Assembly: GCA_021806045.1 (NCBI GenBank)
Contig: JAJZDI010000018.1
Span: 1 to 64,000 of the forward strand
Length of the DNA stretch: 64,000 nucleotides
Origin: Actinomycetes bacterium
Lineage (GTDB): Bacteria > Actinomycetota > Acidimicrobiia > Acidimicrobiales > RAAP-2
Direction of reading: 5' to 3'
The stretch's first letter is position 1; each line of letters starts with the position of its first letter. The translations under genes were made by a program, and so were the position numbers. Shown piece by piece: positions 1 through 64,000 of the stretch. A model generated the notes under the pieces. That model saw only the letters and a program-made list of their open reading frames with translations, was not told the DNA's origin and did no database searches.

Positions 1-1259
1 ACCGCGTGGGCCCGGCTGCGCACGGTGATCAGGTTGACGTAGTCGTGGGCGGTGACGCTGGAGGTCTCCCGCACCTCGAGGCCCCGCTCGGCGGCCATCT
101 GGGGGGCGTTCACGTACGACACCGGGTCCTCCGTCGCCGCAGCGAACAGCCCTTTCAGCGCGGAGAGGGTGAGGATCCCGGTGCCGGTGCCGGCCAGGGC
201 GCCCTGGTACTCGATCTCCAGCGTGTCGGGCATGCCGCCCTCCAGGCAGGCCAGGATGCGGCCGAGCTGCTCGGCCAGGCCCATGAAGGGCCGCACCGTC
301 TCCGACACGTCGGTGGCGGCCACGTTGACCGCGTAGGGGACGAAGTCGCCGTCGAGGGCCAGGATGACCTGCTCGGCGATGGTGATGCCCGCCTTGTCCT
401 GGGCCTCGACCGTGGACGCCCCCAGGTGGGGGGTGACGACGACGGAGGGCAGCGAGAACAGGGGGGACTCGGTCGTCGGCTCCTTGGCGAACACGTCGAG
501 ACCGGCGCCCTGGACCGTTCCCGCCTCGATGGCGGCGGCCAACGCCTCCTCGTCGACGATCCCGCCCCGGGCCGTGTTGATGATCCGGATGCCCGGCTTC
601 GCCTTGGCCAGCAGGTCGGCGCCGATCAGCCCCAGGGTCTCGGGGTTCTTCGGCAGGTGGATGGTCACGAAGTCGGACTGGGCCATCAGGCTCCCGAGGT
701 CGAGGAGCTCCACGCCCATGTGGCGTGCCCGCTCGGCGGACACATAGGGGTCGTAGGCCACCAGGCGCATGCCGAACGCCAGCGCTCGCTGGGCCACCAG
801 GGCACCGACCCGGCCGAGCCCGATCACGCCGAGGGTCTTGCCGTGCAGCTCGACCCCTTCCCACTTGGACCGCTCCCACTTGCCCGCCACCAGCGCGGCG
901 TGGGCCTGGGGGACGTTGCGGGCCTGGGCCAAGAGCAGGGCCATCGCCTGTTCGGCGGCCGAGAGGATGTTCGACTGCGGGGCGTTCACCACCATCACGC
1001 CCCGGCCGGTGGCCGCCTCGACGTCGACATTGTCGAGACCGATGCCGGCCCGACCCACCACGACGAGGTCGGTCCCGGCCGCCAGGACGTCCGAGGTCAC
1101 CGTGGTGGCCGAGCGGATGATCAGGGCGTGGGCGCCCACGATGGCCTGGAGGAGCTCCTCGGGCGACAGTCCCAGCTGGACGTCGACCTCGTGCCCGGCC
1201 TCGGCCAGGAGGTCCAGGCCCCGTTGGGCCAACTTCTCGGTGACGAGCACCCTCGGCAT
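1..1259 (-). CDS. serA: D-3-phosphoglycerate dehydrogenase, 3' end cut by window edge
   Basis: Oxidises 3-phosphoglycerate to 3-phosphohydroxypyruvate, the first step of serine synthesis, in the cytoplasm. The 419 visible residues start MPRVLVTEKL at an ATG at 1259 with a good ribosome site (AAAGGAAG) about 10 bases upstream. The NAD-binding motif reads GVIGLGRVGALVAQRA. Further on, TARGGIVDEEAL and VTPHLGASTVEAQ carry the usual substrate and catalytic residues. After about residue 310 an intervening domain begins and runs off the window, so the C-terminal ACT domain (serine feedback site in family members) is not seen. Family length is about 525-530 residues, so roughly 110 are missing. The serine pathway gene serC lies 1.5 kb away on the other strand. 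Confidence 0.97.
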   Translation of the reverse strand, partial: MPRVLVTEKLAQRGLDLLAEAGHEVDVQLGLSPEELLQAIVGAHALIIRSATTVTSDVLAAGTDLVVVGRAGIGLDNVDVEAATGRGVMVVNAPQSNILSAAEQAMALLLAQARNVPQAHAALVAGKWERSKWEGVELHGKTLGVIGLGRVGALVAQRALAFGMRLVAYDPYVSAERARHMGVELLDLGSLMAQSDFVTIHLPKNPETLGLIGADLLAKAKPGIRIINTARGGIVDEEALAAAIEAGTVQGAGLDVFAKEPTTESPLFSLPSVVVTPHLGASTVEAQDKAGITIAEQVILALDGDFVPYAVNVAATDVSETVRPFMGLAEQLGRILACLEGGMPDTLEIEYQGALAGTGTGILTLSALKGLFAAATEDPVSYVNAPQMAAERGLEVRETSSVTAHDYVNLITVRSRAHA

Positions 1260-1478
1260 GGTGATCCCACTTCCTTTCTGTGGCGGTCCAGATCTGTGAT
1301 GGTCCAGGCGCTCCCCCCGGGCGCTGCGGCGTGACGTTCGTTGTGGTCCCGGTACTGCTGGCAGGTCCGTCCCCCCGGCAGCGGTGCCGGGGGCCATGCG
1401 CTGTCGTCCTCTCCGGTTCGGCTCGTGTAGTTCAGCCCGTCCGACCCCGGACGGTCCACCCGGGCCCGCCCCGGCCGG

Positions 1479-2702
1479 TCATGTGGCGTCGGCGAACAGC
1501 GTCGCCAGCCGGGAGACGCCCTCCACCAGGTCGTCGTCCCCGAGCGCATAGGACATGCGGAAGTACCCCGGCGCACCGAACGCCTCACCTGGCACCACGG
1601 CCACCCCCGCCTCGTCGATGGCCAGTTCGGCCAGCTCGGCGCTGGTCGACGGGGTCCGTCCCCGGATGGTCCGACCCAGGAGGCCGGCCACCGACGGGAA
1701 GGCGTAGAACGCGCCCTGGGGCTCGATGCAGGTGATCCCCTCGATCTCGTTCAGCATCCGGTGGATCGTGCGCCGACGGCGGTCGAAGGCGGCCCGCATC
1801 TCCTCCACCGCACCCAGGTCGCCCGACACGGCGGCCAGGGCGGCACGCTGCGACACGTTGGCCACGTTCGAGGTCTCGTGGGACTGGATGTTGGTGGCGG
1901 CGGCCACCACGTCAGGCGGGCCGACCAGCCACCCCACCCGCCAACCGGTCATGGCGTAGGTCTTGGCCACCCCGTTCACCACCACGCACGTCTCGGCCAG
2001 CTCGGGGACGACCACGGGCATGGAGTGGTGGACGGCGTCGCCGTAGACGAGATGCTCGTAGATCTCGTCGGTCACCACCCACAGGCCGTGCTCCACGGCC
2101 CAGCGGCCGATGGCCTCGATGTCGGCCCGGGGCGAGACGGCCCCCGTCGGGTTTGACGGCGAGACGAACAGCACCACCTTGGTGCGGGGCGTCCGGGCCG
2201 CCTCGAGGGCGTCGACGGTGACGCAGAATCCGGTCGACTCGTCGGTGGGCACAGCCACCGGGACCCCGCCGGCCAGGGCGATGGCCTCGGGATACGTGGT
2301 CCAGTACGGCGCGGGGACGAGGACCTCGTCACCCGGGTCGCACAGCACGGCGAAGGCGTTGGCCACCGCCTGCTTGCCGCCGTTGGTCACCAGCACCTGC
2401 GACGGCTCGACCACCAGCCCGGAGTCCCGGCCGGTCTTGGCCGCGATCGCCTCGCGCAGGGCGGGCAGGCCGGCCGTGGGGGTGTACTTGTGCATGGTCG
2501 GGTCGGCGCAGGCGGCCACGGCCGCCTCCACGATGTGCCCCGGGGTGGGGAAGTCCGGCTCGCCGGCACCGAAGCCGATCACGCTCTGGCCGGCGGCACG
2601 CAGGGCCTTGGCCTTGGCGTCGACGGCCAGGGTGGCCGACGGCGCCACCGAGGCGGCACGGCGGGAGATCCGGGCGCGACCCTCCTGCTCGGCGGCGGTC
2701 AC
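1479..2702 (-). CDS. PLP-dependent aspartate aminotransferase, class Ib
   Basis: A fold-type I aminotransferase of 407 residues, most like bacterial class Ib aspartate aminotransferases that interconvert aspartate/oxoglutarate with oxaloacetate/glutamate. [10 protein letters not shown] and the PLP lysine motif [12 protein letters not shown] are present, together with YFRMSYA near the C-terminus, where the substrate-carboxylate arginine lies. The reading frame stays open far upstream on the complement of serC, but family alignment ([16 protein letters not shown] at the N-terminus) supports the GTG at 2702. That leaves only 27 bases before the divergent serC start, so any promoter must lie inside one of the two genes. 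Aspartate specificity is inferred from the family; alanine or other activity is possible. Confidence 0.9.
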
Positions 2703-2729
2703 GGGCGCTCGATTGCCGGGGGTCGGACC

Positions 2730-3896
2730 ATGGGTGCCATGATTCCATACGTGACCGATACCCCCGACATCGCCATCCCCGCCTCCCTCCTCCCCGCCGA
2801 CGGTCGCTTCGGTTCGGGCCCCTCCAAGGTGCGTCCCGCCTCCGTCGAGGCGCTCGGAGCGGCGGCCACCACCTACCTGGGCACCAGCCACCGGCAGAAG
2901 ACGGTGAAGTCCGTGGTTGGCAGCCTCCGTGCCGGCCTCACCGAGCTGTTCTCGCTCCCCGAGGGCTACGAGGTCCTCCTCGGAAACGGCGGGACCACCT
3001 GCTTCTGGGACGCCGCCACGTTCGGCCTCATCGAACGGCGCAGCCAGCACCTCAGCTTCGGCGAGTTCTCCTCCAAGTTCGCCAAGGCGGCCAAGGACGC
3101 CCCCCACCTCGACGATCCCTCCGTCATCACCGCCGAACCCGGCACCCACCCGACGGCGGTGGCCGACCCCGACGTCGACCTGTACGCGCTCACCCACAAC
3201 GAGACCTCGACCGGGGTGATGATGGAGATCACCCGGCCCGACGGCGCCGTGCCGCCGGCCGAGGGGGGCGGGCTGGTGGCGGTGGACGCCACGTCGGGGG
3301 CGGGCGGCCTCCGGGTCGACCCCGCCGCCTTCGACGCCTACTACTTCGCCCCCCAGAAGTGCTTCGGCTCCGACGGCGGCCTGTGGGTGTCCCTGCTGTC
3401 CCCAGCCGCGGTGGAGCGGATCGAGCAGATCCACGCGTCGGGCCGGTGGACACCGGCCTTCCTCGACCTCCACATCGCCCTGGAGAACTCCCGCCTGGAC
3501 CAGACCTACAACACGCCGGCCCTCGCCACCATCTTCCTCTTCGACGACCAGGTGCGGTGGTTCAACGAGAACGGCGGCCTCGAGTTCTCGGCCGGCCGGT
3601 GCGACCGCTCGGCCGAGATCCTCTACGCCTGGGCCGACGCCTCGCCGTTCGCCACCCCGTTCGTCGCAAAGGAGGAGGAGCGGAGCCGGGTGGTGGGCAC
3701 CATCGACTTCGCCGACGAGGTCAACGCGGCCACTGTCGCCGCCGTGCTCCGGCGCAACGGCATCGTGGACACCGAGCCCTACCGGAAGCTGGGCCGCAAC
3801 CAGCTCCGCATCGCCATGTTCCCGGCCGTCGACCCCGACGACGTCGCCGCGCTGTGCGCGTGCATCAACCACGTGGTGGGGGCCCTGGCCAGCTGA
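2730..3896 (+). CDS. serC: phosphoserine aminotransferase
   Basis: Transfers the amino group of glutamate to 3-phosphohydroxypyruvate, the second step of serine synthesis. The protein has 388 residues and is of the actinobacterial SerC type. Early motifs are [13 protein letters not shown] and GTSHRQK. The PLP lysine lies in [15 protein letters not shown], and the [13 protein letters not shown] segment follows. Start candidates are ATG 2730, ATG 2739 and GTG 2751; 2730 is used here as the longest. No clear ribosome site separates the three, so the exact start is uncertain. The gene is divergent from the aminotransferase at 1479-2702 with a 27-base gap. Confidence 0.95.
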
Positions 3897-4016
3897 TCTC
3901 GGCGGCGGGCTTGTTACGCGGCCTGGTTCTGTGTAACAGTGCCGTCACGCAGGACGCCACTGCGTCACAGATCCGGGTGCCGGAGCGGCCGGCACGCCCA
4001 CGACCAGGGGGGTCCC

Positions 4017-6353
4017 ATGCAGGTTCGCCGTCCAACGCGCGCTCGGGCACGTGCAGCCACGCTGGTGCTCGCCGCAGCCGCCGTGCTCTCCTCCTGCTCG
4101 AGCGCGGCGAGCGGCTCGGAGAGCCACGCGCCGATGGCACCCGCCATCACGGGCAATGCCACCTTCACCGCCCACGGCTCGGTCGGCCAGGCCTACGTGC
4201 TCGGCGCCACCCCGGGCGCCCGCATGGTGCTGGCCGACCCGTCGGGCCATGTTGCCGGAACCGAGACGGTCGACCGGCTGGGCGGCGCCCTCATCCGCGA
4301 CCTGACCCCCGGGCCCGGCTACACGTTCCGTGAGGTCGTCGGGAAGAAGGTGCTCGGGACCTCCCCCTTCCGGGTCCTCTCCACCTCCGACACACCGCCG
4401 GCGTCGTTCTACGCCGACCAGCGCATGCACGTGGGGCTCAACTACATCACCATGCGCGACGGGGTGCAGCTGGCCGCCACCGTGCGGCTCCCGCCCGGCA
4501 AGACCCTGGCCGATGGGCCGTTCCCCACCGTCATCGAGGAGTCGGGGTACGCCATCGCCGCCCCCCACAGCCTGATCCAGGCCGTCCTCCACCAGAACGG
4601 CGAGTCGACCAGCGATCCGCTCGTCCCCTCCACAGCCACTGCCGTCGGCTCCCTCATCGCACCGGAGCTCGGCTTCGCCACCGTCAGCCTCCAGATGCGG
4701 GGTACGGGGTGCTCGGGCGGCGCCTTCGGCCTCTTCGACCTGCCCACCACCTACGACGGTTACGACGCCGTGCAGATCGTCGGCTCCCAGCCGTGGGTGG
4801 CCCACCACAAGGTGGGGATGGTGGGGATCTCCTTCTCGGGGATCTCCCAGATGTTCGTGGCCGGCACCCGACCTCCCGACCTGGCCGCCATCGCCCCCAT
4901 GAGCCTGACCAACGACCTCTACGCCAGCGGCTTCCCCGGCGGCATCTACAACAGCGGGTTCGCCGCCGGCTGGATCGCCCAGCGTGTGTCCGACGCCCAG
5001 GCCGCTCCCCAGGGCGGCCAGCAGTGGGCGAAGACGATGATCGCCGACGGCGACAAGGTGTGTCTGGCCAACCAGGTGCTCCACCTCGAGACTCGCAATG
5101 TGGCCACCCTGCTGGCATCGGCCCAGCACCGGGTCCCGGCCCTGTACGACAAGCGGGCGCCGGCCACGTGGGCGGCCAAGGTCGACGTGCCCGTCTTCAT
5201 CTCCGGCGCCTTCCAGGACGAGCAGACCGGTGGTCAGTGGCCGGCCATCATCCCCGCCCTGGCCCACGACCCCCACGTGTTCGCCACCATCGTGAACGGC
5301 ACCCACGTCGACTCGCTGGGACCGGGGACCATCTCCCGCTGGCTGGAGTTCCTCGACATCTTCGTGGCCCAGGAGGTCCCCAAGCCCACCGGCGTCCTGG
5401 CCGCCTTCGCCGGGCCCCTCTACCAGCAGCTGGCCAGCGCGCCGTCCGGGGCGGTGCCGCCCCTCCGCTTCACCAACGCGCCCACCGTGGCCGCCGCACG
5501 TCACGACTTCGAGACCCAGACCCCACGGGTGCGGGTGCTCTTCGACAACGGCGGCGGCAGCGCCGGTCCCGGGGCCATGCAGCCGGTGTGGGAGGAGGAC
5601 TACACGGCGTGGCCGCCACCGGCCGCCGTCCCGACGGTGTGGACGGCGGGTCCGGGCGGCACCCTGACACAGCGTGCGGTGACCGCCGGCACCGTCTCGT
5701 TCCGCCCCAACCCGGCGGCCCGGCCGGCCAGCGATCTCCCCACCGGGAACGCGTGGGCCGCCCTGCCCCCCTACCAGTGGGCACCCGTCGTGGGCTCCGA
5801 GGGAGTCGGGTTCATCACGCCGCCGCTGGCCCACGACGTGGTGGTGGTCGGGCCGGCGTCGATGAACCTCGAGGTGGAGAGCACCGCGCTCGACACCGAC
5901 CTGCAGGTGACCATCTCGGAGGTCCGCCCCGACGGCAAGGAGCTCTTCATCCAGTCGGGCGTGCTGCGGGCCAGCGACCGGGCGCTGAACGCGGCCGCCT
6001 CGACGGCCATCAGCCCGGTACCGACCTACCTGGCACAGGATGCGCACAACCTCCCCCGCGGTAAGTTCGTCGAAGTGCGCGTGCCCATCCTGCCCTTCGC
6101 GTACGCCTTCCGGGCCGGGTCGCGCATCCGGGTGACGATCAGCGCGCCTGGCGGCGACCGCCCGGCGTGGGAGTTCGGCACGTACCAGACACACGGCAAC
6201 GTGGTCGACACCCTCCACCTGGGGGGCGTCCAACCGACCCAGCTGGTCCTGCCTGTGATCCCGGGGATCACGCCGCCCGACCCGCAGCCGGCGTGCCCGT
6301 CGTTGCGTGGTCAGCCCTGCCGCACGTACGTGCCAGCCGGCAACGGGGGGTGA
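4017..6353 (+). CDS. secreted CocE/NonD-family alpha/beta hydrolase (lipoprotein)
   Basis: A 778-residue hydrolase of the X-Pro dipeptidyl-peptidase/CocE family, which cleaves acyl esters or amide bonds; the substrate is unknown. The N-terminus is a lipoprotein signal (RRPTRARARAATLVLAAAAV, then a lipobox ending LSSC near residue 26), so it is probably anchored outside the membrane. The nucleophile is Ser274 in GISFSG; the acid and histidine are likely in ISGAFQDEQTGGQ and VNGTHVDS. A jelly-roll C-terminal domain typical of the family follows from about residue 540 (LEVESTALDTDLQVTISEV). The start at ATG 4017 has a purine-rich ribosome site (AGGGGGGT). An upstream in-frame extension exists but lacks one. 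The stop overlaps the next start. Confidence 0.88.
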   Translation: MQVRRPTRARARAATLVLAAAAVLSSCSSAASGSESHAPMAPAITGNATFTAHGSVGQAYVLGATPGARMVLADPSGHVAGTETVDRLGGALIRDLTPGPGYTFREVVGKKVLGTSPFRVLSTSDTPPASFYADQRMHVGLNYITMRDGVQLAATVRLPPGKTLADGPFPTVIEESGYAIAAPHSLIQAVLHQNGESTSDPLVPSTATAVGSLIAPELGFATVSLQMRGTGCSGGAFGLFDLPTTYDGYDAVQIVGSQPWVAHHKVGMVGISFSGISQMFVAGTRPPDLAAIAPMSLTNDLYASGFPGGIYNSGFAAGWIAQRVSDAQAAPQGGQQWAKTMIADGDKVCLANQVLHLETRNVATLLASAQHRVPALYDKRAPATWAAKVDVPVFISGAFQDEQTGGQWPAIIPALAHDPHVFATIVNGTHVDSLGPGTISRWLEFLDIFVAQEVPKPTGVLAAFAGPLYQQLASAPSGAVPPLRFTNAPTVAAARHDFETQTPRVRVLFDNGGGSAGPGAMQPVWEEDYTAWPPPAAVPTVWTAGPGGTLTQRAVTAGTVSFRPNPAARPASDLPTGNAWAALPPYQWAPVVGSEGVGFITPPLAHDVVVVGPASMNLEVESTALDTDLQVTISEVRPDGKELFIQSGVLRASDRALNAAASTAISPVPTYLAQDAHNLPRGKFVEVRVPILPFAYAFRAGSRIRVTISAPGGDRPAWEFGTYQTHGNVVDTLHLGGVQPTQLVLPVIPGITPPDPQPACPSLRGQPCRTYVPAGNGG

Positions 6354-6958
6354 ACGGTGGCCGGGCGTCGAGCGGGGCCCGGGTGACCGACCGGGCCCCG
6401 GCCACCCGGGCCCGGCTGCTCGACGCTGCCGCTACCGTGCTCGCCCGCGACGGGCTCGATGCCTCCATGGAGTCGATCGCCGACGAGGCCGGTGTGACGA
6501 GGATGACCCTCTACCGCCACCTCGGTACCCGGGACCAGTTGCTCATCGGCGTGCTCATGCATGCGTCGGGTCGGCTGGCCCGAGGCATCACCGGCCTGCT
6601 CGACGACCGGACGCGCCCGTTCGAGGCTCGTCTGGTCGACGCCATGGCCTACGTGGTGGCCCAGGTGCGGGCCACCCCCGTGCTCCGACTGTTCGTGGAG
6701 CGGGTCACCCCGGCCCAGGTCGGCTCGTTCGAGGCCGTGGGGGACTTCCTCGGTGGGATCCACGCCCTGGTGCTCCCCTACTTCGAGGAGCCCGAGGTGC
6801 GGGCCCGCCTGCGGAGCGACCCCCTCCACGCCCTCGACTGGACCCTCCGCCAGGTCCTGCTCCAGCTCATGGTGGTTGCCGACACCACCGTCGACGTGGA
6901 AGGCGTCCACCGTGAGCTGGAGCTCTTCTTCGTGCCATCGCTGCTCCGCCCGGACTGA
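6350..6958 (+). CDS. TetR-family transcriptional regulator
   Basis: A 202-residue TetR-type repressor. An N-terminal helix-turn-helix (RARLLDAAATVLARDG ... SMESIADEAGVTRMTLYRHL) is followed by an all-helical ligand-binding region. The GTG at 6350 overlaps the stop of the CocE-family hydrolase gene (GTGA), which suggests co-translation and makes that hydrolase or its substrate a plausible part of the regulated circuit. A second in-frame GTG at 6383 would trim 11 residues and sits behind a purine stretch; both remain possible. The ligand is not predictable from sequence. Confidence 0.88.
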   Translation: MNGGRASSGARVTDRAPATRARLLDAAATVLARDGLDASMESIADEAGVTRMTLYRHLGTRDQLLIGVLMHASGRLARGITGLLDDRTRPFEARLVDAMAYVVAQVRATPVLRLFVERVTPAQVGSFEAVGDFLGGIHALVLPYFEEPEVRARLRSDPLHALDWTLRQVLLQLMVVADTTVDVEGVHRELELFFVPSLLRPD

Positions 6959-7010
6959 GGTCGCCGACCGGCCCGGGTACTGGGCCCGTCACAGGGCTCC
7001 GGCCTGCCGG

Positions 7011-7050
7011 GCGCAGTGCCCGTCAGGCGCAGTGCCCGTCAGGCGCAGTG
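7011..7050. repeat. 16-base tandem repeat at the end of a gene
   Basis: GCGCAGTGCCCGTCAG occurs at 7011-7026 and 7027-7042, and a partial third copy follows from 7043. The second copy spans the stop codon of the minus-strand lipoprotein gene (7039-7041), so the last residues (QHCA) lie within the repeat. It looks like a local slippage duplication just beyond the stop. Confidence 0.8.
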
Positions 7051-7686
7051 CTGGAACGCCGGCAGGTGGCTGGTCTGCGACGTGTCCCGAAGCGACGTGA
7101 AGATGCGGGTCACGTCCGGGTAGGCGGTCACCGTGGGCAGGAGGCTGCCGTAGGTGGCGATGATGCCCTGCTCGACGTTCACGCCGACCTGGCACGAGGC
7201 CGTGCGGGTCGACGGTGCCGGCACCGCCGTCGCCGCGTTGCCCGGCAGGGGCACGCCGTGGGCGACTGCCGCCTGCTCGAGGGTGGCCACGTGCTGCTGC
7301 TCAGAGGCGAGGACGTTGTCGAACGGGGGCACCGATCCCTGCACGGCCACGATGCCCTGGTAGGTGGCGAGGGCGTCCCGCTCCTGCCCGATGGCCTGGG
7401 TGAGCGCGGCCGACAGCGCCGCCGACGTGGCGAGCGTGGTCGACGTCCCCGGTCCGACGGTCGCCGTGGGTCCCGGCCCGGCGGTCGCCGTGGGCCCGGG
7501 CCCGGCCCGTACCGTCGAGGTCGTGCCGCTGGTCGAGGTGTTCGAGCTGCACGCGGCAGCGATCAGGCCGGCGGTCAGGAGGGCGCCGACGACCGCACCT
7601 CGACGGCGCCAGGGACGGGACGGGCCGTCCCGCGCAGCACCGGGAGATTCGATCGCAGGTTGTGGGGTCCGTGGATGTACTCGCAT
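7039..7686 (-). CDS. ferritin-like (DUF2202-type) lipoprotein
   Basis: A 215-residue secreted lipoprotein. After a basic N-terminus comes a hydrophobic stretch ending GLIAAACSS (lipobox), then a low-complexity Thr/Gly/Pro linker with a repeated GPGPTATAG unit at roughly residues 60-85. The C-terminal part holds helices with spaced acidic and histidine residues (QERDALATYQGI and LASEQQHVATLEQAA), the pattern of ferritin-like DUF2202 proteins, whose members may bind di-iron or act as small envelope proteins. The ATG at 7686 was chosen because it places the signal peptide normally; an upstream start at 7737 would add 17 residues. Function is unproven. Confidence 0.7.
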   Translation of the reverse strand: MRVHPRTPQPAIESPGAARDGPSRPWRRRGAVVGALLTAGLIAAACSSNTSTSGTTSTVRAGPGPTATAGPGPTATVGPGTSTTLATSAALSAALTQAIGQERDALATYQGIVAVQGSVPPFDNVLASEQQHVATLEQAAVAHGVPLPGNAATAVPAPSTRTASCQVGVNVEQGIIATYGSLLPTVTAYPDVTRIFTSLRDTSQTSHLPAFQHCA

Positions 7687-7794
7687 ACACCCACTGTGCG
7701 CCGGCCCCTCCCCTGGCCCCAGGGTCGGAGGACCCATTGCCGCAGGGGCGAACGCCCCCGGGTCCGGAGACGCCGGAGCGTGGAGCCGTGGGGC

Positions 7795-8820
7795 TCAGCC
7801 CCCTGAGACGTCCTGGATGCGCTCCTTGCCCGCCCCGATGAACGGCATCATGGCCCGCAGCTCGGCGCCCACCTTCTCGATGGGATGCGCCAGGCCCTCC
7901 TCCCGCAGGCGGGTGTAGTTGGGGCGGCCGTTGCGGTTCTCCGCCACCCACTCCTCGGCGAACCGCCCATCGCGGATCTCGGCGAGGATCCGGCTCATCT
8001 CGTCCCTGACGGCCTGGTTGATGACCCGCGGTCCCCGGGTCAGGTCGCCGTACTCGGCCGTGTCCGAGATCGAGAACCGCATGCCGGCGATGCCCTGCTC
8101 GTACATGAGGTCCACGATCAGCTTCAGCTCGTGCAGGCACTCGAAGTAGGCGGACTCCGGCTGGTAGCCGGCGCCCACCAAAGTTTCGAAGCCGGCCTGG
8201 ACCAGGGCGGTCAGCCCCCCGCACAGCACCACCTGCTCGCCGAAGAGATCGGTCTCCGTCTCCTCCTCGAAGGTGGTGTCGAGCACGCCCGCACGGGTGG
8301 CGCCGATGGCGTGCGCGTAGGACAGGGCGAGGTCGTGGGCCCGTCCCGACGGGTCGGCGGCCACGGCGATGAGCGAGGGGACGCCGCCTCCCTCGGTGTA
8401 CGTGCGGCGCACCAGGTGGCCCGGGCCCTTGGGTGCAACCATGGCGACGTCGACACCGTCGGGCGGTGTGATGAGCCCGAACCGGATGTTGAAGCCGTGG
8501 GCGAAGAAGATCGCGTCGCCCGCCTGGAGGTGGGGAGCGATCGACGCCTCGTAGACGGACGCCTGCTCGGTGTCGGGCAGCAGCAGCATGATGAGGTCCG
8601 CCTCCTCCGCTGCCTGGTCCACACTGACCACCCGCAGGCCGGCCTCGGCCGCCTTGGCTGCCGACGACGATCCCTCACGCAGGCCGACGCGGACGTCGAC
8701 CCCGGACTCGGACAGGTTGCGGGCGTGGGCGTGGCCCTGGGAGCCATAGCCGATGATGGCCACCTTGCGGCCGGCAATCAGGCTCGGGTCGGCATCCTTC
8801 TCGTAGTACAGCGTGGCCAT
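7795..8820 (-). CDS. ilvC: ketol-acid reductoisomerase
   Basis: Second common step of valine, leucine and isoleucine synthesis: isomerises and reduces acetolactate or acetohydroxybutyrate with NADPH. The protein has 341 residues, the normal length of class I enzymes. It shows [16 protein letters not shown] (dinucleotide binding), [13 protein letters not shown], and the metal-binding knotted domain with [12 protein letters not shown] and [13 protein letters not shown]. The ATG at 8820 follows the ilvN stop by 80 bases. It is the last gene of the ilvB-ilvN-ilvC operon, so its expression should respond to the leader attenuator upstream of ilvB. Confidence 0.98.
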
Positions 8821-8900
8821 CGTGTGCTTCCTGCCTTCGGGTCTCGGGGTGGATGTGGCGGTGCGGGTGGTGCGGGTGTTGCGGGTGGGACCGGATGAGC

Positions 8901-9440
8901 TTAGGCAACCACGCGGGGCCGCTCGGCGACCCCGGTGGCCCGATCCAGTCTGGGCAGCGCCACCCGGCCGGTCCGCTGGAGCTCGACGATCCCGTACCCG
9001 CGGATGAGCTCCTCGAAGTCGTCGATCGTCTCGGGTGCCCCGGCCAGCATCACGGTGAGCCGGTCCGCCGACACGTCGATGATCTTCCCCTCGAACACCC
9101 CCACCAGCTGGATGACCTGGCCCCTCGTCTCCGGTCCGGCCGACACGGTGGCCAGCAGCAGCTCGCGCTCCCGGGCATCCGCCGGGGCCAGCTCGGAGAT
9201 GTCCACCACCGGCACCAGCTTGTGGAGCTGCTGGACGATCTGCTCGAGGGGTGCGGACTCCACGTCGACGACGATGGTGATCCGGCTGAAGCGGGCGTCG
9301 TCGGACGGGGCGACGGCCAGGCTCACGATGTTGTAACCGCGCCTGGAGAAGAGGCCGGCCACCCGGGCGAGCACGCCCGACTTGTTCTCCACCAGCACGG
9401 ACAGCGTGTGGTGGCAACGATCGGTCGTTGCGGCGGTCAC
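8901..9440 (-). CDS. ilvN: acetolactate synthase small (regulatory) subunit
   Basis: Regulatory subunit of acetohydroxyacid synthase; family members bind valine and activate the catalytic subunit. The protein has 179 residues with an N-terminal ACT domain ([32 protein letters not shown]) and the C-terminal ALS_ss_C region. The GTG start overlaps the ilvB stop by 4 bases (9437-9440), so the two subunits are translationally coupled and probably made in fixed ratio. Confidence 0.97.
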
Positions 9441-11299
9441 TTGGCACCTCCCGTGCGCAGCGCGGCCAGCGTGGCGGCCTGGCTGGGATCGACCACGATC
9501 TCGTCGTTCGACACCCCTGCCGGCACCATCGGGTAGACCTTCTCGAAGGCGTCGGTGCGGAAGTCGATCACGACCGGCCGGTCGTCGATGTCGTTGGCCT
9601 TGTCGATGGCCGGCGCCACCTCATCGGGCGACTCCACGCGGAGCCCCACGCAGCCCATCGCCTCGGCCCACCCCACATAGTCGGGCAGGTCGGGAGACAG
9701 GTAGACCTCGGAGTAGCGCTCCTCGTAGAACATCTCCTGCCACTGGCGCACCATGCCCAGGTAGGCGTTGTTGAGGATGGCGATCTTGACCGGGATCCGC
9801 TCGGACGACGCCGTGACCAGCTCCTGGGCGGTCATCTGGAAGCACCCGTCGCCGTCCACCGCCCACACCATCCGGTCCGGACGGCCCACCTTGGCGCCGA
9901 TGGAGGCCGGCACGGCGAAGCCCATGGTGCCGAGACCCCCGGAGTTGACCCAGGTGTAGGGATGGTCGAAGCGCCACCACTGCGACGCGAACATCTGGTG
10001 CTGCCCCACGCCGGAAGCGACGATCGTGTCCGACGGGGTCGCATCCCGCAACGTCTCCAGGACGAACTGGGGCTTCAGCCCCCCGCCCTGCCCGGTTGCA
10101 CCGGCGTCGGCCTCGTAGGTGAGGGGGAAGGTGCGCTGCCACTCGGCCAGCTGGGCTCGCCACTCGGCCAACCGCTCGGCCGGCCGGTCGGCCGCACGCG
10201 TGCCCGGCACCGGGCGGGCGCCGGCCGGGGCATCGGCCGGGGTGGCCGCGGGGTCCAGCACGGCCCGGGCACCGTCGTCGTAGGGCAGGCCGGCAGCGTC
10301 GAGGGCGGCGAGCATCTCGTCGATCACCATCCGGCAGTCGCCGGCGATGGCCACGTCGGCACGGCGCACCTTGTTGTGCTCGGCCGGGTCGATGTCGACG
10401 TGGATCACCTTGGCCCCGGGGGCGAAGTCCGACACCTTGCCGGTGACCCGGTCGTCGAACCGGCTGCCCAGGGCGATGAGGAGGTCGGACCGCTGCATCG
10501 AGGTGACCGCGGTGAAGTTGCCGTGCATGCCCGGCATGCCCAGGCACAACGGATGGGAGTCGGGGAACGCGCCACGGGCCATCAGGGTGGTGACGACCGG
10601 GATCCCCGTGCGTTCGGCCAGTTCGAGGAGCGACCCGGCCGCCCGCGCCTTCAGCACCCCCCCGCCCGCGTAGATGACGGGACGCTCGGCAGCCAGCAGG
10701 AGGTCGACTGCCGCCTGGATCGCCTCGGGGTCGCCCTCCATCTGCGGCCGGTAGCCGGGGAGGTCGAGGTCGGCCTCCGAGGGCTCGTACCAGGTCATGG
10801 TGGCGTTCGACACGTCCTTCGGCACGTCGATGAGCACCGGTCCGGGCCGGCCGGTGGTGGCCACGTGGAACGCCTCGGCGACGATCCGGGGCAGGTCGGC
10901 GGGGTCGGTGACGAGCCAGTTGTGCTTGGTCACCCCCATGGTGATGCCGGTGATGTCGCTCTCCTGGAATGCGTCGGTCCCGATCGCGCTCGTCGGCACC
11001 TGCCCGGTGATGGCGACGAGCGGGATGGAGTCCATGAACGCGTTGGCCAGGGGCGTCACCACGTTCGTGGCACCAGGACCGCTGGTGACCATGACCACAC
11101 CGGGCCGGCCGGTCACCTGTGCGTATCCCTCGGCCATGTGACCGGCACCCTGCTCGTGGCGGACGAGCACGTGGCGGATGGAGGAGTCGAGGATGGGGTC
11201 GTAGACGGGGAGGATCGCCCCGCCCGGAAGGCCGAACATCACCTCGACGCCCTGCGCTTCGAGGCTCTTGATCAGTGCTTGGGCTCCGGTGAGTTCCAT
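9437..11299 (-). CDS. ilvB: acetolactate synthase large (catalytic) subunit
   Basis: Thiamine-diphosphate enzyme condensing two pyruvates (or pyruvate with oxobutyrate) to start branched-chain amino-acid synthesis. It has 620 residues from ATG 11299 ([20 protein letters not shown]). The conserved GLPGGAILP and [14 protein letters not shown] carry the catalytic glutamate region; [14 protein letters not shown] to ILNN is the ThDP motif. A proline/alanine-rich insert lies at about residues 345-375. The reading frame continues upstream through the leader, but the start here matches the family and follows the attenuator. It is first in the operon with ilvN (overlapping) and ilvC. Confidence 0.98.
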
Positions 11300-11420
11300 G
11301 TGCTGCTCCCTGTCTCCTGTTCTCGGTGGTGTGGTGTCTCGGTGGTGTGGTGTCTCGGTCGGTGACCTGGTGCCCCCTACGGGCCCGGGAGTCGGAACCG
11401 ACCGGCACCCGGACACGAAA

Positions 11421-11444
11421 ACGACCTCCCGTCGGGGAGGTCGT
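11421..11444 (-). terminator. ilvBNC attenuator terminator hairpin
   Basis: Read on the minus strand, a perfect 10-base stem (ACGACCTCCC with GGGAGGTCGT) closes a 4-base loop and is followed directly by TTTTCG, the layout of a Rho-independent terminator. It lies about 120 bases before the ilvB start and after a short leader reading frame. A second perfect stem of 9 bases (11447-11455 with 11467-11475) sits between leader and terminator and overlaps the leader stop; it could be the pause or competing structure. Regulation by branched-chain aminoacyl-tRNA supply is inferred from known ilvBNC attenuation in other actinobacteria. Confidence 0.75.
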
Positions 11445-11474
11445 GGGCGCACGCGTCGAATGGGGTCGCGTGCG

Positions 11475-11519
11475 CTAGGCGACGAGTACCTCGGTGCGGG
11501 GTGCGATGGCTGCGTACAT
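11475..11519 (-). CDS. putative ilvBNC leader peptide
   Basis: A 14-residue reading frame, [14 protein letters not shown], ending in TAG and placed just upstream of the attenuator hairpins. It contains Ile, Val, Leu and Val codons, the amino acids made by the downstream operon; three of the four fall in the last five codons (V-L-V-A end), where ribosome stalling would affect the following stems. There is no convincing Shine-Dalgarno sequence, but a promoter-like pair ends only 9 bases upstream of the ATG, so the leader may be translated from a leaderless transcript. It is too short to judge by coding statistics; the call rests on position and content. Confidence 0.55.
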
Positions 11520-11528
11520 GACCGATCC

Positions 11529-11557
11529 AGTGTGCCACGTCGACCACGCGGGCACAA
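11529..11557 (-). promoter_or_regulatory. candidate ilv leader promoter
   Basis: On the minus strand TTGTGC (11552-11557) and CACACT (11529-11534) are separated by 17 bases. Transcription would begin near the leader ATG at 11519. Both hexamers depart from consensus, so this is a position-supported guess only. Confidence 0.35.
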
Positions 11558-11666
11558 CCCCCTCGTGAACCGGGCGCGTCCCAACACCTGGTGCCGGTGG
11601 CTAACGTGACCGTGGAGCCGGGCCGGCAGGTGCCGGGTGTTCCGGCAGGACGAGCGAGGGGGACCC

Positions 11667-13334
11667 ATGGGCAGCACACCCACCACCGAGTCCGACGCGG
11701 ACCGCCGGGGAACGATGCGGCGTCTTCTCGCCCCGGTGATCGCCGCTGCTGCCATCCTCGGCCTGGTGGCGGTGGCGCCGGCGGTGGCCGGCGCTGCGCC
11801 GTCCCCCCGGGTGCCGACGACCACGTACCAGCTGTCGCTGGGCGACTCCCTCGGCGCCGGCTACGGGGCCACCTCCCCCGCCGCCGACTACGCCAGCCTG
11901 GTCGCGGCCCACGAAGCCACCAACTTCCCCGGTCTCACCCTGGAGAACCTGTCGTGCTCGGGTGCCACCACCAACTCGATGATCAACGGAGGCGGGTGCA
12001 GCTACCCGACCGGCAACCAGCTCGCCCAGGCGGAGGCCTTCCTGCGGGCCAATGCCGGCCACGTCGCCTACATCACCATCGACATCGGCGCCAACAACGT
12101 CGACGGCTGCCTGACGAGCGGGACGATCAACCTGAGCTGCATCATCAACGGACTGACCAAGCTCGAGACCCAACTGCCCGAGATCGTCGCCGGGCTGCAG
12201 GCGGCCGGTCCCGGGGTCCCCATCTTCGGCATGAACTACTACGACCCGTTCCTGGCCCAGTGGTACACGCCGGGCGGCTCCCAGGGGCAGACGAACGCCA
12301 CCCAGTCGGCGGACCTGGCCAAGATCCTCGACGGCACGATCGACAACATCTACGGCTCCTACGGCGCGTACCCGGTCGACGTCGAAGGTGCCTTCGCCAC
12401 CCAGGACTTCGGCGACACCGGGACCTACAGCGGGACCAGCCTCCCCCTCAACGTGGCCACCATCTGCAACTGGACCTACATGTGCGGCTCGCTGGCCGGC
12501 ACCTACGGCATCCACACCAACGACACCGGCTATGGCGTGCTGGCCGCCACCTTCGAGCACGTCATCGACCGGTGGTTCCGGGGGGGTGGGCACGGCCAGT
12601 GGCTGACCTCATCGAATGGCACCGTATACCCGGTGGGCAGTGCCGCCAACCTGACCACCTCGGTGGCGCACCTCAACGCCCCGATCGTCGGCATGGCGCC
12701 GACCCCCGACGGCGGCGGCTACTGGCTGGCGGCGGCGGACGGCGGCGTGTTCGCTCTGGGCACCGCACACTTCTACGGGTCCATGGGGGGCAGGCACCTC
12801 AACGCGCCGGTGGTGGGCATCGCCGCCACCCCGGACGGCAAGGGCTACTGGCTGGTGGCCGCCGACGGTGGGGTGTTCTCCTTCGGCGACGCCACCTTCC
12901 ACGGTTCGACCGGCGCCCTGCACCTGAACGCGCCGATGGTGGGCATGGCCGCCGACTCGTCAGGGCACGGCTACTGGCTGGTGGCCGCCGACGGAGGCGT
13001 GTTCGCCTTCGGCGACGCCCCGTTCCTCGGCTCGACCGGCGCCTTGCACCTGAACGCGCCGGTGGTGGGCATGGCCCCCACCGTCGACTCGGGCGGCTAC
13101 TGGCTGGTGGCCTCGGACGGTGGGGTGTTCTCCTTCGGCGACGCCACCTACCACGGCTCGACCGGTGCCCTGCACCTGAACGCGCCGGTGGTGGGCATGG
13201 CCGTCTCGCCGACCGGGTACGGCTACTGGCTGGGCGCGGCCGACGGCGGTGTGTTCACCTTCGGCAGGGCCACCTACAACGGCTCGGCCGCCGGGGACAT
13301 GCCGGCGACCGTCGTCGCCATCGCCACCGACTGA
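11667..13334 (+). CDS. secreted SGNH hydrolase with five 42-residue C-terminal repeats
   Basis: A 555-residue exported protein. An Ala/Val-rich signal peptide (residues about 17-45, ending near VAGAAPS) precedes an SGNH/GDSL esterase domain: [12 protein letters not shown] holds the nucleophile serine, [12 protein letters not shown] the block III asparagine, and [13 protein letters not shown] the C-terminal histidine. From about residue 335 five tandem 42-residue repeats follow, each with [10 protein letters not shown] and [17 protein letters not shown]. Such repeats are frequent in surface proteins of Acidimicrobiia-like actinobacteria and probably form a propeller or a wall-binding module. 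The substrate is unknown. Start ATG 11667 has a strong ribosome site (GCGAGGGGG). It is divergent from the ilv operon. Confidence 0.87.
12669..13298 (+). repeat. five 126-base tandem coding repeats
   Basis: In-frame units begin at 12669, 12795, 12921, 13047 and 13173, each coding HLNAP as its first residues. The middle three units are the most alike; the first and last have drifted, as expected for an array that expands and contracts from inside. Confidence 0.92.
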
Positions 13335-13370
13335 CGGGCACACCAGGGCCCGGATCAGGCCCCACCCGCC

Positions 13371-14336
13371 TCAGCCCGGCAGATCGAGCCCGCCGAGCAG
13401 CTCGAGCAGCGCGGCGTTCACCTCGTCCGGGCGCTCCTGGTTGACCCAGTGGCCCGCCCCGTCGATCACCCGTCGCACCCGGAGGTCCGGCACCCACCGC
13501 CCGATGTCGTCGGCCGGGGTGAAGGCGAGCACCGGGTCCTCCGCTCCCACCACGAACGCGGCGGGGACCTCGACCCGGGCCCCGTCCAGGTCGGCGGTGT
13601 CCTCCCAGTTGGCGTCGAAGTTCCGGTACCAGTTGAGGGCACCGGTGAACCCGGTGCGGGCGAAGGAGGCGACGCTCACCTCGAAATCGTCCCGATCGAG
13701 CCAGGCGGGCAGGTCCTCGATCTCGGGCAGGCGCTCGACCATGCCGCGACCGTCGCGCACCGCGGCGGACGGGTCGGCCGGCGGGTGGCCGGCGGCCAGC
13801 CCGCCGTACATCCGACGCAGCGTCAGGGTCGGGTCCCGCCCCAGGTCGGCCTCCGCCACGCCCGGCTCCTGGAAGTAGAGGATGTAGAACCACACGCCCG
13901 CCAGGCGCCGCCGCCAGATGGCGGTGGGCGGTGCCGGCGGGCGGGGCACGTAGGCGACCGACAGCCCCGCCACCCCGGCTACCCGCTCGGGGGCGAGGAG
14001 GGCGGTGTGCCACGCCACCGGTGCCCCCCAGTCGTGGCCGACCACGACGGCGCGGTCGGCACCATAGGCATCGATCAAGCCAACCACGTCACCCACCAGC
14101 TGGCGGATGCCGTAGGCACCCACCTCGGGCGGGGCGGAGCTGGCGCCGTAGCCGCGCTGGTCGGGGGCGACCGCGTGGTAGCCGGCTGCCGCCAGCGCCT
14201 CCAACTGGTGGCGCCACGACAGGCCCAGCTCGGGGAACCCGTGCAACAGCAGCACCAGCGGGCCGCTGCCCGCTTCGGTCACGTGCAGCTCGACGCCGTT
14301 GGCACGGACGGTGCCCGTCGTGAGCGACGCGGTCAC
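13371..14336 (-). CDS. alpha/beta hydrolase, epoxide hydrolase-like
   Basis: A 321-residue alpha/beta hydrolase. The oxyanion motif is [12 protein letters not shown] and the nucleophile is Asp102 in VVGHDWGAP, which is the signature of soluble epoxide hydrolases and dehalogenases rather than serine esterases. The lid holds ALNWYRNF, a likely ring-opening tyrosine, and the catalytic acid and base lie in [11 protein letters not shown] and GAGHWVNQE. The GTG start overlaps the ilvD stop (14333-14336), so it is co-translated with ilvD although no metabolic link is evident. The role is probably detoxification or lipid epoxide turnover (inference). Confidence 0.87.
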
Positions 14337-16048
14337 GCTTCGGTCACGGCCCCCCGCTCGGCTCCGGTGACGAGCCGGGCGAACTTGGCCAGCACGCCCG
14401 TGGTGTAGCGGGGCTCGGGGTGCTTCAGCTGGGCCCGGCGCCGCTCCAGCTCGGCCGGATCGACGACCAGGTCGATGGTGTGGGCCTCGACGTCGACCAC
14501 GATCCGGTCACCGTCGGCGACGAGAGCGATCGGTCCGCCGTCGACCGCCTCGGGTGCGACGTGGCCGATGCAGAAGCCGTGCGTGCCGCCGGAGAAGCGC
14601 CCGTCAGTCACCAGGGCGCAGTCGCCTCCCCGGCCCACGCCCTTCAGCGCTCCGGTCACCGCCAGCATCTCCCGCATGCCCGGGCCGCCCTTCGGGCCCT
14701 CGTAGCGGATGACGAGTACTGTGCCCGGCTCGATCGTCCCGCCGAGGATCGCTTCCATGGCCTCGTCCTCGCCATTGAAGACCCGGGCGGGGCCGTCGAA
14801 GGCGAGTTGGTCGATGCCCGCCACCTTCACCACCGCGCCGTTGGGGGCCAGCGAGCCGGTGAGCACGGCGATGCCGCCCTGAGCGTGGATGGGATGGTCG
14901 ATGGCGTGGACGACGGAGCCGTCGGGGGCGGGCGGGGCCAGCGCGGCCAGGTTCTCGGCCACCGTCCTGCCCGTCACCGTCACGCAGTCGCCGTGCAGCA
15001 GGCCGGCCTCGAGGAGCTGGGCCATGACCACGGGCACCCCACCGATCCTGTCGATGTCGCTCATGTGGTAGCGACCGTGGGGCTTGGTGTCGGCCAGGTG
15101 GGGGACGCGGGCCGCCACCTTGTTGAAGTCGTCCAGCTCGAGCTCGACCCGGGCCTCGTTGGCGATGGCCAGCAGGTGCAGCACGGCGTTCGTCGAGCCA
15201 CCCAGCGCCATCACGACGGCGATGGCGTTCTCGAACGCCTGCTTGGTCATGATGTCGCGGGGGCGGATCCCGGCCCGGATCAGCTCGACCACGGCCCGGC
15301 CCGACGCCGCGGCCAGGTCGTCGCGGCGGCGGTCCACCGCCGGTGCCGACGAGCTCCCCGGCAGCGACATGCCGAGGGCCTCTGCCACCGAGGCCATCGT
15401 GTTGGCCGTGAACATCCCAGCGCACGAGCCCTCGGTCGGGCAGGCGTTGTGCTCGATCAGGCTCAGCTCCTCGTCGGTCAGGGCGTCCACCGCGTGGGCG
15501 CCCACCGCCTCGAAGACCGACGTGATGTCGAGGGCCTGGTCACGCAGGCGGCCGGGCAGGATCGAGCCGCCGTAGAGGAAGACGCTGGGCAGGTTGAGGC
15601 GGGCCGCCGCCATCAGCATCCCCGGCAGCGACTTGTCGCACCCGGCCAGGGTGACCATGGCGTCGAAGCGCTCGGCGTGCATCACCGTCTCGACCGAGTC
15701 GGCGATGACCTCGCGGCTGACCAGCGAGGCCCGCATCCCCTCGTGCCCCATCGAGATGCCATCGGACACGGCGATGGTCACGAACTCGATGGGGAATCCC
15801 CCCGCCTCCCGCACGCCGGCCTTCGCGCCCTGGGCGAGCCGCGACAGGGGCAGGTTGCACGGCGTGACCTCGTTCCACGACGACGCCACGCCGACCTGTG
15901 GCTTGTCCCAGTCCGCGTCGGTCATCCCGATGGCCCGGAGCATGGCCCGTGCCGGGGCACGGGTCGGTCCGTCGGTCACCTCGTGGCTGCGGGGCTTCAT
16001 CCCCACCAGGGGGGCGTCCGCGGGGTCGGGGGGTCGCGTGTCGGTCAT
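14333..16048 (-). CDS. ilvD: dihydroxy-acid dehydratase
   Basis: Dehydrates dihydroxyisovalerate and dihydroxymethylvalerate to the oxoacids in valine/isoleucine synthesis. It has 571 residues. Iron-sulfur cluster cysteines are seen in [19 protein letters not shown] and [17 protein letters not shown], and the C-terminal active-site region contains [15 protein letters not shown] 16048 ([13 protein letters not shown]) is used; another in-frame ATG lies three codons upstream. The gene is separate from ilvBNC, and a coupled epoxide-hydrolase-like gene follows it. Confidence 0.97.
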
Positions 16049-16169
16049 GGCTCGCATGCTACGGGTTGCCGGGGCCCCGGGGCACCCGGACCACCCGATG
16101 CGTCCGTCCGGACCGGCCCGCCCGTCGCGATCGGAGGGCGTCGCCAAGGGTCGGAGGCCGGCGGTCCCG

Positions 16170-16385
16170 TCAGCTGCGCACCCGGACCACCCGGATGGCC
16201 ATCCGGGGGCAGGCGTGCACGGCCCGGTCCGCATGGTCGGCCAGGTGGGCCGGCAGCGCCTCCCGCCGGATGACGGGGAACCCCCACTCGTCGGTCTCGA
16301 TCCACTCGGGGAGCAGCTCGGCGCACGTTCCGTAGCCGTCGCACGAGGTGGGGTCGACCATCACCCGCAGCTCGGCCCGGCTCAC
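16170..16385 (-). CDS. ferredoxin, probable [3Fe-4S]
   Basis: A 71-residue small ferredoxin. Cluster ligands are Cys in [14 protein letters not shown] and ACPRMAI, giving CX5C plus a distant CP. That three-cysteine pattern is typical of actinobacterial [3Fe-4S] ferredoxins that serve P450s or flavoproteins. The GTG start overlaps the stop of the NuoF-like gene by 4 bases. As the last gene of the redox operon it is the likely electron donor or acceptor for that flavoprotein. Confidence 0.88.
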
Positions 16386-17782
16386 CGGCGGGCTCCGCTC
16401 AACCGGGCCCCTCGGGGCGCCTGCGGGCGGGGGGCGGCTCCCTGGACCCGCACCGGGGACGGGCGGGGGACACTGCGACCGCCACGAGCGGCGGCCGACG
16501 GGCACGGACCGATGTGGAGGTGGTGGTCGACGTGGTCGCCGAAGGCGAGGAGCGCGCTGCGGACCATGCGGGCGGCGCCGTCGGGATGGTGGCACGCCCC
16601 GCGCCCCTCGACCGACTCGCACAGCTGGAAGATCCGTGCCTGGAGGCCGCCACCCGCCGGTCCCCCGGCGCCGCCCCTGGTGCCGAAGGCCAACGACGCC
16701 GCCGCGTCGGCGAGGGCCGGCAGGCCGTAGGCGCACGGTCCGCACTGGCCGGCGCCTTCGCGTGCGAGGTAGGCGGCGATGGCCGCCACCTCGGCCAGGG
16801 GGCACATGGTGGGTGGCGGGGCCAGGACCACGCCGGCGCCGAAGGTGGCACCGAGAGGTCGAAGGTGCTCCTCGGCCAGAGGCACGTCGAGCACCCGGGC
16901 GCCCGCCATCCACGTCCCGCCGTACCCACCGAGGAGGATGGCCGGCGCCTCGGCGGGGGACTCGCCCAGCGCACTCCAGACGGAGCGGAGGGTGGCGCCG
17001 AAGGGGACCTCGATGACCCTCGGCCCACTGGCACCGATGGTGACGGTCAGCAGCGCGGTGCCGGGCGACTCCTCCGTGCCGACCGACCGGAACCATGCCG
17101 CGCCGAACCGGGCGATCAGTGCGGCGTGCGCCAGGGTCTCGACGTTCTGCACCAGCGTCGGCCGGCCGTCGACCCCCTTGCGGTAGACGGGGGTGACGGC
17201 GGTGAAAGCCGGCAGGGCGCCCTCGCCGCCGTCGAGGTGGGCGACGACGGCAGACTCCTCCCCGGCGATGAAACGCTCGGGCGCCACCGCGATCTCCACG
17301 TCCAGGGGGTCGATCCCGGCCCGACGCCGCTCCCGGAGCACCTCGGAGAGGTGACGGGCCTCGGATGCGGGTACGTAGAGCACCGCCCGGGAGGCGCCGA
17401 GGGTCTCCGCCGCCACCATGAGCCCGTCGACCACCAGGTGCGGTGCCCGGCGCAGCAGCAGGCGGTCCTTTCCGCTGGCCGGCTCGCCCTCCGAGCCGTT
17501 GGCCACCACCACCGGGCGGCCCAGGCGCCTGGCCGCCACCGCCTCCCACTTGACCGCGGCCGGGAACCAGGCTCCTCCATGGCCCCGCAACCCGCTCCTG
17601 TGGAGCTCGTCGAGAAACCCGCCGCGCCCCCGACGACCGGGATCGGGCACCAGGCCCCACCGGGCCACATGGTCGGCCAGCGCCGTCGCCTCGCCCCGCT
17701 CCCCCAGCCCGGCCAGCAGCCGCACCGCGCCGGTGGGGGGCGCCAACCCGGCGGGCCTGTCGACGGTCCCGGCCCTGCTCAT
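16382..17782 (-). CDS. NuoF-like flavoprotein (51 kDa NADH dehydrogenase domain)
   Basis: A 466-residue relative of the complex I NuoF subunit. The FMN site is recognisable in GLRGHGGAWFPAAVKW and NGSEGEPASGKDR (versus NADEGEPGTFKDR in NuoF). An SLBB-like middle follows, then a 4Fe-4S motif AGQCGPCAYG with a later Cys-containing helix (FQLCESVEGRGACHH). Unlike true NuoF it stands without NuoE or other complex I genes, and its partners are a ferric-reductase-like membrane protein and a ferredoxin. It probably passes electrons between a nicotinamide or ferredoxin pool and the membrane haem protein; direction and substrate are inference. Overlaps both neighbours by 4 bases. Confidence 0.85.
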   Translation of the reverse strand: MSRAGTVDRPAGLAPPTGAVRLLAGLGERGEATALADHVARWGLVPDPGRRGRGGFLDELHRSGLRGHGGAWFPAAVKWEAVAARRLGRPVVVANGSEGEPASGKDRLLLRRAPHLVVDGLMVAAETLGASRAVLYVPASEARHLSEVLRERRRAGIDPLDVEIAVAPERFIAGEESAVVAHLDGGEGALPAFTAVTPVYRKGVDGRPTLVQNVETLAHAALIARFGAAWFRSVGTEESPGTALLTVTIGASGPRVIEVPFGATLRSVWSALGESPAEAPAILLGGYGGTWMAGARVLDVPLAEEHLRPLGATFGAGVVLAPPPTMCPLAEVAAIAAYLAREGAGQCGPCAYGLPALADAAASLAFGTRGGAGGPAGGGLQARIFQLCESVEGRGACHHPDGAARMVRSALLAFGDHVDHHLHIGPCPSAAARGGRSVPRPSPVRVQGAAPRPQAPRGARLSGARR

Positions 17783-18438
17783 CGGATCACTCCGCCCCGG
17801 CTGGGCGACCGGACCGGCACCGGTGCACCGGCAGGTGCGCCACGCCCGGGCGACGGCGTGCCCGCGCCGCCCAGCCCGCCGGCGGCGAGGCGGTAGATGA
17901 CGGCCCCCACCACGGCGACCAGGCACAGGAGCCCGAGGAGCTGCACCGGACCCAACCGGGCATCGGTCCCCATGCCGGCGGAGTGGAAGAAGGCGATCGG
18001 CCACATCAGGTACGAGAGCCAATGGACCATCCGCCACCCGTGGTAACCGATGCGGAACCGGAGCGCGGACGTCACCACCAGCACCAGCATCAGGTCGAAG
18101 GCGATCGTCCCGAGCGCCAGCCATGCCGTCCTGTAGGGGGAGCGGAACGGGACGACCGCGTCGAGGAACCCGACGTGCACGAACCCGTCCAGTGCGGTGG
18201 TGGCCACGTGCACGGCGACGAGGACGGTGGCGAACAGCGACAGGTTCCGGTGCACCGAGCGGGAGAAGAATCGGGGCCACCACGGGGCCGTCCACCCGAG
18301 CGTGGTGAGGATGCCGGCCACCACCACCGCCGTCAGCACGACCAGGGCGACGATGCCCGTGCTCCGGGTCAGGTACCAGAGGACCATGGGGCTCTGGGAC
18401 GTGGTCGCTGCCGCTGGCAGTAGGACGGCGCCGGTCAC
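17779..18438 (-). CDS. ferric reductase-like transmembrane protein
   Basis: A 219-residue membrane protein with five or six predicted helices. Paired histidines on helices (SVHRNLSLFATVLVAVHVATT and YHGWRMVHWLSYLMWPIAFFHSAG) are the b-type haem ligands expected of the ferric-reductase/MsrQ-like fold. There is no cytoplasmic FAD/NAD domain, so the adjoining NuoF-like protein may provide it in trans. The Pro/Gly-rich C-terminal tail is low complexity. The GTG at 18438 overlaps the apbE stop, and the stop overlaps the NuoF-like start. Confidence 0.85.
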   Translation of the reverse strand: MTGAVLLPAAATTSQSPMVLWYLTRSTGIVALVVLTAVVVAGILTTLGWTAPWWPRFFSRSVHRNLSLFATVLVAVHVATTALDGFVHVGFLDAVVPFRSPYRTAWLALGTIAFDLMLVLVVTSALRFRIGYHGWRMVHWLSYLMWPIAFFHSAGMGTDARLGPVQLLGLLCLVAVVGAVIYRLAAGGLGGAGTPSPGRGAPAGAPVPVRSPSRGGVIR

Positions 18439-19499
18439 GCCCCCACCCCCACGCCGGCCATGGCCGGCAGCGCGCTGCGGGCCACGCCGGTGCCGTTCGG
18501 CGGCCGGAGCGCGCCGACGGGCCGGCGCTCGGCCTCGGCGGGCCAGGCGCCGGTCACCACCACGCCACCCTCGTGACTGACCAGGCGGGCGTCCAACCCG
18601 GCTCCGGCGAGCCACTGCGGTGCCGGGGCGCCGAGGATGAGGGCACCCGTGGCCGCGATGTTGGCGTCGACACAGCTGGCGGCAGCGACCGACACGGTCC
18701 GCCACGGGGACTCGGCCGGCTCGCCGGTGCGGGGGTCGATCAGGTGGTGCACGACCCGGCCGTCGTGGACCCACGAGCGGGCGACGGTGCCGGAGGTGGC
18801 CAGACCGCCCGAGGAGACGGACACCACCGCGGGTGAGTCGTCGGAGCCCGAGACGTCGTCCACCCCCACCGACCAGCCTCCGGCGGGCGGGGGCCCGGCG
18901 GCTGCCAGGTCGCCGCCGATGCAGACGAGGACGCCGCAGCCCACACGCGACGCGATCCTCGCCGCTGCCCGGTCGACGGTCGCCGACTTCGCTGTCGAAT
19001 CGAGGTCGAGGAGCACGCCCTCTGGGACGCGCAGGGTCGAGGCGCGCTGGTCGAATGCCACCGAGACCCACCCGGGAGCCTCGCCCGGGTGGGAATTGGT
19101 GCCAGGGCCGGCTTCCCGGGCACCGCCGGTTCCCCGGTCACCCCGATCGTCCCGGTCACCCCGGCGCAGCCGGGCGAAGTCGATGTCGTAGCCGAGGTCG
19201 ACGACGGCACGCCCCACGGTCGGGTCGAGGAGGCCTCCGGACAGCTGGGCGCCGCGCAGCGCGCCGGCGATGAGCTCGCCCAGCTCGGCGCTGACCGTCA
19301 CGGCCGTCCCGCTGGCCCGGTTGACCCAGGCCAGCTCCGAGTCGTCCCGGAACCGGCTGGCCACCCGGTCGACCCGCTCGAGCTCGTCACGGAGCATGTC
19401 GGCGGCCACCACCAGCGCACCGGGGTCGGTGCACAGCAGCTCGACCGTGGTCCCGAGGCCACGTCCCACGTAGCGCGCCGGTGCGTTGGGCAGCCCCAT
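18435..19499 (-). CDS. apbE: FAD:protein FMN transferase
   Basis: A 354-residue ApbE-family enzyme that attaches FMN to a threonine of target proteins using FAD. Motifs: SRFRDDSELAWVN, LDLDSTAKSATVD, CIGGDLAAAG, ATSGTVARSW and HHLIDPRTGEP. A hydrophilic Arg/Asp/Gly insert lies near residues 115-140. No typical lipoprotein or Tat signal is visible, so it probably acts in the cytoplasm. The operon holds no classical FMN_bind target protein, which is unusual, so its substrate may be encoded elsewhere. The ATG overlaps the upstream gene's stop by one base. Confidence 0.9.
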   Translation of the reverse strand: MGLPNAPARYVGRGLGTTVELLCTDPGALVVAADMLRDELERVDRVASRFRDDSELAWVNRASGTAVTVSAELGELIAGALRGAQLSGGLLDPTVGRAVVDLGYDIDFARLRRGDRDDRGDRGTGGAREAGPGTNSHPGEAPGWVSVAFDQRASTLRVPEGVLLDLDSTAKSATVDRAAARIASRVGCGVLVCIGGDLAAAGPPPAGGWSVGVDDVSGSDDSPAVVSVSSGGLATSGTVARSWVHDGRVVHHLIDPRTGEPAESPWRTVSVAAASCVDANIAATGALILGAPAPQWLAGAGLDARLVSHEGGVVVTGAWPAEAERRPVGALRPPNGTGVARSALPAMAGVGVGA

Positions 19500-19876
19500 C
19501 AGAACCCGCTGCTCCCGGTGGACGTCTGCTGGGGGACCTGGGTGGGGGCCGGTGCCTGGGTCGCCGGAGACAGCGACCCGGAGCCGCCCAGCGACCCGGA
19601 GCCGCCCAGCGACCCGGAGCCGGTGCCGGGGGAGACGACACCCGACGATCCGCTACCGGTCGACGTCTGTGCGGTGCTGGCGCCGTAGTTGTGCCCGGGG
19701 ATGGCGTGGGCGACGTACGCGGTGAGCACACCCACCGCGGCAACCGACCCGATGACGACGGTGCGGGTCAACGACCGGACACGGCCGAGGGCGTCGTCAC
19801 GCTGGGCGGCCCGCAACGCTCGGCCGTCACGGCGGGACGGGTGCCGGGCCGGCCACGAGTTCTGTGGCGAATTCAT
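19499..19876 (-). CDS. single-pass membrane protein with Ser/Gly tail
   Basis: A 125-residue protein of unknown function, first in the redox operon. A basic N-terminal region (residues 1-37) precedes one hydrophobic helix (TVVIGSVAAVGVLTAYVAHA), then a Thr/Ser/Gly/Pro-rich outside tail with three SLGGSG-type repeats. The sequence GHNYGASTAQTS just after the helix loosely resembles an ApbE flavinylation site but does not match the usual spacing, so flavinylation is only a thought. Its stop overlaps the apbE ATG by one base, which strongly suggests co-expression. Confidence 0.7.
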   Translation of the reverse strand: MNSPQNSWPARHPSRRDGRALRAAQRDDALGRVRSLTRTVVIGSVAAVGVLTAYVAHAIPGHNYGASTAQTSTGSGSSGVVSPGTGSGSLGGSGSLGGSGSLSPATQAPAPTQVPQQTSTGSSGF

Positions 19877-20013
19877 GCGCTCACTGTAAGAAGGGGACCT
19901 TACGGAGCTATGAAAGAAGTGTAGGAAACGGCTAAGAATCCGCCGCTCTACGCCCGGGTCGGGGCGGTATGGACCCGGCCGGAGGTGCCAGCCGGGCTCG
20001 CGTCGGCACCACG

Positions 20014-21273
20014 TCACTCCTCAGGCGGGTGCCACACCCCGGCCGGATGCCTGATCCCAGGGCGCCCGTGGCGGTGCCAGTGCACCGTCATGCTGGCACC
20101 CCCGAGGCGGGAGTCACCGACGTGCCAGCGGCCACCGGTCGCACGCACCACCGAGTCGGCGATGGCCAGGCCGAGCCCGGCCCCACCCGGTTCGTCACCC
20201 ACCCGGTGGAACCGGTCGAAGAGCCGGTCCCGCTCGCCCGGAGGGATCCCGGGCCCGCTGTCCTCCACCACCAGGCCGACCCTCCCGCCCGTCGACCACG
20301 TCGACACCGTCACGGAACCCCCGATGCCGGCATGGCGGCACGCGTTGTCGACCAGTACCCCGGCCAGGCGGTCCAACCACTCTCGCGGCGCGCCGACGAC
20401 GACCGGGGCGTCGGTCACTTCGAGCTCGAGGGACTGGTCCCTACCCGCCGCCACCGGCGCGAACCGGTCCACGCACGTCCGGGCCACGTCACGCAGGTCG
20501 ACCTGTTCCGCACCGGGCTCGGGGGGCGCCCCGTCGAAGCGTGCCAACCACAGGAGTGAGTCCACGATCGACCGCAGCCGCCCGCTCTCGGACCGGACCA
20601 GCTCGAGCGAGCGCCGATAGGCGTCGGGCGATCGGGGCGAGGACAGCGTCAGGCCCACCTCCGCCTCGATGACGCTGAGGGGTGTCCGCAGCTCGTGGGA
20701 CGCGTCGGCGGTGAACTCGAGCTGGCGCCTGCGGGCCAGCTCGACGGGCGCCACCGCCTTCACCCCGACGAGCAGCGCGCCGGCATAGGTGAGCACGACG
20801 AGCACCGGACCGACCACGAGCTGGATACCCACCAGCACGTCGTGCACATGGTCCACCGCAGCCAGGCTGATGCCGGCGACGACGACACCGCCTGCCACAC
20901 GCCTGGTGTCGACCCGCAGGATCCGGCCCCCGGCACTGACGGTGAAGGGCACGGTGCCCGCCCTCGCCCACGCAGCCACGGGAAGCGGTGGTGCCCCCTC
21001 GACCTCGGCAACCGGGCTGCCGCCCGTCGGCACCCACCACAGCAGGACGGGCGCGTCGTCGATGTCCTTCAGGACCTGCTGCGCTCCCACAGGCCCGGGA
21101 CGGGTGGCGGCCTGGTCGAGCACGGTCTGGAGGGTCAGGTCGGTCGAGTGGACCAGTCGGACCTCGGCCACCTCGTCGATGACCGCCACCACGGCGAGAT
21201 ACACGAGCCCCACCACCAGCGCCGCTGTGCCGGCGACTCGGGCGGCGTGACCGAAGCGGCCCGACCTCCTCAC
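20014..21273 (-). CDS. sensor histidine kinase
   Basis: A 419-residue membrane kinase. One helix near residues 12-32 and a second near 155-175 frame an outside sensor region of about 120 residues. The dimerisation domain carries His193 in FTADASHELRTPLSVIEAEV. The ATPase domain shows LVDNACRH, VEDSGPGIPPGERDRLFDRFHR and GAGLGLAIADSVV. No HAMP domain is obvious. It is translated from a GTG overlapping the response-regulator stop. Its nearest downstream genes are the ApbE/ferric-reductase operon, 137 bases on, which is a reasonable candidate target (inference). Confidence 0.93.
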   Translation of the reverse strand: MRRSGRFGHAARVAGTAALVVGLVYLAVVAVIDEVAEVRLVHSTDLTLQTVLDQAATRPGPVGAQQVLKDIDDAPVLLWWVPTGGSPVAEVEGAPPLPVAAWARAGTVPFTVSAGGRILRVDTRRVAGGVVVAGISLAAVDHVHDVLVGIQLVVGPVLVVLTYAGALLVGVKAVAPVELARRRQLEFTADASHELRTPLSVIEAEVGLTLSSPRSPDAYRRSLELVRSESGRLRSIVDSLLWLARFDGAPPEPGAEQVDLRDVARTCVDRFAPVAAGRDQSLELEVTDAPVVVGAPREWLDRLAGVLVDNACRHAGIGGSVTVSTWSTGGRVGLVVEDSGPGIPPGERDRLFDRFHRVGDEPGGAGLGLAIADSVVRATGGRWHVGDSRLGGASMTVHWHRHGRPGIRHPAGVWHPPEE

Positions 21274-21986
21274 CCGGCGACCAGCCGGTAGCCGATACCC
21301 CGCACCGTCTCGATGCGGGCCCGTGGCGCGGCGTCGGCCTCGGGGGCTCCGGCGGCTTCAGCGGCGTCGGCAGCCGCGTTCAGCTTGGAGCGGAGCCGTG
21401 CCACGTGCACGTCGATGGTGTTCGACCCCACCGCGTCCGACTCGTCATCCCACACCTGGACGGCGATGGTCCGGCGGTCGACGACCGAGGGCGACCGGCG
21501 GGCCAGCAGTTCGGCGATGCCGAGCTCGGTGGCGGTCAACGGCACCTCCCTCCCGGCGACGACCAGCCGGTGACCGGCCGGTTCGTACTCCAATTGGCCG
21601 CACACGAGCCGCTCAGCGAGGACCTCGGGGGGACGTCGTTGCAGGGCGCGCAGGCGGGCCAGCAGCTCGGCGAAGTCGAACGGCTTGACCAGGTAGTCGT
21701 CCGCTCCGGCGTCCAACCCGGCCACCCGGTCAGCGGGCGCGTCCCTGGCCGTCAGCAACAACACCGGCGTGGCGATCCCGCGGGCACGTGCCGCGACGAT
21801 GACCTCGATGCCGCTCCGGCCCGGCATCCGCCAGTCGATGACGGCCACCGCGTACTCGTAGGCGCGCAGGTGGGCCACGGCCGCGTCGCCGTCCGCCACG
21901 GCGTCGACCACGTAGCCCTGCTCCCGCAGGCCCCGCTCGAGCACCGAACGCAGGCCGGGATCATCCTCGGCAACCAGGACCCTCAC
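21270..21986 (-). CDS. OmpR-family response regulator
   Basis: A 238-residue regulator. The receiver domain has acidic residues in VAEDDPG, the phospho-acceptor Asp51 in VIDWRMPG, and the lysine in YLVKPFDF; a winged-helix DNA-binding domain follows (DVHVARLRSKLNAAADAAEAAG to ETVRGIGYRLV). An Ala/Glu/Pro insertion inside the wing region (about residues 205-225) is longer than usual. The GTG start at 21986 is the first in the pair, and the kinase overlaps it by 4 bases. Confidence 0.94.
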   Translation of the reverse strand: MRVLVAEDDPGLRSVLERGLREQGYVVDAVADGDAAVAHLRAYEYAVAVIDWRMPGRSGIEVIVAARARGIATPVLLLTARDAPADRVAGLDAGADDYLVKPFDFAELLARLRALQRRPPEVLAERLVCGQLEYEPAGHRLVVAGREVPLTATELGIAELLARRSPSVVDRRTIAVQVWDDESDAVGSNTIDVHVARLRSKLNAAADAAEAAGAPEADAAPRARIETVRGIGYRLVAG

Positions 21987-22124
21987 CGGTCGGCTTGTCT
22001 AGCCGGTGGGGCCGTCACGTGCACGCCGCGGTCCATGGAGGGCCCGCGGGCTGGCGCGCGACGATCGGCCCCGTGATCTGCTTACCTGTGGGGGCGAGCG
22101 GCGAGGGCCGCTCCCCCGTGTGAG

Positions 22125-25079
22125 ATGGACGACCCCCTGACAGGAGACGAGCTGTGGCCGGCACGTGGCCTGTCTCCGGCGGACGGGCCGGCTCCGGCGC
22201 GGCGGTGGGCGCGGTGGTGGGCGCGGCGCCGGACGTGGCGCCGGCCCTGGCGGGCCGGCCTCCTCACCGCTGCCAGCGCCGCCACCGTCGCCGTGGTGGC
22301 GCTGGTGGCCTCCACCCTCGTCCCCACGGCCGGCAACAGCCCGGTGCGCAGCCGCCACGAGCTCGGGCGGTCGGTGGTCCAACGCCGTACCCAGACCGCC
22401 GCCGGCATCAGTGCGTGCCCCTGGCTGCAACGGGCCGTGGCCCGGGCCAACGCGCCGGCCTCGCTCGCCTCGCTCGTCGTCGCACGCATGACGCTCGCCG
22501 AGAAGCTGGGCGTCATCGACCTCCGCTATGCCGGCCACTACGAGAACGTCAACCAGCCCGTCACCCGCCTGTGCATCCCGGAGCTGACGCTGCAGGACGG
22601 GCCGGCCGGCCTGGCGGCGGGAATGCGGGGCGTCACCCAGCTGCCCGCCCCGCTGGGCGTGGCCTCCGCCTTCAGCACGTCCCTCGTCCACCAGTACGGG
22701 CAGGTCCAGGCGGACGAGGCCCGGGGCAAGGGCGTCGACGTCGTCCAGGGTCCCAACCTCAACCTCGACCGGTTCCCCCTGGACGGACGGGCGTTCGAGG
22801 GCTACGGCGAGGACCCCTTCCTCGCCTCGCAGCTCGGCGTGGCCGACATCACCGGCATCCAGTCCCGTTCGGTGATCGCGCAGGCCAAGCATCTCGTCGC
22901 CTACAACCAGGAGACCGACCGGGTGACCCTTGACGCGGTCGTACCGGTGCGCGCCCTCCACGAGCTCTACCTGGCACCGTTCGAAGCAGCCGTGGCGAAG
23001 GGGCACGTCGGCTCCCTCATGTGCGCCTACCCGCAGCTGAACGGGACCTACCAGTGCCAGGACGCCGCCCTCCTGTCGACAGTCGACTCGTGGGGGTTCA
23101 CCGGCTTCGTGCGATCCGACCTCGGTGCCGTCCACGATCCGGTGGCTGCGCTGAAGGCCGGCGTCGACCTGATCAAGCCGGCCGCCACCGGCACGCTCGC
23201 CTCCGCCGTCGCCTCGGGCACGCTCCCGATGTCGGTCGTGAACCGGGCGGTGGCCCAGGTCCTCACCACCATGTTCACCTATGGCCTGGTCCAGCACCCC
23301 CGCCCGCCGACACCGCTCTCACCCGTCGACACCCCTGCCCACACGGCGTTCGCCCGCACCGCCGCCGAAGAGGCGGCCGTGCTCCTGCAGAACCGGCGGG
23401 GCGTCCTGCCCCTCTCGACCCGTGGCGCCACCATCGCCGTCATCGGGGCCAACGCCGGGACGGACCCCATCACCGCCGGACGGGGGAGCTCGTACGTTGC
23501 CGCCCCTGCGGTGCCGACAGCCCTGTCATCGATCGTGGCTGCGGCCGGACCGAGGGACCACGTCGCCTACGTCCCCGCGCCCAGCTCGGTTGCGCCGCTC
23601 CCGCCCCCCACCCCCGATGAGCTCCGCCCGCCGGGCAGCCCGGCCACCGGGACCGATCTCTCCCTGACCGTCGCCAACGGGGCGGGGGCCACCGTGTACC
23701 GGAGACGAGCGTCGGACGGGAACACCTCGGTGTGCGTCGGCGCAGCCGAGCCGCCGGTGCCGGTCGCCTCAAGCGCGCCACCGACGCCACCCGGCACCCG
23801 CCCGGGCATCGGGAGCACCGGGCCGAACCCGCACGGCGGCGGACAGGTGACCCACCCGGACCTGCACCGGACCGGCGGGTCGGCCAACACCGCCCACCAG
23901 GCGATTCCCCGGCTGACCTGCCCGGCGTACCCGGGCCTGGCGGGGCTGGTCGGCACCCGGGTGGTGCTTCCGCAGTCGAGCGGCGCCAGCACGGCCACGC
24001 TGACCGGGACCCTGACGCCGCCGAGCTCCGGCCTCTACATGCTGTCCCTCAGCTGCACCGGGGGTGCCGTCCTCTCCCTCGACGGGACGGCCGTCGTGTC
24101 CAGCCCCGGGACGCACGGACCGATCACCTGGTCGGGGGTGGCCCAGCTGGTCGGCGGGCGCCACTACCAGCTCCGCATCGAGTGGGACCTGTTCACCATG
24201 GAGCCGGGCCTGCCGTCGTTCGCCGCCCGCACGGGCATGCTGCGCATCGGCATGGAGGACGTCTCCGGCGTGATCGCCCAGGCGGCCGCCGCAGCCCGTC
24301 ACGCGGCCGTCGCCGTCGTCTTCGCCAACGACGTGAGCAGCGAGGGGTTCGACCGGCCGTCCCTGTCGCTCCCCGGGCTGCAGGACGCGCTGATCGCCGC
24401 GGTCGGCGCCGCCAACCCGCGAACCGTCGTCGTCCTCAGCACGGGCGGGCCGGTGCTGATGCCCTGGCACGCTTCGGTCGCCTCCATCCTCGAGACCTGG
24501 TACGCGGGCGAGCAGTTCGGACCGGCGACCGCGGCCGTCCTCTTCGGCACGGTCGACCCCGCCGGCCACCTTCCCGTCACCTTCCCGGCCTCGGCCTCCC
24601 AGGAGGCGGTCAACTCCCCGTCGCAGTTCCCCGGGGTGAACGGGGTGTCGACCTACAGCGAGGGCCTCGACATCGGCTACCGCTTCGTCCAGGCGCACGG
24701 ACTGACCCCCTTGTTCCCCTTCGGGTTCGGCCTGTCCTACACGACGTTCGCCCTCCACGGGCTCCACATCCGCCGGGTGGGGGCGAAGGAGCGGGTCACC
24801 ATCACCGTCACCAACACCGGGGCGCGAGCGGGCAGCGCCGTCCCCCAGGTCTACGTCGGGTTCCCTCCGACGGCGGGCGAGCCGCCGGCCCAACTGGCCG
24901 GCTTCACCCGGGTCACCCTCGCTCCCGGCGCGTCGTCCACGGTGTCGATGACGGTCGGGGGGCGGTCCTTCCAGATCTACCGCAACGGGTCGTGGGAGAC
25001 GCCGAGCGGAACGTTCCGCATCGCCGTCGGCCAGTCATCGGCCGACCTCGGTCTCGCCGCCGAGGTCCCCGCCCCCTGA
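22125..25079 (+). CDS. membrane-anchored GH3 beta-glycosidase with PA14 insert
   Basis: A 984-residue glycoside hydrolase family 3 protein, probably a beta-glucosidase or similar exo-acting enzyme acting outside the cell. An Arg/Trp-rich N-terminus and one helix (LLTAASAATVAVVALVAS, near residues 45-65) act as signal anchor. The GH3 TIM barrel contains QAKHLVAYNQETDR and the nucleophile Asp332 in GFVRSDLGAVHD. The C-terminal sandwich (from about residue 400) is interrupted by a PA14 carbohydrate-binding insert at roughly 600-760 (GLYMLSLSCTGGAVLSLDG). A fibronectin III-like end domain (VTITVTNTGARAGSAVPQVYVG) follows. Substrate is not predictable. Confidence 0.92.
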   Translation: MDDPLTGDELWPARGLSPADGPAPARRWARWWARRRTWRRPWRAGLLTAASAATVAVVALVASTLVPTAGNSPVRSRHELGRSVVQRRTQTAAGISACPWLQRAVARANAPASLASLVVARMTLAEKLGVIDLRYAGHYENVNQPVTRLCIPELTLQDGPAGLAAGMRGVTQLPAPLGVASAFSTSLVHQYGQVQADEARGKGVDVVQGPNLNLDRFPLDGRAFEGYGEDPFLASQLGVADITGIQSRSVIAQAKHLVAYNQETDRVTLDAVVPVRALHELYLAPFEAAVAKGHVGSLMCAYPQLNGTYQCQDAALLSTVDSWGFTGFVRSDLGAVHDPVAALKAGVDLIKPAATGTLASAVASGTLPMSVVNRAVAQVLTTMFTYGLVQHPRPPTPLSPVDTPAHTAFARTAAEEAAVLLQNRRGVLPLSTRGATIAVIGANAGTDPITAGRGSSYVAAPAVPTALSSIVAAAGPRDHVAYVPAPSSVAPLPPPTPDELRPPGSPATGTDLSLTVANGAGATVYRRRASDGNTSVCVGAAEPPVPVASSAPPTPPGTRPGIGSTGPNPHGGGQVTHPDLHRTGGSANTAHQAIPRLTCPAYPGLAGLVGTRVVLPQSSGASTATLTGTLTPPSSGLYMLSLSCTGGAVLSLDGTAVVSSPGTHGPITWSGVAQLVGGRHYQLRIEWDLFTMEPGLPSFAARTGMLRIGMEDVSGVIAQAAAAARHAAVAVVFANDVSSEGFDRPSLSLPGLQDALIAAVGAANPRTVVVLSTGGPVLMPWHASVASILETWYAGEQFGPATAAVLFGTVDPAGHLPVTFPASASQEAVNSPSQFPGVNGVSTYSEGLDIGYRFVQAHGLTPLFPFGFGLSYTTFALHGLHIRRVGAKERVTITVTNTGARAGSAVPQVYVGFPPTAGEPPAQLAGFTRVTLAPGASSTVSMTVGGRSFQIYRNGSWETPSGTFRIAVGQSSADLGLAAEVPAP

Positions 25080-25082
25080 AGC

Positions 25083-25096
25083 GCCCGGCGCCGGGC
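25083..25096 (+). terminator. GC palindrome after the GH3 gene
   Basis: GCCCGGCGCCGGGC, a perfect 14-base palindrome, starts three bases after the GH3 stop and is followed by two more GGCGCC blocks. There is no T-run, so it may be a U-tract-less terminator or only GC-rich sequence. Confidence 0.3.
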
Positions 25097-25245
25097 GGCG
25101 CCAGGCGGCGCCACCCCGGGCGATCCGTTCGACGCCGACGCGGCCACCGGTAGCCTCGGGACCAGGTACGCGCCGAGCTGGCGGCGGGCCGGCCTCGCAG
25201 CGGGAGTCCGCCGTCTCCACCCGGTAACGACGAACGGAGGTCAGG

Positions 25246-25719
25246 ATGGAAGGCGACGTCGTCAGCGTCGAGCGGGTCGTCCACGCCCCGCCCGATGCGA
25301 TCTTCGCTCTGGTCGCCGACGCCTCCCGGCACCCCGACATCGACGGATCGGGCACCGTCCGGCAGGCCAAGCCCGGTGCGCCCGAGCATCTCGCCCTGGG
25401 GTCGACGTTCGGGATGTCCATGCGCATGGGCATCCCGTACTCCATGGTCAACACCGTGGTCGAGTTCGAGGACGGGCGGCGCATCGCCTGGCAGGCCAGG
25501 CCGCCCGGGGTACTCGGCCGGTTCCTCGCCGGCCGGATCTGGCGCTACGAGCTCGAGCCGGTTGACGGGGGCACCCTCGTGCGCGAGAGCTGGGACGTCT
25601 CGGAGGACCACCAGCGCGCCCTGCTGAAGCGGGGCAAGCTCCCCGAGATCACCCGGACGAACATGGAACGGACGCTGGAGCGGATCGAGCAGCTGGTGGG
25701 GGGCACGTCGGGCTCGTGA
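25246..25719 (+). CDS. SRPBCC-family protein
   Basis: A 157-residue START/Bet v1-like (polyketide cyclase/dehydrase) domain protein. It begins VVSVERVVHAPPDAIFALVADASRHPDIDG, the characteristic first strand and helices, and ends with a long helix (ITRTNMERTLERIEQLV). These proteins bind hydrophobic ligands in a central cavity; the ligand is unknown. ATG 25246 has a textbook ribosome site (CGGAGG). After the stop, GAGTCGGGGCTCC is repeated directly at 25718-25730 and 25733-25745. Confidence 0.88.
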   Translation: MEGDVVSVERVVHAPPDAIFALVADASRHPDIDGSGTVRQAKPGAPEHLALGSTFGMSMRMGIPYSMVNTVVEFEDGRRIAWQARPPGVLGRFLAGRIWRYELEPVDGGTLVRESWDVSEDHQRALLKRGKLPEITRTNMERTLERIEQLVGGTSGS

Positions 25720-25765
25720 GTCGGGGCTCCCTGAGTCGGGGCTCCGCGCCGCCGCGTGCAGATCC

Positions 25766-26776
25766 TCAGGGGACGAGCACGGCAGCGCCGTCCACCCGGT
25801 CGGTGGCCAGGTCGACCAGGGCGCGGTCGGCCGCTTCCAGCGGGTAGCGCACCGTCGTCGGCCGCACCGGGATGCGAGCGGCAAGGTCGAGCAGCGCCCG
25901 GCCGTCCTCGCGGGTGTTCGCCGTCACGCTGCACAGGCAGCGCTCTTCGAAGAGGTGCGCCTGGTAGTGCAGCGGCGGGATGTCGGTCAGGTGGATCCCG
26001 GCGACGGCAAGGGTGCCACCCCGGTCGAGGGCGGCCAGTGCCGGCGGGACCAGCGTGCCCACCGGAGCGAAGAGGATCGCCGCGTCGAGGGGCTCGGGTG
26101 GTGGGTCCGCCGCGCCGGCCGCACTGGAGGCGCCGAGCCGGAGCGCGAGATCGCGTGCCGCTGCCGAACGGGTCATCACGTGCACGCGGCACCCCTCATA
26201 GATGGCGACCTGCGCCGTCAGGTGTGCCGAGGCTCCGAATCCGTAGATCCCGAGGCGCCCTCCGGGGGCCACCCCCGATCGCCGCAGTGCCCGGTAGCCG
26301 ATGATCCCCGCGCACAGGAGCGGGGCCGCCTCCTCGTCGTCGAACGTGTCGGGCAGGTCGTAGATGAACGCCTCCTCGGCCACCAGGTACTCCGCATACC
26401 CGCCGTCCACGTGCCAGCCGGTGAAGCGGGGATCGAGGCAGAGGTTCTCGCGGCCGGTCCGGCAGAACGGGCACACCCGGCAGGACCGGGCCAGCCAGGC
26501 CACGCCCACCCGCTCGCCCCCCCGCCTGCGGCACCCGGGCCCGGCCCGCTCGACGCGCCCGACGACCTCGTGGCCCGGCACCACCCGGGGCCGGACCGGC
26601 GCCAGATCACCCTCGGCCAGATGGAGGTCGGTCCGGCACACACCGCAGGCCAGCACCTTCACGAGCACCTGGCCCGGTCCCGGCTCGGGGACCGGGAGCT
26701 CGACCAGGCGGAGCGGGCCCTCGGAGGCGGGGGCGGGCCGTTCCACCACCCATGCCCGCATCGTCGAGATGCTCAC
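25766..26776 (-). CDS. zinc-dependent alcohol dehydrogenase
   Basis: A medium-chain dehydrogenase of 336 residues. Catalytic zinc ligands are in [14 protein letters not shown] and PGHEVVG; a structural zinc is bound by four cysteines in [18 protein letters not shown]. The cofactor site reads [15 protein letters not shown]. It resembles the AdhA-type enzymes that oxidise primary alcohols; the natural substrate is unknown. The start is set at GTG 26776 because it overlaps the upstream stop (GTGA), the pattern used throughout this region; an ATG at 26785 would add three residues. Confidence 0.9.
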
Positions 26777-28146
26777 GTGAACCACATGCCGTGGAAGTAG
26801 AAGATCTGGGCCACGGCGCCGAGCACGGCCGACACGGCCACCAGGCCGGCCAGGCTCTCGGACCGGCGGATGGAGGCGCCCGCCACGAATACGGGCACCA
26901 CCACGGCAAAGTGCCGCGCCAGCGCTTCGGGGGACACGCCGCCGGCCGGCGCATCGGACAGCTCGAAGAGGAGGGTGAGACCGAGGAGGACCGTCCCGGG
27001 AAGGAGGACCGAGGATCGGCCGCCATGACGGACGACGGCGACGACCAGCACGACGAAGGCGGCGATGGCGGCGAGCGCCACCGCGATGTCGATGGCGTCG
27101 GTGGTGACGACGTTGGCGTTGTACCGGGGGTCACCGATCAGCTGCCCCGACAGCGTCCGCACGATCGGCCAGATCAGGGAGTGCAGCGGGTAGGTGAGGA
27201 CCCGGTTCCAGCCCGACTGAGACGAGATGAACGTCGTCGGCGAACCGAACGCGGCCCACAGATAGGCGCTGTACGCGGCCACGCCGATCTCGCTGACCAC
27301 CACCGCACCTGCCAGCCGGGCCCCCAGGCGCCCGATGGTCCGGCCCGGGTGGTCGCGGGGCCCGGCCAGGTGGGCCTGCACCATGCCGACGACCACCGGC
27401 ACCACGAAGAACGCACCGAAGGGGGCCAGTGCCGACGCCACCCCGGCAGCCACCGCGGCAGCGGCGAAACGGCGCGAGGCGACGAAGGCGAGGACGACCG
27501 CGAGCAGGAGGAGCTCGAAGGGCTCCGGGTAGCCGGTGAAGAAGAAGAACGACGCCGGCGACCACAGGGCGAGCACCACCACGGCCGACCACCGCTCCAG
27601 GCCGAAACAGTCCCGAGCCAGGTGGACGAGGACGGCAGCCGCCGCCACCGTGGCCGCCCACGACAGGGCCAGGGCGGCGTCCGGCCCAGGCACGCCCACC
27701 CAGTGCAGGGCCCGGATCATCAACGGGTACAGGGGGAAGAAGGCGGTGAGCGGGCGCTGGTCGTAGCCGTGGAGGGCGATGGTCTGGTAGTGGGCGGAGT
27801 CCCAATGAAAGAAGGAGAGCAGGAGGGAGCTGTGCCTGCCCCCCAGTCCGGGACTGAGGAAGAACTCCCGCCCGAACGCATGCAGCCCGATCTCGGCTAG
27901 TACCACGATCACCACGGCCCGGACGGCGACCATCCGGAGGCCCTCGACCAGGGCGGAAGGCCGTCGGCGGCGCCTCGTCGCCAGACGGCTGGCGGTGGTC
28001 GGGGCGGTGGTCGGGGCGGGACCGCGGGTCACCTCCGGGCCGGGGGCTGGCGTCGGCTCGGGAGGCGTGCCCACGGGGGGCACCGTCAGCGGCGCCGGCC
28101 CAGTGACGGCGGACGACGTGGGGATCCGGGCGGCCTCGCTCTCCAC
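26773..28146 (-). CDS. polytopic mannosyltransferase-like membrane protein
   Basis: A 457-residue integral membrane protein with about ten hydrophobic helices after a Pro/Thr-rich cytoplasmic N-terminus (about residues 1-55). [18 protein letters not shown] followed by [12 protein letters not shown] is the first-loop signature of PIG-V-like and related GT-C mannosyltransferases, where the acidic residue is catalytic. It would use a polyprenyl-phosphate sugar donor to glycosylate an acceptor outside the membrane. Acceptor and sugar are unknown. It starts at GTG 28146 without a clear ribosome site and is coupled to the downstream dehydrogenase by a 4-base overlap. Confidence 0.75.
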
Positions 28147-28241
28147 AGCACCGCACCGTACCCCCGGCGGCCGGCGTGGTCGGTGACGCACCCGGGTGGA
28201 CCGATGGCGGGGGTTGGGACACCGCACGCCCGCGGTCGCCG

Positions 28242-29000
28242 TCAGACCAGGAGCTCCAGCCTGCCCACGGTGACCGCCGTTCCACCGATGGCTACCCGAT
28301 CGCCACCCAGCGTCATCTCCACCCTGCCGCCCCGGCGGGAGGCTTGGAAGCCGACCAGGGTGTCCCGCCCCAGCTCCGGTCCCCAGTACGCGGCCAGGGT
28401 GCAGTGGGCCGAGCCGGTCACCGGATCCTCGGGAACCCCGACGTTCGGTGCGAAGACGCGGCTCACCATGTCGATACCCGGCTCGTCTCCGGGGGCCGTG
28501 ATGATCACCGCTCGGGAGCCGAGTGCGGCGAACGCCCCCAGATCCGGCGTGAGGCCCCGCACCTGGCCGGCGTCGTCGACCACGACGAGCACGTCGTCCC
28601 TCCCCCGCCCGCCCCACCTCACGCCGTCCAGCCCCAGGTCTGGCAGGTCGGACACCACGAGAGTGTCGGCGGGGAAGTCCATGACCACCCCCGAGCCCAC
28701 GTGCCGGCAGGCGAGCGTGCCGCTGCGGGTGTGGAACCGCCCATCGGCGCCGAGCACGTGGGCTGCCGCCAGCGTGGCGTGGCCGCACAGGTCGACCTCG
28801 GTCGTCGGGGTGAACCACCGCAGGTCGTGGGAGCCGTCCGGCCGGGGCACGACGAACGCCGTCTCCGACAGGTGGACCTCGTCGGCGATCGCCGCCATGG
28901 TGGCGTCGTCGGGAAACGACGCCAGCAGCGCCACCGCGGCCGGGTTACCACTGAACGGGCGGTCGGCGAAGGCGTCGACGATCCACAGTTCGATGGACAC
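28242..29000 (-). CDS. PhzF-family isomerase/epimerase-like protein
   Basis: A 252-residue protein with the PhzF/diaminopimelate-epimerase fold. FSGNPAAVALL, the catalytic glutamate region SETAFVV, DLCGHATLAAAH and EDPVTGSAHCTLAAYW are all present. Most family members isomerise small unsaturated acids; the phenazine role of PhzF itself is not implied because no other phenazine gene is near. The GTG start at 29000 is supported by MSIELWIVDAFADRPF, the normal N-terminus. Confidence 0.88.
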   Translation of the reverse strand: MSIELWIVDAFADRPFSGNPAAVALLASFPDDATMAAIADEVHLSETAFVVPRPDGSHDLRWFTPTTEVDLCGHATLAAAHVLGADGRFHTRSGTLACRHVGSGVVMDFPADTLVVSDLPDLGLDGVRWGGRGRDDVLVVVDDAGQVRGLTPDLGAFAALGSRAVIITAPGDEPGIDMVSRVFAPNVGVPEDPVTGSAHCTLAAYWGPELGRDTLVGFQASRRGGRVEMTLGGDRVAIGGTAVTVGRLELLV

Positions 29001-29066
29001 GGAGCGAGCCTACGGCCCCGCCGTCCACCAGCGGCGGCCGGCCGATCGGGTCAGCTGGCCGACCGG

Positions 29067-30866
29067 TCAGCTGGCCGCGCACTCCCCCTCGCCGACCTCG
29101 CCGGAGAACGGTCCCGTCTCGTCGAAGTCGATGTAGTAGTCGGGCCGGTCGTCCCGGGACGGCCACTCGTCGAGGTCGGACAGCGACGCCGCCACCGCCG
29201 ACGCGCCGCCGGAGCGCTCCAGCCACGATGTGAAGTTCTCGGCCGCGTCCCGCTCCTCGTGGTAGCGGCCGACGATGCGGACGACGGCCGCACCGACGGC
29301 CTTGGCCGGGAGGCGCAGCGCGCGCTGGCCGAAGACGACCTCCGTGTCACCCAGGTGCCCCCCGAGGAGCAACTGGTAGCCGGGTGCGGACACCCCGTTG
29401 ACCCGGCGCTCCACGCCGTGGAGCCCGATGTCGGCCACATGGTGCTGGCCGCAGCTGTTGGTGCACCCCGAGATGTTCACCCGCACGCCTTCGACGTCGG
29501 CCAGTCCTGCCTCCTCCAGTGCCCGGCCGATGTCGCTGGCCAGGCCCCGGCTCTGGGTGACGGCCAGGTTGCAGGTGTCGGCCCCCGGGCACGAGACGAC
29601 GTCGCGGGCCAGCTCCGCGCCCGGCTGGGCCAGGCCGGCGTCGACCAGCCGTGCGTGGAGCTCGACCAGGCGATCGGGCTCCACCCCCCGCAGCGCGATG
29701 TTCTGCCGGTTGGTCACCACCGCGTCGCAGCCGATGTCGCGGATGGCGGATGCCAGGGCACGGAACTGGGCGGCGGTGAGGTCGCCGAGGGGGGCATGGG
29801 CGATGGCGGACACCGTGCCCGATGCCGCCCCTTCCACCACGTTGGCAGAGCGCCAGCGCTCGTAGTCGGAGCGAGCCGCACGCGAGACGAGCCGCACGGG
29901 CGTGCGTGCCGGTGCCCCCGAGGCGTCACCGCCCGCCGGCTCGTCACCCAGCGCCTCGACCAGGGCCGGCACCCCGCCCGGCCAGGTGGACGAGGCCAGG
30001 AGGAGCGTGCGCTCGCGCAGCACCCGCCGCCGCACCTCGTCGACACCCAGATTGTCCATCACCCACTTGAGTCGGGCGCGCCGGTTGTTGTTGCGCTCGC
30101 CGTCGTGATCGAAGGTCCGCAGGACGGCCTCGATCGTGACGAGCAGGTCGTCCCGGGGAGTGAAGTCCTCGAGGACCTGGGCCGGATGTGGGTTGGCGCC
30201 GAGACCGCCGCCGAGGAAGACCCGGAACCCCGCCTCAAGGCGACCGTCGGACCCCGGGCGGCTGACGGCGACCACGCCGACGTCGTTGAACATGGCCTGG
30301 CCGCAGTCGCGGGCGCACCCGGAGAAGTTGATCTTGAACTTGCGGGGCAGGCGCTGGGCGTAGGGGTGGTGGAGGAAGTGCCGGAACGTGGCCTCCGCCC
30401 AGGGGCCCACGTCGAGCACCTCGGCCGGGCAGGCCCCGGCCAGGTGGCAGGCCATGACGTTGCGGACGGTGTCGCCGCACGCCTCACGGGTGGTGAGCCC
30501 GACGGCGGCCAGGTCGCGCAGCAGCTCGGGCACCCGCTCCAGCTGGACGAAGTGGAACTGGACGTTCTGGCGGGTGGTGAGGTGACCCCACCCCCGGCTG
30601 TAGGTGTCGCTCACGGAGGCGAGCACGTCCAGCTGATCGGGCGTCACCGCGCCGCCCGGGAGCTTGATCCGGACCATCTGGTTGTGCCCGCCCTGGCGCT
30701 GGCCGTAGATACCGTTGTTCAGCCGGAACACCCGGAAGGCGTCGTCGTCCACCCTCCCGGCCAGGTAGTCGCCCAGGACCCGCTCGAACTTCTCGATGTC
30801 GGCGGCCACGGCCGGAGCGAGCTCCGGGTCGGCGGAACGCTCGGCAGGTGCGGTGAGGAGAGCCAT
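29067..30866 (-). CDS. siroheme/[4Fe-4S] nitrite or sulfite reductase
   Basis: A 599-residue ferredoxin-type assimilatory reductase that makes ammonia from nitrite or sulfide from sulfite with six electrons. Two ferredoxin-like half domains are seen (HLTTRQNVQFHF and TNRQNIALRG). Cluster ligands are Cys426, Cys432 (CPGADTC) and Cys468, Cys472 (SGCTNSC); the last cysteine bridges to siroheme in the family. No cys or nar genes adjoin it, so nitrite and sulfite cannot be separated from context. The ATG lies 6 bases from a strong -10 element, so the mRNA is probably leaderless. Confidence 0.9.
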   Translation of the reverse strand: MALLTAPAERSADPELAPAVAADIEKFERVLGDYLAGRVDDDAFRVFRLNNGIYGQRQGGHNQMVRIKLPGGAVTPDQLDVLASVSDTYSRGWGHLTTRQNVQFHFVQLERVPELLRDLAAVGLTTREACGDTVRNVMACHLAGACPAEVLDVGPWAEATFRHFLHHPYAQRLPRKFKINFSGCARDCGQAMFNDVGVVAVSRPGSDGRLEAGFRVFLGGGLGANPHPAQVLEDFTPRDDLLVTIEAVLRTFDHDGERNNNRRARLKWVMDNLGVDEVRRRVLRERTLLLASSTWPGGVPALVEALGDEPAGGDASGAPARTPVRLVSRAARSDYERWRSANVVEGAASGTVSAIAHAPLGDLTAAQFRALASAIRDIGCDAVVTNRQNIALRGVEPDRLVELHARLVDAGLAQPGAELARDVVSCPGADTCNLAVTQSRGLASDIGRALEEAGLADVEGVRVNISGCTNSCGQHHVADIGLHGVERRVNGVSAPGYQLLLGGHLGDTEVVFGQRALRLPAKAVGAAVVRIVGRYHEERDAAENFTSWLERSGGASAVAASLSDLDEWPSRDDRPDYYIDFDETGPFSGEVGEGECAAS

Positions 30867-30872
30867 GCCGGC

Positions 30873-30901
30873 ATTACAACAAACCTGACTTAATTAGTCA
30901 A
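30873..30901 (-). promoter_or_regulatory. sir/nir promoter with overlapping palindrome
   Basis: On the minus strand TTGACT (30896-30901) and TGTAAT (30873-30878) are exactly 17 bases apart, an almost ideal housekeeping promoter. The palindrome TGACTTAATTAGTCA (30886-30900) overlaps the -35 box and is a likely repressor or activator site. Only 6 bases separate the -10 from the ATG. Confidence 0.7.
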
Positions 30902-30998
30902 CTTTCTCCCCGCCGGCGCTCATGCGTGCCGCAGATGCGGTCGGCCGGCACGCCCCGGCCCGACTACCGGCACGGCCCCGGCAGCTCTCCGGTCCGGT

Positions 30999-31820
30999 TC
31001 ACGTCCCCAGGTCACGGTGGTCGAAGGCGACCAGGGCGGCCACCGCGCACGCGGCCACCAGCAGCACGAGGACGGCGAGATGGAAGGGGCGGAAGCCGGT
31101 GGCCATGGGATCGACGCCGAGGGCGTGATACCACGGCGAGAGCCATCGGACGGGCCGCAGCCACGAGACCAGGCCGGCCAACGAACTGAGCAGGTAGGCG
31201 GCCACGGCCACCATGGCGGTGACGCCTCGGGCCATGCCGCGCCGGCCGGTGGCCGCGCCCAGCGCCAGGGCGAGGCTCCCGAGCAGCAGGGCGAGGATCC
31301 CCGAGGCCACCACGGACGCCCACAGCGGCCCCCACCCCACGTGGAGCGACACGGCCGGGCCGGCCACGGCGATGACCACGCCGAGCGACGCGGCCACGAC
31401 GGCGACCCCGACGGCAAGGGCCGCCCACTTCTCGGCGACGATCCGTCGCCGTGACACGGGGTTGGCCATGAGCACGTCGATCGTGCCCCGCTCCTCCTCG
31501 CCGGCGGTGAGGTCGGACCCCCACAACACGGCCAGGATGACGAGCAGGAGTGGGGCCATGAACGAGAACACCTCGGCCCGCAGGTAGCCGGGGCCACTGG
31601 TGTAGTCGGCGACACCGAAGAACGACTTGAACGCTTCGGGGTAGGAGTCGATCAGCTTGGAGAACTGCTCGTTGCCGTGCACCGTCGGGTAGAGGGCGAG
31701 CATGGTGGCGGCCAGGGCGACCATGCCGAGCGACCAGCCCACCAGCGCCCGTCGCTGCTCGTGGAGCGTCCGCTCGAACACCGAGTGCAGGTGGGCCGAT
31801 CCGACCTCACGCCGTCGCAT
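30999..31820 (-). CDS. ABC-2 type transporter permease
   Basis: A 273-residue membrane protein with six hydrophobic segments, starting with a cytoplasmic helix (FERTLHEQRRALVGWSLGMV) and a large first outside loop. GEEERGTIDVLMANPVSRRR between helices 2 and 3 is the coupling region typical of ABC-2 exporters. It forms a transporter with the ATPase upstream, whose gene overlaps it by 14 bases. The exported substrate is unknown. Confidence 0.88.
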   Translation of the reverse strand: MRRREVGSAHLHSVFERTLHEQRRALVGWSLGMVALAATMLALYPTVHGNEQFSKLIDSYPEAFKSFFGVADYTSGPGYLRAEVFSFMAPLLLVILAVLWGSDLTAGEEERGTIDVLMANPVSRRRIVAEKWAALAVGVAVVAASLGVVIAVAGPAVSLHVGWGPLWASVVASGILALLLGSLALALGAATGRRGMARGVTAMVAVAAYLLSSLAGLVSWLRPVRWLSPWYHALGVDPMATGFRPFHLAVLVLLVAACAVAALVAFDHRDLGT

Positions 31821-32739
31821 CGGCTCCCTCGTAGAAGGCGAGGAACAGCTCTTCGAGATCGGGCTCCCGTACCGACAGGTCGACGACGTCGAAGCGACCG
31901 AGCTCCCGGACGACAGGAGCGAGCGGGCCGGTCACCTCGAGGTGGACGGTGTCACCGGCCACCCGCCGCCCGTCCACACCGGGAAGGTCGCCGAAAGCGT
32001 CGTCCGCCAATGGCGCGGCGAAGCGCGCGTCGACGATGTGGGCCGCGTGCCCTCGCAGGTCCTGGACCCGCTCGACGGCGATGACGCGGCCGTCACGGAT
32101 CAGACCCACCCGGTCAGCCACCTGGGCCACCTCGGGGAGCACGTGGGACGACAGGAACACCGTGCGCCCGTCGGCCGCCACGTCGCGGATGGCCCGGTGG
32201 ACCTGGTGCTGGACCAGCGGGTCGAGGCCCGAGGTCGGTTCGTCGAGGACGAGGACGTCGGGCCGCCCCATCAGCGCCTGCACCAGGCCGACCTTCTGCC
32301 GGTTCCCTTTCGACAGCTCGCGGATGGGCCGGTCGAGCTCGAGGGAGAACTGCGACGCCAGCCGGCCGATCTCCTCCCACGTCGGGCCACCGCGGAGGTA
32401 GGCGAAGTGGGTGAGGAGCTCCCGGGCCGTCATCCGGTCGTAGAGAGCGAGCTCCCCCGGCAGGTACCCGATCCGCCGGCGGGCGGCGACGCTGTCGCGG
32501 CGGGTGTCGAGCCCGAGCACGGTGATGGTCCCGCGGTCGGGCCTGATGAGGTCGAGCAGCAGCCGGATGGTGGTCGTCTTGCCGGCGCCGTTCGGACCGA
32601 GGAAACCGAACACCTCCCCCGGCCAGACGTCGAGGGTCACCCCGTCGACACCTCCGCCCCCCCGGTAGCGCTTGGAGACGTCGTCGAGGACGATCGCCGG
32701 CCGGTCCGGGATGCCGCGGTCGCTGTCGAGCGAGCCCAT
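31807..32739 (-). CDS. ABC transporter ATP-binding protein
   Basis: A 310-residue ATPase of the ABC-2 exporter (DrrA/CcmA-like) group. Walker A GPNGAGKTTT, signature ELSKGNRQKVGLVQAL, Walker B VLVLDEPTSGLDP and the switch histidine in FLSSH are intact, and a C-terminal regulatory extension of about 90 residues follows. ATG 32739 (MGSLDSDRG) is preferred; a longer start at 32790 is possible. Co-translated with the permease. Confidence 0.92.
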   Translation of the reverse strand: MGSLDSDRGIPDRPAIVLDDVSKRYRGGGGVDGVTLDVWPGEVFGFLGPNGAGKTTTIRLLLDLIRPDRGTITVLGLDTRRDSVAARRRIGYLPGELALYDRMTARELLTHFAYLRGGPTWEEIGRLASQFSLELDRPIRELSKGNRQKVGLVQALMGRPDVLVLDEPTSGLDPLVQHQVHRAIRDVAADGRTVFLSSHVLPEVAQVADRVGLIRDGRVIAVERVQDLRGHAAHIVDARFAAPLADDAFGDLPGVDGRRVAGDTVHLEVTGPLAPVVRELGRFDVVDLSVREPDLEELFLAFYEGADATA

Positions 32740-32896
32740 GGTCCGAGTGTGTCCCACCTGCCCGCCCTCAGGCAGGGACCTTGGTCCCACGAGGACGGGA
32801 GCGGAGGTGGCACGGAGCCCGGAGGAACGGGCCGTGCGGGGCCGGAGGTGCCGTGGGGGGCCGGGCGGGGCCGGAGGAGCAGAGCCTCTCAGCTCG

Positions 32897-33625
32897 TCAG
32901 GCCGCGCCGGCCGGTGACGACACTACCCCGTGCGTGCCGGGTCGCCCGTCGACTCCCGACGGCGAACTCCCCTCCGGCACGGTTCCGACGATCCGGAGGG
33001 CCATCTCCACATAGCGGTCCTGGAGCTCGGAGACCGACAGCGGGCCGTCCTCGCGGAGCCATTCGGTGCTGTGGACGCACATGTCGAGGATGGTCGACGC
33101 GGCCAGCATGATCGACGCCCGATCGGTGCCACCGCTGATGGCGAAGCGGCCGGTCGCGGCACCGTCGCCGAGGATCCCGATCACCCGATCGCGCAGGCGG
33201 CGGCGGATGGCGATCACCTCGTCCAGCCTGGGGCCCGTGAGGTTGGGGTACTCCCGGTTCGCCACCCGTGAGCCCTGGCGGGCGTTCACGTGGACCTCGA
33301 CGTAGACGCGCACCACGGCCGTGAGGCGGTCGACCGGGTCGTCGCCCACCGTCGCCAGCGCAGCCTCCACCACGTCGTCGAGCAACCGGTGCCGGCTCAC
33401 GACCAGGTCGTAGAGGAGGTCCTCCTTCGACGTGAAGTGGTTGTAGAGGGCACCGGGAGTCAGACCGCAGGCACCGGTGATCTCCCGCACGCTGGTGGCC
33501 GCCGACCCCTGGCGGAAGAACAGGTCGTCGGCGGCACGCAGCAGGCGGCGGGCGGGGTCCGAGCGGTTGGCACCGTCGTCGGCTATCGCCTCCGCCACCG
33601 CGTCGCTCGCCGCGTCACTGGCCAT
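32897..33625 (-). CDS. TetR-family transcriptional regulator
   Basis: A 242-residue TetR repressor. The DNA-binding region is RRLLRAADDLFFRQGSAATS followed by VREITGACGLTPGALYNHF. The C-terminal domain has the TetR_C shape seen in regulators of fatty-acid and aromatic pathways. ATG 33625 has a good ribosome site (AAAGGGGGC). It is divergent from an MFS transporter, and a 24-base palindrome lies in between, so repression of the transporter and itself is likely. Confidence 0.9.
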   Translation of the reverse strand: MASDAASDAVAEAIADDGANRSDPARRLLRAADDLFFRQGSAATSVREITGACGLTPGALYNHFTSKEDLLYDLVVSRHRLLDDVVEAALATVGDDPVDRLTAVVRVYVEVHVNARQGSRVANREYPNLTGPRLDEVIAIRRRLRDRVIGILGDGAATGRFAISGGTDRASIMLAASTILDMCVHSTEWLREDGPLSVSELQDRYVEMALRIVGTVPEGSSPSGVDGRPGTHGVVSSPAGAA

Positions 33626-33746
33626 CGCGCTGCCCCCTTTCTCGTCCCGAACGCCGGAGCGACGCCGGCGCCGGTGCGCTGAGGACGTGCCCTGGCGGAG
33701 CATGCCACGCCGGGGGTGGCCCTTGACGCGACCCCGTTGGTTCATT

Positions 33747-33770
33747 ACATGTATAAACGTTCATTCATGT
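33747..33770. promoter_or_regulatory. 24-base operator-like palindrome
   Basis: The half ACATGTATAAAC (33747-33758) meets GTTCATTCATGT (33759-33770); 10 of 12 positions pair. The centre AACGTT suits TetR-type operators. A TTGACG at 33723-33728 upstream may be the -35 of the MFS gene, which would put the palindrome over its -10. Confidence 0.6.
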
Positions 33771-33802
33771 GGAGGCCACCCTGGCCTCCGGAGGGGGGAT
33801 CC

Positions 33803-35554
33803 ATGGCCGATGCTGCTGCTCCCAGCGTCGCAACACTCGAGGGCCGCGGGGGAGGTGAACGAACGCCACCGGCTCCGACACCCGCGCGGGGGGCGCTGGT
33901 ACGGATGCTCTGGTACCGCCAGCTCGACCGCTACCCGGACACGGGGCCCCGCATCGGCTACCTGGCCATCGTGGTGGCGGCCACGATCATGCTCTACTAC
34001 CAGCTCTACGTGGGCGGAGCCGTGGCGCCCCAGATCCTGGCCCACTACGGCATGTCGTTCCGCTTCTACGTGGACATCACCGTGGTGGCCAACGCGGTCG
34101 GTGCCTTCAGCTCGGTGATCGCCGGCCTGGCCGACCGGTGGGGGCGGGCCAACATGGTCGCCTATGGTCTCGGCATCACCGCCCTGCTGGTGCTCTTCGG
34201 CATCCCCAACGCACCGAACAGCTGGGCGTTCGCCACCATCGTCGTCGCCGTCGGGTTCGTCGAAGGGATCGTCCTGGTGGCGACGCCGGCACTGGTGCGG
34301 GACTTCTCGCCGCAGCTGGGCCGGGCCTCGGCAATGGGGTTCTGGACGCTCGGTCCGGTGGTGGGGAGCCTCATCGTCTCGGTGGTGGCGTCCAACACGC
34401 TCTCCCACCTCGTCGCCTGGCAGGACCAGTTCATCATCTGCGGCATCGTCGGCGTCGCCGTGTTCGTCGTCGCCCTGTTCGGCCTGCGTGAGCTGTCGCC
34501 GGGACTGCGCGACCAGCTGATGGTGTCGATGCGGGACCGGGCCCTGATCGAAGCCAGGGCCAAGGGGATCGACATCGGCGAGAGCCTCCGGCACCCGTGG
34601 CGGCAGATGCTCCGGCTCGACATCGTCCTCTCCGCCTTAGCCGTCAGCGTGTTCCTGATCATCTACTACACCGCTGTGGGCTTCAACCCCATCTACTTCG
34701 AGACCATCTTCGGGTTCAGCCCGTCGCAGGCGAATGCGCTCGGCAACTGGCTGTGGGCCTTCGACGCGCTGGCGCTGGTCGTGGTGGGGGTGCTGTCCGA
34801 CTGGCTCAAGGTGCGCAAGCCCTTCATGGTGGTCGGAGCCATCGGCGCCGTGGTGATGACGATCATCTACCTTGGCAAGGCGACCGCCCCCCACACGACG
34901 TACTACGAGTTCGTCCTCATCCTCACCCTGCTGGCCGTCTTCCTCGGCATCGCCTACGCACCGTGGATGGCAAGCTTCACCGAGACGGTCGAACGCCGGA
35001 ACCCGGCGCTCACCGCCACCGGGCTCGCCGTGTGGGGATGGATCCTGCGCATCGTGGTCGCCGTGTCCATCTTCATCCTGCCCTTCGTCGTGTCGTCGAC
35101 CACGCCGCTCGTCACCTACGGAGCGAAGGCAAAGGCACTGGCTGCCGAGTACGCACCCCAGCTCACCACGGCCAGCCAGGTCGACCCGACCACGCTGGCC
35201 GCGCTGGCTGCCAACCCAGGTAATGCGGCCGCCGGTGCCAAGGCCGTGGGCGAGATCGTCGCCGCCGCCCACGTCACGCCGACGGAGGCCATCAGCCGGC
35301 TCGTGGCACTCGCCAAGGTGCCCAAGGCCGACATCGCCTTCCTCCAGGCGCACGGAGCCGCCGTCCAGAATGCGGCGAAGGAGACACCGGGCCAGTGGCA
35401 GAACTGGTACTGGGTGTGCGTCGCCGGCGAGCTCGTGTTCCTGCCGTTGATCTTCTTCATGGCCGGGAGGTGGTCGCCCGCCGCCGCCCGCCGAGACCTG
35501 CGCGAGCACGAGGAAGAGGTCCAGGCCGAGCTGGCCAAGCTGGGAACTGCCTGA
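33803..35554 (+). CDS. MFS transporter with a large C-terminal outside loop
   Basis: A 583-residue major facilitator with 12 predicted helices. The loop 2 motif appears as GLADRWGRANMVAYGLG and its repeat as GVLSDWLKVRKPFMVVG. A loop of roughly 95 residues, rich in Ala and Lys (AKAKALAAEYAPQLTTASQ to NAAKETPGQ), separates the last two helices, unusual for the family and probably extracytoplasmic. ATG 33803 has a strong ribosome site (GGAGGGGGGAT). Regulated, by inference, by the divergent TetR. Substrate unknown. Confidence 0.87.
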   Translation: MADAAAPSVATLEGRGGGERTPPAPTPARGALVRMLWYRQLDRYPDTGPRIGYLAIVVAATIMLYYQLYVGGAVAPQILAHYGMSFRFYVDITVVANAVGAFSSVIAGLADRWGRANMVAYGLGITALLVLFGIPNAPNSWAFATIVVAVGFVEGIVLVATPALVRDFSPQLGRASAMGFWTLGPVVGSLIVSVVASNTLSHLVAWQDQFIICGIVGVAVFVVALFGLRELSPGLRDQLMVSMRDRALIEARAKGIDIGESLRHPWRQMLRLDIVLSALAVSVFLIIYYTAVGFNPIYFETIFGFSPSQANALGNWLWAFDALALVVVGVLSDWLKVRKPFMVVGAIGAVVMTIIYLGKATAPHTTYYEFVLILTLLAVFLGIAYAPWMASFTETVERRNPALTATGLAVWGWILRIVVAVSIFILPFVVSSTTPLVTYGAKAKALAAEYAPQLTTASQVDPTTLAALAANPGNAAAGAKAVGEIVAAAHVTPTEAISRLVALAKVPKADIAFLQAHGAAVQNAAKETPGQWQNWYWVCVAGELVFLPLIFFMAGRWSPAAARRDLREHEEEVQAELAKLGTA

Positions 35555-35741
35555 CCCGCTCGACGAGCGCCGTCCCGGCCCCCCATCCCGACTGCCGCCG
35601 CGGTTGGCCTGGGGGGCCGGGGCGCGTCCGTTCTGGCTCCCCGAATGCGCCAGGGCGCAGCTCCCGGTACCGGTCGTATCAAGAGCACCACCTCCTGTAC
35701 GCCTCAACCCAAACCTGGGACCTGCGCACGTGGGTGACGGA

Positions 35742-36932
35742 TCAGGCCCGCGGGAGCTCCCGGTACGGGAACGTGACGCTCACGGCCAGACCGCCCTGGG
35801 GCCGGGCTCTGGCGTGCAACTCGGCGCGGTGGACATCGGCGACGGACCGGACGATGGCCAGCCCGAGGCCGTGTCCCTCACCGTGGAGGCGGCGGGCGCC
35901 TGCCAGGCGTACGAAGGGCTCGAAGAGGTGGTCGACGTCCTCGTCGCTCACGAGGGGACCGGAGTTGCTGACGGCCACCGTCGAACCCCGGCCGCTCTGC
36001 GACGTCCGCACCGTCGCGTGCCCACCGGGGACGTTGTGGCGGATTGCGTTGTCCACCAGGTTCCCCACCAGGATGGTGGCGAGGCGCCTGTCCCCCACCA
36101 CCGGCGCCATGCCGCCGGCGGCGTCCAGGGCGACCTCGCGTCCGGCCGCTTCGTCCAGGCGGTCGTGGACCACGGTACGGGCAATGCCGGCGAGGTCGAA
36201 GCGCTCCCACCGTTCGATGCCCCGCTCGCTCTCGGCCAGCGTGAGCAGGTCGTCGATGAGGCGCTCCTGGTGGCTGCCCAGCGTGACCAGCTCCTCGCAC
36301 GCGGCGCGCAGCGATGCCACCGACGGGTCCGGGTCGGCCAGGGCCACCTGCAGCACGGCCCGCTCGGCGGTCAACGGGGTGCGTAGCTCGTGGGACGCGT
36401 TGGCGACGAAATTGCGCTGCGAGGCGAACGAGGCCTCGAGCCTGGACAGGAGGTCGTCCAGGGTGGCCCCCAGCTCCCGGAACTCCTCGTAGGGTCCCTC
36501 CACCGCCAGGCGGCGGTGGAGGTTGCTGGCCGAGATCTCCCGCGCCGTCGCCGTGATGGTCCGCAGCGGTCGAAGCGTCGTGCCGGCGACGGCCCAGCCC
36601 AGCGCGACCGAGGCCGCCGCCAGGATGATCAGCGCCACAGCGGAGACGACGAGCTGCTGGTGGGCGTCGGCCGCACGCTGAGCGACGGCGACAGCCCGTT
36701 GGGGGCCGATGCCAACTGCCGTTCCCACCGCCACGGGTGTCGAAAGCGCGGTCGCCCGGCCGAACAGGTAGAGGATGGCGAGGAGGACGAGCCCCACGAG
36801 CAGGAAGACCCCACCGAAGCCGGCGGCCAGCCGGACCTGCAGGGTCCGGCGCCGCAACGGCGATCCGGAACGTCGCCGGCGCGTTGCGGGGTGCCCGTGC
36901 CCGTCGTCCGTCACCGTCTGGTCGTCCGTCAC
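35742..36932 (-). CDS. sensor histidine kinase
   Basis: A 396-residue kinase. Two helices (FGGVFLLVGLVLLAILYLFG and VSAVALIILAAASVALGWAV) enclose a short outside loop of about 45 residues, followed by a HAMP domain. His181 lies in NFVANASHELRTPLTAERAV. ATPase motifs are LVDNAIRHN, the G1 region SNSGPLVSDEDVDHLFEPF (with Asn-Ser in place of the usual Asp) and GHGLGLAIV. Small-loop kinases of this kind often sense membrane stress or antimicrobial peptides with a neighbouring ABC exporter, which is present here on the other side of the regulator. Confidence 0.93.
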   Translation of the reverse strand: MTDDQTVTDDGHGHPATRRRRSGSPLRRRTLQVRLAAGFGGVFLLVGLVLLAILYLFGRATALSTPVAVGTAVGIGPQRAVAVAQRAADAHQQLVVSAVALIILAAASVALGWAVAGTTLRPLRTITATAREISASNLHRRLAVEGPYEEFRELGATLDDLLSRLEASFASQRNFVANASHELRTPLTAERAVLQVALADPDPSVASLRAACEELVTLGSHQERLIDDLLTLAESERGIERWERFDLAGIARTVVHDRLDEAAGREVALDAAGGMAPVVGDRRLATILVGNLVDNAIRHNVPGGHATVRTSQSGRGSTVAVSNSGPLVSDEDVDHLFEPFVRLAGARRLHGEGHGLGLAIVRSVADVHRAELHARARPQGGLAVSVTFPYRELPRA

Positions 36933-37594
36933 CGCCCGGTCCCGATCCGGTAGCCACCGGCCCGCACCGTCTCGATGACCGGGGGCTGGCCCAGCTTGTT
37001 GCGGAGCCGCAGGATGGTCGTCTTGACCGTGGTGGTGAAGGGGTCGATCGCCTCGTCCCACACCCGCTCGAGCAGCTCCTCGCTCGAGACCACCTGGCCG
37101 TCGGCGGCCAGCAGGTGCTCGAGGACGGCGAACTCCTTGGGGCTGAGCGACAGTGTGCGGCCCGAACGGCTCGCCAGCCTCCGGGCCGGATCGAGCAGGA
37201 GGTCACCCCACTCGTACCTGGTGGGGAGCGCGCTCGGGGTCCGCCTGCCGAGGGCTCGGACGCGCGCCACCAGCTCGGCGAACTCGAACGGCTTTGCCAG
37301 GTAGTCGTCGGCTCCGATCTCGAGTCCGGCCACCCGGTCCTCGACCGACCCCGACGCCGTCAGCATGAGCACCCGGGCGGCGGCACCCTCGTCTGCCATC
37401 CGCCGGCAGACCTCGTCGCCGTGCACCCCAGGGAGGTCGCGGTCGAGCACCACGACGTCGTACCGCGTGACGGCCAGGCGGTCGAGCGCGTCAGTACCGT
37501 CGAGCACGACGTCGACGGCCATGCCCTCCCGCCGCAGCCCGACGCCGACGGTGCGGCCGAGCACCTCGTGATCTTCAACGACGAGAACCCTCAT
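36929..37594 (-). CDS. OmpR-family response regulator
   Basis: A 221-residue regulator: acidic pocket in VVEDHEV, phospho-acceptor Asp51 in VVLDRDLPG, lysine in YLAKPFEF, and a winged helix with TTTVKTTILRLRNKLG and ETVRAGGYRIG. ATG 37594 starts the operon and the kinase GTG overlaps its stop. It is divergent from the ABC exporter at 37818, the most likely target. Confidence 0.94.
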   Translation of the reverse strand: MRVLVVEDHEVLGRTVGVGLRREGMAVDVVLDGTDALDRLAVTRYDVVVLDRDLPGVHGDEVCRRMADEGAAARVLMLTASGSVEDRVAGLEIGADDYLAKPFEFAELVARVRALGRRTPSALPTRYEWGDLLLDPARRLASRSGRTLSLSPKEFAVLEHLLAADGQVVSSEELLERVWDEAIDPFTTTVKTTILRLRNKLGQPPVIETVRAGGYRIGTGR

Positions 37595-37817
37595 GCCGTC
37601 ATGTTTCCCCGGTCGGAGGTGACAGCCCGGTGACAGCCGAGCACCTGGGTGCCACCGTAGGGCACGTGCCGGCGACGTGCAGCGACGACATTGTCCCTGC
37701 GTGGCGCCGTACCGGCTCCATATGGAGACCATCCGGGTCGGCGTTGACACCGTGCTGACACCGGCCGGCGTGTAGCTCTAGGGGCCAGGGAAACGCCCGA
37801 CGAGGAGGCCGGCCACG

Positions 37818-38792
37818 ATGAGCGTCCATGCACCACCTGCCCCATCGGACGAGCTCGACGCGGACGCCTGGGCCGTCGAGGTGCACGGCCTGGTCAAGCG
37901 CTTCGGCTCGAACACCGCCGTCAACGGGGTGGAGCTCCGGGTCCCCCGCGGGTGTGCGTTCGGCTATCTCGGTCCGAACGGCGCCGGCAAGACGACCCTC
38001 ATGCGGGTCCTCCTCGGCCTCACGCACGCCGACGCCGGGACGATGTCCCTGCTCGGCCACCCCGTTCCGAGGGAGCGCGCCCGGGCACTGGCCCGCGTTG
38101 GCGCCATTGTGGACGAGCCCCGGTTCCACAAGCACCTCACCGGCCGGGAGAACCTGGCCATGCTGGCCAGCTCGCGCGAGCGGGCAGCGTCCGACCGGAT
38201 CGGGCCGGCGCTCGACCGCGTCGGCCTGGGGCGGCGGGCGGACGACCGGGTGGCGGGCTACTCGATGGGCATGCGCCAGCGCCTGGGCGTGGCCGCCTGC
38301 CTGCTCGGCGACCCCGAGCTCCTTGTCCTGGACGAGCCGATGAACGGCCTCGATCCCGCCGGCATGAGCGACATGCGCGACATGATCCTCTCGTTCGTCG
38401 ACGAGGGCCGCACGGTCGTCCTCTCCTCCCACCTGCTCGATGAGGTCCAGCGGACCTGCGACTCGGTCGCCATCGTCGACCGCGGCACCGTCATCCGCCA
38501 GGGCCCCATCGCCGAGCTCCTGGCAGGGACGTCGGTCGTGCTCGAGATCGAGTGCTCGGAACCGGAGCGGGCCCGGGGACTGGTCCGACCGATCGTCGGC
38601 GGCGCGGCCGTGGACCTCGTCCCGCACGGTATCGCCGCCACCCTCCCGGCAGGGACCGGACGCGACCTGATCGCCGAGATCAACCGCGTCCTGGTCGAGG
38701 AGGGAATCCACCTCTACCGGCTCCAGCCGCTCCAGGCATCGCTCGAGTCGTGGTTCCTCGAAGTCACCAGCCGTCTGGGAGAAGCGCAATGA
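37818..38792 (+). CDS. ABC transporter ATP-binding protein
   Basis: A 324-residue exporter ATPase of the bacitracin/lantibiotic-resistance style (BcrA-like). Walker A LGPNGAGKTTL, signature GYSMGMRQRLGVAACLL, Walker B LLVLDEPMNGLDP and LSSHLL are complete. The start ATG 37818 follows GAGGAGG. It overlaps the permease start by 4 bases (ATGA). Divergent from a two-component system with a 223-base gap that should hold both promoters. Confidence 0.93.
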   Translation: MSVHAPPAPSDELDADAWAVEVHGLVKRFGSNTAVNGVELRVPRGCAFGYLGPNGAGKTTLMRVLLGLTHADAGTMSLLGHPVPRERARALARVGAIVDEPRFHKHLTGRENLAMLASSRERAASDRIGPALDRVGLGRRADDRVAGYSMGMRQRLGVAACLLGDPELLVLDEPMNGLDPAGMSDMRDMILSFVDEGRTVVLSSHLLDEVQRTCDSVAIVDRGTVIRQGPIAELLAGTSVVLEIECSEPERARGLVRPIVGGAAVDLVPHGIAATLPAGTGRDLIAEINRVLVEEGIHLYRLQPLQASLESWFLEVTSRLGEAQ

Positions 38793-39937
38793 CGATGAGC
38801 ATCGAAGAGCCTTCCGCCCCGGTCCGACTCGCGGTAGGAACGGGGGGAACCCCCGACCGGCGATGGTCGTGGATCCCCACCGGCCGCATGATCGGCGCCC
38901 GGTGGCACGAGCTGCGACGGCGACGTGGCCTCATGGCGCTGCTGGCCGGCGTCACCGTCGGCATTCCGGCCCTGTTCCTCGCCATCCGGCTCATCCTCCA
39001 CGCCGTCGCCCCCGCCACCTACGGGCCGGCCGGCGGGTACGACGTCTTCGTCGGACTCGTCGCAGGAATCCTCTACGTCTTCGGCTTCATCGTCGCCGCG
39101 ACCCTCGGCGCCACCGCCGGCTCCGTTGACCTGACCGAAGGGATGTTCCGTCACCACGTCATCACCGGACGATCCCGCACGGCCCTGTACCTGGCGAGGA
39201 TCCCGGCCGGGCTCGGCATCATCGTGCCGCTCGTCGCCGTCGGGTTCGCCATCGTGTGCACCGTGTGCGTTCTCGCCGCCCCGAGGACGCTGACCTACGA
39301 CGGGGTGACCATGCCGGCGCAGCTGTCGAAGGCGGGCCTGGAGCAGTGGGCGGGGCAGCACGCCACCGAGGTCGTGGGGAACTTCCCGCTCCGGCTGAAG
39401 GCGCACCCGTCGGACATCACCTGCCTGCCGGGGCCCAACACCCCCCCATTTGCCGCCCCCTCGCTGGCGCCGTGCACGCCCTCCCAACTCCGCGCTCTGG
39501 CCGTCGAGGTCGCCAGCCAGAACTACCCGAACTACGCCCGCATCTTCCTTTCGCCACCGGCTTCACTCATGGTGGAGACGGGCTTGTGGATCGAGCTCGA
39601 AGCGGCCGTCGCCTTCCTGATCGGGCTGGGGCTCGCCTCGCTGCTCGGGCAACGGACCGTGGCCGTGGTGCTGATGATCGTCCTCGAGATCATCATCACG
39701 CCGCTCGCAGTGCGGAGCCGCCTCCCCCACCTGGTGAACCTGCAACGCTCCATCATCGGCGTGGCCACCGCCCACCTGGAACCCAGCCGTCTGCCGTCTC
39801 CGTTCGGCGGCAACGGCCCCGGAGGCCAGGCCTTCGGTGTCCACGAGTCCACGGTGGTGGCCATCTGCGTCGTCGTCGCCTGGACCGTGGGGTGGACCGC
39901 CATCGGCGCATGGCGGATGGCCACCCGGGACGCCTGA
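38789..39937 (+). CDS. ABC-2 exporter permease
   Basis: A 382-residue membrane protein with about six helices. After the first two helices (LMALLAGVTVGIPALFLAIR and YDVFVGLVAGILYVFGFIVA) comes the GSVDLTEGMFRHHVITGRSR coupling region. A large outside domain of about 110 residues with four cysteines (including TCLPGPN and APCTPSQ) follows, larger than in most ABC-2 permeases and possibly a binding or sensing surface. It pairs with the overlapping ATPase. Confidence 0.87.
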   Translation: MTMSIEEPSAPVRLAVGTGGTPDRRWSWIPTGRMIGARWHELRRRRGLMALLAGVTVGIPALFLAIRLILHAVAPATYGPAGGYDVFVGLVAGILYVFGFIVAATLGATAGSVDLTEGMFRHHVITGRSRTALYLARIPAGLGIIVPLVAVGFAIVCTVCVLAAPRTLTYDGVTMPAQLSKAGLEQWAGQHATEVVGNFPLRLKAHPSDITCLPGPNTPPFAAPSLAPCTPSQLRALAVEVASQNYPNYARIFLSPPASLMVETGLWIELEAAVAFLIGLGLASLLGQRTVAVVLMIVLEIIITPLAVRSRLPHLVNLQRSIIGVATAHLEPSRLPSPFGGNGPGGQAFGVHESTVVAICVVVAWTVGWTAIGAWRMATRDA

Positions 39938-39985
39938 TGGTCCCGCGTCGTCCGCCGGGGGGCGCCCGGGGCGGCGGACCGGAGC

Positions 39986-40948
39986 TCAGCCCGGTGCGCC
40001 GGCGTGCTCCGCGACGCGCCCGGAGCGATCGGCCCCGGGGCGACGCGACCGGGGACGGACGATCGCCACTGGCACCGGGCTGTGGTGGGCGCACGCACCG
40101 GCGACAGAGCCGAGGAGGAGCGATGCGAGGGCGTTGTGGCCGCGGTGGCCGACGACGAGCAGGTCCGCATCGCGCGCCAACGCACACAGACGGGCACCCG
40201 GGTCACCCTCGTCGGCGAGGGTCTCGATGGCCACTGCGGGTGCTCCGCCGGCGACCTCGCGGACGAGCGCGTCCAGCGCCCGCTTGGCCCGGAACCCGAC
40301 CTCGTCATCGGACGGCGAGTAGACGTCTGCGCCGTAGCTGTAGGTCCTCCCCCACACGGTCACCGCCCGGACCACGTCGCCACGGGCCGCCGCTTCTCCG
40401 ATCGCCCACTCGAGGGCGTGCCGCGATCCGTCGGACATGTCCACCCCGACGACGATCCGACCGTTCCGGACCGGAGGGTGCCGGGGGGCGCCGCTCGGTC
40501 CCTCCGGCACGATCACCACCGTGCACGGGCTGTGGTGGGCACACCTGCTCGACACCGACCCCAGCAGGCGGGACGGGAAGGCCCCCCGACCACGGGAGCC
40601 CACGACGAGCAGGTCCGCTCGTTCGGCGCGACGGCAGAGGGCCTCTCCGGGGTCTTCCCCCTGGAGCACCTGCCGTGTCATCTCGACTCCCGGGTACGCC
40701 TCGGCCATCTGCGCCACCGTCGCAGCGAGGCGCTGGCGCGCTTCCTCCACCTTGGGGTGGATCGGACGGTTCATCGGATGCGACGTGATGAAGGGCACGT
40801 AGCGTTCCGCCATGTCGTCGCCGCCACCGCGGCACACCGTCACCGCCTCGACCACCGCCCCCTGCAGCGCGGCATCCTCGACAGCCCACGCCAGCGCCCG
40901 GCGGGACCCCGGCGACCCGTCCACACCGACGAGAATCGTGCGTGCCAC
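39986..40948 (-). CDS. tandem universal stress protein
   Basis: A 320-residue protein with two UspA domains (about 1-150 and 163-305). Each begins with ILVGVDGSPGSRRALAWA or IVVGVDMSDGSRHALEWA and ends with the ATP-binding signature, seen as VVGSRGRGAFPSRLLGSV and VVGHRGHNALASLLLGSV. Both sites look competent for nucleotide binding. It lies next to, and is transcribed in the same direction as, the proton ATPase, which suggests a stress or energy-limitation setting. GTG start. Confidence 0.92.
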   Translation of the reverse strand: MARTILVGVDGSPGSRRALAWAVEDAALQGAVVEAVTVCRGGGDDMAERYVPFITSHPMNRPIHPKVEEARQRLAATVAQMAEAYPGVEMTRQVLQGEDPGEALCRRAERADLLVVGSRGRGAFPSRLLGSVSSRCAHHSPCTVVIVPEGPSGAPRHPPVRNGRIVVGVDMSDGSRHALEWAIGEAAARGDVVRAVTVWGRTYSYGADVYSPSDDEVGFRAKRALDALVREVAGGAPAVAIETLADEGDPGARLCALARDADLLVVGHRGHNALASLLLGSVAGACAHHSPVPVAIVRPRSRRPGADRSGRVAEHAGAPG

Positions 40949-41031
40949 CTCGCACCTCCTCCGTCCAGCGTGGGCCGACCGTCCTCGTGCTGGCAGGGCC
41001 GAACGTCACCCCGGCCGGGGCGGTCGGGTGA

Positions 41032-43602
41032 TCACGCCGGGCCGCCTTTCCCTAACGGTTGGAGATGCTCCTGCACCCGAGCCAGGAAGCGCCGGTGGTG
41101 GCGCCCACCGAGCTCCAGGTGCCGGTAGACAGCGAGCTTCGCCCAGTCCTCCACGAACACCCAGGCCAGGCAGTACGCCCACACGAACCCGATCTGCGCC
41201 CAGCTGACCGGCGTGACCAGTCCGAAGCCGAAGCCGACGAGCAACGTGGCGAGGACCTTGGTACCGACCGCCGACCAGACCATTGCGGCCGCCGGCAACG
41301 GGCGCCGGAAGAACGGTCCCCGGGCGCGGGCGACGAACAGGGTGAGGTGCCCGGCAATCGCCAGCTTCAAGAAGACGAAGGACTGGATCTGGGCGACGTC
41401 GAGGTGCAGCCACAGCTTGGCCAGCACGAGGATGAAGAAGGTCTCGATCACGCCCACCACACCGAGCGTCGTCGAGACGGTGAGCACGCGCCGCATGTCC
41501 CACCGGACGGGCTGGGGGTCGACCGCCGTGTTGTCGATGGCGATCGTCATGATGGGCAGGTCGTTGAAGAGCGCCAGGAGGATGATGAGGATCGCGGTGA
41601 TCGGGTAGAAGTTGAACCCGATCATCGCCGCCACGACGAACAGGACGATGCGGATCGTCTCCGTCACCCGGTAGATGGCGTAGGAGCTCATCCGCTCGAA
41701 GATGCGGCGGGCCTGTTCGATGGCGGCCACGATGACCGAGAGCCCCGGGGCGGTGAGCACCAGCGCGGCAGCGGCGCGGGCCGCGTCCGTGGCACCCGAA
41801 ACGGCCACGCCGGTGTCGGCCTGCTTGAGTGCAGGAGCGTCGTTCACCCCGTCCCCGGTCATCCCCACGAGGTGACCGTTCCCCTGCAGCGCTTTCACGA
41901 TGGCGTACTTGTGCTCGGGGAACACCTCGGCGAACCCGTCGGCTTGCTCGATGCGGGCCACCTGCGCCGGGCTCAGCTCCTGGTCGGCTCCGCCTCCGAG
42001 CAACGTCCCGGCCGGGACGATGTCGGTCCCGAGCCCCACCTCGCGGGCGATCTCCGCGGCGATGGCGGTGTTGTCGCCGGTCAGCATCTTGACCCGGACC
42101 CCCTGGGCCGTGGCCTCTGCGATCGTCTCCGCCGAGTCCGGGCGGGGCGGGTCCGACAGGGGGAGCAGGCCGAGCAGGTGCCACTCCCCCGGAGCGGCAT
42201 CCTGGTCACCCGGGCCGTCGTCCCCGGGCCTGCTGGACCGGCGGGCCACCCCCAGCGTGCGGTAGCCACCGGCCGCCAATTCGCCCACGGCTGCGTCGGC
42301 CCGGGCCCTCGTCGCCTCGTCGAGGCGGCACAGGTCGAGGATCACCTGGGGCGCACCCTTGGTGACGGTGAAGGCCTGGCCATCGTGACTGATCTCCGCT
42401 GAGGTGCGCTTGCTCACCGGGTCGAAGGGCACGAACCGGTCTTGGCGGAACGTCGTCAGAACGGCGGGGTCCGCCACGCCGGCGACCACCGCCCGGTCGA
42501 TGGCGTCCCCCGTCTCGGCCTGCGATGCCAACGCGCCGGCGAGGATCACCTCTGCGGGATCCGCCGCCTCGATCACCACGGGCTCCCCCAGTCGCAGCCG
42601 GTTCTCGGTGAGCGTCCCCGTCTTGTCCGAGCACAGCACGTCGATGCCGGCGATCTCCTCGATGGACTCGAGCCTGGTCACGATGGCCTGCATCTTCGAC
42701 AGCGCCACCGCCCCGACCGCCATCGTCACCGACAGCACGGCGGGCATGGCCACCGGGATGGCTGCGACGGTCAGGATCAGGGCGAACTGGACGAGGGTCA
42801 GGACCTTGGCACCCCGGAACAGCTCGACGAGGACGAGCACGAGCACGAGGGCGATGCTGAGGAAGATGAGGTAGTCGCCGATGGTGAGCACGGCCTTCTG
42901 GAAGTGCGACACGGGTTGGGCGCTCGCCACCAGGCGAGCCGTCTTGCCGAAGTAGGTCCGCTCCCCGGTGTCGGTGACCAGTGCGGTCATGTCCCCCTGG
43001 ACGGCGACGGAGCCCGAGTAGCCGACGTCCCCGTGCTGCTTGTCCACGGGGAGTGACTCCCCGGTGAGGGCGGACTGGTCGACGCGCAGGTAGTCGCCCT
43101 CGAACAAGACGAGGTCGGCGGGCAGGATGTCCCCCAACCTCACCCGGACCAGGTCGCCCGGCACCAGCCCGGTCGCGTCGACCTCGCGCCATTCGCCATC
43201 CCGCCGGACGGTGGCACGCAGGGCGAGCTGGCGTTTGAGGGCAGCCACCGCGTCGGCGGCCGTGTGCTCCTGCCAGAACCCGACGCCGGCGTTGAACAGG
43301 AGAAGGACGGACACGATGATCACGTCGTCCCAGTGGCGCAGGATCGCGGACAGGACGTCGGCGACCTCGATCATCCAGGGGATGGGACCCCAGAAGAAGG
43401 CGGCGAGCTCGGCGAGGATGCTGCGGCGGGCTTCGACGACTGCGTTCGGCCCCACCTCCTCCAGCCGGCGGGCAGCCTCGTCCGCCGTGAGGCCCCGCCC
43501 GTTTGCATGGAGGCGTTCGAGCAGCGGTCCGACGGCGTCACCCGCCGGAGCGGGCCTGCCTCCGCCCGAGCCCGGTGGCACCGAGTCGCCGGTCACTCCC
43601 AC
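41032..43602 (-). CDS. plasma-membrane H+-type P-type ATPase
   Basis: An 856-residue P3A-type cation pump, probably expelling protons. TGESLPVDK (dephosphorylation), the phosphorylated Asp326 in CSDKTGTLTENR, KGAPQVILDL (nucleotide binding) and MTGDGVNDAPALKQAD (hinge) are all intact. Helices include the PVAMPAVLSVTMAVGAVALS segment of M4. The cytoplasmic start region (LTADEAARRLEEVGPNAV) matches cation-ATPase N domains. GTG start at 43602. It follows an upstream stretch without genes. Proton specificity is inferred from similarity in style to fungal/archaeal H+ pumps. Confidence 0.93.
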   Translation of the reverse strand: MGVTGDSVPPGSGGGRPAPAGDAVGPLLERLHANGRGLTADEAARRLEEVGPNAVVEARRSILAELAAFFWGPIPWMIEVADVLSAILRHWDDVIIVSVLLLFNAGVGFWQEHTAADAVAALKRQLALRATVRRDGEWREVDATGLVPGDLVRVRLGDILPADLVLFEGDYLRVDQSALTGESLPVDKQHGDVGYSGSVAVQGDMTALVTDTGERTYFGKTARLVASAQPVSHFQKAVLTIGDYLIFLSIALVLVLVLVELFRGAKVLTLVQFALILTVAAIPVAMPAVLSVTMAVGAVALSKMQAIVTRLESIEEIAGIDVLCSDKTGTLTENRLRLGEPVVIEAADPAEVILAGALASQAETGDAIDRAVVAGVADPAVLTTFRQDRFVPFDPVSKRTSAEISHDGQAFTVTKGAPQVILDLCRLDEATRARADAAVGELAAGGYRTLGVARRSSRPGDDGPGDQDAAPGEWHLLGLLPLSDPPRPDSAETIAEATAQGVRVKMLTGDNTAIAAEIAREVGLGTDIVPAGTLLGGGADQELSPAQVARIEQADGFAEVFPEHKYAIVKALQGNGHLVGMTGDGVNDAPALKQADTGVAVSGATDAARAAAALVLTAPGLSVIVAAIEQARRIFERMSSYAIYRVTETIRIVLFVVAAMIGFNFYPITAILIILLALFNDLPIMTIAIDNTAVDPQPVRWDMRRVLTVSTTLGVVGVIETFFILVLAKLWLHLDVAQIQSFVFLKLAIAGHLTLFVARARGPFFRRPLPAAAMVWSAVGTKVLATLLVGFGFGLVTPVSWAQIGFVWAYCLAWVFVEDWAKLAVYRHLELGGRHHRRFLARVQEHLQPLGKGGPA

Positions 43603-43983
43603 GTCCGAAGGGGCACGAGCCCCGCGAGCTCCGTTCCCGTGGATTCCTCTTCAGCCGTCATCGAGCACGCCCTCACGAGGACCGCCCTCATGGCGCCAGC
43701 CGTCCTGTCCGGGCACCGATGGGCCGACCGCGCCCCAGCACGCGCCGGGGTGCGCGCCGGAAGATCCCATCCGTGCCCATTCGGCGGTCCTCCCCTCCGA
43801 TCCTGACGAGGGGGCGCTCCGCCAGGTAGGGCCGTTCGTCCACGCCATGCCAGGGTGGGAACCGGGGGGCCGATCGATCTGGCACACTCCCGAACGCCCG
43901 GTCCGCACGATTCGGCCCTGGAGGCCCTCTACCAGCCGGGGTGCAGTCAACCCTTGCTAGCGAATGAGGCGCCGGGTCTCGGC
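43603..43983. other. gene-free stretch between the ATPase and the glutaredoxin gene
   Basis: About 380 bases. Open frames here are short and have no recognisable content. It should hold the ATPase promoter, but I see no convincing -10/-35 pair, hairpin or repeat. Confidence 0.5.
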
Positions 43984-44493
43984 TCAGGGCTCCTGATCGC
44001 CTCCGGCCGTCACGGAAGCCGAGCCCGTGTCGACCCTCTGGCGCCGGCGGGCGGCGCGAAACATGCCGAATACGACCAGGGCGGCACCGTCGATCGCCCA
44101 GCTGGCGCCGCTGTGCCCGGCGGCGTCGACGGCGACGCTCGCCACCGCCAGGGCGCCGATCACGATCCACTGCACCCGCGCCACTACACCCATGCGCCGG
44201 CCTGCCGTGGACGGACCCCGACGCTCAAGCTGGCCAGGAGCGGTGCCACCCGCCGCGTCGAGCACGGTGCGGACCGAGGGGTTGACGAAGCCCACACCGC
44301 CGATGACGACCGTCGGCACCGTCTCGTTCCCCCCGGCGATGGAACGCACGGTGGCCGCCGCTACCGGATCGGTCCAGATGTTCCGCTCCGTGGTGGCCAG
44401 GCCGGCACGGCGGAGGCCACGCCGCAGCGCGCTGCAGTACGGACAGCCGGGGCGCCAGTAGACGGTGACGAGGTCTGGGTCCACGGAGTCCAT
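43984..44493 (-). CDS. glutaredoxin-like protein with membrane tail
   Basis: A 169-residue protein with an N-terminal glutaredoxin/mycoredoxin domain (VTVYWRPGCPYCSALRRGL, with CPYC active site; ETVPTVVIGG supplies the cis-proline) and a C-terminal part with two hydrophobic helices (VQWIVIGALAVASVAVDAAG and SWAIDGAALVVFGMFRAA). The tail would hold the redox domain at the membrane, which is unusual for mycoredoxins. ATG 44493 was chosen because it matches the family N-terminus; a start at 44565 would add 24 unconserved residues. Confidence 0.85.
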   Translation of the reverse strand: MDSVDPDLVTVYWRPGCPYCSALRRGLRRAGLATTERNIWTDPVAAATVRSIAGGNETVPTVVIGGVGFVNPSVRTVLDAAGGTAPGQLERRGPSTAGRRMGVVARVQWIVIGALAVASVAVDAAGHSGASWAIDGAALVVFGMFRAARRRQRVDTGSASVTAGGDQEP

Positions 44494-44633
44494 CGACAAG
44501 GAAACCCGCGCTCCGGCGGCGGCATTCCTGGCAGCTGCAGACACGCCCCTCCCGAAGGCAGGCACGCCAACGCCGAGAGCGACTGCCGCGCCGCCACGTC
44601 GACGGGCCGCCGCAGCGTGGTAGTCCTGGAGGT

Positions 44634-45860
44634 ATGCCCGCGGAGGACGTGACAGGGGCAGCGCCGAACCGCCTGGGCCCGATGCGATTCGTCGTGGCGT
44701 TCGGCGTGGTGAGTATGGCCGCCGACTTCGTCTACGAGGGGGCTCGGAGCATCGTCGGCCCCTACCTGGCCACCTTCGGCGCCAGCGCGGCCGTGGTCGG
44801 TGTGGTGACCGGGGCCGGGGAGGCGGTCGCGTTGGTCTTCCGCCTGTTCACCGGCCCCCTGTCAGACCGCACCCGGCGGTACTGGCCCCTCTCGATCGCC
44901 GGGTACGTCATCACCGTGGTGGCCGTCCCGCTGCTGGGCGCGGTGACGGCCTTCTGGCAGGCGGTGACGGCGGTGATCGCCGAGCGGTTCGGCAAGGCGG
45001 TGCGCACCCCCGCCCGCGACACCATGCTCGGGTTCGCCAGTACCGGGATCGGCAGTGGTAGGACCTTCGCCGTCCACGAGGCCCTCGACCAGTCCGGAGC
45101 GCTGGTCGGCCCCCTGGTCGTCGCCGGCATGGTCGCCCTGTCCGGTTACCGCCTGGGGTTCGCCGTTCTCGCCGTCCCCGGGGCGGTCGCCGTGGTGCTG
45201 CTCGTCTGGCTGCGCCGGGCCGTGCCGGCCCCGGCCGCCTACGCTCCACGGGCCGAACCCGCGACCACGGGAACCGCCCCGCCGGGCGGGAACGAGCCGT
45301 GGTGGCGGTTCTCCCGGCTGTTCTGGGCCTACAGCGGGTTCACCGCGCTCACGATGGTCGGGTTCGCCACGTTCGGCGTCCTCTCCTACCACCTCGAGGT
45401 GGACGCCGTCGTGCCCGCCTGGGAGATCCCACTCATCTACGCGGCCGCCATGGGCTTCGACGCGCTGGCCGCCCTCGGTTCGGGCTGGCTCTACGACCGG
45501 GTGGGGCTGCGCGGCCTCGTCGTGCTGCCGGTACTGGCCGCCGCCGTACCGTTCCTGTCCTTCAGCGACCGGCCGGGGCTCGTGTGGGCCGGGGCGCTGG
45601 TGTGGGGGGCGGCCATGGGGATCCACGAGTCGACCATGCGTGCCGCGGTGACCGACCTGGTGCCCGCCCACAAGCGCGGCACCGGCTACGGCACCTTCAC
45701 CGCTGTCTACGGGTTGGCCTGGCTGGCAGGCGGCGCCTCCATCGGCGCCCTCTACGACACGTCGCGCACCGCCCTGCACGTGTTCGTCGTCATCACCCAG
45801 GCGGCCGCCCTCCTGGCCATCCTCCCGATCGCGCTCGCCCGGCGGGACGAGCGGCCGTGA
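44634..45860 (+). CDS. MFS transporter
   Basis: A 408-residue major facilitator with 12 helices. FVYEGARSIVGPYLATFGAS and the loop motif GPLSDRTRRYWPLSIAGY, with the repeat GSGWLYDRVGLRGLVVLP, are typical. RFGKAVRTPARDTMLGF is a segment seen in a distinct MFS group, often annotated as heavy-metal or drug exporters; I cannot assign a substrate. ATG 44634 sits directly after GGAGGT. Divergent from the glutaredoxin-like gene. Confidence 0.88.
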   Translation: MPAEDVTGAAPNRLGPMRFVVAFGVVSMAADFVYEGARSIVGPYLATFGASAAVVGVVTGAGEAVALVFRLFTGPLSDRTRRYWPLSIAGYVITVVAVPLLGAVTAFWQAVTAVIAERFGKAVRTPARDTMLGFASTGIGSGRTFAVHEALDQSGALVGPLVVAGMVALSGYRLGFAVLAVPGAVAVVLLVWLRRAVPAPAAYAPRAEPATTGTAPPGGNEPWWRFSRLFWAYSGFTALTMVGFATFGVLSYHLEVDAVVPAWEIPLIYAAAMGFDALAALGSGWLYDRVGLRGLVVLPVLAAAVPFLSFSDRPGLVWAGALVWGAAMGIHESTMRAAVTDLVPAHKRGTGYGTFTAVYGLAWLAGGASIGALYDTSRTALHVFVVITQAAALLAILPIALARRDERP

Positions 45861-46075
45861 GCGCCGTTTCTTCCGAGGCCGGAAGGGGATCGGGGTGTGG
45901 GGGCACCGCTGGCGACAGCACCGCCGCACCCCGGGGATGGAGGCACACCTACCTGATAAATTCTACTTGACAGCAGAACTATCGGGGCGTCGCTCCGTTC
46001 GTGCGCCGATCGAACCGGCCTCCCGGCGTGCCAGGCGCCCGGAGTTTCGAGATCGCTGTCGAGGGAGGGCACATC

Positions 46076-46453
46076 GTGGCGACGGTGGAGATCGTGCGGG
46101 TCTACGAGGATCCCGGCCGCTCCGGCACCGAGCACCGGGTGCTCGTCGACCGCCTGTGGCCACGGGGTGTGAGACGGGAGGCGGTCGATCTCGACGAGTG
46201 GTCGAAGGACATCGCGCCCAGTGCGGAGCTCCGCCGGTGGTACGGACACGATCCGGCGCGTTTCGCCGAATTCTCGCGGCGCTACCGGGCCGAGCTGGCC
46301 GGGGAACCGGGCGCCTCCACCTTGCGGGCACTCCGGCGTCTCGCCGGCCACACGACGGTGGTCCTGCTCACGGCGACCCGCGACGTCGAGCACTCCGGCG
46401 CGGCAGTCCTCCGCAGTGAGCTCCTCGGTCACCGGTCCGCACATGGGATCTAG
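46076..46453 (+). CDS. DUF488-family protein
   Basis: A 125-residue DUF488 protein. VEIVRVYEDPG, VLVDRLWPRGVRRE, DEWSKDIAPSAELRRWYGHDP and TVVLLTATRDVEHSGA follow the family pattern; the conserved residues suggest an enzyme but no reaction is established. GTG 46076 is preferred because GAGGGAGGG precedes it and it gives the normal family N-terminus. It overlaps the next gene by 11 bases, so the two are co-translated. Confidence 0.85.
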   Translation: MATVEIVRVYEDPGRSGTEHRVLVDRLWPRGVRREAVDLDEWSKDIAPSAELRRWYGHDPARFAEFSRRYRAELAGEPGASTLRALRRLAGHTTVVLLTATRDVEHSGAAVLRSELLGHRSAHGI

Positions 46454-47444
46454 GCGGTTCGGGATCCAGGTTCCTGCCCCGTTCCGCCTCGACCTCACCG
46501 TGTGGGCGCTGCGCCGCACGACCCACAACGAGATGGACGGCTGGGATGGCGGGACGTGGCGGCGCACCCTCCTCGTCGAGGGCTGCGTCGTGGGGATCCG
46601 GGTGACACAGTCCGGCACGACCACCGATCCTCGGGTCACCGTCAGGGTTGACGGGGAGGACGGTTCCCTCGGAAGCGACACCGTCGGGTCCGTCCACCGC
46701 ACGGTGTCACGCATGCTCGGGCTCGAGCTCGACCTCCGGGACTTCTACCTGCTGGCCGATCGCGACCCCCCGCTCCGCGCCCTGGCCTCGCGATTCTCCG
46801 GCATGCGACCACCTCGCTTCGCCAGTGTGCTCGAAGCCGTGGTCAACGCGGTGGCCTGTCAGCAGCTCTCGCTCGACGTCGGGATCCACCTCCTCAACCG
46901 CCTCGCCCGCCGCCTGGGACCATCAGGTGGAGGCATTCACGGATGCCCGTCGCTTCCCTCGGCCGGTCAGCTGGCACGGGCCGAGCACGACGAGGTGAGA
47001 GCACTCGGCTTCAGCACCGCCAGGGCGAGGACGCTGATCACGCTCGGCCAGCGGGTCGCCACCGGTGAGCTCGACCTCGAGCGCCTCCGGGACTCGGAGG
47101 ACGTGACCGCTCGAGACGCACTGGTGGCACTGCCGGGGATCGGGAGATGGAGCGCCGAGTACACGCTGCTCCGCGGTCTCGGGCGGCTAGAGGTCCTCCC
47201 CGGTGACGACATCGGTGCGCAGAACGGCCTCCGCCGGCACTTCGGCCTGGGTGCGGGGGGCGGTTACACGGACGTCGCCCGGCTGGCGCGGCGATGGTGG
47301 CCGTATGCCGGTCTCGTCTACCTCCACCTCCTCCTGGACCGCCTGGAAGCCGGAGGTCACCTCGGCCCCACCTCCGGGAGCCACGACGACACGACCGAGC
47401 GGGCGAGGCCCCCGGCGCCACGCCGCACGATCCGCCGGTCGTGA
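46443..47444 (+). CDS. AlkA-like DNA glycosylase (HhH-GPD)
   Basis: A 333-residue base-excision repair glycosylase of the AlkA group. The N-terminal AlkA_N-like region is followed by the helix-hairpin-helix GPD domain: ALVALPGIGRWSAEYTLLRGLG, then the catalytic aspartate region in VLPGDDIGAQNGLRRHFG. NAVACQQLSLDVGIHLLNRL is the typical first helix. It would remove alkylated purines or similar lesions. ATG 46443 overlaps the DUF488 gene by 11 bases. Confidence 0.88.
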   Translation: MGSRRFGIQVPAPFRLDLTVWALRRTTHNEMDGWDGGTWRRTLLVEGCVVGIRVTQSGTTTDPRVTVRVDGEDGSLGSDTVGSVHRTVSRMLGLELDLRDFYLLADRDPPLRALASRFSGMRPPRFASVLEAVVNAVACQQLSLDVGIHLLNRLARRLGPSGGGIHGCPSLPSAGQLARAEHDEVRALGFSTARARTLITLGQRVATGELDLERLRDSEDVTARDALVALPGIGRWSAEYTLLRGLGRLEVLPGDDIGAQNGLRRHFGLGAGGGYTDVARLARRWWPYAGLVYLHLLLDRLEAGGHLGPTSGSHDDTTERARPPAPRRTIRRS

Positions 47445-47461
47445 GTCGATGTCCAGTGTTT

Positions 47462-47488
47462 TTCTAGTGTTATTTAGATATACTAGAA
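47462..47488. promoter_or_regulatory. inverted repeat and -10-like element before the NHL gene
   Basis: TTCTAGT (47462-47468) and ACTAGAA (47482-47488) are perfect inverted arms 13 bases apart in an AT-rich patch. TATACT (47479-47484) overlaps the right arm and resembles a -10 box; no good -35 is seen. A repressor site over a promoter is a reasonable reading. Confidence 0.5.
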
Positions 47489-47517
47489 CGTAGTGACGCA
47501 GTCGGAGAGGAGGCGAC

Positions 47518-48606
47518 ATGGCACGGATCTCCCGAACTGCCTCCACAGCCTCCGGTAGCGACCGGATCTCCCCGTCCTCGGCGTCCCGGCGCAACAGCGG
47601 CCAGGAGGTGGAACGGATGGACGGACCTCCGACCTCGGTCGGATTGCGCCAACCGCCAGAGAACCGCCCGCACCTCAAGTCCGCGTGGGAGCCAGCAGTG
47701 TGCACCTGTGGCGAGCCGCACCACACCTTCGGCGGTCGGCCCGGGGGGATCGCCGTCGGACCGGACGGCGCGGTGTTCGTGTCGTCGCCGTCCTCCGGGC
47801 GCATCTGGCGCATCGACGCGCGGGACGTGAGCGGCGGTGTGGTCCTTCCGGGTGTGGCGCCGGTGGATGAACACGGGATGACGCCTCGATCGCCGGCAGG
47901 ACTGGCGGTGGACGAGAGGGGAACGCTCGCCGTGGCTGACAGCACCGGACATCGCGTGTGGGCCATTGCGCCCACCGGCGCGTGCACCATCGTCGCCGGA
48001 AGCACCTATGGCCACCGCGACGGCCCGGCCGGCGAGGCGCAGTTCCGGTATCCCTCCGACGTGGCGATAGGCCCCGACGGGACCTGGTACGTGGCCGACA
48101 CCGGGAACCACTGCATCCGGGCGATCTCACCCGGCGGGATCGTAACCACCCTTGCCGGATCGATCTACGGGCATGCTGACGGGAGCGGGCCCGATGCCCG
48201 CTTCCGCGAACCTTCGTCCCTCGACGTCGGCGACGACGGGTCCTGCTATGTCGCCGACACCGGGAACAACTCCGTCCGCCGCGTGACCCCCGACGGTGTG
48301 GCCACGACGCTCGCCGGGATGGCGCCGGGTGGCGATGCCGACGGCACCGGAGCAGAGGTCGGACTGCGCTGGCCGACGGGCATCGCCGCCAGCCACGACG
48401 GTGGCGTGTGGGTGGCCGACCACGGCAATGGCACCCTGCGCCGGATCGACTCGCACGGCAGGAGCACCACCGTGTTGCGATGTGCGGGCCGGCACTGGCC
48501 CGTTGCCGTCGCCGTCGCTGCGGGTGGCGCAGTGACGGCTGCCGACGTCCTCGACGAGGAGCTGCGGCCGGGCACCTGCCTCGTCGCGCTGCGAGCGGGG
48601 CGATGA
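47518..48606 (+). CDS. NHL-repeat beta-propeller protein
   Basis: A 362-residue protein with about five to six NHL repeats forming a beta-propeller: GGIAVGPDGAVFVSSPSSGR, YPSDVAIGPDGTWYVADTGN, PSSLDVGDDGSCYVADTGNN and PTGIAASHDGGVWVADHGNG. There is no signal peptide or membrane helix, so it appears cytoplasmic. The first 60 residues are polar and poorly conserved, and an internal ATG (MDGPPTS) could be the true start, but 47518 has a clear ribosome site (GGAGAGGAGG). The partner or ligand is unknown. Confidence 0.82.
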   Translation: MARISRTASTASGSDRISPSSASRRNSGQEVERMDGPPTSVGLRQPPENRPHLKSAWEPAVCTCGEPHHTFGGRPGGIAVGPDGAVFVSSPSSGRIWRIDARDVSGGVVLPGVAPVDEHGMTPRSPAGLAVDERGTLAVADSTGHRVWAIAPTGACTIVAGSTYGHRDGPAGEAQFRYPSDVAIGPDGTWYVADTGNHCIRAISPGGIVTTLAGSIYGHADGSGPDARFREPSSLDVGDDGSCYVADTGNNSVRRVTPDGVATTLAGMAPGGDADGTGAEVGLRWPTGIAASHDGGVWVADHGNGTLRRIDSHGRSTTVLRCAGRHWPVAVAVAAGGAVTAADVLDEELRPGTCLVALRAGR

Positions 48607-48691
48607 CCGGCGGGCGATCCCGGGGCGGGCCCACCGCCGGACGCCACGAGCGTCCCCCCAACCGCCTCCCTCGGCTCCAGGAGGTGCCACC

Positions 48692-48982
48692 ATGAGAACG
48701 CTCATCGCCCTCGAGAACGGCAACTGCACGCACTGCCACAACGCCTTGCTGGCCAGGCTGCGCTCCATTGCCGCTGTCCGGAACGTGCAGTCCGATTTTG
48801 CCTCGGGCTGCCTCGTCGTCGATCACGACACCGACCCGGATGCCCTCATTTCGATGGTCACCGCCTCCGGCCGGGGCATCTACATCGCCGCCAACGGTGA
48901 GCCGGAGATGGTCGCCGTCGATGGTCACCACGCCGACGGGTGCCCGGTGGCGAATGGTCGCTCCCACGGGCACGTGACGTAG
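48692..48982 (+). CDS. small HMA-like metal-binding protein
   Basis: A 96-residue protein whose first 70 residues look like a heavy-metal-associated (ferredoxin-fold) domain: MRTLIALENGNCTHCHNALL carries a CXXC pair and VRNVQSDFASGCLVVDHD the second strand pair. The tail is His-rich (DGHHADGCPVANGRSHGHVT) and may add metal ligands. Strong ribosome site (CAGGAGG) before ATG 48692. It probably forms a transcription unit with the NHL gene 85 bases upstream. Metal identity is unknown. Confidence 0.75.
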   Translation: MRTLIALENGNCTHCHNALLARLRSIAAVRNVQSDFASGCLVVDHDTDPDALISMVTASGRGIYIAANGEPEMVAVDGHHADGCPVANGRSHGHVT

Positions 48983-49026
48983 GCCCGAAAGCGGGCGTGA
49001 CGGCCACGTGGCGGATCAGGGTGCCG

Positions 49027-50094
49027 TCATCGCGGCGCGAGTCCGACCCGCAGCGCACCGGCCGCTTCGACCAGCGCGTCCCTCGCCGCCGCGCTCACTC
49101 CGGTCGCATTGACGATGCCGTGGATGCACCCGTCGAGTCGGCGGTGCGCCGTCGGCACGTGGGCGTCGGCGAGCCGGCGCGCGTATGCCTCACCTTCGTC
49201 GCGCAACGGGTCGAAGCCGGCCGTGACGATGTACGCGGGTGGAAGGCCGGACAGGTCCTCGGCCAGCAGGGGGGAGACACGTGGGTCGGCTGCCTGTGCC
49301 GGATCACCGAGGTAACGGGCCTTGTACCAGTCCATCTGGGCGTCGGTGAGGAAGAACCCGTCGGCGAACAGCTCGTAGGACCGATGCTTCTTCGACAGGT
49401 CGGTCACCGGCATGAACAACAATTGGAACGCCGGCGGCGATCCCACGTTCGGGTCGACGGTGGCGAGCCGTGCCAGGACGGCCGCGATGTTGCCGCCGGC
49501 GCTCTCGCCGCCAACCGCGATCCGCGACGGGTCAATACGGAGATCGGCGGCATCGGCGACGACGTGACGGAACGCCGCCAGGGCGTCGTCGATGGCGGCA
49601 GGGTATGGATGCTCGGGCGCCAGGCGGTAGTCGACGGACAGGACGGCGATTCCGGCGTGGTTGGCCAGGACGCGGCAAGCCGAGTCGGCAGCATCCAACC
49701 CACCCAGCACCCATCCACCGCCGTGGAAGTAGACGAGGATGGCAGCGTTGTCCGGCAGTCCCGACGGCCGGTACACGCGGCCGGGGATCATCGTTCCATC
49801 GGCCCCGGGGATCGTGATCTCCGCCACCGAATCGACCGGTGGCTCGTCACCGAACACCCATGCCTCGGCGCTGATCTGCGCGCGGCCTTCGGCAAGAGGC
49901 AACTGCTCGAACGTCTTGCCCGCCGCCACCTTCATCAACCTGAGTGCCACCTGCACCTCAGGCCGAAGCTGCTGGCCGTCGATGCGGACCGGCGCGCCGG
50001 CGAGACGGCGTTGGACCCGTTCAGGTAACGCTCCGAGCAGCCGCAACACCTGCCGTTCCGCACGCAGGACCATCGGCTTCCGGTCGTCGTTCAC
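49027..50094 (-). CDS. HSL-family alpha/beta hydrolase (esterase/lipase)
   Basis: A 355-residue hormone-sensitive-lipase-type esterase. The oxyanion motif is VYFHGGGWVLGG, the nucleophile serine lies in GGESAGGNIA, and the acid and histidine in GFDPLRDEG and CIHGIVN. The N-terminal cap of about 90 residues has MVLRAERQVLRLLGALPERV. GTG 50094 with GGAGGAACC upstream is the best start. Probably hydrolyses short to medium acyl esters; it marks the last ordinary chromosomal gene before the island. Confidence 0.92.
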   Translation of the reverse strand: MNDDRKPMVLRAERQVLRLLGALPERVQRRLAGAPVRIDGQQLRPEVQVALRLMKVAAGKTFEQLPLAEGRAQISAEAWVFGDEPPVDSVAEITIPGADGTMIPGRVYRPSGLPDNAAILVYFHGGGWVLGGLDAADSACRVLANHAGIAVLSVDYRLAPEHPYPAAIDDALAAFRHVVADAADLRIDPSRIAVGGESAGGNIAAVLARLATVDPNVGSPPAFQLLFMPVTDLSKKHRSYELFADGFFLTDAQMDWYKARYLGDPAQAADPRVSPLLAEDLSGLPPAYIVTAGFDPLRDEGEAYARRLADAHVPTAHRRLDGCIHGIVNATGVSAAARDALVEAAGALRVGLAPR

Positions 50095-50345
50095 GGCGGT
50101 TCCTCCACCTCCCCCCGAGGGAGCATCGACATGCGATGCGACCCGGTGGTCGTCGACCGAGGGTAGGCAGAGAAGCCGGCGCTCGTCCATCGCGGGCTTC
50201 GCGCCTCCCGGTCCGGCGTCACTCGTCGGCGGCCGGCAGCCGCGACCAGGCATCCGACGGTGCTACTGCCCTGCATCCATCCCGGCGTCGGCATTGCCCC
50301 GCCCATGCCGGTCGATCCATCGTTGCAGGATGTGAAGCACCGCCA

Positions 50346-50745
50346 CCCGTACGTCGCCCGGGCATCTGCGACCACCCGCGCGGTAGCCGAACCGACCGTC
50401 CGCCATGCCACCCGCAACAACCCCGAGACGGCCAACTGCGATGCGTGGGTCACCGACCAGGCGACCTGGCCGCCGAAGTCCCGGCATGCCCGCGCCGCAG
50501 CGGGCCCAGGGCACCTGGTCGACCGTTGGGCCGCGTTCGGGACACGCGACCCCGGGAACGTCGGACTGCAGGTGACAGAGTCGCACACCGAGGTCCAGTG
50601 CCCGCCGATTCCGTCGGCCTTGCCCCTGGTCGCTGCCGGGATCACGGCACCCGAAGATCCCGCATCGGCGATTGATTGACGACCTCGGAGAGGCGCGGAT
50701 GACCACGGATTCCGCCTCTTCGCCGACGTCGATCGACTCGATCAC
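50346..50745 (-). pseudogene. ISL3-family transposase remnant
   Basis: Decayed N-terminal part of an ISL3 transposase. VIESIDVGEEAESVVIR through ALDLGVRLCHLQSDV to VACPERGPTVDQVPWA reads in one frame; the match then continues in another frame as DFGGQVAWSVTHASQ and RVAWRTVGSATARVVADARA, so at least one frameshift separates them. The equivalent, less damaged copy is at 62770-63327, in the same orientation. The zinc-finger cysteines (CGIFGCR) are partly kept. C-terminal catalytic part absent. Confidence 0.8.
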
Positions 50746-51047
50746 CCTCACCCGGTGGGCACCGAGCTGACCGCGCCATACGTGGATGGGAGAACGCCAT
50801 CCTCCTTGCCTCGGCTTCAAGCCGTCGAGCACTCCGAAAGCGTAGGCGGAGAATGGCGCTTCTCGCGTCAAGCCCTGGTCGGGGCGCCCACAGATCGATT
50901 GGACAATCTGGCTGTCGCGACCGCTCGATTACACGCTGCAGAGATGCCCTCATCTGAGGGATATTACAAGCGTGCTCTGGCCGGATAGCCTCTACCGCAT
51001 CGATCGATCAGTAAGAATACGACCCGTCCGTGCGATATGGTCTACAA
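50746..51047. other. ISL3 end region and AT-richer junction
   Basis: Bases 50746-50905 resemble 63328-63515 (the upstream end of the second ISL3 copy), e.g. CCATCCTCC near 50797 and GCGCCCACAGATCGAT near 50886. From about 50930 the composition turns AT-rich and no gene or further IS end is recognisable. Confidence 0.5.
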
Positions 51048-51299
51048 TTACCGATGAATTCTCCCATTTGTGGATCCTCTGTGCGCCCAGAGAACTGCCA
51101 TGATGACAACCAAGCCGACGGAGACCGTTGTTCCTGAATATACCCACAAAGCAGTTCTCGATTGGAACGCTCCTGAGGCCATAAAGGCGAAGGATAATAA
51201 CTCAACGAATAGTGTGAACAATAGACCGATGCGGATTTGTACCTCTCTTCGAAGCAATCCTTCCCGTAGTGAAGGATGTGTTGATGTTAGCTTCGGCAT
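51048..51299 (-). CDS. small two-helix membrane protein, unknown
   Basis: An 83-residue protein from a patch clearly richer in A+T than the chromosome. Two helices are plain: IGLLFTLFVELLSFAFMASG and ALWVYSGTTVSVGLVVIMAV, joined by a short polar loop, with a charged N-terminus (REGLLRREVQIR). GGAGG lies 12 bases before ATG 51299. I do not recognise a family. Composition and position between IS remnants and a toxin-antitoxin module suggest recent transfer. Confidence 0.5.
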   Translation of the reverse strand: MPKLTSTHPSLREGLLRREVQIRIGLLFTLFVELLSFAFMASGAFQSRTALWVYSGTTVSVGLVVIMAVLWAHRGSTNGRIHR

Positions 51300-51634
51300 C
51301 TTGAATTCCCGCCTCCGATCGCTTTATCTATACTTTACTCAATGAGGGCTAGCATAACAGTAGCACTTCTTGTTGCTGTCCGAGATCAGCCGTAGGTGAT
51401 GGCCCCTAATTCGAGCAGTCGTCCCATCGAACCCCCGATCGGAGCAATAGGCGCAGCCTGTACTTCTGGGAATTCCGCACCCTGGGCGATGCGTCGAATC
51501 TTTTCGGTGACGAGGTTCTGGGGTACTTGGATAGCGGGGTCCACCCACTCAAGCGCAAGTACGTCAAGCGCACACATCATCGGGACTGACCCCAGCCAAC
51601 CGGGCCGGCCATCATCAGGAACCTGCGGACCCAA
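51300..51634. other. AT-rich interval with one possible short gene
   Basis: Bases 51386-51580 on the minus strand can encode 64 residues from ATG-ATG at 51580 (ALDVLALEWVDPAIQVP, then LVTEKIRRIAQGAEFPEV). Codon use is mixed and the ribosome site (GGCTGGGG) is weak, so it may be the tail of a broken gene. Nothing else is seen. Confidence 0.35.
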
Positions 51635-51635
51635 C

Positions 51636-51672
51636 TGAACGGTATTGCGTTCAGTCCCGTTTAGCCCCGCCG
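51636..51672. repeat. hairpin and TTTAGCCCCG-type cassette border
   Basis: ACTGAACG and CGTTCAGT are perfect inverted arms around GTATTG (about 51635-51656). Directly after, TTCAGTCCCG and TTTAGCCCCG (51651-51670) form the same tandem 10-base border that precedes the other two HEPN-MNT copies as TTTAGTCCCG twice (56825-56844, 62201-62220). Confidence 0.6.
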
Positions 51673-51734
51673 AAGCGTGTGGTCCTGGCGTCCACGCGAG
51701 GTGGAGACGAGCGCTCGGCCCGGTGGGCCCTCGG

Positions 51735-52079
51735 TCAGTTGTCCCCGATGCTGGCAGCGAGGCACCGCACGGCCCCCTCGAGGTCTGGGAGATCGCGGTC
51801 GACCGTGGCGCGCACGATGGCGTGCGACGTGTCGAAGTAGCGATGCGCGAGTCGGTCCCGCATGGCGGAGATCTGCGACCGGGGCAGCGTCAGTTCCTGT
51901 GCGAGCACGTCGGCGGGCAGCGACTTCACCGCCGACACCGCCTCCCCGATCTCGATCAACCGCACTCGGACGGCATCGAACACCAGGCCGTCTTCGAGGT
52001 CCCCCCGCTCCAGGTGGTGACGGATCGACTCGATGGCGACGAGGATGTCCTCCAGCCGCTGGCGCTGGCGGCGAGTCAC
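51735..52079 (-). CDS. HEPN-domain toxin, HepT-like (copy 1)
   Basis: A 114-residue HEPN (DUF86) protein, the ribonuclease toxin of HEPN-MNT modules. The catalytic motif RX4HXY is intact in MRDRLAHRYFDTS. RRQRQRLEDILVAIESIRHHL forms the first helix. Its GTG overlaps the stop of the antitoxin-like gene (52076-52079). In studied systems the MNT partner adenylylates the tyrosine of this motif to silence the RNase. Close relative of 56864-57199. Confidence 0.9.
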   Translation of the reverse strand: MTRRQRQRLEDILVAIESIRHHLERGDLEDGLVFDAVRVRLIEIGEAVSAVKSLPADVLAQELTLPRSQISAMRDRLAHRYFDTSHAIVRATVDRDLPDLEGAVRCLAASIGDN

Positions 52080-52573
52080 AACGCCTGCGCCTCGGCCAAG
52101 ACCTCATCGGCCACCCCTGCCTTCAGGTCCGTTGCGGGCACCAGGTCCACCGGCGCACCGAGCAACGCCTGGAGCTCGGCCTGGCACCGGCCAAGTTCGA
52201 ACAGGCCGACCCCGGGGGCGACGTCGACGAGCAGGTCCACATCGCTCTCCGCCCGCTCGTCGCCGCGAGCGACGCTGCCGAAGACCCGGACGTTCGTCAA
52301 TCCGTGCGCCTCAGCGATACGAAGCACCTGACGCCGGTTCTTCCTCAGACGTGCGGCGTTCCGGTTACCCGATCGTGGCGAATGCACCGCCAGCTCCAGC
52401 TCCAACCCCGTTGCACCGACAAGTCGCTGCAACGTCGGAAGTGAGGGCTGGCGAGCACCGGACTCATAGGCGCTCACCACGCTCTGGGTCACACCGGCTC
52501 GGCGAGCCAGCTCGACCTGCGTCATCCCTACCCGTAGGCGGGCATGGCGCAGGATCGACCCAGCGGTCTCCAC
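52076..52573 (-). CDS. XRE-MNT fusion antitoxin (copy 1)
   Basis: A 165-residue protein with an XRE helix-turn-helix (VGMTQVELARRAGVTQSVVS, AYESGARQPSLPTLQRLV; residues about 10-65) fused to a minimal nucleotidyltransferase. The MNT motif GSX10DXD reads GSVARGDERAESDVDLLVDV and is intact. The HTH probably gives autoregulation; the MNT part should neutralise the HEPN toxin. Start GTG 52573 is used because it matches copy 2 in length and lies 7 bases from TATCAT (52581-52586), which suggests a leaderless mRNA. Confidence 0.9.
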   Translation of the reverse strand: METAGSILRHARLRVGMTQVELARRAGVTQSVVSAYESGARQPSLPTLQRLVGATGLELELAVHSPRSGNRNAARLRKNRRQVLRIAEAHGLTNVRVFGSVARGDERAESDVDLLVDVAPGVGLFELGRCQAELQALLGAPVDLVPATDLKAGVADEVLAEAQAL

Positions 52574-52616
52574 ACATTCGATGATAGCGGATCGTCGATG
52601 ATCCCGTCGCCTGCAC

Positions 52617-52720
52617 CGACCAGCGCCACCACCATGAGGCCCCACATCGCACACGGCTGGCTCACCCCGATCGAGTTCATCGAGGTCTGGCTCCACCAAC
52701 AGCAAGGAGTGCTCGCACAG
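52617..52720 (+). pseudogene. C-terminal scrap of an IS3-family transposase
   Basis: TTMRPHIAHGWLTPIEFIEV is the end of an integrase core as in IS3 OrfB (RPHxALGxLTPxEF). The same scrap follows the third HEPN-MNT copy at 62662-62758, there with a stop. The module therefore moved with a piece of IS3 attached. The 200 bases after it (to 52936) hold nothing recognisable. Confidence 0.6.
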
Positions 52721-52936
52721 TGGGTGGATCAGCTATGGGGTACCGACCAACTTCTCTACGCCGACAAGCCGAAATGGGCGCTGCTCGGCCGATCTCACCC
52801 CGCTGAGATCCGAAGAACCGGGAAAGGGGGCCTCCGCGGCGCGCCGGGTACGACGCACCCGGTTCCGCCTCGGCGGCGGCGATCGTCACCGTCCGGGCGC
52901 GGACCATCGGCGGAGCCCGGCCGGTACCCTCGGATC

Positions 52937-53260
52937 ATGCAGGTGCGGATGCGAACGTGGCCCGCCCGGCGCTCGCCGGGGATCGTCGGGGGCGTGCTAT
53001 TCCTCGCCGGTGTGCTGGCCACCCTGGCGGTGATGGCACTCCTCGCCATTCTGGGCCTCGCGCTCCTGGCGTTGGCCGCGGTCGCGCTCGGCGCCCAATA
53101 CCTCCTCGCCGCGCTGTCCCCCGCCTACCGGCGGCGCCGCAGCGAGCGCACCGTCAGCATGCCCACGGTCCTCCGCTCGATGGTGCGGTTCGCACCCGGA
53201 CGTGACCAGGTGATCGAGGCGACAGCAACCGAGCTACCTGGCGAGCGGCACCGGGGCTGA
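52937..53260 (+). CDS. small membrane protein, unknown
   Basis: A 107-residue protein with one long hydrophobic stretch (residues about 12-55: GIVGGVLFLAGVLATLAVMA then LLAILGLALLALAAVALGAQ), probably two closely packed helices, and an Arg-rich C-terminus. No family recognised. ATG 52937 has no strong ribosome site. It sits between the first toxin-antitoxin copy and a carboxymuconolactone decarboxylase-like gene. Confidence 0.5.
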   Translation: MQVRMRTWPARRSPGIVGGVLFLAGVLATLAVMALLAILGLALLALAAVALGAQYLLAALSPAYRRRRSERTVSMPTVLRSMVRFAPGRDQVIEATATELPGERHRG

Positions 53261-53333
53261 CGCCCGCCCGCGTCTCATCGGGCCAGTTCGGGTCCCGCCG
53301 CCCTCGGTCGGCCCCAGTCCGGTTCGGTACGGG

Positions 53334-53897
53334 TCAGCCGACCGGGCGGTCGAAGCCGACCAGGCCGTCGTCGAGTGCCACCCCCAGGGTATTGAGTGTC
53401 ATCGCGACCATGTGGTAGTGCCCGACGAGCATGGGGAGCTCGATCAGCTGCTGTTCGTCGTAGGCGGCTGCCAGCGCGTGCCAGGTCCCATCCGAGATGC
53501 ACCAGTCGGAGTGCAATTCGTCGGCCGCGACGAGCAACAGGCGGTCCCGCCCCTCCCAGCCGGCTTCCGGGCCCGGCGGCACGCGCTCGATCTCCGCGTC
53601 CGACATGCCGGCAGCCCGTGCCAGCACGACATGCTGGGCCCACTCGTACTCGGCCTGGCAATTCCAGGCCGTGCGCAGGATGAGCAGCTCGCGGTCGCGG
53701 GGCGGGAGCTTGCCGTTGAGCAGCTTTCCCCCGAACGGCAGCCAGCGCCGGGTCAGGCCCTCGGCACGCACCAAGGTGGTGAAGATGTTGGCCTCGCTCC
53801 CGGCCACGGTCACGCCCTCGAGTAGGGCGCTGGCAGACGGCGTCCGATCGGCGACAGGCAACGGCGTGATGCGGGGTGCGGTCGGTCGCTGGGCCAT
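53334..53897 (-). CDS. carboxymuconolactone decarboxylase-family protein
   Basis: A 187-residue CMD/AhpD-like protein. LPPRDRELLILRTAWNCQAE and YEWAQHVVLARAAGMSDAEI are typical, with YDEQQLIELPMLVGHYHMVA after. The CXXC of peroxidase-type AhpD is absent (one cysteine in NCQAE), which favours a non-peroxidase member. Such proteins are often grouped with dehydrogenases of steroid or aromatic breakdown. ATG 53897 follows CAGGAGG. Nothing nearby defines a pathway. Confidence 0.88.
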   Translation of the reverse strand: MAQRPTAPRITPLPVADRTPSASALLEGVTVAGSEANIFTTLVRAEGLTRRWLPFGGKLLNGKLPPRDRELLILRTAWNCQAEYEWAQHVVLARAAGMSDAEIERVPPGPEAGWEGRDRLLLVAADELHSDWCISDGTWHALAAAYDEQQLIELPMLVGHYHMVAMTLNTLGVALDDGLVGFDRPVG

Positions 53898-54135
53898 GGG
53901 TCCTCCTGGCGGGTCATGCCGGTCCCTGGGACCGGCGTCAACCCCGACGCTACCGATCCAGTGGGGGACGCAGCAGACCGCAGCGAAGTCGCCCGTGCGC
54001 AGCGGCCCCCCATCGTCCAGCCCCTCCGTCGAGAGGCTCACGTGGTCCCAATCCCAGTGCGATGGCCCGTGGCAGTCCCAGCGGGGCAGTCGAGAACCAG
54101 GACACGTCCAGCGGCGCCATCAGCCGATCAATCCC

Positions 54136-54164
54136 CTGACCAGGAACTTTGCGAGTGGAGGTGA
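54136..54164. repeat. 29-base att-like core, copy A
   Basis: Begins CTGACCAGGAACTTTGCG and ends GTGGAGGTGA. Identical cores occur at 56658-56686 and 62034-62062. There it includes the 3' acceptor strand of a tRNA-Ala-like sequence; here the match stops after the acceptor and no tRNA body follows. The surrounding 53898-54329 has no gene. Confidence 0.8.
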
Positions 54165-54329
54165 CATCACTTACTCGGCTGGCTTCGCTCCTCTGGTGTG
54201 GCGAATGTGCTGGTCACGGGCCCTGCATACGGCACTGCCCTACCGCAGCGCCTACCCAGGTTTAGAGCATGTGGCGATAATCGCCATGACGCTCGATCGC
54301 CTCGTTCTCGCGCAAGCGCCCGGGCAGGG

Positions 54330-54974
54330 TCACGCTCGCTCCGTTGAAGAGGTTGGACCCTCAAGCTTCCAGGGCGGCCCCCCGAGGTTGTGCACGTCGT
54401 CGTTCTGCAACAGGTGGTACATCTCTCGGGCCTCATGCTCGGGCACCACAGCCTTGCTCACCAGCTGATGCAGCAGATCGCACGTCCGCCATCCCGGAGC
54501 ACCTGACAGAGCCTGCCAAAGGGCGAGGGCATCCTCGTCGTCGCTGGCAAAGGCGCGGGACCTGGTCAGAGCAATGGCGATGGACGCGGATTCGCCGGCA
54601 TCGAGTCGTCGAGCCTTTGCGCCGAGCGCGTGACGCCATGCGCGATCCTCTGGTCGCCGGGACTGCAGGCGGACGGCCAACTCCATCTCGTCGTCGCTGA
54701 GCGTGAGAACGGTGAGCTCGCCCGAGTCGAGCGTCAGCAGCTCATCGAGGCCCCGGACAGCCGACAGCGCCCGGCTGGCTCGGCCTGAACCCAGCCCGGC
54801 GTCGTCGGCTTCGCGCTGGAGCGCCCTGCGGATCCGGCGCAGTTCGCTCGGATCATCCGCGTCGGCACCGTGGACCCCGTCGGCGACCAGGATCGTCCCA
54901 CCGGACAGCTGGAGCAGGTGTCGGGTCCAGCCGACGACGGCGAAGCTGCGAGCGACCGAGGCGTCGACCAGCAC
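54330..54974 (-). CDS. PIN-like domain protein, probable toxin
   Basis: A 214-residue protein. MLVDASVARSF at the N-terminus and RRLDAGESASIAIALTRS followed by FASDDEDAL towards the C-terminus give the spaced acidic residues of PIN-type ribonucleases. GTG 54974 starts 12 bases after the stop of the XRE-ImmA gene, so they form one unit. Pairs of COG2856 proteins with toxin-like genes have been predicted as toxin-antitoxin systems; this PIN would be the RNase arm (inference). Confidence 0.75.
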   Translation of the reverse strand: MLVDASVARSFAVVGWTRHLLQLSGGTILVADGVHGADADDPSELRRIRRALQREADDAGLGSGRASRALSAVRGLDELLTLDSGELTVLTLSDDEMELAVRLQSRRPEDRAWRHALGAKARRLDAGESASIAIALTRSRAFASDDEDALALWQALSGAPGWRTCDLLHQLVSKAVVPEHEAREMYHLLQNDDVHNLGGPPWKLEGPTSSTERA

Positions 54975-54986
54975 AACCGCACTCGC

Positions 54987-56168
54987 TCACCGTTCGCGGT
55001 TGCCGAATGCCGCGTCCTCGAGGTCCTGCTGGACTCGTCGCTCGTCGTCGGCCGGGCCGGGACGGGCGCGGAGCTGACGGACCTCTTCGGTGCTCGTGCC
55101 GAGGATCTCAGCGGCGTCTCCCGGGGTGATCACGGCGCGTTCGAGGGCGGCACGCACGAGCAGCAAGACTCGGGTTGGCTGCGCCGCCAGGGGATTGAGC
55201 TCGTAGCTGCCCAGGTCCGCCGGGTGCACCCGGTAGCCGAGCGCCAACGCCAGCCGGCTCGGGGACGCCTCGGCCAAGGCGGCGTAGTCCGAACGCGAGA
55301 TGAGTCGCTCTTGCAGCAGGCGCACCCGCAGGGTGGCGAAGCTCACGCCGAAGTGCCGCTGGAGGTGCACGACCAGGGTGGGCTCGGTCAGCTCGTCGAA
55401 CGTCGCCAGCTCGCTGACCGCCCGGCGCAGCTCATCGCCTGGCACGAGGAACTCGCCGGCGAAGGCGTCGGCGAACCGCTCGCGGCCGTGGTCCTCGCCC
55501 GGCATCGAAACCACGACGTCGGCGTGCTGGGAGTGGAAGTACGCGTGAGCGAGCTCATGGGCCAAGGTGAAGACCTGACGGCCGAGGGTCATCTCGGAGT
55601 TGACGACGATGCAGAACCCCACCTCTGGGTGGTTGTAGAAGAACCCCGAGGGTGCCGCTCGAAGATCAACCCCGAGCGGGAGCCGCCAGATGAGGACGCG
55701 CTCGTCCAGCACTTGGAAGGGGTCGCCGAGGGCACCTCCGCCGAGGTTGAGCTGGCAACGCAGCTGGCGGGCCGCCCAGGCGCCTTCCTTCGCGCTCACA
55801 CTGCGCGCCGCAGGAAACGGGCTACGCCCAGGGCCCGGGAGCTTCACCCCCATCTCGCCGGCCAGCTCGACGTACTCGGAAACCCGCTGCTCGAACAGCC
55901 GCAGCCCACCCCTTGCGCTGTCTCCGAGGTCCCTCGGCGCGGCACGAAAGAGCATCCCGCTCACGTCCAGCCGTGACCCGACCAGCTCCTCGCCCGCCAG
56001 GAGGGACTCGAGGGAGGTCCCGTACAGGCGAGCCAGCGCCGCCGCCACGGTGAGCGGCACCTGGCGACGCCCCGCCTCGTAGTAGTTGAGCAGCACACGG
56101 TTGACTCCAACCGCCTCAGCCGCAGCCTCCTGCGACAGCCCTGCTCGCTCCCTGACCGTACGCAGCAC
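54987..56168 (-). CDS. XRE-family regulator with ImmA/IrrE metallopeptidase domain
   Basis: A 393-residue protein. An XRE helix-turn-helix (RERAGLSQEAAAEAVGVNRV, LLNYYEAGRRQVPLTVAAA) is followed after a linker by an ImmA/IrrE zinc peptidase with HEXXH in TLAHELAHAYFH and the further glutamate/aspartate helix RFADAFAGEFLVPGDEL. ImmA-type enzymes cleave repressors or regulators in response to damage. Start GTG 56168 is taken; AAGGAGG lies a little upstream before an in-frame CTG at about 56189, so a CTG start is possible. A TGTTACA/TGTAACA inverted pair upstream is a likely operator. Confidence 0.88.
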   Translation of the reverse strand: MLRTVRERAGLSQEAAAEAVGVNRVLLNYYEAGRRQVPLTVAAALARLYGTSLESLLAGEELVGSRLDVSGMLFRAAPRDLGDSARGGLRLFEQRVSEYVELAGEMGVKLPGPGRSPFPAARSVSAKEGAWAARQLRCQLNLGGGALGDPFQVLDERVLIWRLPLGVDLRAAPSGFFYNHPEVGFCIVVNSEMTLGRQVFTLAHELAHAYFHSQHADVVVSMPGEDHGRERFADAFAGEFLVPGDELRRAVSELATFDELTEPTLVVHLQRHFGVSFATLRVRLLQERLISRSDYAALAEASPSRLALALGYRVHPADLGSYELNPLAAQPTRVLLLVRAALERAVITPGDAAEILGTSTEEVRQLRARPGPADDERRVQQDLEDAAFGNRER

Positions 56169-56204
56169 CCCACCGATCGAGCCCAGCGCGACACCTCCTT
56201 CGTC

Positions 56205-56241
56205 TGTTACAATGTTCTAGGTACCGGGGTTCAGTGTAACA
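56205..56241. promoter_or_regulatory. inverted pair upstream of the XRE-ImmA gene
   Basis: TGTTACA (56205-56211) and TGTAACA (56235-56241) are exact inverse copies with 30 bases centre to centre, about three helical turns. Both are followed or preceded by an AATGTT-like extension. Placed 37-73 bases before the GTG start, they suit binding of two XRE dimers for autoregulation. Confidence 0.55.
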
Positions 56242-56551
56242 TTCTGGCGCAGACAACGGGTAGCTCGGTCGGAGAAGAGCAGGAGGTTCCAAGTGAACCG
56301 CCTGTAAGTCTCGTGCTGGCTGGCCTGGGGCTGGCCGCAGCATGGTTGGCGTCGTCTGCTGCGTGGTGCGTGACTCGTGAATCGCCTGGCCCCGAAGGGG
56401 TGCCTTTCCCGGGATTTGTCCGCATCGCGTGGTTGACGACGCCGACCCGGTCGCTCACCCCGATGGCTTGATAAGAAGCTTGCCCGACCCGTGGCTGCGG
56501 GTCGATCGTCTCGCTGTCGTTCCGCGATCTGCGCCGCTTGCGCTTGGCCAT
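56231..56551 (-). CDS. possible small basic protein
   Basis: An open frame of 106 residues starting MAKRKRRRSRNDSET with a good ribosome site (GGGGGAGCACG) at ATG 56551. The N-terminal third is Arg/Lys-rich; the rest is low in recognisable structure and rich in Ser, Pro and His, and its end overlaps the operator region of the next gene. It could be real or chance. Confidence 0.25.
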   Translation of the reverse strand: MAKRKRRRSRNDSETIDPQPRVGQASYQAIGVSDRVGVVNHAMRTNPGKGTPSGPGDSRVTHHAADDANHAAASPRPASTRLTGGSLGTSCSSPTELPVVCARMLH

Positions 56552-56596
56552 CGTGCTCCCCCGCCACGGAGCTGACCGGCCCCGTTCGGGGGAACG

Positions 56597-56625
56597 TTAG
56601 TCCCGTCGGGCTGCAACGGGACTAA
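56597..56625. repeat. TTAGTCCCG/CGGGACTAA inverted pair
   Basis: TTAGTCCCG (56597-56605) and CGGGACTAA (56617-56625) pair perfectly across 11 bases. The right arm is the left border of the tRNA-like cassette; the left arm equals the border motif at its other end. Confidence 0.7.
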
Positions 56626-56847
56626 TCAACCAGCCGGCACATCAGCCGGTATGGCCGCTGACCAGGAACTTTGCGAGTGGAGGTGAGCGGACTCGAACCG
56701 CCGACTTCTACGTTGCGAACGTAGGACGGGCACCCCCGGTGAGCTGGTCGAACATACAAACGACCAGATCAGCGGATTCGTCGAGGTGCACCGAAGGGCA
56801 CGGACGGGCACCCTCGGGCACACATTTAGTCCCGTTTAGTCCCGCCG
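56616..56847. repeat. 231-base tRNA-like cassette, copy 1
   Basis: Bordered by CGGGACTAATCAA on the left and two TTTAGTCCCG (56825-56834, 56835-56844) on the right. About 95% identical by eye to 61992-62222. It contains the 29-base core and the D-arm-less tRNA-Ala-like sequence. It lies immediately downstream of the HEPN toxin copy 2. A conserved 65-residue frame crosses it in both copies but is explained by the tRNA sequence. Confidence 0.85.
56678..56737 (-). tRNA. tRNA-Ala(CGC)-like, D arm missing
   Basis: Read on the minus strand: acceptor GGGGGTG (56737-56731), six bases CCCGTC in place of the D arm, anticodon stem CTACG with loop TTCGCAA (anticodon CGC) and CGTAG, variable AAGTC, T arm GGCGG-TTCGAGT-CCGCT, acceptor CACCTCC and discriminator A (56678). 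The acceptor pairs fully with G3-U70, the alanine identity element. Sixty bases in all, too short for a normal tRNA; it is either a pseudogene made by recombination or an attachment-site remnant. Confidence 0.6.
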
Positions 56848-56863
56848 GCCGTGGTCGTCCTCA

Positions 56864-57199
56864 CTACTGCCCCGCCACCGAATCGGACAGGCGCTCCACC
56901 GCAGCTTGCAGGTCCGGAAGGTCGCGATCGACGGTAGCGCTCACGATCGCATGCGATGTGTCGAAGTAGCGGTGGGCCAGCCGGTCCCGCATCGCCGCGA
57001 TTTGGGACCACGGCAAGCCCGGATCCTTCGCGAGCAGTTCACGCGGCAGTGCCTTGACCGCCTCGCCGATCTCGATGAGCCTGATCCGAACTGCATCGAG
57101 GACCAGTCCGTCGTCCAGTGTCCCGCGTTGCAGGTGCTGCTGGATGGCTTCGATGGCAGCGAGGATGTCCTCCAGTCGCTGCCGCTCCCGTCGAGTCAC
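56864..57199 (-). CDS. HEPN-domain toxin, HepT-like (copy 2)
   Basis: A 111-residue HEPN protein. RX4HXY is intact in MRDRLAHRYFDTS, identical to copy 1 there, while other segments differ (VKALPRELLAKDPGLPWSQI), so the copies are diverged paralogues rather than a fresh duplication. GTG 57199 overlaps the antitoxin stop (57196-57199). Expected to be an RNase held off by its MNT partner. Confidence 0.9.
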   Translation of the reverse strand: MTRRERQRLEDILAAIEAIQQHLQRGTLDDGLVLDAVRIRLIEIGEAVKALPRELLAKDPGLPWSQIAAMRDRLAHRYFDTSHAIVSATVDRDLPDLQAAVERLSDSVAGQ

Positions 57200-57693
57200 A
57201 GGGCACGCGCCTCGGCCAGGACCTCTCCGGCGACTCCGGGCTTCAGATCCGCGGCAGGCACCAGGTCCACCCGGGCGCCGAGGAGGGCTTCGAGTTCGCT
57301 CTGGCAGCGACCCAGCTCGATCAGGCCGACGCCCGGAGCCACGTCGACAAGCAGGTCGACATCGCTGTCGGCCATCTCTTCGCCGCGAGCGACACTCCCG
57401 AACACCCGGACGTTGCCCAGTCCGTGTGCAGCGGCGATCTGGCGGATCTGCCGGCGATGACGCCTGACCGCTGCGGCAAGCGGCATTCCGCTCGGGCGTC
57501 GACGGAGGTGGATGTCCAGCTCGAACCCCGTGGCAGCGACCAGGCGCTCCAGCGTCGGCACCGACGGCTGGCGAGCACCAGACTCGTACGCGCTCACCAC
57601 GCTCTGGGTGACCCCGGCCCGACGAGCCAACTCCACCTGCGACAACCCCGCTTGACGACGAGCGCCACGGAGGATGGATCCGGCGGACTCCAT
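57196..57693 (-). CDS. XRE-MNT fusion antitoxin (copy 2)
   Basis: 165 residues, the same length as copy 1. The XRE part reads AGLSQVELARRAGVTQSVVS and the MNT motif GSVARGEEMADSDVDLLVDV is intact. The link between domains (ELDIHLRRRPSGMPLAAAVR) is the most diverged stretch between copies. ATG 57693 is preferred over a GTG at 57705 by comparison with copy 1; TATGGT (57701-57706) lies 7 bases upstream, as in copy 1, suggesting a leaderless mRNA. Confidence 0.9.
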   Translation of the reverse strand: MESAGSILRGARRQAGLSQVELARRAGVTQSVVSAYESGARQPSVPTLERLVAATGFELDIHLRRRPSGMPLAAAVRRHRRQIRQIAAAHGLGNVRVFGSVARGEEMADSDVDLLVDVAPGVGLIELGRCQSELEALLGARVDLVPAADLKPGVAGEVLAEARAL

Positions 57694-58485
57694 GTACGCC
57701 ACCATAGCGCATTGTCAATATTTAACGGGACGCCCCTTCGCGCCTGAACTGAAGTGAGCACCGGTGACGGGGTCCACGAAGACATCGACCGGAACCCGAT
57801 GTCCACCTCCGATGGATCGGGGCCCGACTCTCAACTACGTGGATCAGTTTCCGGGCGGCCACCTCAGGTGGACCACTCATCGGGGCCCGCTCACCAGGCG
57901 CACGCGCGCTCGCCGACCACCTCGATAACGCTCCGGGCGTGCCGGCCGACCTGGACCGTCACCCGTCGGGCAGCGCTAGGGGAAGAAGCTGGCGTGCAGC
58001 GGCGATCCAGTCAACCTGCTCGGTCCCCCCATCGAGCACTCGCCATCCGGGCAGTGCATCCGGCGCTTGTGTCAGGCCAGGTGCGTACCATGTCCATAGC
58101 CGGGAGCTCGACGAGGATGACCACGACCCGGTCCTTCACTCGGGCGAGCAGGCCGAAGACAGAGCATCGAACGGGGTTCGGACCGACTCCGCGGGCACCG
58201 TCGCAACCTCGCCAAGCTCCAGCCCGAGGAACGTGACGTCCTCCAATCCCATCATCCAGTCCAGCGCGCGTAGCATCGGTGATCATGGCGTCCTTCGTCT
58301 GACGTCGTAGAACAATCTCAGACCGTTGTACGCCCGCTGATTCTTCGTGGACCCCGTCATCGACAATCCCCACCCCTCATCCGCGGAGAGCCGTCACACT
58401 CGCGGGAGTACATGGACAATTGCCCATAGAGCCGACAATGAAAGGGCCGCGCCCCGCACTTCGGCCATGCAAGTACAGCGTCAGA
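57694..58485. other. decayed region with IS-end-like sequence
   Basis: About 790 bases without a convincing gene. Around 57835-57885, GTGGATCAGTTTCCGGGCGG and CACTCATCGGGGCCC look like the end of an insertion sequence, and CATCGGGGCCCG recurs at 62772-62783 beside the truncated ISL3 copy. From 58340 rightwards A+T content rises. I could not assign a family to the rest. Confidence 0.4.
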
Positions 58486-58842
58486 TCACTGACACACTCC
58501 GACTAACGCCTGATAAAGGGCGTCGCGTCGCCAGAGCGGTGGATTCAAATACAGCGTTTCACTATTTCGAGTCCTTACCTGGATAACCGGAGCAAATACA
58601 ATCCATATTATCATTCGTATTCGGACCGTGGCCTTCTCTACTTCTACAATGTGGCTAATTCTAATCGACCAGCCGGCCCTTCGGAACACCTTGCGAAATA
58701 GCCAGCTTGGCCTGAATTCGAGAACATCGTGATGTACCCGTATGGACCCGCTTTCCGCCCTCGTGACTGCATATTTTCCCTTCCATGCTCCGCATCGCGT
58801 TTCAAATTCAGAAGGCTTCGTTTCAGGCTTCGATATATTCAT
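58486..58842 (-). CDS. hypothetical protein, PH-like architecture
   Basis: A 118-residue protein in an AT-richer patch. Alternating strands (KYAVTRAESGSIRVHHDVLE and GWSIRISHIVEVEKATVRI), a short hydrophobic strand (MIIWIVFAPVIQV), then a final helix (WRRDALYQALVG) suggest a small PH-like beta fold; this is a shape guess, not a family match. TAGGA lies 9 bases before ATG 58842. Base composition unlike the chromosome and IS neighbours point to transfer. Confidence 0.55.
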   Translation of the reverse strand: MNISKPETKPSEFETRCGAWKGKYAVTRAESGSIRVHHDVLEFRPSWLFRKVFRRAGWSIRISHIVEVEKATVRIRMIIWIVFAPVIQVRTRNSETLYLNPPLWRRDALYQALVGVCQ

Positions 58843-58910
58843 CTTGATTTTCCTACTCAGTCACCCGTCGAATCGCAGGCTGGCCCTCCCCCCGCCGACC
58901 GGACACGTTG

Positions 58911-59798
58911 CTATGCGGTCTGCAGTTCCTGGCGATGGTAGTGGAGCTCCCACTCGACCGGCGGAACGTAGCCGATGGTCGAGTGCAGCCTGACGGTGTT
59001 GTAGCGGTTGATCCACGCGGTGATGGCCGCGATGGCGTCGGATCTCGTCGCGAACCGGTAGCGATGGACGAGCTCTCGCTTGAGCGACGAGAAGAACGAT
59101 TCGGCGGCGCTGTTGTCGAAGCACGTCGCCACCCGGCCTGCGGACTGGGTGACGCCGAGGAGCTCGCAGTGGGCCCAGTAGGAACCCGAGAGGTTTTGAG
59201 CGCCCCTGTCCGAGTGGAACGTCGCTCCGGCCCGGCAGCCGCGCAACTCGAGCGCCCGATCGATGGCGTCTTCGACGAGCTTCGAGCGCATGTGGTCGGC
59301 CATCGCCCAACCGGCGAGTCGCCGGCTCCCGAGGTCGAGGACGGTCGCCAGGTAGAGCCAGCCTTCTCCCGTGGGGACGTAGGTGATGTCGCCGCAGTAG
59401 CGCTTGTTCGGGGCACCAGGCGAGAAGTCCTGGCCGATGAGGTCCGGGAGCGGTGGGGCGAGGTCGTCCCGGATGGTCGTACGCACGCTCCGGCGGGGCG
59501 TGACCCCGACGATGCCGTACTCACGCATCAGGCGCTCGACCCGCTTGTGGTTCGCACAGAAGCCGTGCCGGCGCAGCTCCGGGGTCATCCGCGGGGAACC
59601 GTAGGTGGCGTCCGACTCCGCGTGGACGTCGACCATCTCGTTCACGAGGAGCGCCTCGTCCCACTCGGCCTCGGTGGGGGCCGTGGAGCGCTCCAGCCAG
59701 GCGTAGTACGCCGAGGTCGACACCTCGGCGGCCGCACATGCCGCTCGGACCGGGAACCCGTCGGCCTTCATGGCGGAGACGTGTCGGTAGCGGCTCAC
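58911..59798 (-). CDS. IS3-family transposase OrfB
   Basis: A 295-residue integrase-type transposase. The HTH_21 region (MVDVHAESDATYGSPRMTPE) precedes the DDE core: Asp in YCGDITYVPTGEGW, Asp in FHSDRGAQ, Glu in SAAESFFSSLKRE. The end IGYVPPVEWELHYHRQ is complete. OrfB itself looks intact, but OrfA is cut by an IS256 piece, so the element probably cannot move by itself. The upstream AAAC-type stretch near 59838 could be the usual frameshift site. Confidence 0.92.
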   Translation of the reverse strand: MSRYRHVSAMKADGFPVRAACAAAEVSTSAYYAWLERSTAPTEAEWDEALLVNEMVDVHAESDATYGSPRMTPELRRHGFCANHKRVERLMREYGIVGVTPRRSVRTTIRDDLAPPLPDLIGQDFSPGAPNKRYCGDITYVPTGEGWLYLATVLDLGSRRLAGWAMADHMRSKLVEDAIDRALELRGCRAGATFHSDRGAQNLSGSYWAHCELLGVTQSAGRVATCFDNSAAESFFSSLKRELVHRYRFATRSDAIAAITAWINRYNTVRLHSTIGYVPPVEWELHYHRQELQTA

Positions 59799-59816
59799 CG
59801 ATCCAAGTCCAACACT

Positions 59817-60054
59817 TCAGAACGCCACACTTCGTTTGAGCAGGTCACGCTCCATCGTCAGCCGCTTCACCTCCCGCTTCAGCCTGGCGTTCTCCTCGCG
59901 CATCTCCGTGGTCGTGCCCTCGCGCTCGCCCCGGTCGATGCGTTCCTGGCGGACCCAGTTGCCGAGCGTCTGCTCGACGACACCGAGCTCCCTCGCGACG
60001 TCCGCAACACTCCGGTGCTGGTCAACGACCAGGGTGTTGAGCGCCTCGCAGGAT
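59817..60054 (-). pseudogene. IS3-family OrfA, 5' truncated
   Basis: The remaining part reads VVDQHRSVADVARELGVVEQ then TLGNWVRQERIDRG and the leucine-zipper helix ENARLKREVKRLTMERDLLK, ending KRSVAF. The N-terminal 20-30 residues are replaced at about 60054 by an IS256 fragment in a different frame. Confidence 0.8.
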
Positions 60055-60369
60055 GACCACCGCGTAGAGGGCCTGGTCGATCCTCCGGCGGGGCTCCAAG
60101 AGGGACGGGAAGAACGAGCCGGCACGGAGCTTCGGGATGGCGAGCGCCACGTCACCGGCCTTGGTCGACAGCGTCTTCGGACGCGATCCGTTGCGGTGGG
60201 TCGCCCGGGTGTCAGAGCGCTCGTAGCGGCCGGCTCCGATCTTCTCGGCGGCCTCGGCCTCGATGAGCTGCTGGAGGGCCCACTGGGCGAGCTCACGGAC
60301 GAGATCGATGCCGTCTCCGGCGCGGAGCGCATCGAGCAGCTCGGACAGGGCAGAATCGGACAGAGCCAT
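60022..60369 (-). pseudogene. IS256-family transposase N-terminal fragment
   Basis: MALSDSALSELLDALRAGDG, LIEAEAAEKIGAGRYERSDT and HRNGSRPKTLSTKAGDVAL down to RRRIDQALYAVV are the N-terminal region of a Mutator/IS256 transposase. Homology ends at about 60055, where the IS3 OrfA fragment starts. The catalytic domain is absent. Confidence 0.85.
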
Positions 60370-60758
60370 CGGTGTGATCTCCTCGTTGTGCACTTGGACG
60401 TACACACCGAGCATCACGCCGGTGGCTCACCTCATGGTGGACCGGCCCCGAAACCCCACCACGTGGGGGGACTCATACGGCGAGGGCAGAGTGGCCCAGC
60501 GGACGACCACGACACCACGTCAGGCCGAGATCCTGGCCGCCCTCGAGATCGCCGAGCCAGGCCGCTTCCTCGATTTCGAGCTTCCGACGCCCTCCGCGTA
60601 ATCCCTGGTCACAGGCTCGCGTAGTAACACGGCACTCGTGAGGTAGGCCGCTGGTTCGGCGTTCCGCTGTAGGTCGGCCAGGCTCAGTCCCGTCGGTTTC
60701 CCGATCAGGTGCGTATTCCGGCTCGCCATGGTCGTCGCCTCCCCAGCAGCCCCCTATC
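60370..60758. other. interval between IS256 fragment and intron 3' end
   Basis: A hairpin CCCCAC-CAC-GTGGGG lies at 60454-60468. On the minus strand 60520-60729 can code 69 residues (MASRNTHLIGKPTGLSLADL) with a good ribosome site (GGGGAGGCG), directly after the intron 3' region; it may be the 3' exon of an interrupted gene or chance. Confidence in that gene is about 0.3. Confidence 0.35.
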
Positions 60759-60791
60759 GAACCGTGCATGCGGTTCTCCCGCACACGGCTC
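60759..60791 (-). ncRNA. group II intron domain V
   Basis: Minus-strand GAGCCGTGTGCGGGA followed by GAACCGCATGCACGGTTC folds into the conserved 33-34 base domain V hairpin that carries the catalytic triad region. It lies just after the reverse transcriptase stop, the normal place. The intron's 5' ribozyme domains are not in the window because the reverse transcriptase itself is 5' truncated. Confidence 0.8.
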
Positions 60792-60808
60792 TCCGACACC
60801 GTTCACCG

Positions 60809-61993
60809 TCAGGCATTCGCATTCCAGTAGCGCACCGTTCCCGTCAGCCGGTAGACCCCGAGCGTCGAGAGCCACCCGTAGGTGTAACGGGTAGTCCAGT
60901 TCCGGCCCGAGAGTCCGTGCTTGACGCTCGCCAGCTTGGCCAGGCGTTCGTGGACGTAGCCGTCGACGGCGCTGAATTTCCGCGACGAATTGCCGTAGCG
61001 GAAGTACGCCCCCCAGCCCCGCAACACGGGGTTGAGTTCTTCGACAACGACGGCCAGCTCACGCCCGGCATAACCCCGTGGGGTCCGATCCCGGATCTTG
61101 GCCCTGATAGAGGCCATGGCCCGGTCCGAGGGCCACTTCTGCAAGTAGTAGCGGCCCTTGAACTTCGCGGACTCCCGCATGTGGAGATGGAAGCCCAGGA
61201 AGTCGAACCCCTCCTTTCCCTGGCGGAGGCACACGATCCTGGTCTTGTCGGGATGCAGGCGCAGCCCGAGCGGGGCCAGGGTCGCCGCCGCCAGATCCCG
61301 GGCCGCTTCGGCCCGTTCCTCGGTGGGGCACAAGACAACGAAGTCGTCGGCGTAACGCACCAGGATTCCCGCTCTCGATCCCGCCGCCCTCCACGCCCGA
61401 TCGAGGACGTGGAGGGCGATGTTGGCGAGCAACGGCGAGACGGGTGAGCCCTGCGGGGTTCCCGACTCAGTGTCGGAGATGATCCCGCCCTCGAACACCC
61501 CTGCTCGCAGCCAACTGCGTAGCAGCTTCAACATCTGACGGTCGACTACCCGGCGCTCGACCTCGCCCATGAGGGCGTCGTGGTCGATCTCGTCGAAGCA
61601 CGCCTTGATGTCGGCGTCGAGCACCCACACCGCACCCTTGTTGGCCGCCTGGCGGATGGCTTCAAGGGCCTGGTGGGCGGAACGCTTCGGCCGGAAGCCG
61701 AAGCTCTGGGGCGAGAAGTCCGCCTCGAAGATGGGTTCGAGGACGATCTTCGCCGCCGCCATGACCACCCGGTCAGTGACCGTGGGGATGCCGAGCGGCC
61801 GGGTTTCCCCCGGCTTGCCCGGCTTCGGGATGCGGACCCGCCGCAATGGCTTCGGGCGATAGAACTTCTCCCGAATCTGGGTGGCGAGGCCGTCGAGGAA
61901 CTGGCGCACTCCTTGTGCGCCACCGGCTTCGATGTCGGCGATGGACTCGCCGTCGACACCGGGGGCACCCTGGTTGATGGCCACGTCGACCAC
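60809..61993 (-). pseudogene. group II intron reverse transcriptase/maturase, 5' truncated
   Basis: About 394 residues of an LtrA-type protein. NQGAPGVDGESIADIEAGG, RRVRIPKPGKPGETRPLGIP, the catalytic YADD in LVRYADDFVVL, GTPQGSPVSPLLANI and the maturase X domain (LNPVLRGWGAYFRYGNSSRK) are present. The first 40-60 residues are missing because the tRNA-like cassette border CGGGACTAA abuts the gene at 61993. The frame runs on into the cassette, giving a false ATG at 62005. No endonuclease domain. Confidence 0.88.
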
Positions 61994-62222
61994 GGGACTA
62001 ATCAATCAGCCGGCGCATCAGCCGGCATGGCCGCTGACCAGGAACTTTGCGAGTGGAGGTGAGCGGACTCGAACCGCCGACTTCTACGTTGCGAACGTAG
62101 GACGGGCACCCCCGGTGAGCTGGTCGAACATGCAAACGACCAGATCAGCGACTCCGTCGAGGTGCACCGAAGGGCAGCGACGGGCACCGTTGGGCACACA
62201 TTTAGTCCCGTTTAGTCCCGCC
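61992..62222. repeat. 231-base tRNA-like cassette, copy 2
   Basis: Same layout as 56616-56847: CGGGACTAATCAA on the left, two TTTAGTCCCG (62201-62220) on the right, roughly a dozen mismatches overall. On the left it interrupts the reverse transcriptase; on the right it adjoins the deleted HEPN-MNT copy 3. Confidence 0.85.
62054..62113 (-). tRNA. tRNA-Ala(CGC)-like, D arm missing (second copy)
   Basis: Identical in its 60 bases to 56678-56737: acceptor GGGGGTG (62113-62107), six-base connector, CGC anticodon, full T arm, CACCTCC acceptor strand and A73 at 62054. Keeping the same sequence while the cassette around it has changed hints at either recent copying or selection on the tRNA/att part. 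Confidence 0.6.
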
Positions 62223-62285
62223 GTAGCGTGTGGTCCTGTCGTCCACGCGAGGTGGAGACGAGCGCTCGGCCCGGTGGAACCTCGG

Positions 62286-62610
62286 TCAGTCGTCCCCGAT
62301 GCTGGCAGCGAGGCGCCGCACGGCCCCCTCGAGGTCTGGGAGATCGCGGTCGACCGTGGCGCTGCCGCCGGTTCTTCCTCAGACGTGCGGCGATCTGGTT
62401 GCCCGATCGTGGCGGATGCACCGCCAGCTCCAGCTCCAACCCCGTTGCACTAACAACAAGTCGCTGCAACGTCGGAAGTGAAGGCTGGCGAGCACCGGAT
62501 CCATAGGCGCTCACCACGCTCTGGGGCACACCGGCTCGCTGGGCCAGCTCGGCCTACGTCATCCCTACCCGCAGGCGGGCATCGCGCAGGATCGACCCAA
62601 CGGTCTTCAC
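62286..62610 (-). pseudogene. HEPN-MNT copy 3, internally deleted
   Basis: The right half matches the start of copy 1 (VGSILRDARLRVGMT, VVSAYGSGARQPSLPTLQRL) and the left half the end of its HEPN toxin. About 515 bases corresponding to 51812-52328 are missing, which removes the MNT motif and most of the HEPN protein. A TAACAA insertion near 62452 and base changes break the frame further. Nonfunctional. Confidence 0.88.
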
Positions 62611-62661
62611 ACACTCGCCGATAGCGGATCGTCGATGATCCCGACGCCTGAACCGGCCAGC

Positions 62662-62758
62662 TCCACCACCACGAGGCCCCACAGCGCACACGGCTGGCTC
62701 ACCCCGGTCGAGTTCGCCTCGGCATGGACCGACCGACATCAACCAGTACTCGCATAGC
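62662..62758 (+). pseudogene. C-terminal scrap of an IS3-family transposase (second)
   Basis: TTTRPHSAHGWLTPVEFASA followed by WTDRHQPVLA and a TAG stop: the last 33 residues of an OrfB-like integrase. Homologous to 52617-52720 and placed the same way beside an HEPN-MNT copy. Confidence 0.65.
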
Positions 62759-62769
62759 GACTGGACCAG

Positions 62770-63327
62770 TCATCGGGGCCCGTGGACGGTCAGCGCCTTC
62801 GTGTCCCGGCCGACGGCTGCCCACACCAGCCTGCCGGTGTCGTGGTCGACGACGACGGTCAGGTAGCGATGTCCTCGCTTGTAGCTGATCTCGTCGATGC
62901 CGATACGACGCACGTTGTCGAAGGGGTCGTGTGCTGCCCGGCCGTCAGCCACCACCCGGTCGATGATCGCCCCCACGCTCCGCCAGGCGATGCGCATGAG
63001 CTCACAGACGGTGGACTTCGACGTGTGGGTCACGAGCCAGGCCACCTGGTCGTCGAAGTCCCTCGTGTGGCCAGCCCCGTGCCGTGCCCAGGGAACCTGG
63101 GCAACGGTCGGTCCGTGTGCTGGGCAGGCAACCCGCGGCGCGTCTGCCTGGCAGAAGCACCGCAGCGTGCCGAGGTCGAGCGTGCGCCAGTTCCTCCGTC
63201 CTTCTCCCTGGTCGTAGCCGGGAGCACGTCGCCCGCACCGCCCGCACCGGCGCTTGGTTGCCCGTCTCGGACGGACATGGACCACGATCGACTCGCAGTC
63301 CTCGTCGACCTCCACCGACTCGATCAC
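62770..63327 (-). pseudogene. ISL3-family transposase, 3' truncated
   Basis: 185 residues of an ISL3 transposase with N-terminus kept: zinc finger CGRCGRRAPGYDQGEGRRNW with further cysteines (CFCQADAPRVACPAHG), the helix-turn-helix VTHTSKSTVCELMRIAWRSV, and the first catalytic aspartate in IGIDEISYKRGHRYLTVVVD. It stops at VHGPR, where about 220 residues are lost. Its upstream end (63328-63515) resembles 50746-50905. It is in the same orientation as the remnant at 50346. Confidence 0.85.
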
Positions 63328-63524
63328 CGTCTGCCGGTCGACACATCAGGGTGTACGCCGAACGACACGCGGGCTTGACCGCCGACACCATACGTTGGCA
63401 CCGAGCACGCCATCCTCCTCGCCTCGTCTTCAGGACCGTCAAGCAGTCCGAAAACTAGGCAAGAGCTGGCGTTGCTCGCGTCTGGCCCTGGCCAGGAGAC
63501 CCACGGATCAAGCAGGAGAGCCCC

Positions 63525-63839
63525 TTATGGCTCCTCGGCACCCACTTCAGATTCATGCCGGAACCCTTCCGGCGGAATCGCCACCGCCCAATCGTTCCAG
63601 TGCTCGTCGAAATACACCACACCGTCTCCAACCAGGTTGTCCTGAGTTCCATCGGCTCGAGCGTCGTCACTCCAGACGTGAAGCGTGATGCCCTCCTTCA
63701 GAGCGATTCCAGAACGTTCCAGATCTCTCCGAGTACCCAGCGGGGTCAGTGAAACACGCAATAGGGGCTCCGGGTCACTCGTGCGGTAGCTCTTGTTCGG
63801 ATCGACCCAAATTCGGTCGACAGCACGCGTCTTCACCAT
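63525..63839 (-). CDS. hypothetical protein
   Basis: A 104-residue acidic protein: VDPNKSYRTSDPEPLLRVSL, GIALKEGITLHVWSDDARAD, then DGVVYFDEHWNDWAVAIPPE. Strand-rich with a Trp-containing end; no family recognised. ATG 63839 has a weak ribosome site (CAGGACC). It follows 55 bases after the end of another minus-strand gene. Small acidic proteins placed so are sometimes immunity proteins, but that is a guess. Confidence 0.6.
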   Translation of the reverse strand: MVKTRAVDRIWVDPNKSYRTSDPEPLLRVSLTPLGTRRDLERSGIALKEGITLHVWSDDARADGTQDNLVGDGVVYFDEHWNDWAVAIPPEGFRHESEVGAEEP

Positions 63840-63894
63840 CTCACGGTCCTGGTAGAAGGTTCGGATTCGGGATTGATCGGCACTCTGAGTGCAG

Positions 63895-64000
63895 TCAGGT
63901 CCCGCCCACGCCGCCCAGGTAGAGCGGGCTCGGGTCCATGAAGTCGAGGGTGTCCTCGGCCACGGCTACGAGCCCTGCGTCAACCTCACCGCTCCAGCCA
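63895..64000 (-). CDS. 3' end of an unknown gene, cut by window edge
   Basis: The last 34 residues read GWSGEVDAGLVAVAEDTLDF then MDPSPLYLGGVGGT and a TGA at 63897-63895. It continues beyond the window. No identity can be given from this stretch. Confidence 0.55.
   Translation of the reverse strand, partial: GWSGEVDAGLVAVAEDTLDFMDPSPLYLGGVGGT

Follow-up and report, generated by a model that had tools for sequence, protein, structure and literature searches.

The question raised by this locus is whether the short open reading frame (ORF) and the two hairpins ahead of ilvB act together as a switch on branched-chain amino acid synthesis, and which amino acids such a switch would sense. The DNA analysed, referred to here as the window, is a single stretch of 64,000 nucleotides. 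An earlier sequence-only reading had described a complete ilvBNC attenuator in it, with a leaderless leader peptide. The present analysis indicates that the locus is very probably an off-switch for valine and leucine production, operating through the test translation of a 14-residue leader. The attenuator is real, conserved and ordinary in kind, and it is not unusually short.

Architecture and conservation of the locus

All of the attenuator elements are located on the minus strand together with ilvB, ilvN and ilvC, as judged by direct reading and family assignment. The leader ORF (11475 to 11519) consists of 14 codons, with its ATG at 11519, its last codon ending at 11478 and a TAG stop at 11477-11475. 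The first hairpin, P1 (11447 to 11475), is a stem of 9 bp with a loop of 11, detected by reading, folding and covariation. Its arms are GCGCACGCG (11475-11467) and CGCGTGCGC (11455-11447), and in the window its first base is the G of the leader stop codon, an overlap of one base. The second hairpin, P2 (11421 to 11444), is the stem of an intrinsic terminator, identified by folding, a terminator scan and covariation. It comprises 10 bp between the arms ACGACCTCCC (11444-11435) and GGGAGGTCGT (11430-11421), closed by a CGAC loop. The terminator T run (11418 to 11421) was found by reading and by the terminator scan and reads TTTT followed by CG; the stem itself is followed by TTTCG, and the count of four includes the last stem base.

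A Shine–Dalgarno-like GGGAG (11306 to 11310, direct reading) precedes the ATG of ilvB at 11299. This first controlled gene (9437 to 11299) encodes the acetolactate synthase large subunit and scores 748.8 bits against NCBIfam TIGR00118, the cut-off being 538.35. It is accompanied by ilvN (8901 to 9440; acetolactate synthase small subunit, NCBIfam TIGR00119 / NF008864) and ilvC (7795 to 8820; ketol-acid reductoisomerase, NCBIfam NF004017 / TIGR00465), where the ilvC start is our own choice and the listed ORF is longer.

The folding energy of the 111-nt RNA is -44.4 kcal/mol, compared with -33.3 +/- 3.5 for its shuffles (z -3.19), and 2 of 200 shuffles were equally stable. P2 is the sole terminator-like site that a generic scan finds in 11250-11700, with 0.1 expected. 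Fold, covariation and scan agree in placing an intrinsic terminator between the leader and the first gene. At gathering thresholds, Rfam 15 returns one match in the whole window, outside the attenuator; it is a group II intron (RF00029) at window 60638-60793 on the minus strand, at 45.2 bits with a gathering score of 40.

Upstream regions were fetched by IlvB from 31 genomes and 80 named loci. The class involved is apparently Acidimicrobiia, an assignment drawn from the locus titles: 74 of the 80 refer to Acidimicrobiia groups or broadly to actinobacteria, and L071, L083, L085, L090, L100 and L104 carry another group name or none. Rows at contig ends (L015, L043, L080) and exact duplicates (L038, L045, L050) were dropped. 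The module of leader ORF, stop at the P1 start, P1, P2 and T run is present in 99 of the 102 distinct ilvB upstream regions of readable length, where L051 and L054 were added to the count by eye. This spread bears out the ORF, the 9-bp stem on its stop and the 10-bp terminator as real elements, as had been proposed from the window. For the leader counts, L051 and L100 were dropped as wrong picks and 19 near-identical rows were removed, reducing 97 leaders to 78. The stop begins between -2 and +1 nt from the first base of P1 at 66 of 77 loci. At L098 and L100, the leader, P1 and the terminator were not seen in the 400 nt ahead of ilvB, an apparent loss of the attenuator. L084 keeps a terminator (GACCTCCC/GGGAGGTC) within 400 nt of ilvB; by eye, the short ORF ahead of it is cysteine-rich and carries no GTA run.

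As read from the alignment, P1 and P2 covary and are conserved hairpins. In alignment A1 (59 of the 78 sequences), standard pairs fill 93.7% of the cells of the two stems, and changes on both sides are seen in 11 of 15 modelled pairs (6 of 9 in P2, and 5 of 6 in P1, whose counts lean towards P1 since it was placed on the alignment by hand). None of 500 shuffles reached the observed covariation values of P1 and P2, and slid pairing partners were just 32-56% paired. The first covariance model had lost P1; in the second, R2, it was written in by the analyst from the alignment.

That P1 and P2 are strongly conserved in sequence would also suit an RNA with a protein or small-molecule ligand, such as a riboswitch or a ppGpp-type sensor, with the ORF incidental. 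The parts of PMC10272879 available to us describe a ppGpp riboswitch on ilvB in some Firmicutes, and they also report that Corynebacterium ilvB-II RNA was unchanged by ppGpp in in-line probing. Such a ligand is very unlikely here. Across 11300-11600, Rfam 15 yields no gathering-score match and, at relaxed scores, matches at E of at least 3 only. Conserved loop positions resembling a binding pocket were not seen in the alignment by eye, and the unpaired sequence that is conserved consists of specific codons in a reading frame.

Built from 59 ilvB-type sequences, R2 has hits in 240 of the 296 class genomes; class members match by construction, since both R2 and a further model, R3, were built mostly from class sequences. 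In the phylum it matches 101 of 396 genomes, 69 of the 101 being marked as outside the class. Downstream genes were checked at the fetched loci rather than at all matching genomes; IlvB motifs lie downstream in 29 of the 30 loci returned by the phylum search, and the one locus without them, L120, is short. At 23 further loci outside the class, the next downstream motifs are those of IlvB at 13, CimA at three and isocitrate lyase at two. The remaining five (L181, L182, L183, L185 and L186; E 0.0014 to 0.0091) show no such motif, so the weakest matches include chance ones.

The same layout precedes an isocitrate-lyase-like gene, judged from its translation and one motif, at two loci outside the class, L164 (G337:C2:100150-103000) and L165 (G394:C40:58030-60900). 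It consists of a leader with GTA, a stop-abutting hairpin and a GACCTCTC-type terminator. Translated by eye, the leaders end in RRSVSAS and SRVSGL and are not rich in branched-chain residues.

The promoter-like pair noted earlier in the window consists of a -35-like TTGTGC (11552 to 11557, minus strand, direct reading) and a -10-like CACACT (11529 to 11534, minus strand), the latter 17 nt past TTGTGC and 9 nt ahead of the leader ATG. These hexamers are weak by themselves: TTGTGC falls under the threshold of a generic promoter scan, which reports no promoter in 11250-11700. Support for the pair comes from the relatives. Columns -38 to -35 are T-rich in 75 related leaders (0.43-0.47 T), and a [TC]ANNNT hexamer ends 4-10 nt 5′ of the ATG in 46 of 55 related ATG leaders, with a background of 0.009 per position. 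The ORF picker rewarded -10-like hexamers at starts, and this count was made with starts picked blind to promoters. Shine–Dalgarno-like words occur in 6 of the 75 leaders compared with 56 of 78 ilvB genes, and the window leader has none. With so few of these words and a -10-like hexamer just 5′ of the ATG, the leader ORF is probably leaderless, as the sequence-only reading had implied.

Leader codons ahead of ilvB and of leuB and cimA

The window leader contains one isoleucine codon (ATC), two valine codons (GTA and GTC) and one leucine codon (CTC), of which GTA CTC GTC form codons 11-13 and are the putative control codons. A short ORF with codons for the end products is therefore found ahead of the operon. 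Among the 78 non-redundant leaders, GTA makes up 126 of the 185 valine codons in the last eight (0.68). Its share in the ilvB genes of these loci is 0.02, and the number expected when each leader is judged by its own ilvB gene is 5.9. Threonine and alanine codon choice in these leaders is about that of ilvB, and there are modest shifts in leucine CTC (0.61 vs 0.43) and isoleucine ATT (0.24 vs 0.09). The leaders are enriched in valine (0.30 vs 0.09 in ilvB) and leucine (0.22 vs 0.07), threonine is raised (0.11 vs 0.06), and isoleucine is not enriched (0.07 vs 0.06). With starts as picked by script, 74 of the 78 leaders have 10-18 codons.

A first count of GTA in 78 of 78 leaders was biased, the ORF picker having favoured GTA; the count was therefore repeated with the stop picked solely by its adjacency to P1. 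In this blind frame test, 118 GTA in the last 24 nt are in frame, whereas the two alternative frames contain 3 and 2; 74 of 77 loci have one or more in-frame GTA. The test chose a different stop from the ORF picker at L053, L077 and L102, and L105 has no P1-adjacent stop. GTA, a rare valine codon, thus appears to be nearly invariant in ilvB leaders across the class. Conservation of the leader codons, whose absence the sequence-only reading had named as counting against it, is present; the GTA enrichment, the covariation of P1 and P2 and the terminator scan together uphold its branched-chain leader peptide, its two hairpins and its intrinsic terminator.

Many genomes have a second match. Across 17 class loci, the layout stands ahead of ilvB in three, leuB in nine and cimA in five, and at each of the nine leuB loci cimA lies about 2 kb further on. 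Family assignment was confirmed for two leuB proteins and one cimA. The leaders before leuB and cimA mostly carry runs of isoleucine codons, ending for example in LTSIIIIR, GNAIIIIL and LRRVIIIP. The genome of the window has such a twin of its own, MSWLRATVIIIA, before leuB at G000:C35:6473-6550 on the minus strand (locus L200/L248), its first residues translated by eye. It has a hairpin and a terminator, and cimA is located downstream on the same strand.

A covariance model of the leuB/cimA type, R3, was built partly from the genomes of the 31 relatives. With ilvB modules counted and E values of up to 1 allowed, it matches 30 of these 31; its second hit in the genome of the window is the ilvB leader. 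LeuB or CimA motifs lie downstream in 27 of the 30 returned loci, and by coordinates the other three stand directly before leuB. Within the class, where matching is again partly by construction, R3 matches 124 of 198 genomes, some of them through the ilvB module. The hairpins of the leuB/cimA type also covary. Of 32 sequences, 25 (among them L200, L196 and L209) have a conserved U-G wobble (GTCC/GGGC) in P2, a feature that is odd for a purely pairing part and may hint at a second partner.

For the leader comparison, 30 leuB loci were reduced to 21 (six without the motif, L189 without a terminator, L195 weak, and L197 identical to L196). Together with 16 further loci these gave 37, and the removal of L191 as a wrong pick left 36; L153, which represents the gene of L191, was left out. 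At least two isoleucine codons are found among the last six in 28 of the 36 leuB/cimA leaders vs 0 of the 78 ilvB leaders, and at least one leucine codon in 7 of 36 vs 70 of 78; similar leaders were not removed from the 36, and test values therefore overstate their independence. One architecture is thus used with codons changed to suit the pathway, and this swap, seen in sequence comparison, is strong evidence that the leader codons are read.

It could be argued that GUA is kept for RNA pairing or cleavage rather than for decoding, as GTA also occurs in 21 of the 37 leuB/cimA leaders tabulated (the misplaced L191 row included). This is unlikely. The distance from GTA to the stop varies from 2 to 7 codons, mostly 3-5, and GTA is nearly confined to one frame; the duplex and edge pairing tests described below found no conserved partner for the leader region.

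Outside the class, cimA leaders at L173, L174 and L175 end in VIID, VIIT and RIIGS, with the same arrangement of hairpin and terminator. The isoleucine twin may therefore be wider than the class.

Proposed switch and the search for an antiterminator

We consider with high confidence that the locus is a ribosome-mediated transcription attenuator of ilvBNC that senses the charging of valine and leucine tRNAs. Transcription would start on the leader ATG itself or no more than a few bases from it, and the ribosome would load on the leaderless end. When charged Val-tRNA (the GUA decoder) and Leu-tRNA are ample, the ribosome would reach the stop, P2 would form and RNA polymerase would halt before ilvB. 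When the charged tRNAs are scarce, the ribosome would stall at GTA-CTC-GTC, P2 would be prevented and ilvBNC would be made. We infer by analogy with Corynebacterium glutamicum and Mycobacterium tuberculosis that leader translation controls read-through, and in this direction; how stalling would prevent P2 we infer as well. Since P1 starts on the stop codon, its folding would report the ribosome position: a ribosome sitting on the stop is expected to hide the 5′ arm of P1, and one halted 3-5 codons earlier to leave it free.

A classical attenuator requires an antiterminator that is mutually exclusive with the terminator. By nested, equilibrium folding, a conserved nested antiterminator was not found in 78 ilvB-type and 24 leuB-type sequences, and the word “complete” in the sequence-only reading was therefore too strong. 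Pairing of the P2 5′ arm was computed at ten edge positions in the 78 sequences. With RNA left free under a GTA-stalled ribosome, it averages 0.04 at edge 0 and 0.07 at edge +3; with upstream RNA, it reaches 0.35 at edge -15 (above 0.5 in 15 of 78) and 0.24-0.26 from +9. Duplexes between the P1 region and the P2 3′ arm are no better than those of swapped partners (native -9.76, swapped -9.80), those between the leader and the P2 5′ arm are slightly worse than swapped ones, and those between the leader and the P2 3′ arm do not differ significantly (native -8.08, swapped -7.94). Type-by-type mimicry between the P1 region and the P2 3′ arm was likewise not significant (24 of 65 ilvB-type and 24 leuB-type sequences).

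P2 formation was also modelled in the 78 sequences under a 26-nt ribosome footprint, located on either the stop or the GUA. At an early step, when 4 nt of the P2 3′ arm are available, P2 formation averages 0.587 with the ribosome at the stop vs 0.743 at the GUA, and is lower at the stop by more than 0.2 in 23 of 78 and higher in 6 of 78. In this simple folding model, the mean runs opposite to the expected direction. With the full 3′ arm there is no difference (0.979 at the stop, 0.977 at the GUA). The window itself goes the expected way, with early P2 of 0.82 at the stop vs 0.67 at the GUA. Without a ribosome its early P2 is 0.02, presumably through hindrance by the free leader RNA in the model; this hindrance is not conserved in the set.

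In the leuB type, the 3′ half of P1 pairs the P2 5′ arm at 0.41-0.45, only when the P1 5′ arm is masked (24 of 27 sequences, with L161, L199 and L212 left out as failing the patterns). As modelled, this contact is the 2:3 pairing of classical attenuators, though formed with the ribosome at the stop. The mismatch may reflect either a footprint that is too short, or fast release at the stop with P1 reforming, or else a pseudoknot or kinetics.

These negative searches would also agree with P2 acting as a terminator that attenuates constitutively, or serving to stabilise the mRNA or to form its end, behind a leader that is translated but non-regulatory. In the portions of PMC1262725 on which we draw, substitutions in the possible control codons of the Streptomyces coelicolor ilvB leader had no effect, a result that also weighs against ribosome-mediated control. 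A constitutive or structural role of P2 is quite unlikely here, as it leaves unexplained both the confinement of GTA to the reading frame and the exchange for isoleucine codons ahead of leuB and cimA. A wider form of ribosome-mediated attenuation can be put forward, tentatively and with considerable doubt. The Acidimicrobiia would possess a set of leaderless attenuators that share a single design and differ in the codons they read, with a P1 switch in place of a classical 2:3 antiterminator. GUA would be kept because the charging of a single minor valine isoacceptor is read. Val-GUA and Leu would then be read ahead of ilvB and Ile ahead of leuB-cimA, and P1, begun on the stop codon, would report the arrival of the ribosome there.

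Comparison with known attenuators

A prior description of the attenuator in Acidimicrobiia, of the class-wide GUA pattern or of the leuB/cimA isoleucine twin was not found in our searches of the open-licence literature. With the present findings, translation-controlled ilvB attenuation reaches a class whose known genomes are mostly uncultured, and roughly one hundred natural variants become available for identifying the antiterminator. The near-invariant rare GUA and the isoleucine twin predict which tRNA is sensed at which operon, and they support the leuB-cimA operon as isoleucine-making.

To our knowledge, the genome list of the 2005 survey by Seliverstov et al. includes no Acidimicrobiia. 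That survey proposed ilvB leader candidates in Actinobacteria, with the mode of control unclear (PMC1262725, in the sections available). Its leaders resemble the present ones in being short ORFs with runs of isoleucine, valine and leucine codons that overlap terminators; unlike here, a leuB/cimA attenuator is not reported in those sections of PMC1262725. In Streptomyces lividans, the leader IlvL, MRTRILVLGKRVG, has 13 residues and is leaderless by RNA-seq (PMC8079986, in part). It shares with the window a short leader, probably leaderless in the window too, hairpins and a U-rich tract, but is counted in that part of PMC8079986 with one valine codon only.

In M. tuberculosis, excerpts of PMC13236596 report a short ilvB1 transcript and an upstream ORF (uORF) in which the change of LVVI to AAAA eliminated induction. 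GUA is drawn there as the regulatory codon, and the antiterminator is described as underexplored. Compared by overall layout, the ilvB1NC system is like the present one in its branched-chain uORF with GUA, its intrinsic terminator and the proposed direction of control; unlike here, a predicted antiterminator is drawn and the leader is 166 nt long (PMC13236596, same excerpts).

In Corynebacterium ilvB-II, the uORF usually has 15-17 residues and covers most of P1, according to the text of PMC10272879 at hand. P2, the U run and a uORF rich in branched-chain residues are all found in the window; the uORF does not extend over P1 as in ilvB-II but ends at its start. Both ilvB-II and the C. glutamicum leader share with it a branched-chain leader of similar length, an upstream hairpin, a U-run terminator and the ilvBNC genes (PMC10272879 and PMC11857589, in part). 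In both, an antiterminator sharing terminator bases is proposed in these portions of the two papers, unlike here, where no conserved one was found. It is described as not completely clear for C. glutamicum in the same portion of PMC11857589.

The suggestion that the shortness of the leader may mark a variant does not hold up against these lengths in Corynebacterium and S. lividans, nor against those of the relatives. For C. glutamicum ilvBNC, as far as the consulted portion of PMC11857589 describes it, transcription begins one nucleotide from the ATG of the leader MTIIRLVVVTARRLP, the terminator is backed by mutations and the control codons are CUU and GUA; earlier work cited there found that valine-to-alanine changes in the leader lose valine-dependent expression. 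The window would thus share with C. glutamicum a leaderless leader and GUA among the control codons (PMC11857589, same portion). The precedents in C. glutamicum, M. tuberculosis and Streptomyces mean that this kind of switch is already known; what makes the Acidimicrobiia form a useful variant of it is a P1 that starts at the stop codon, a nearly invariant GUA and an isoleucine-reading twin.
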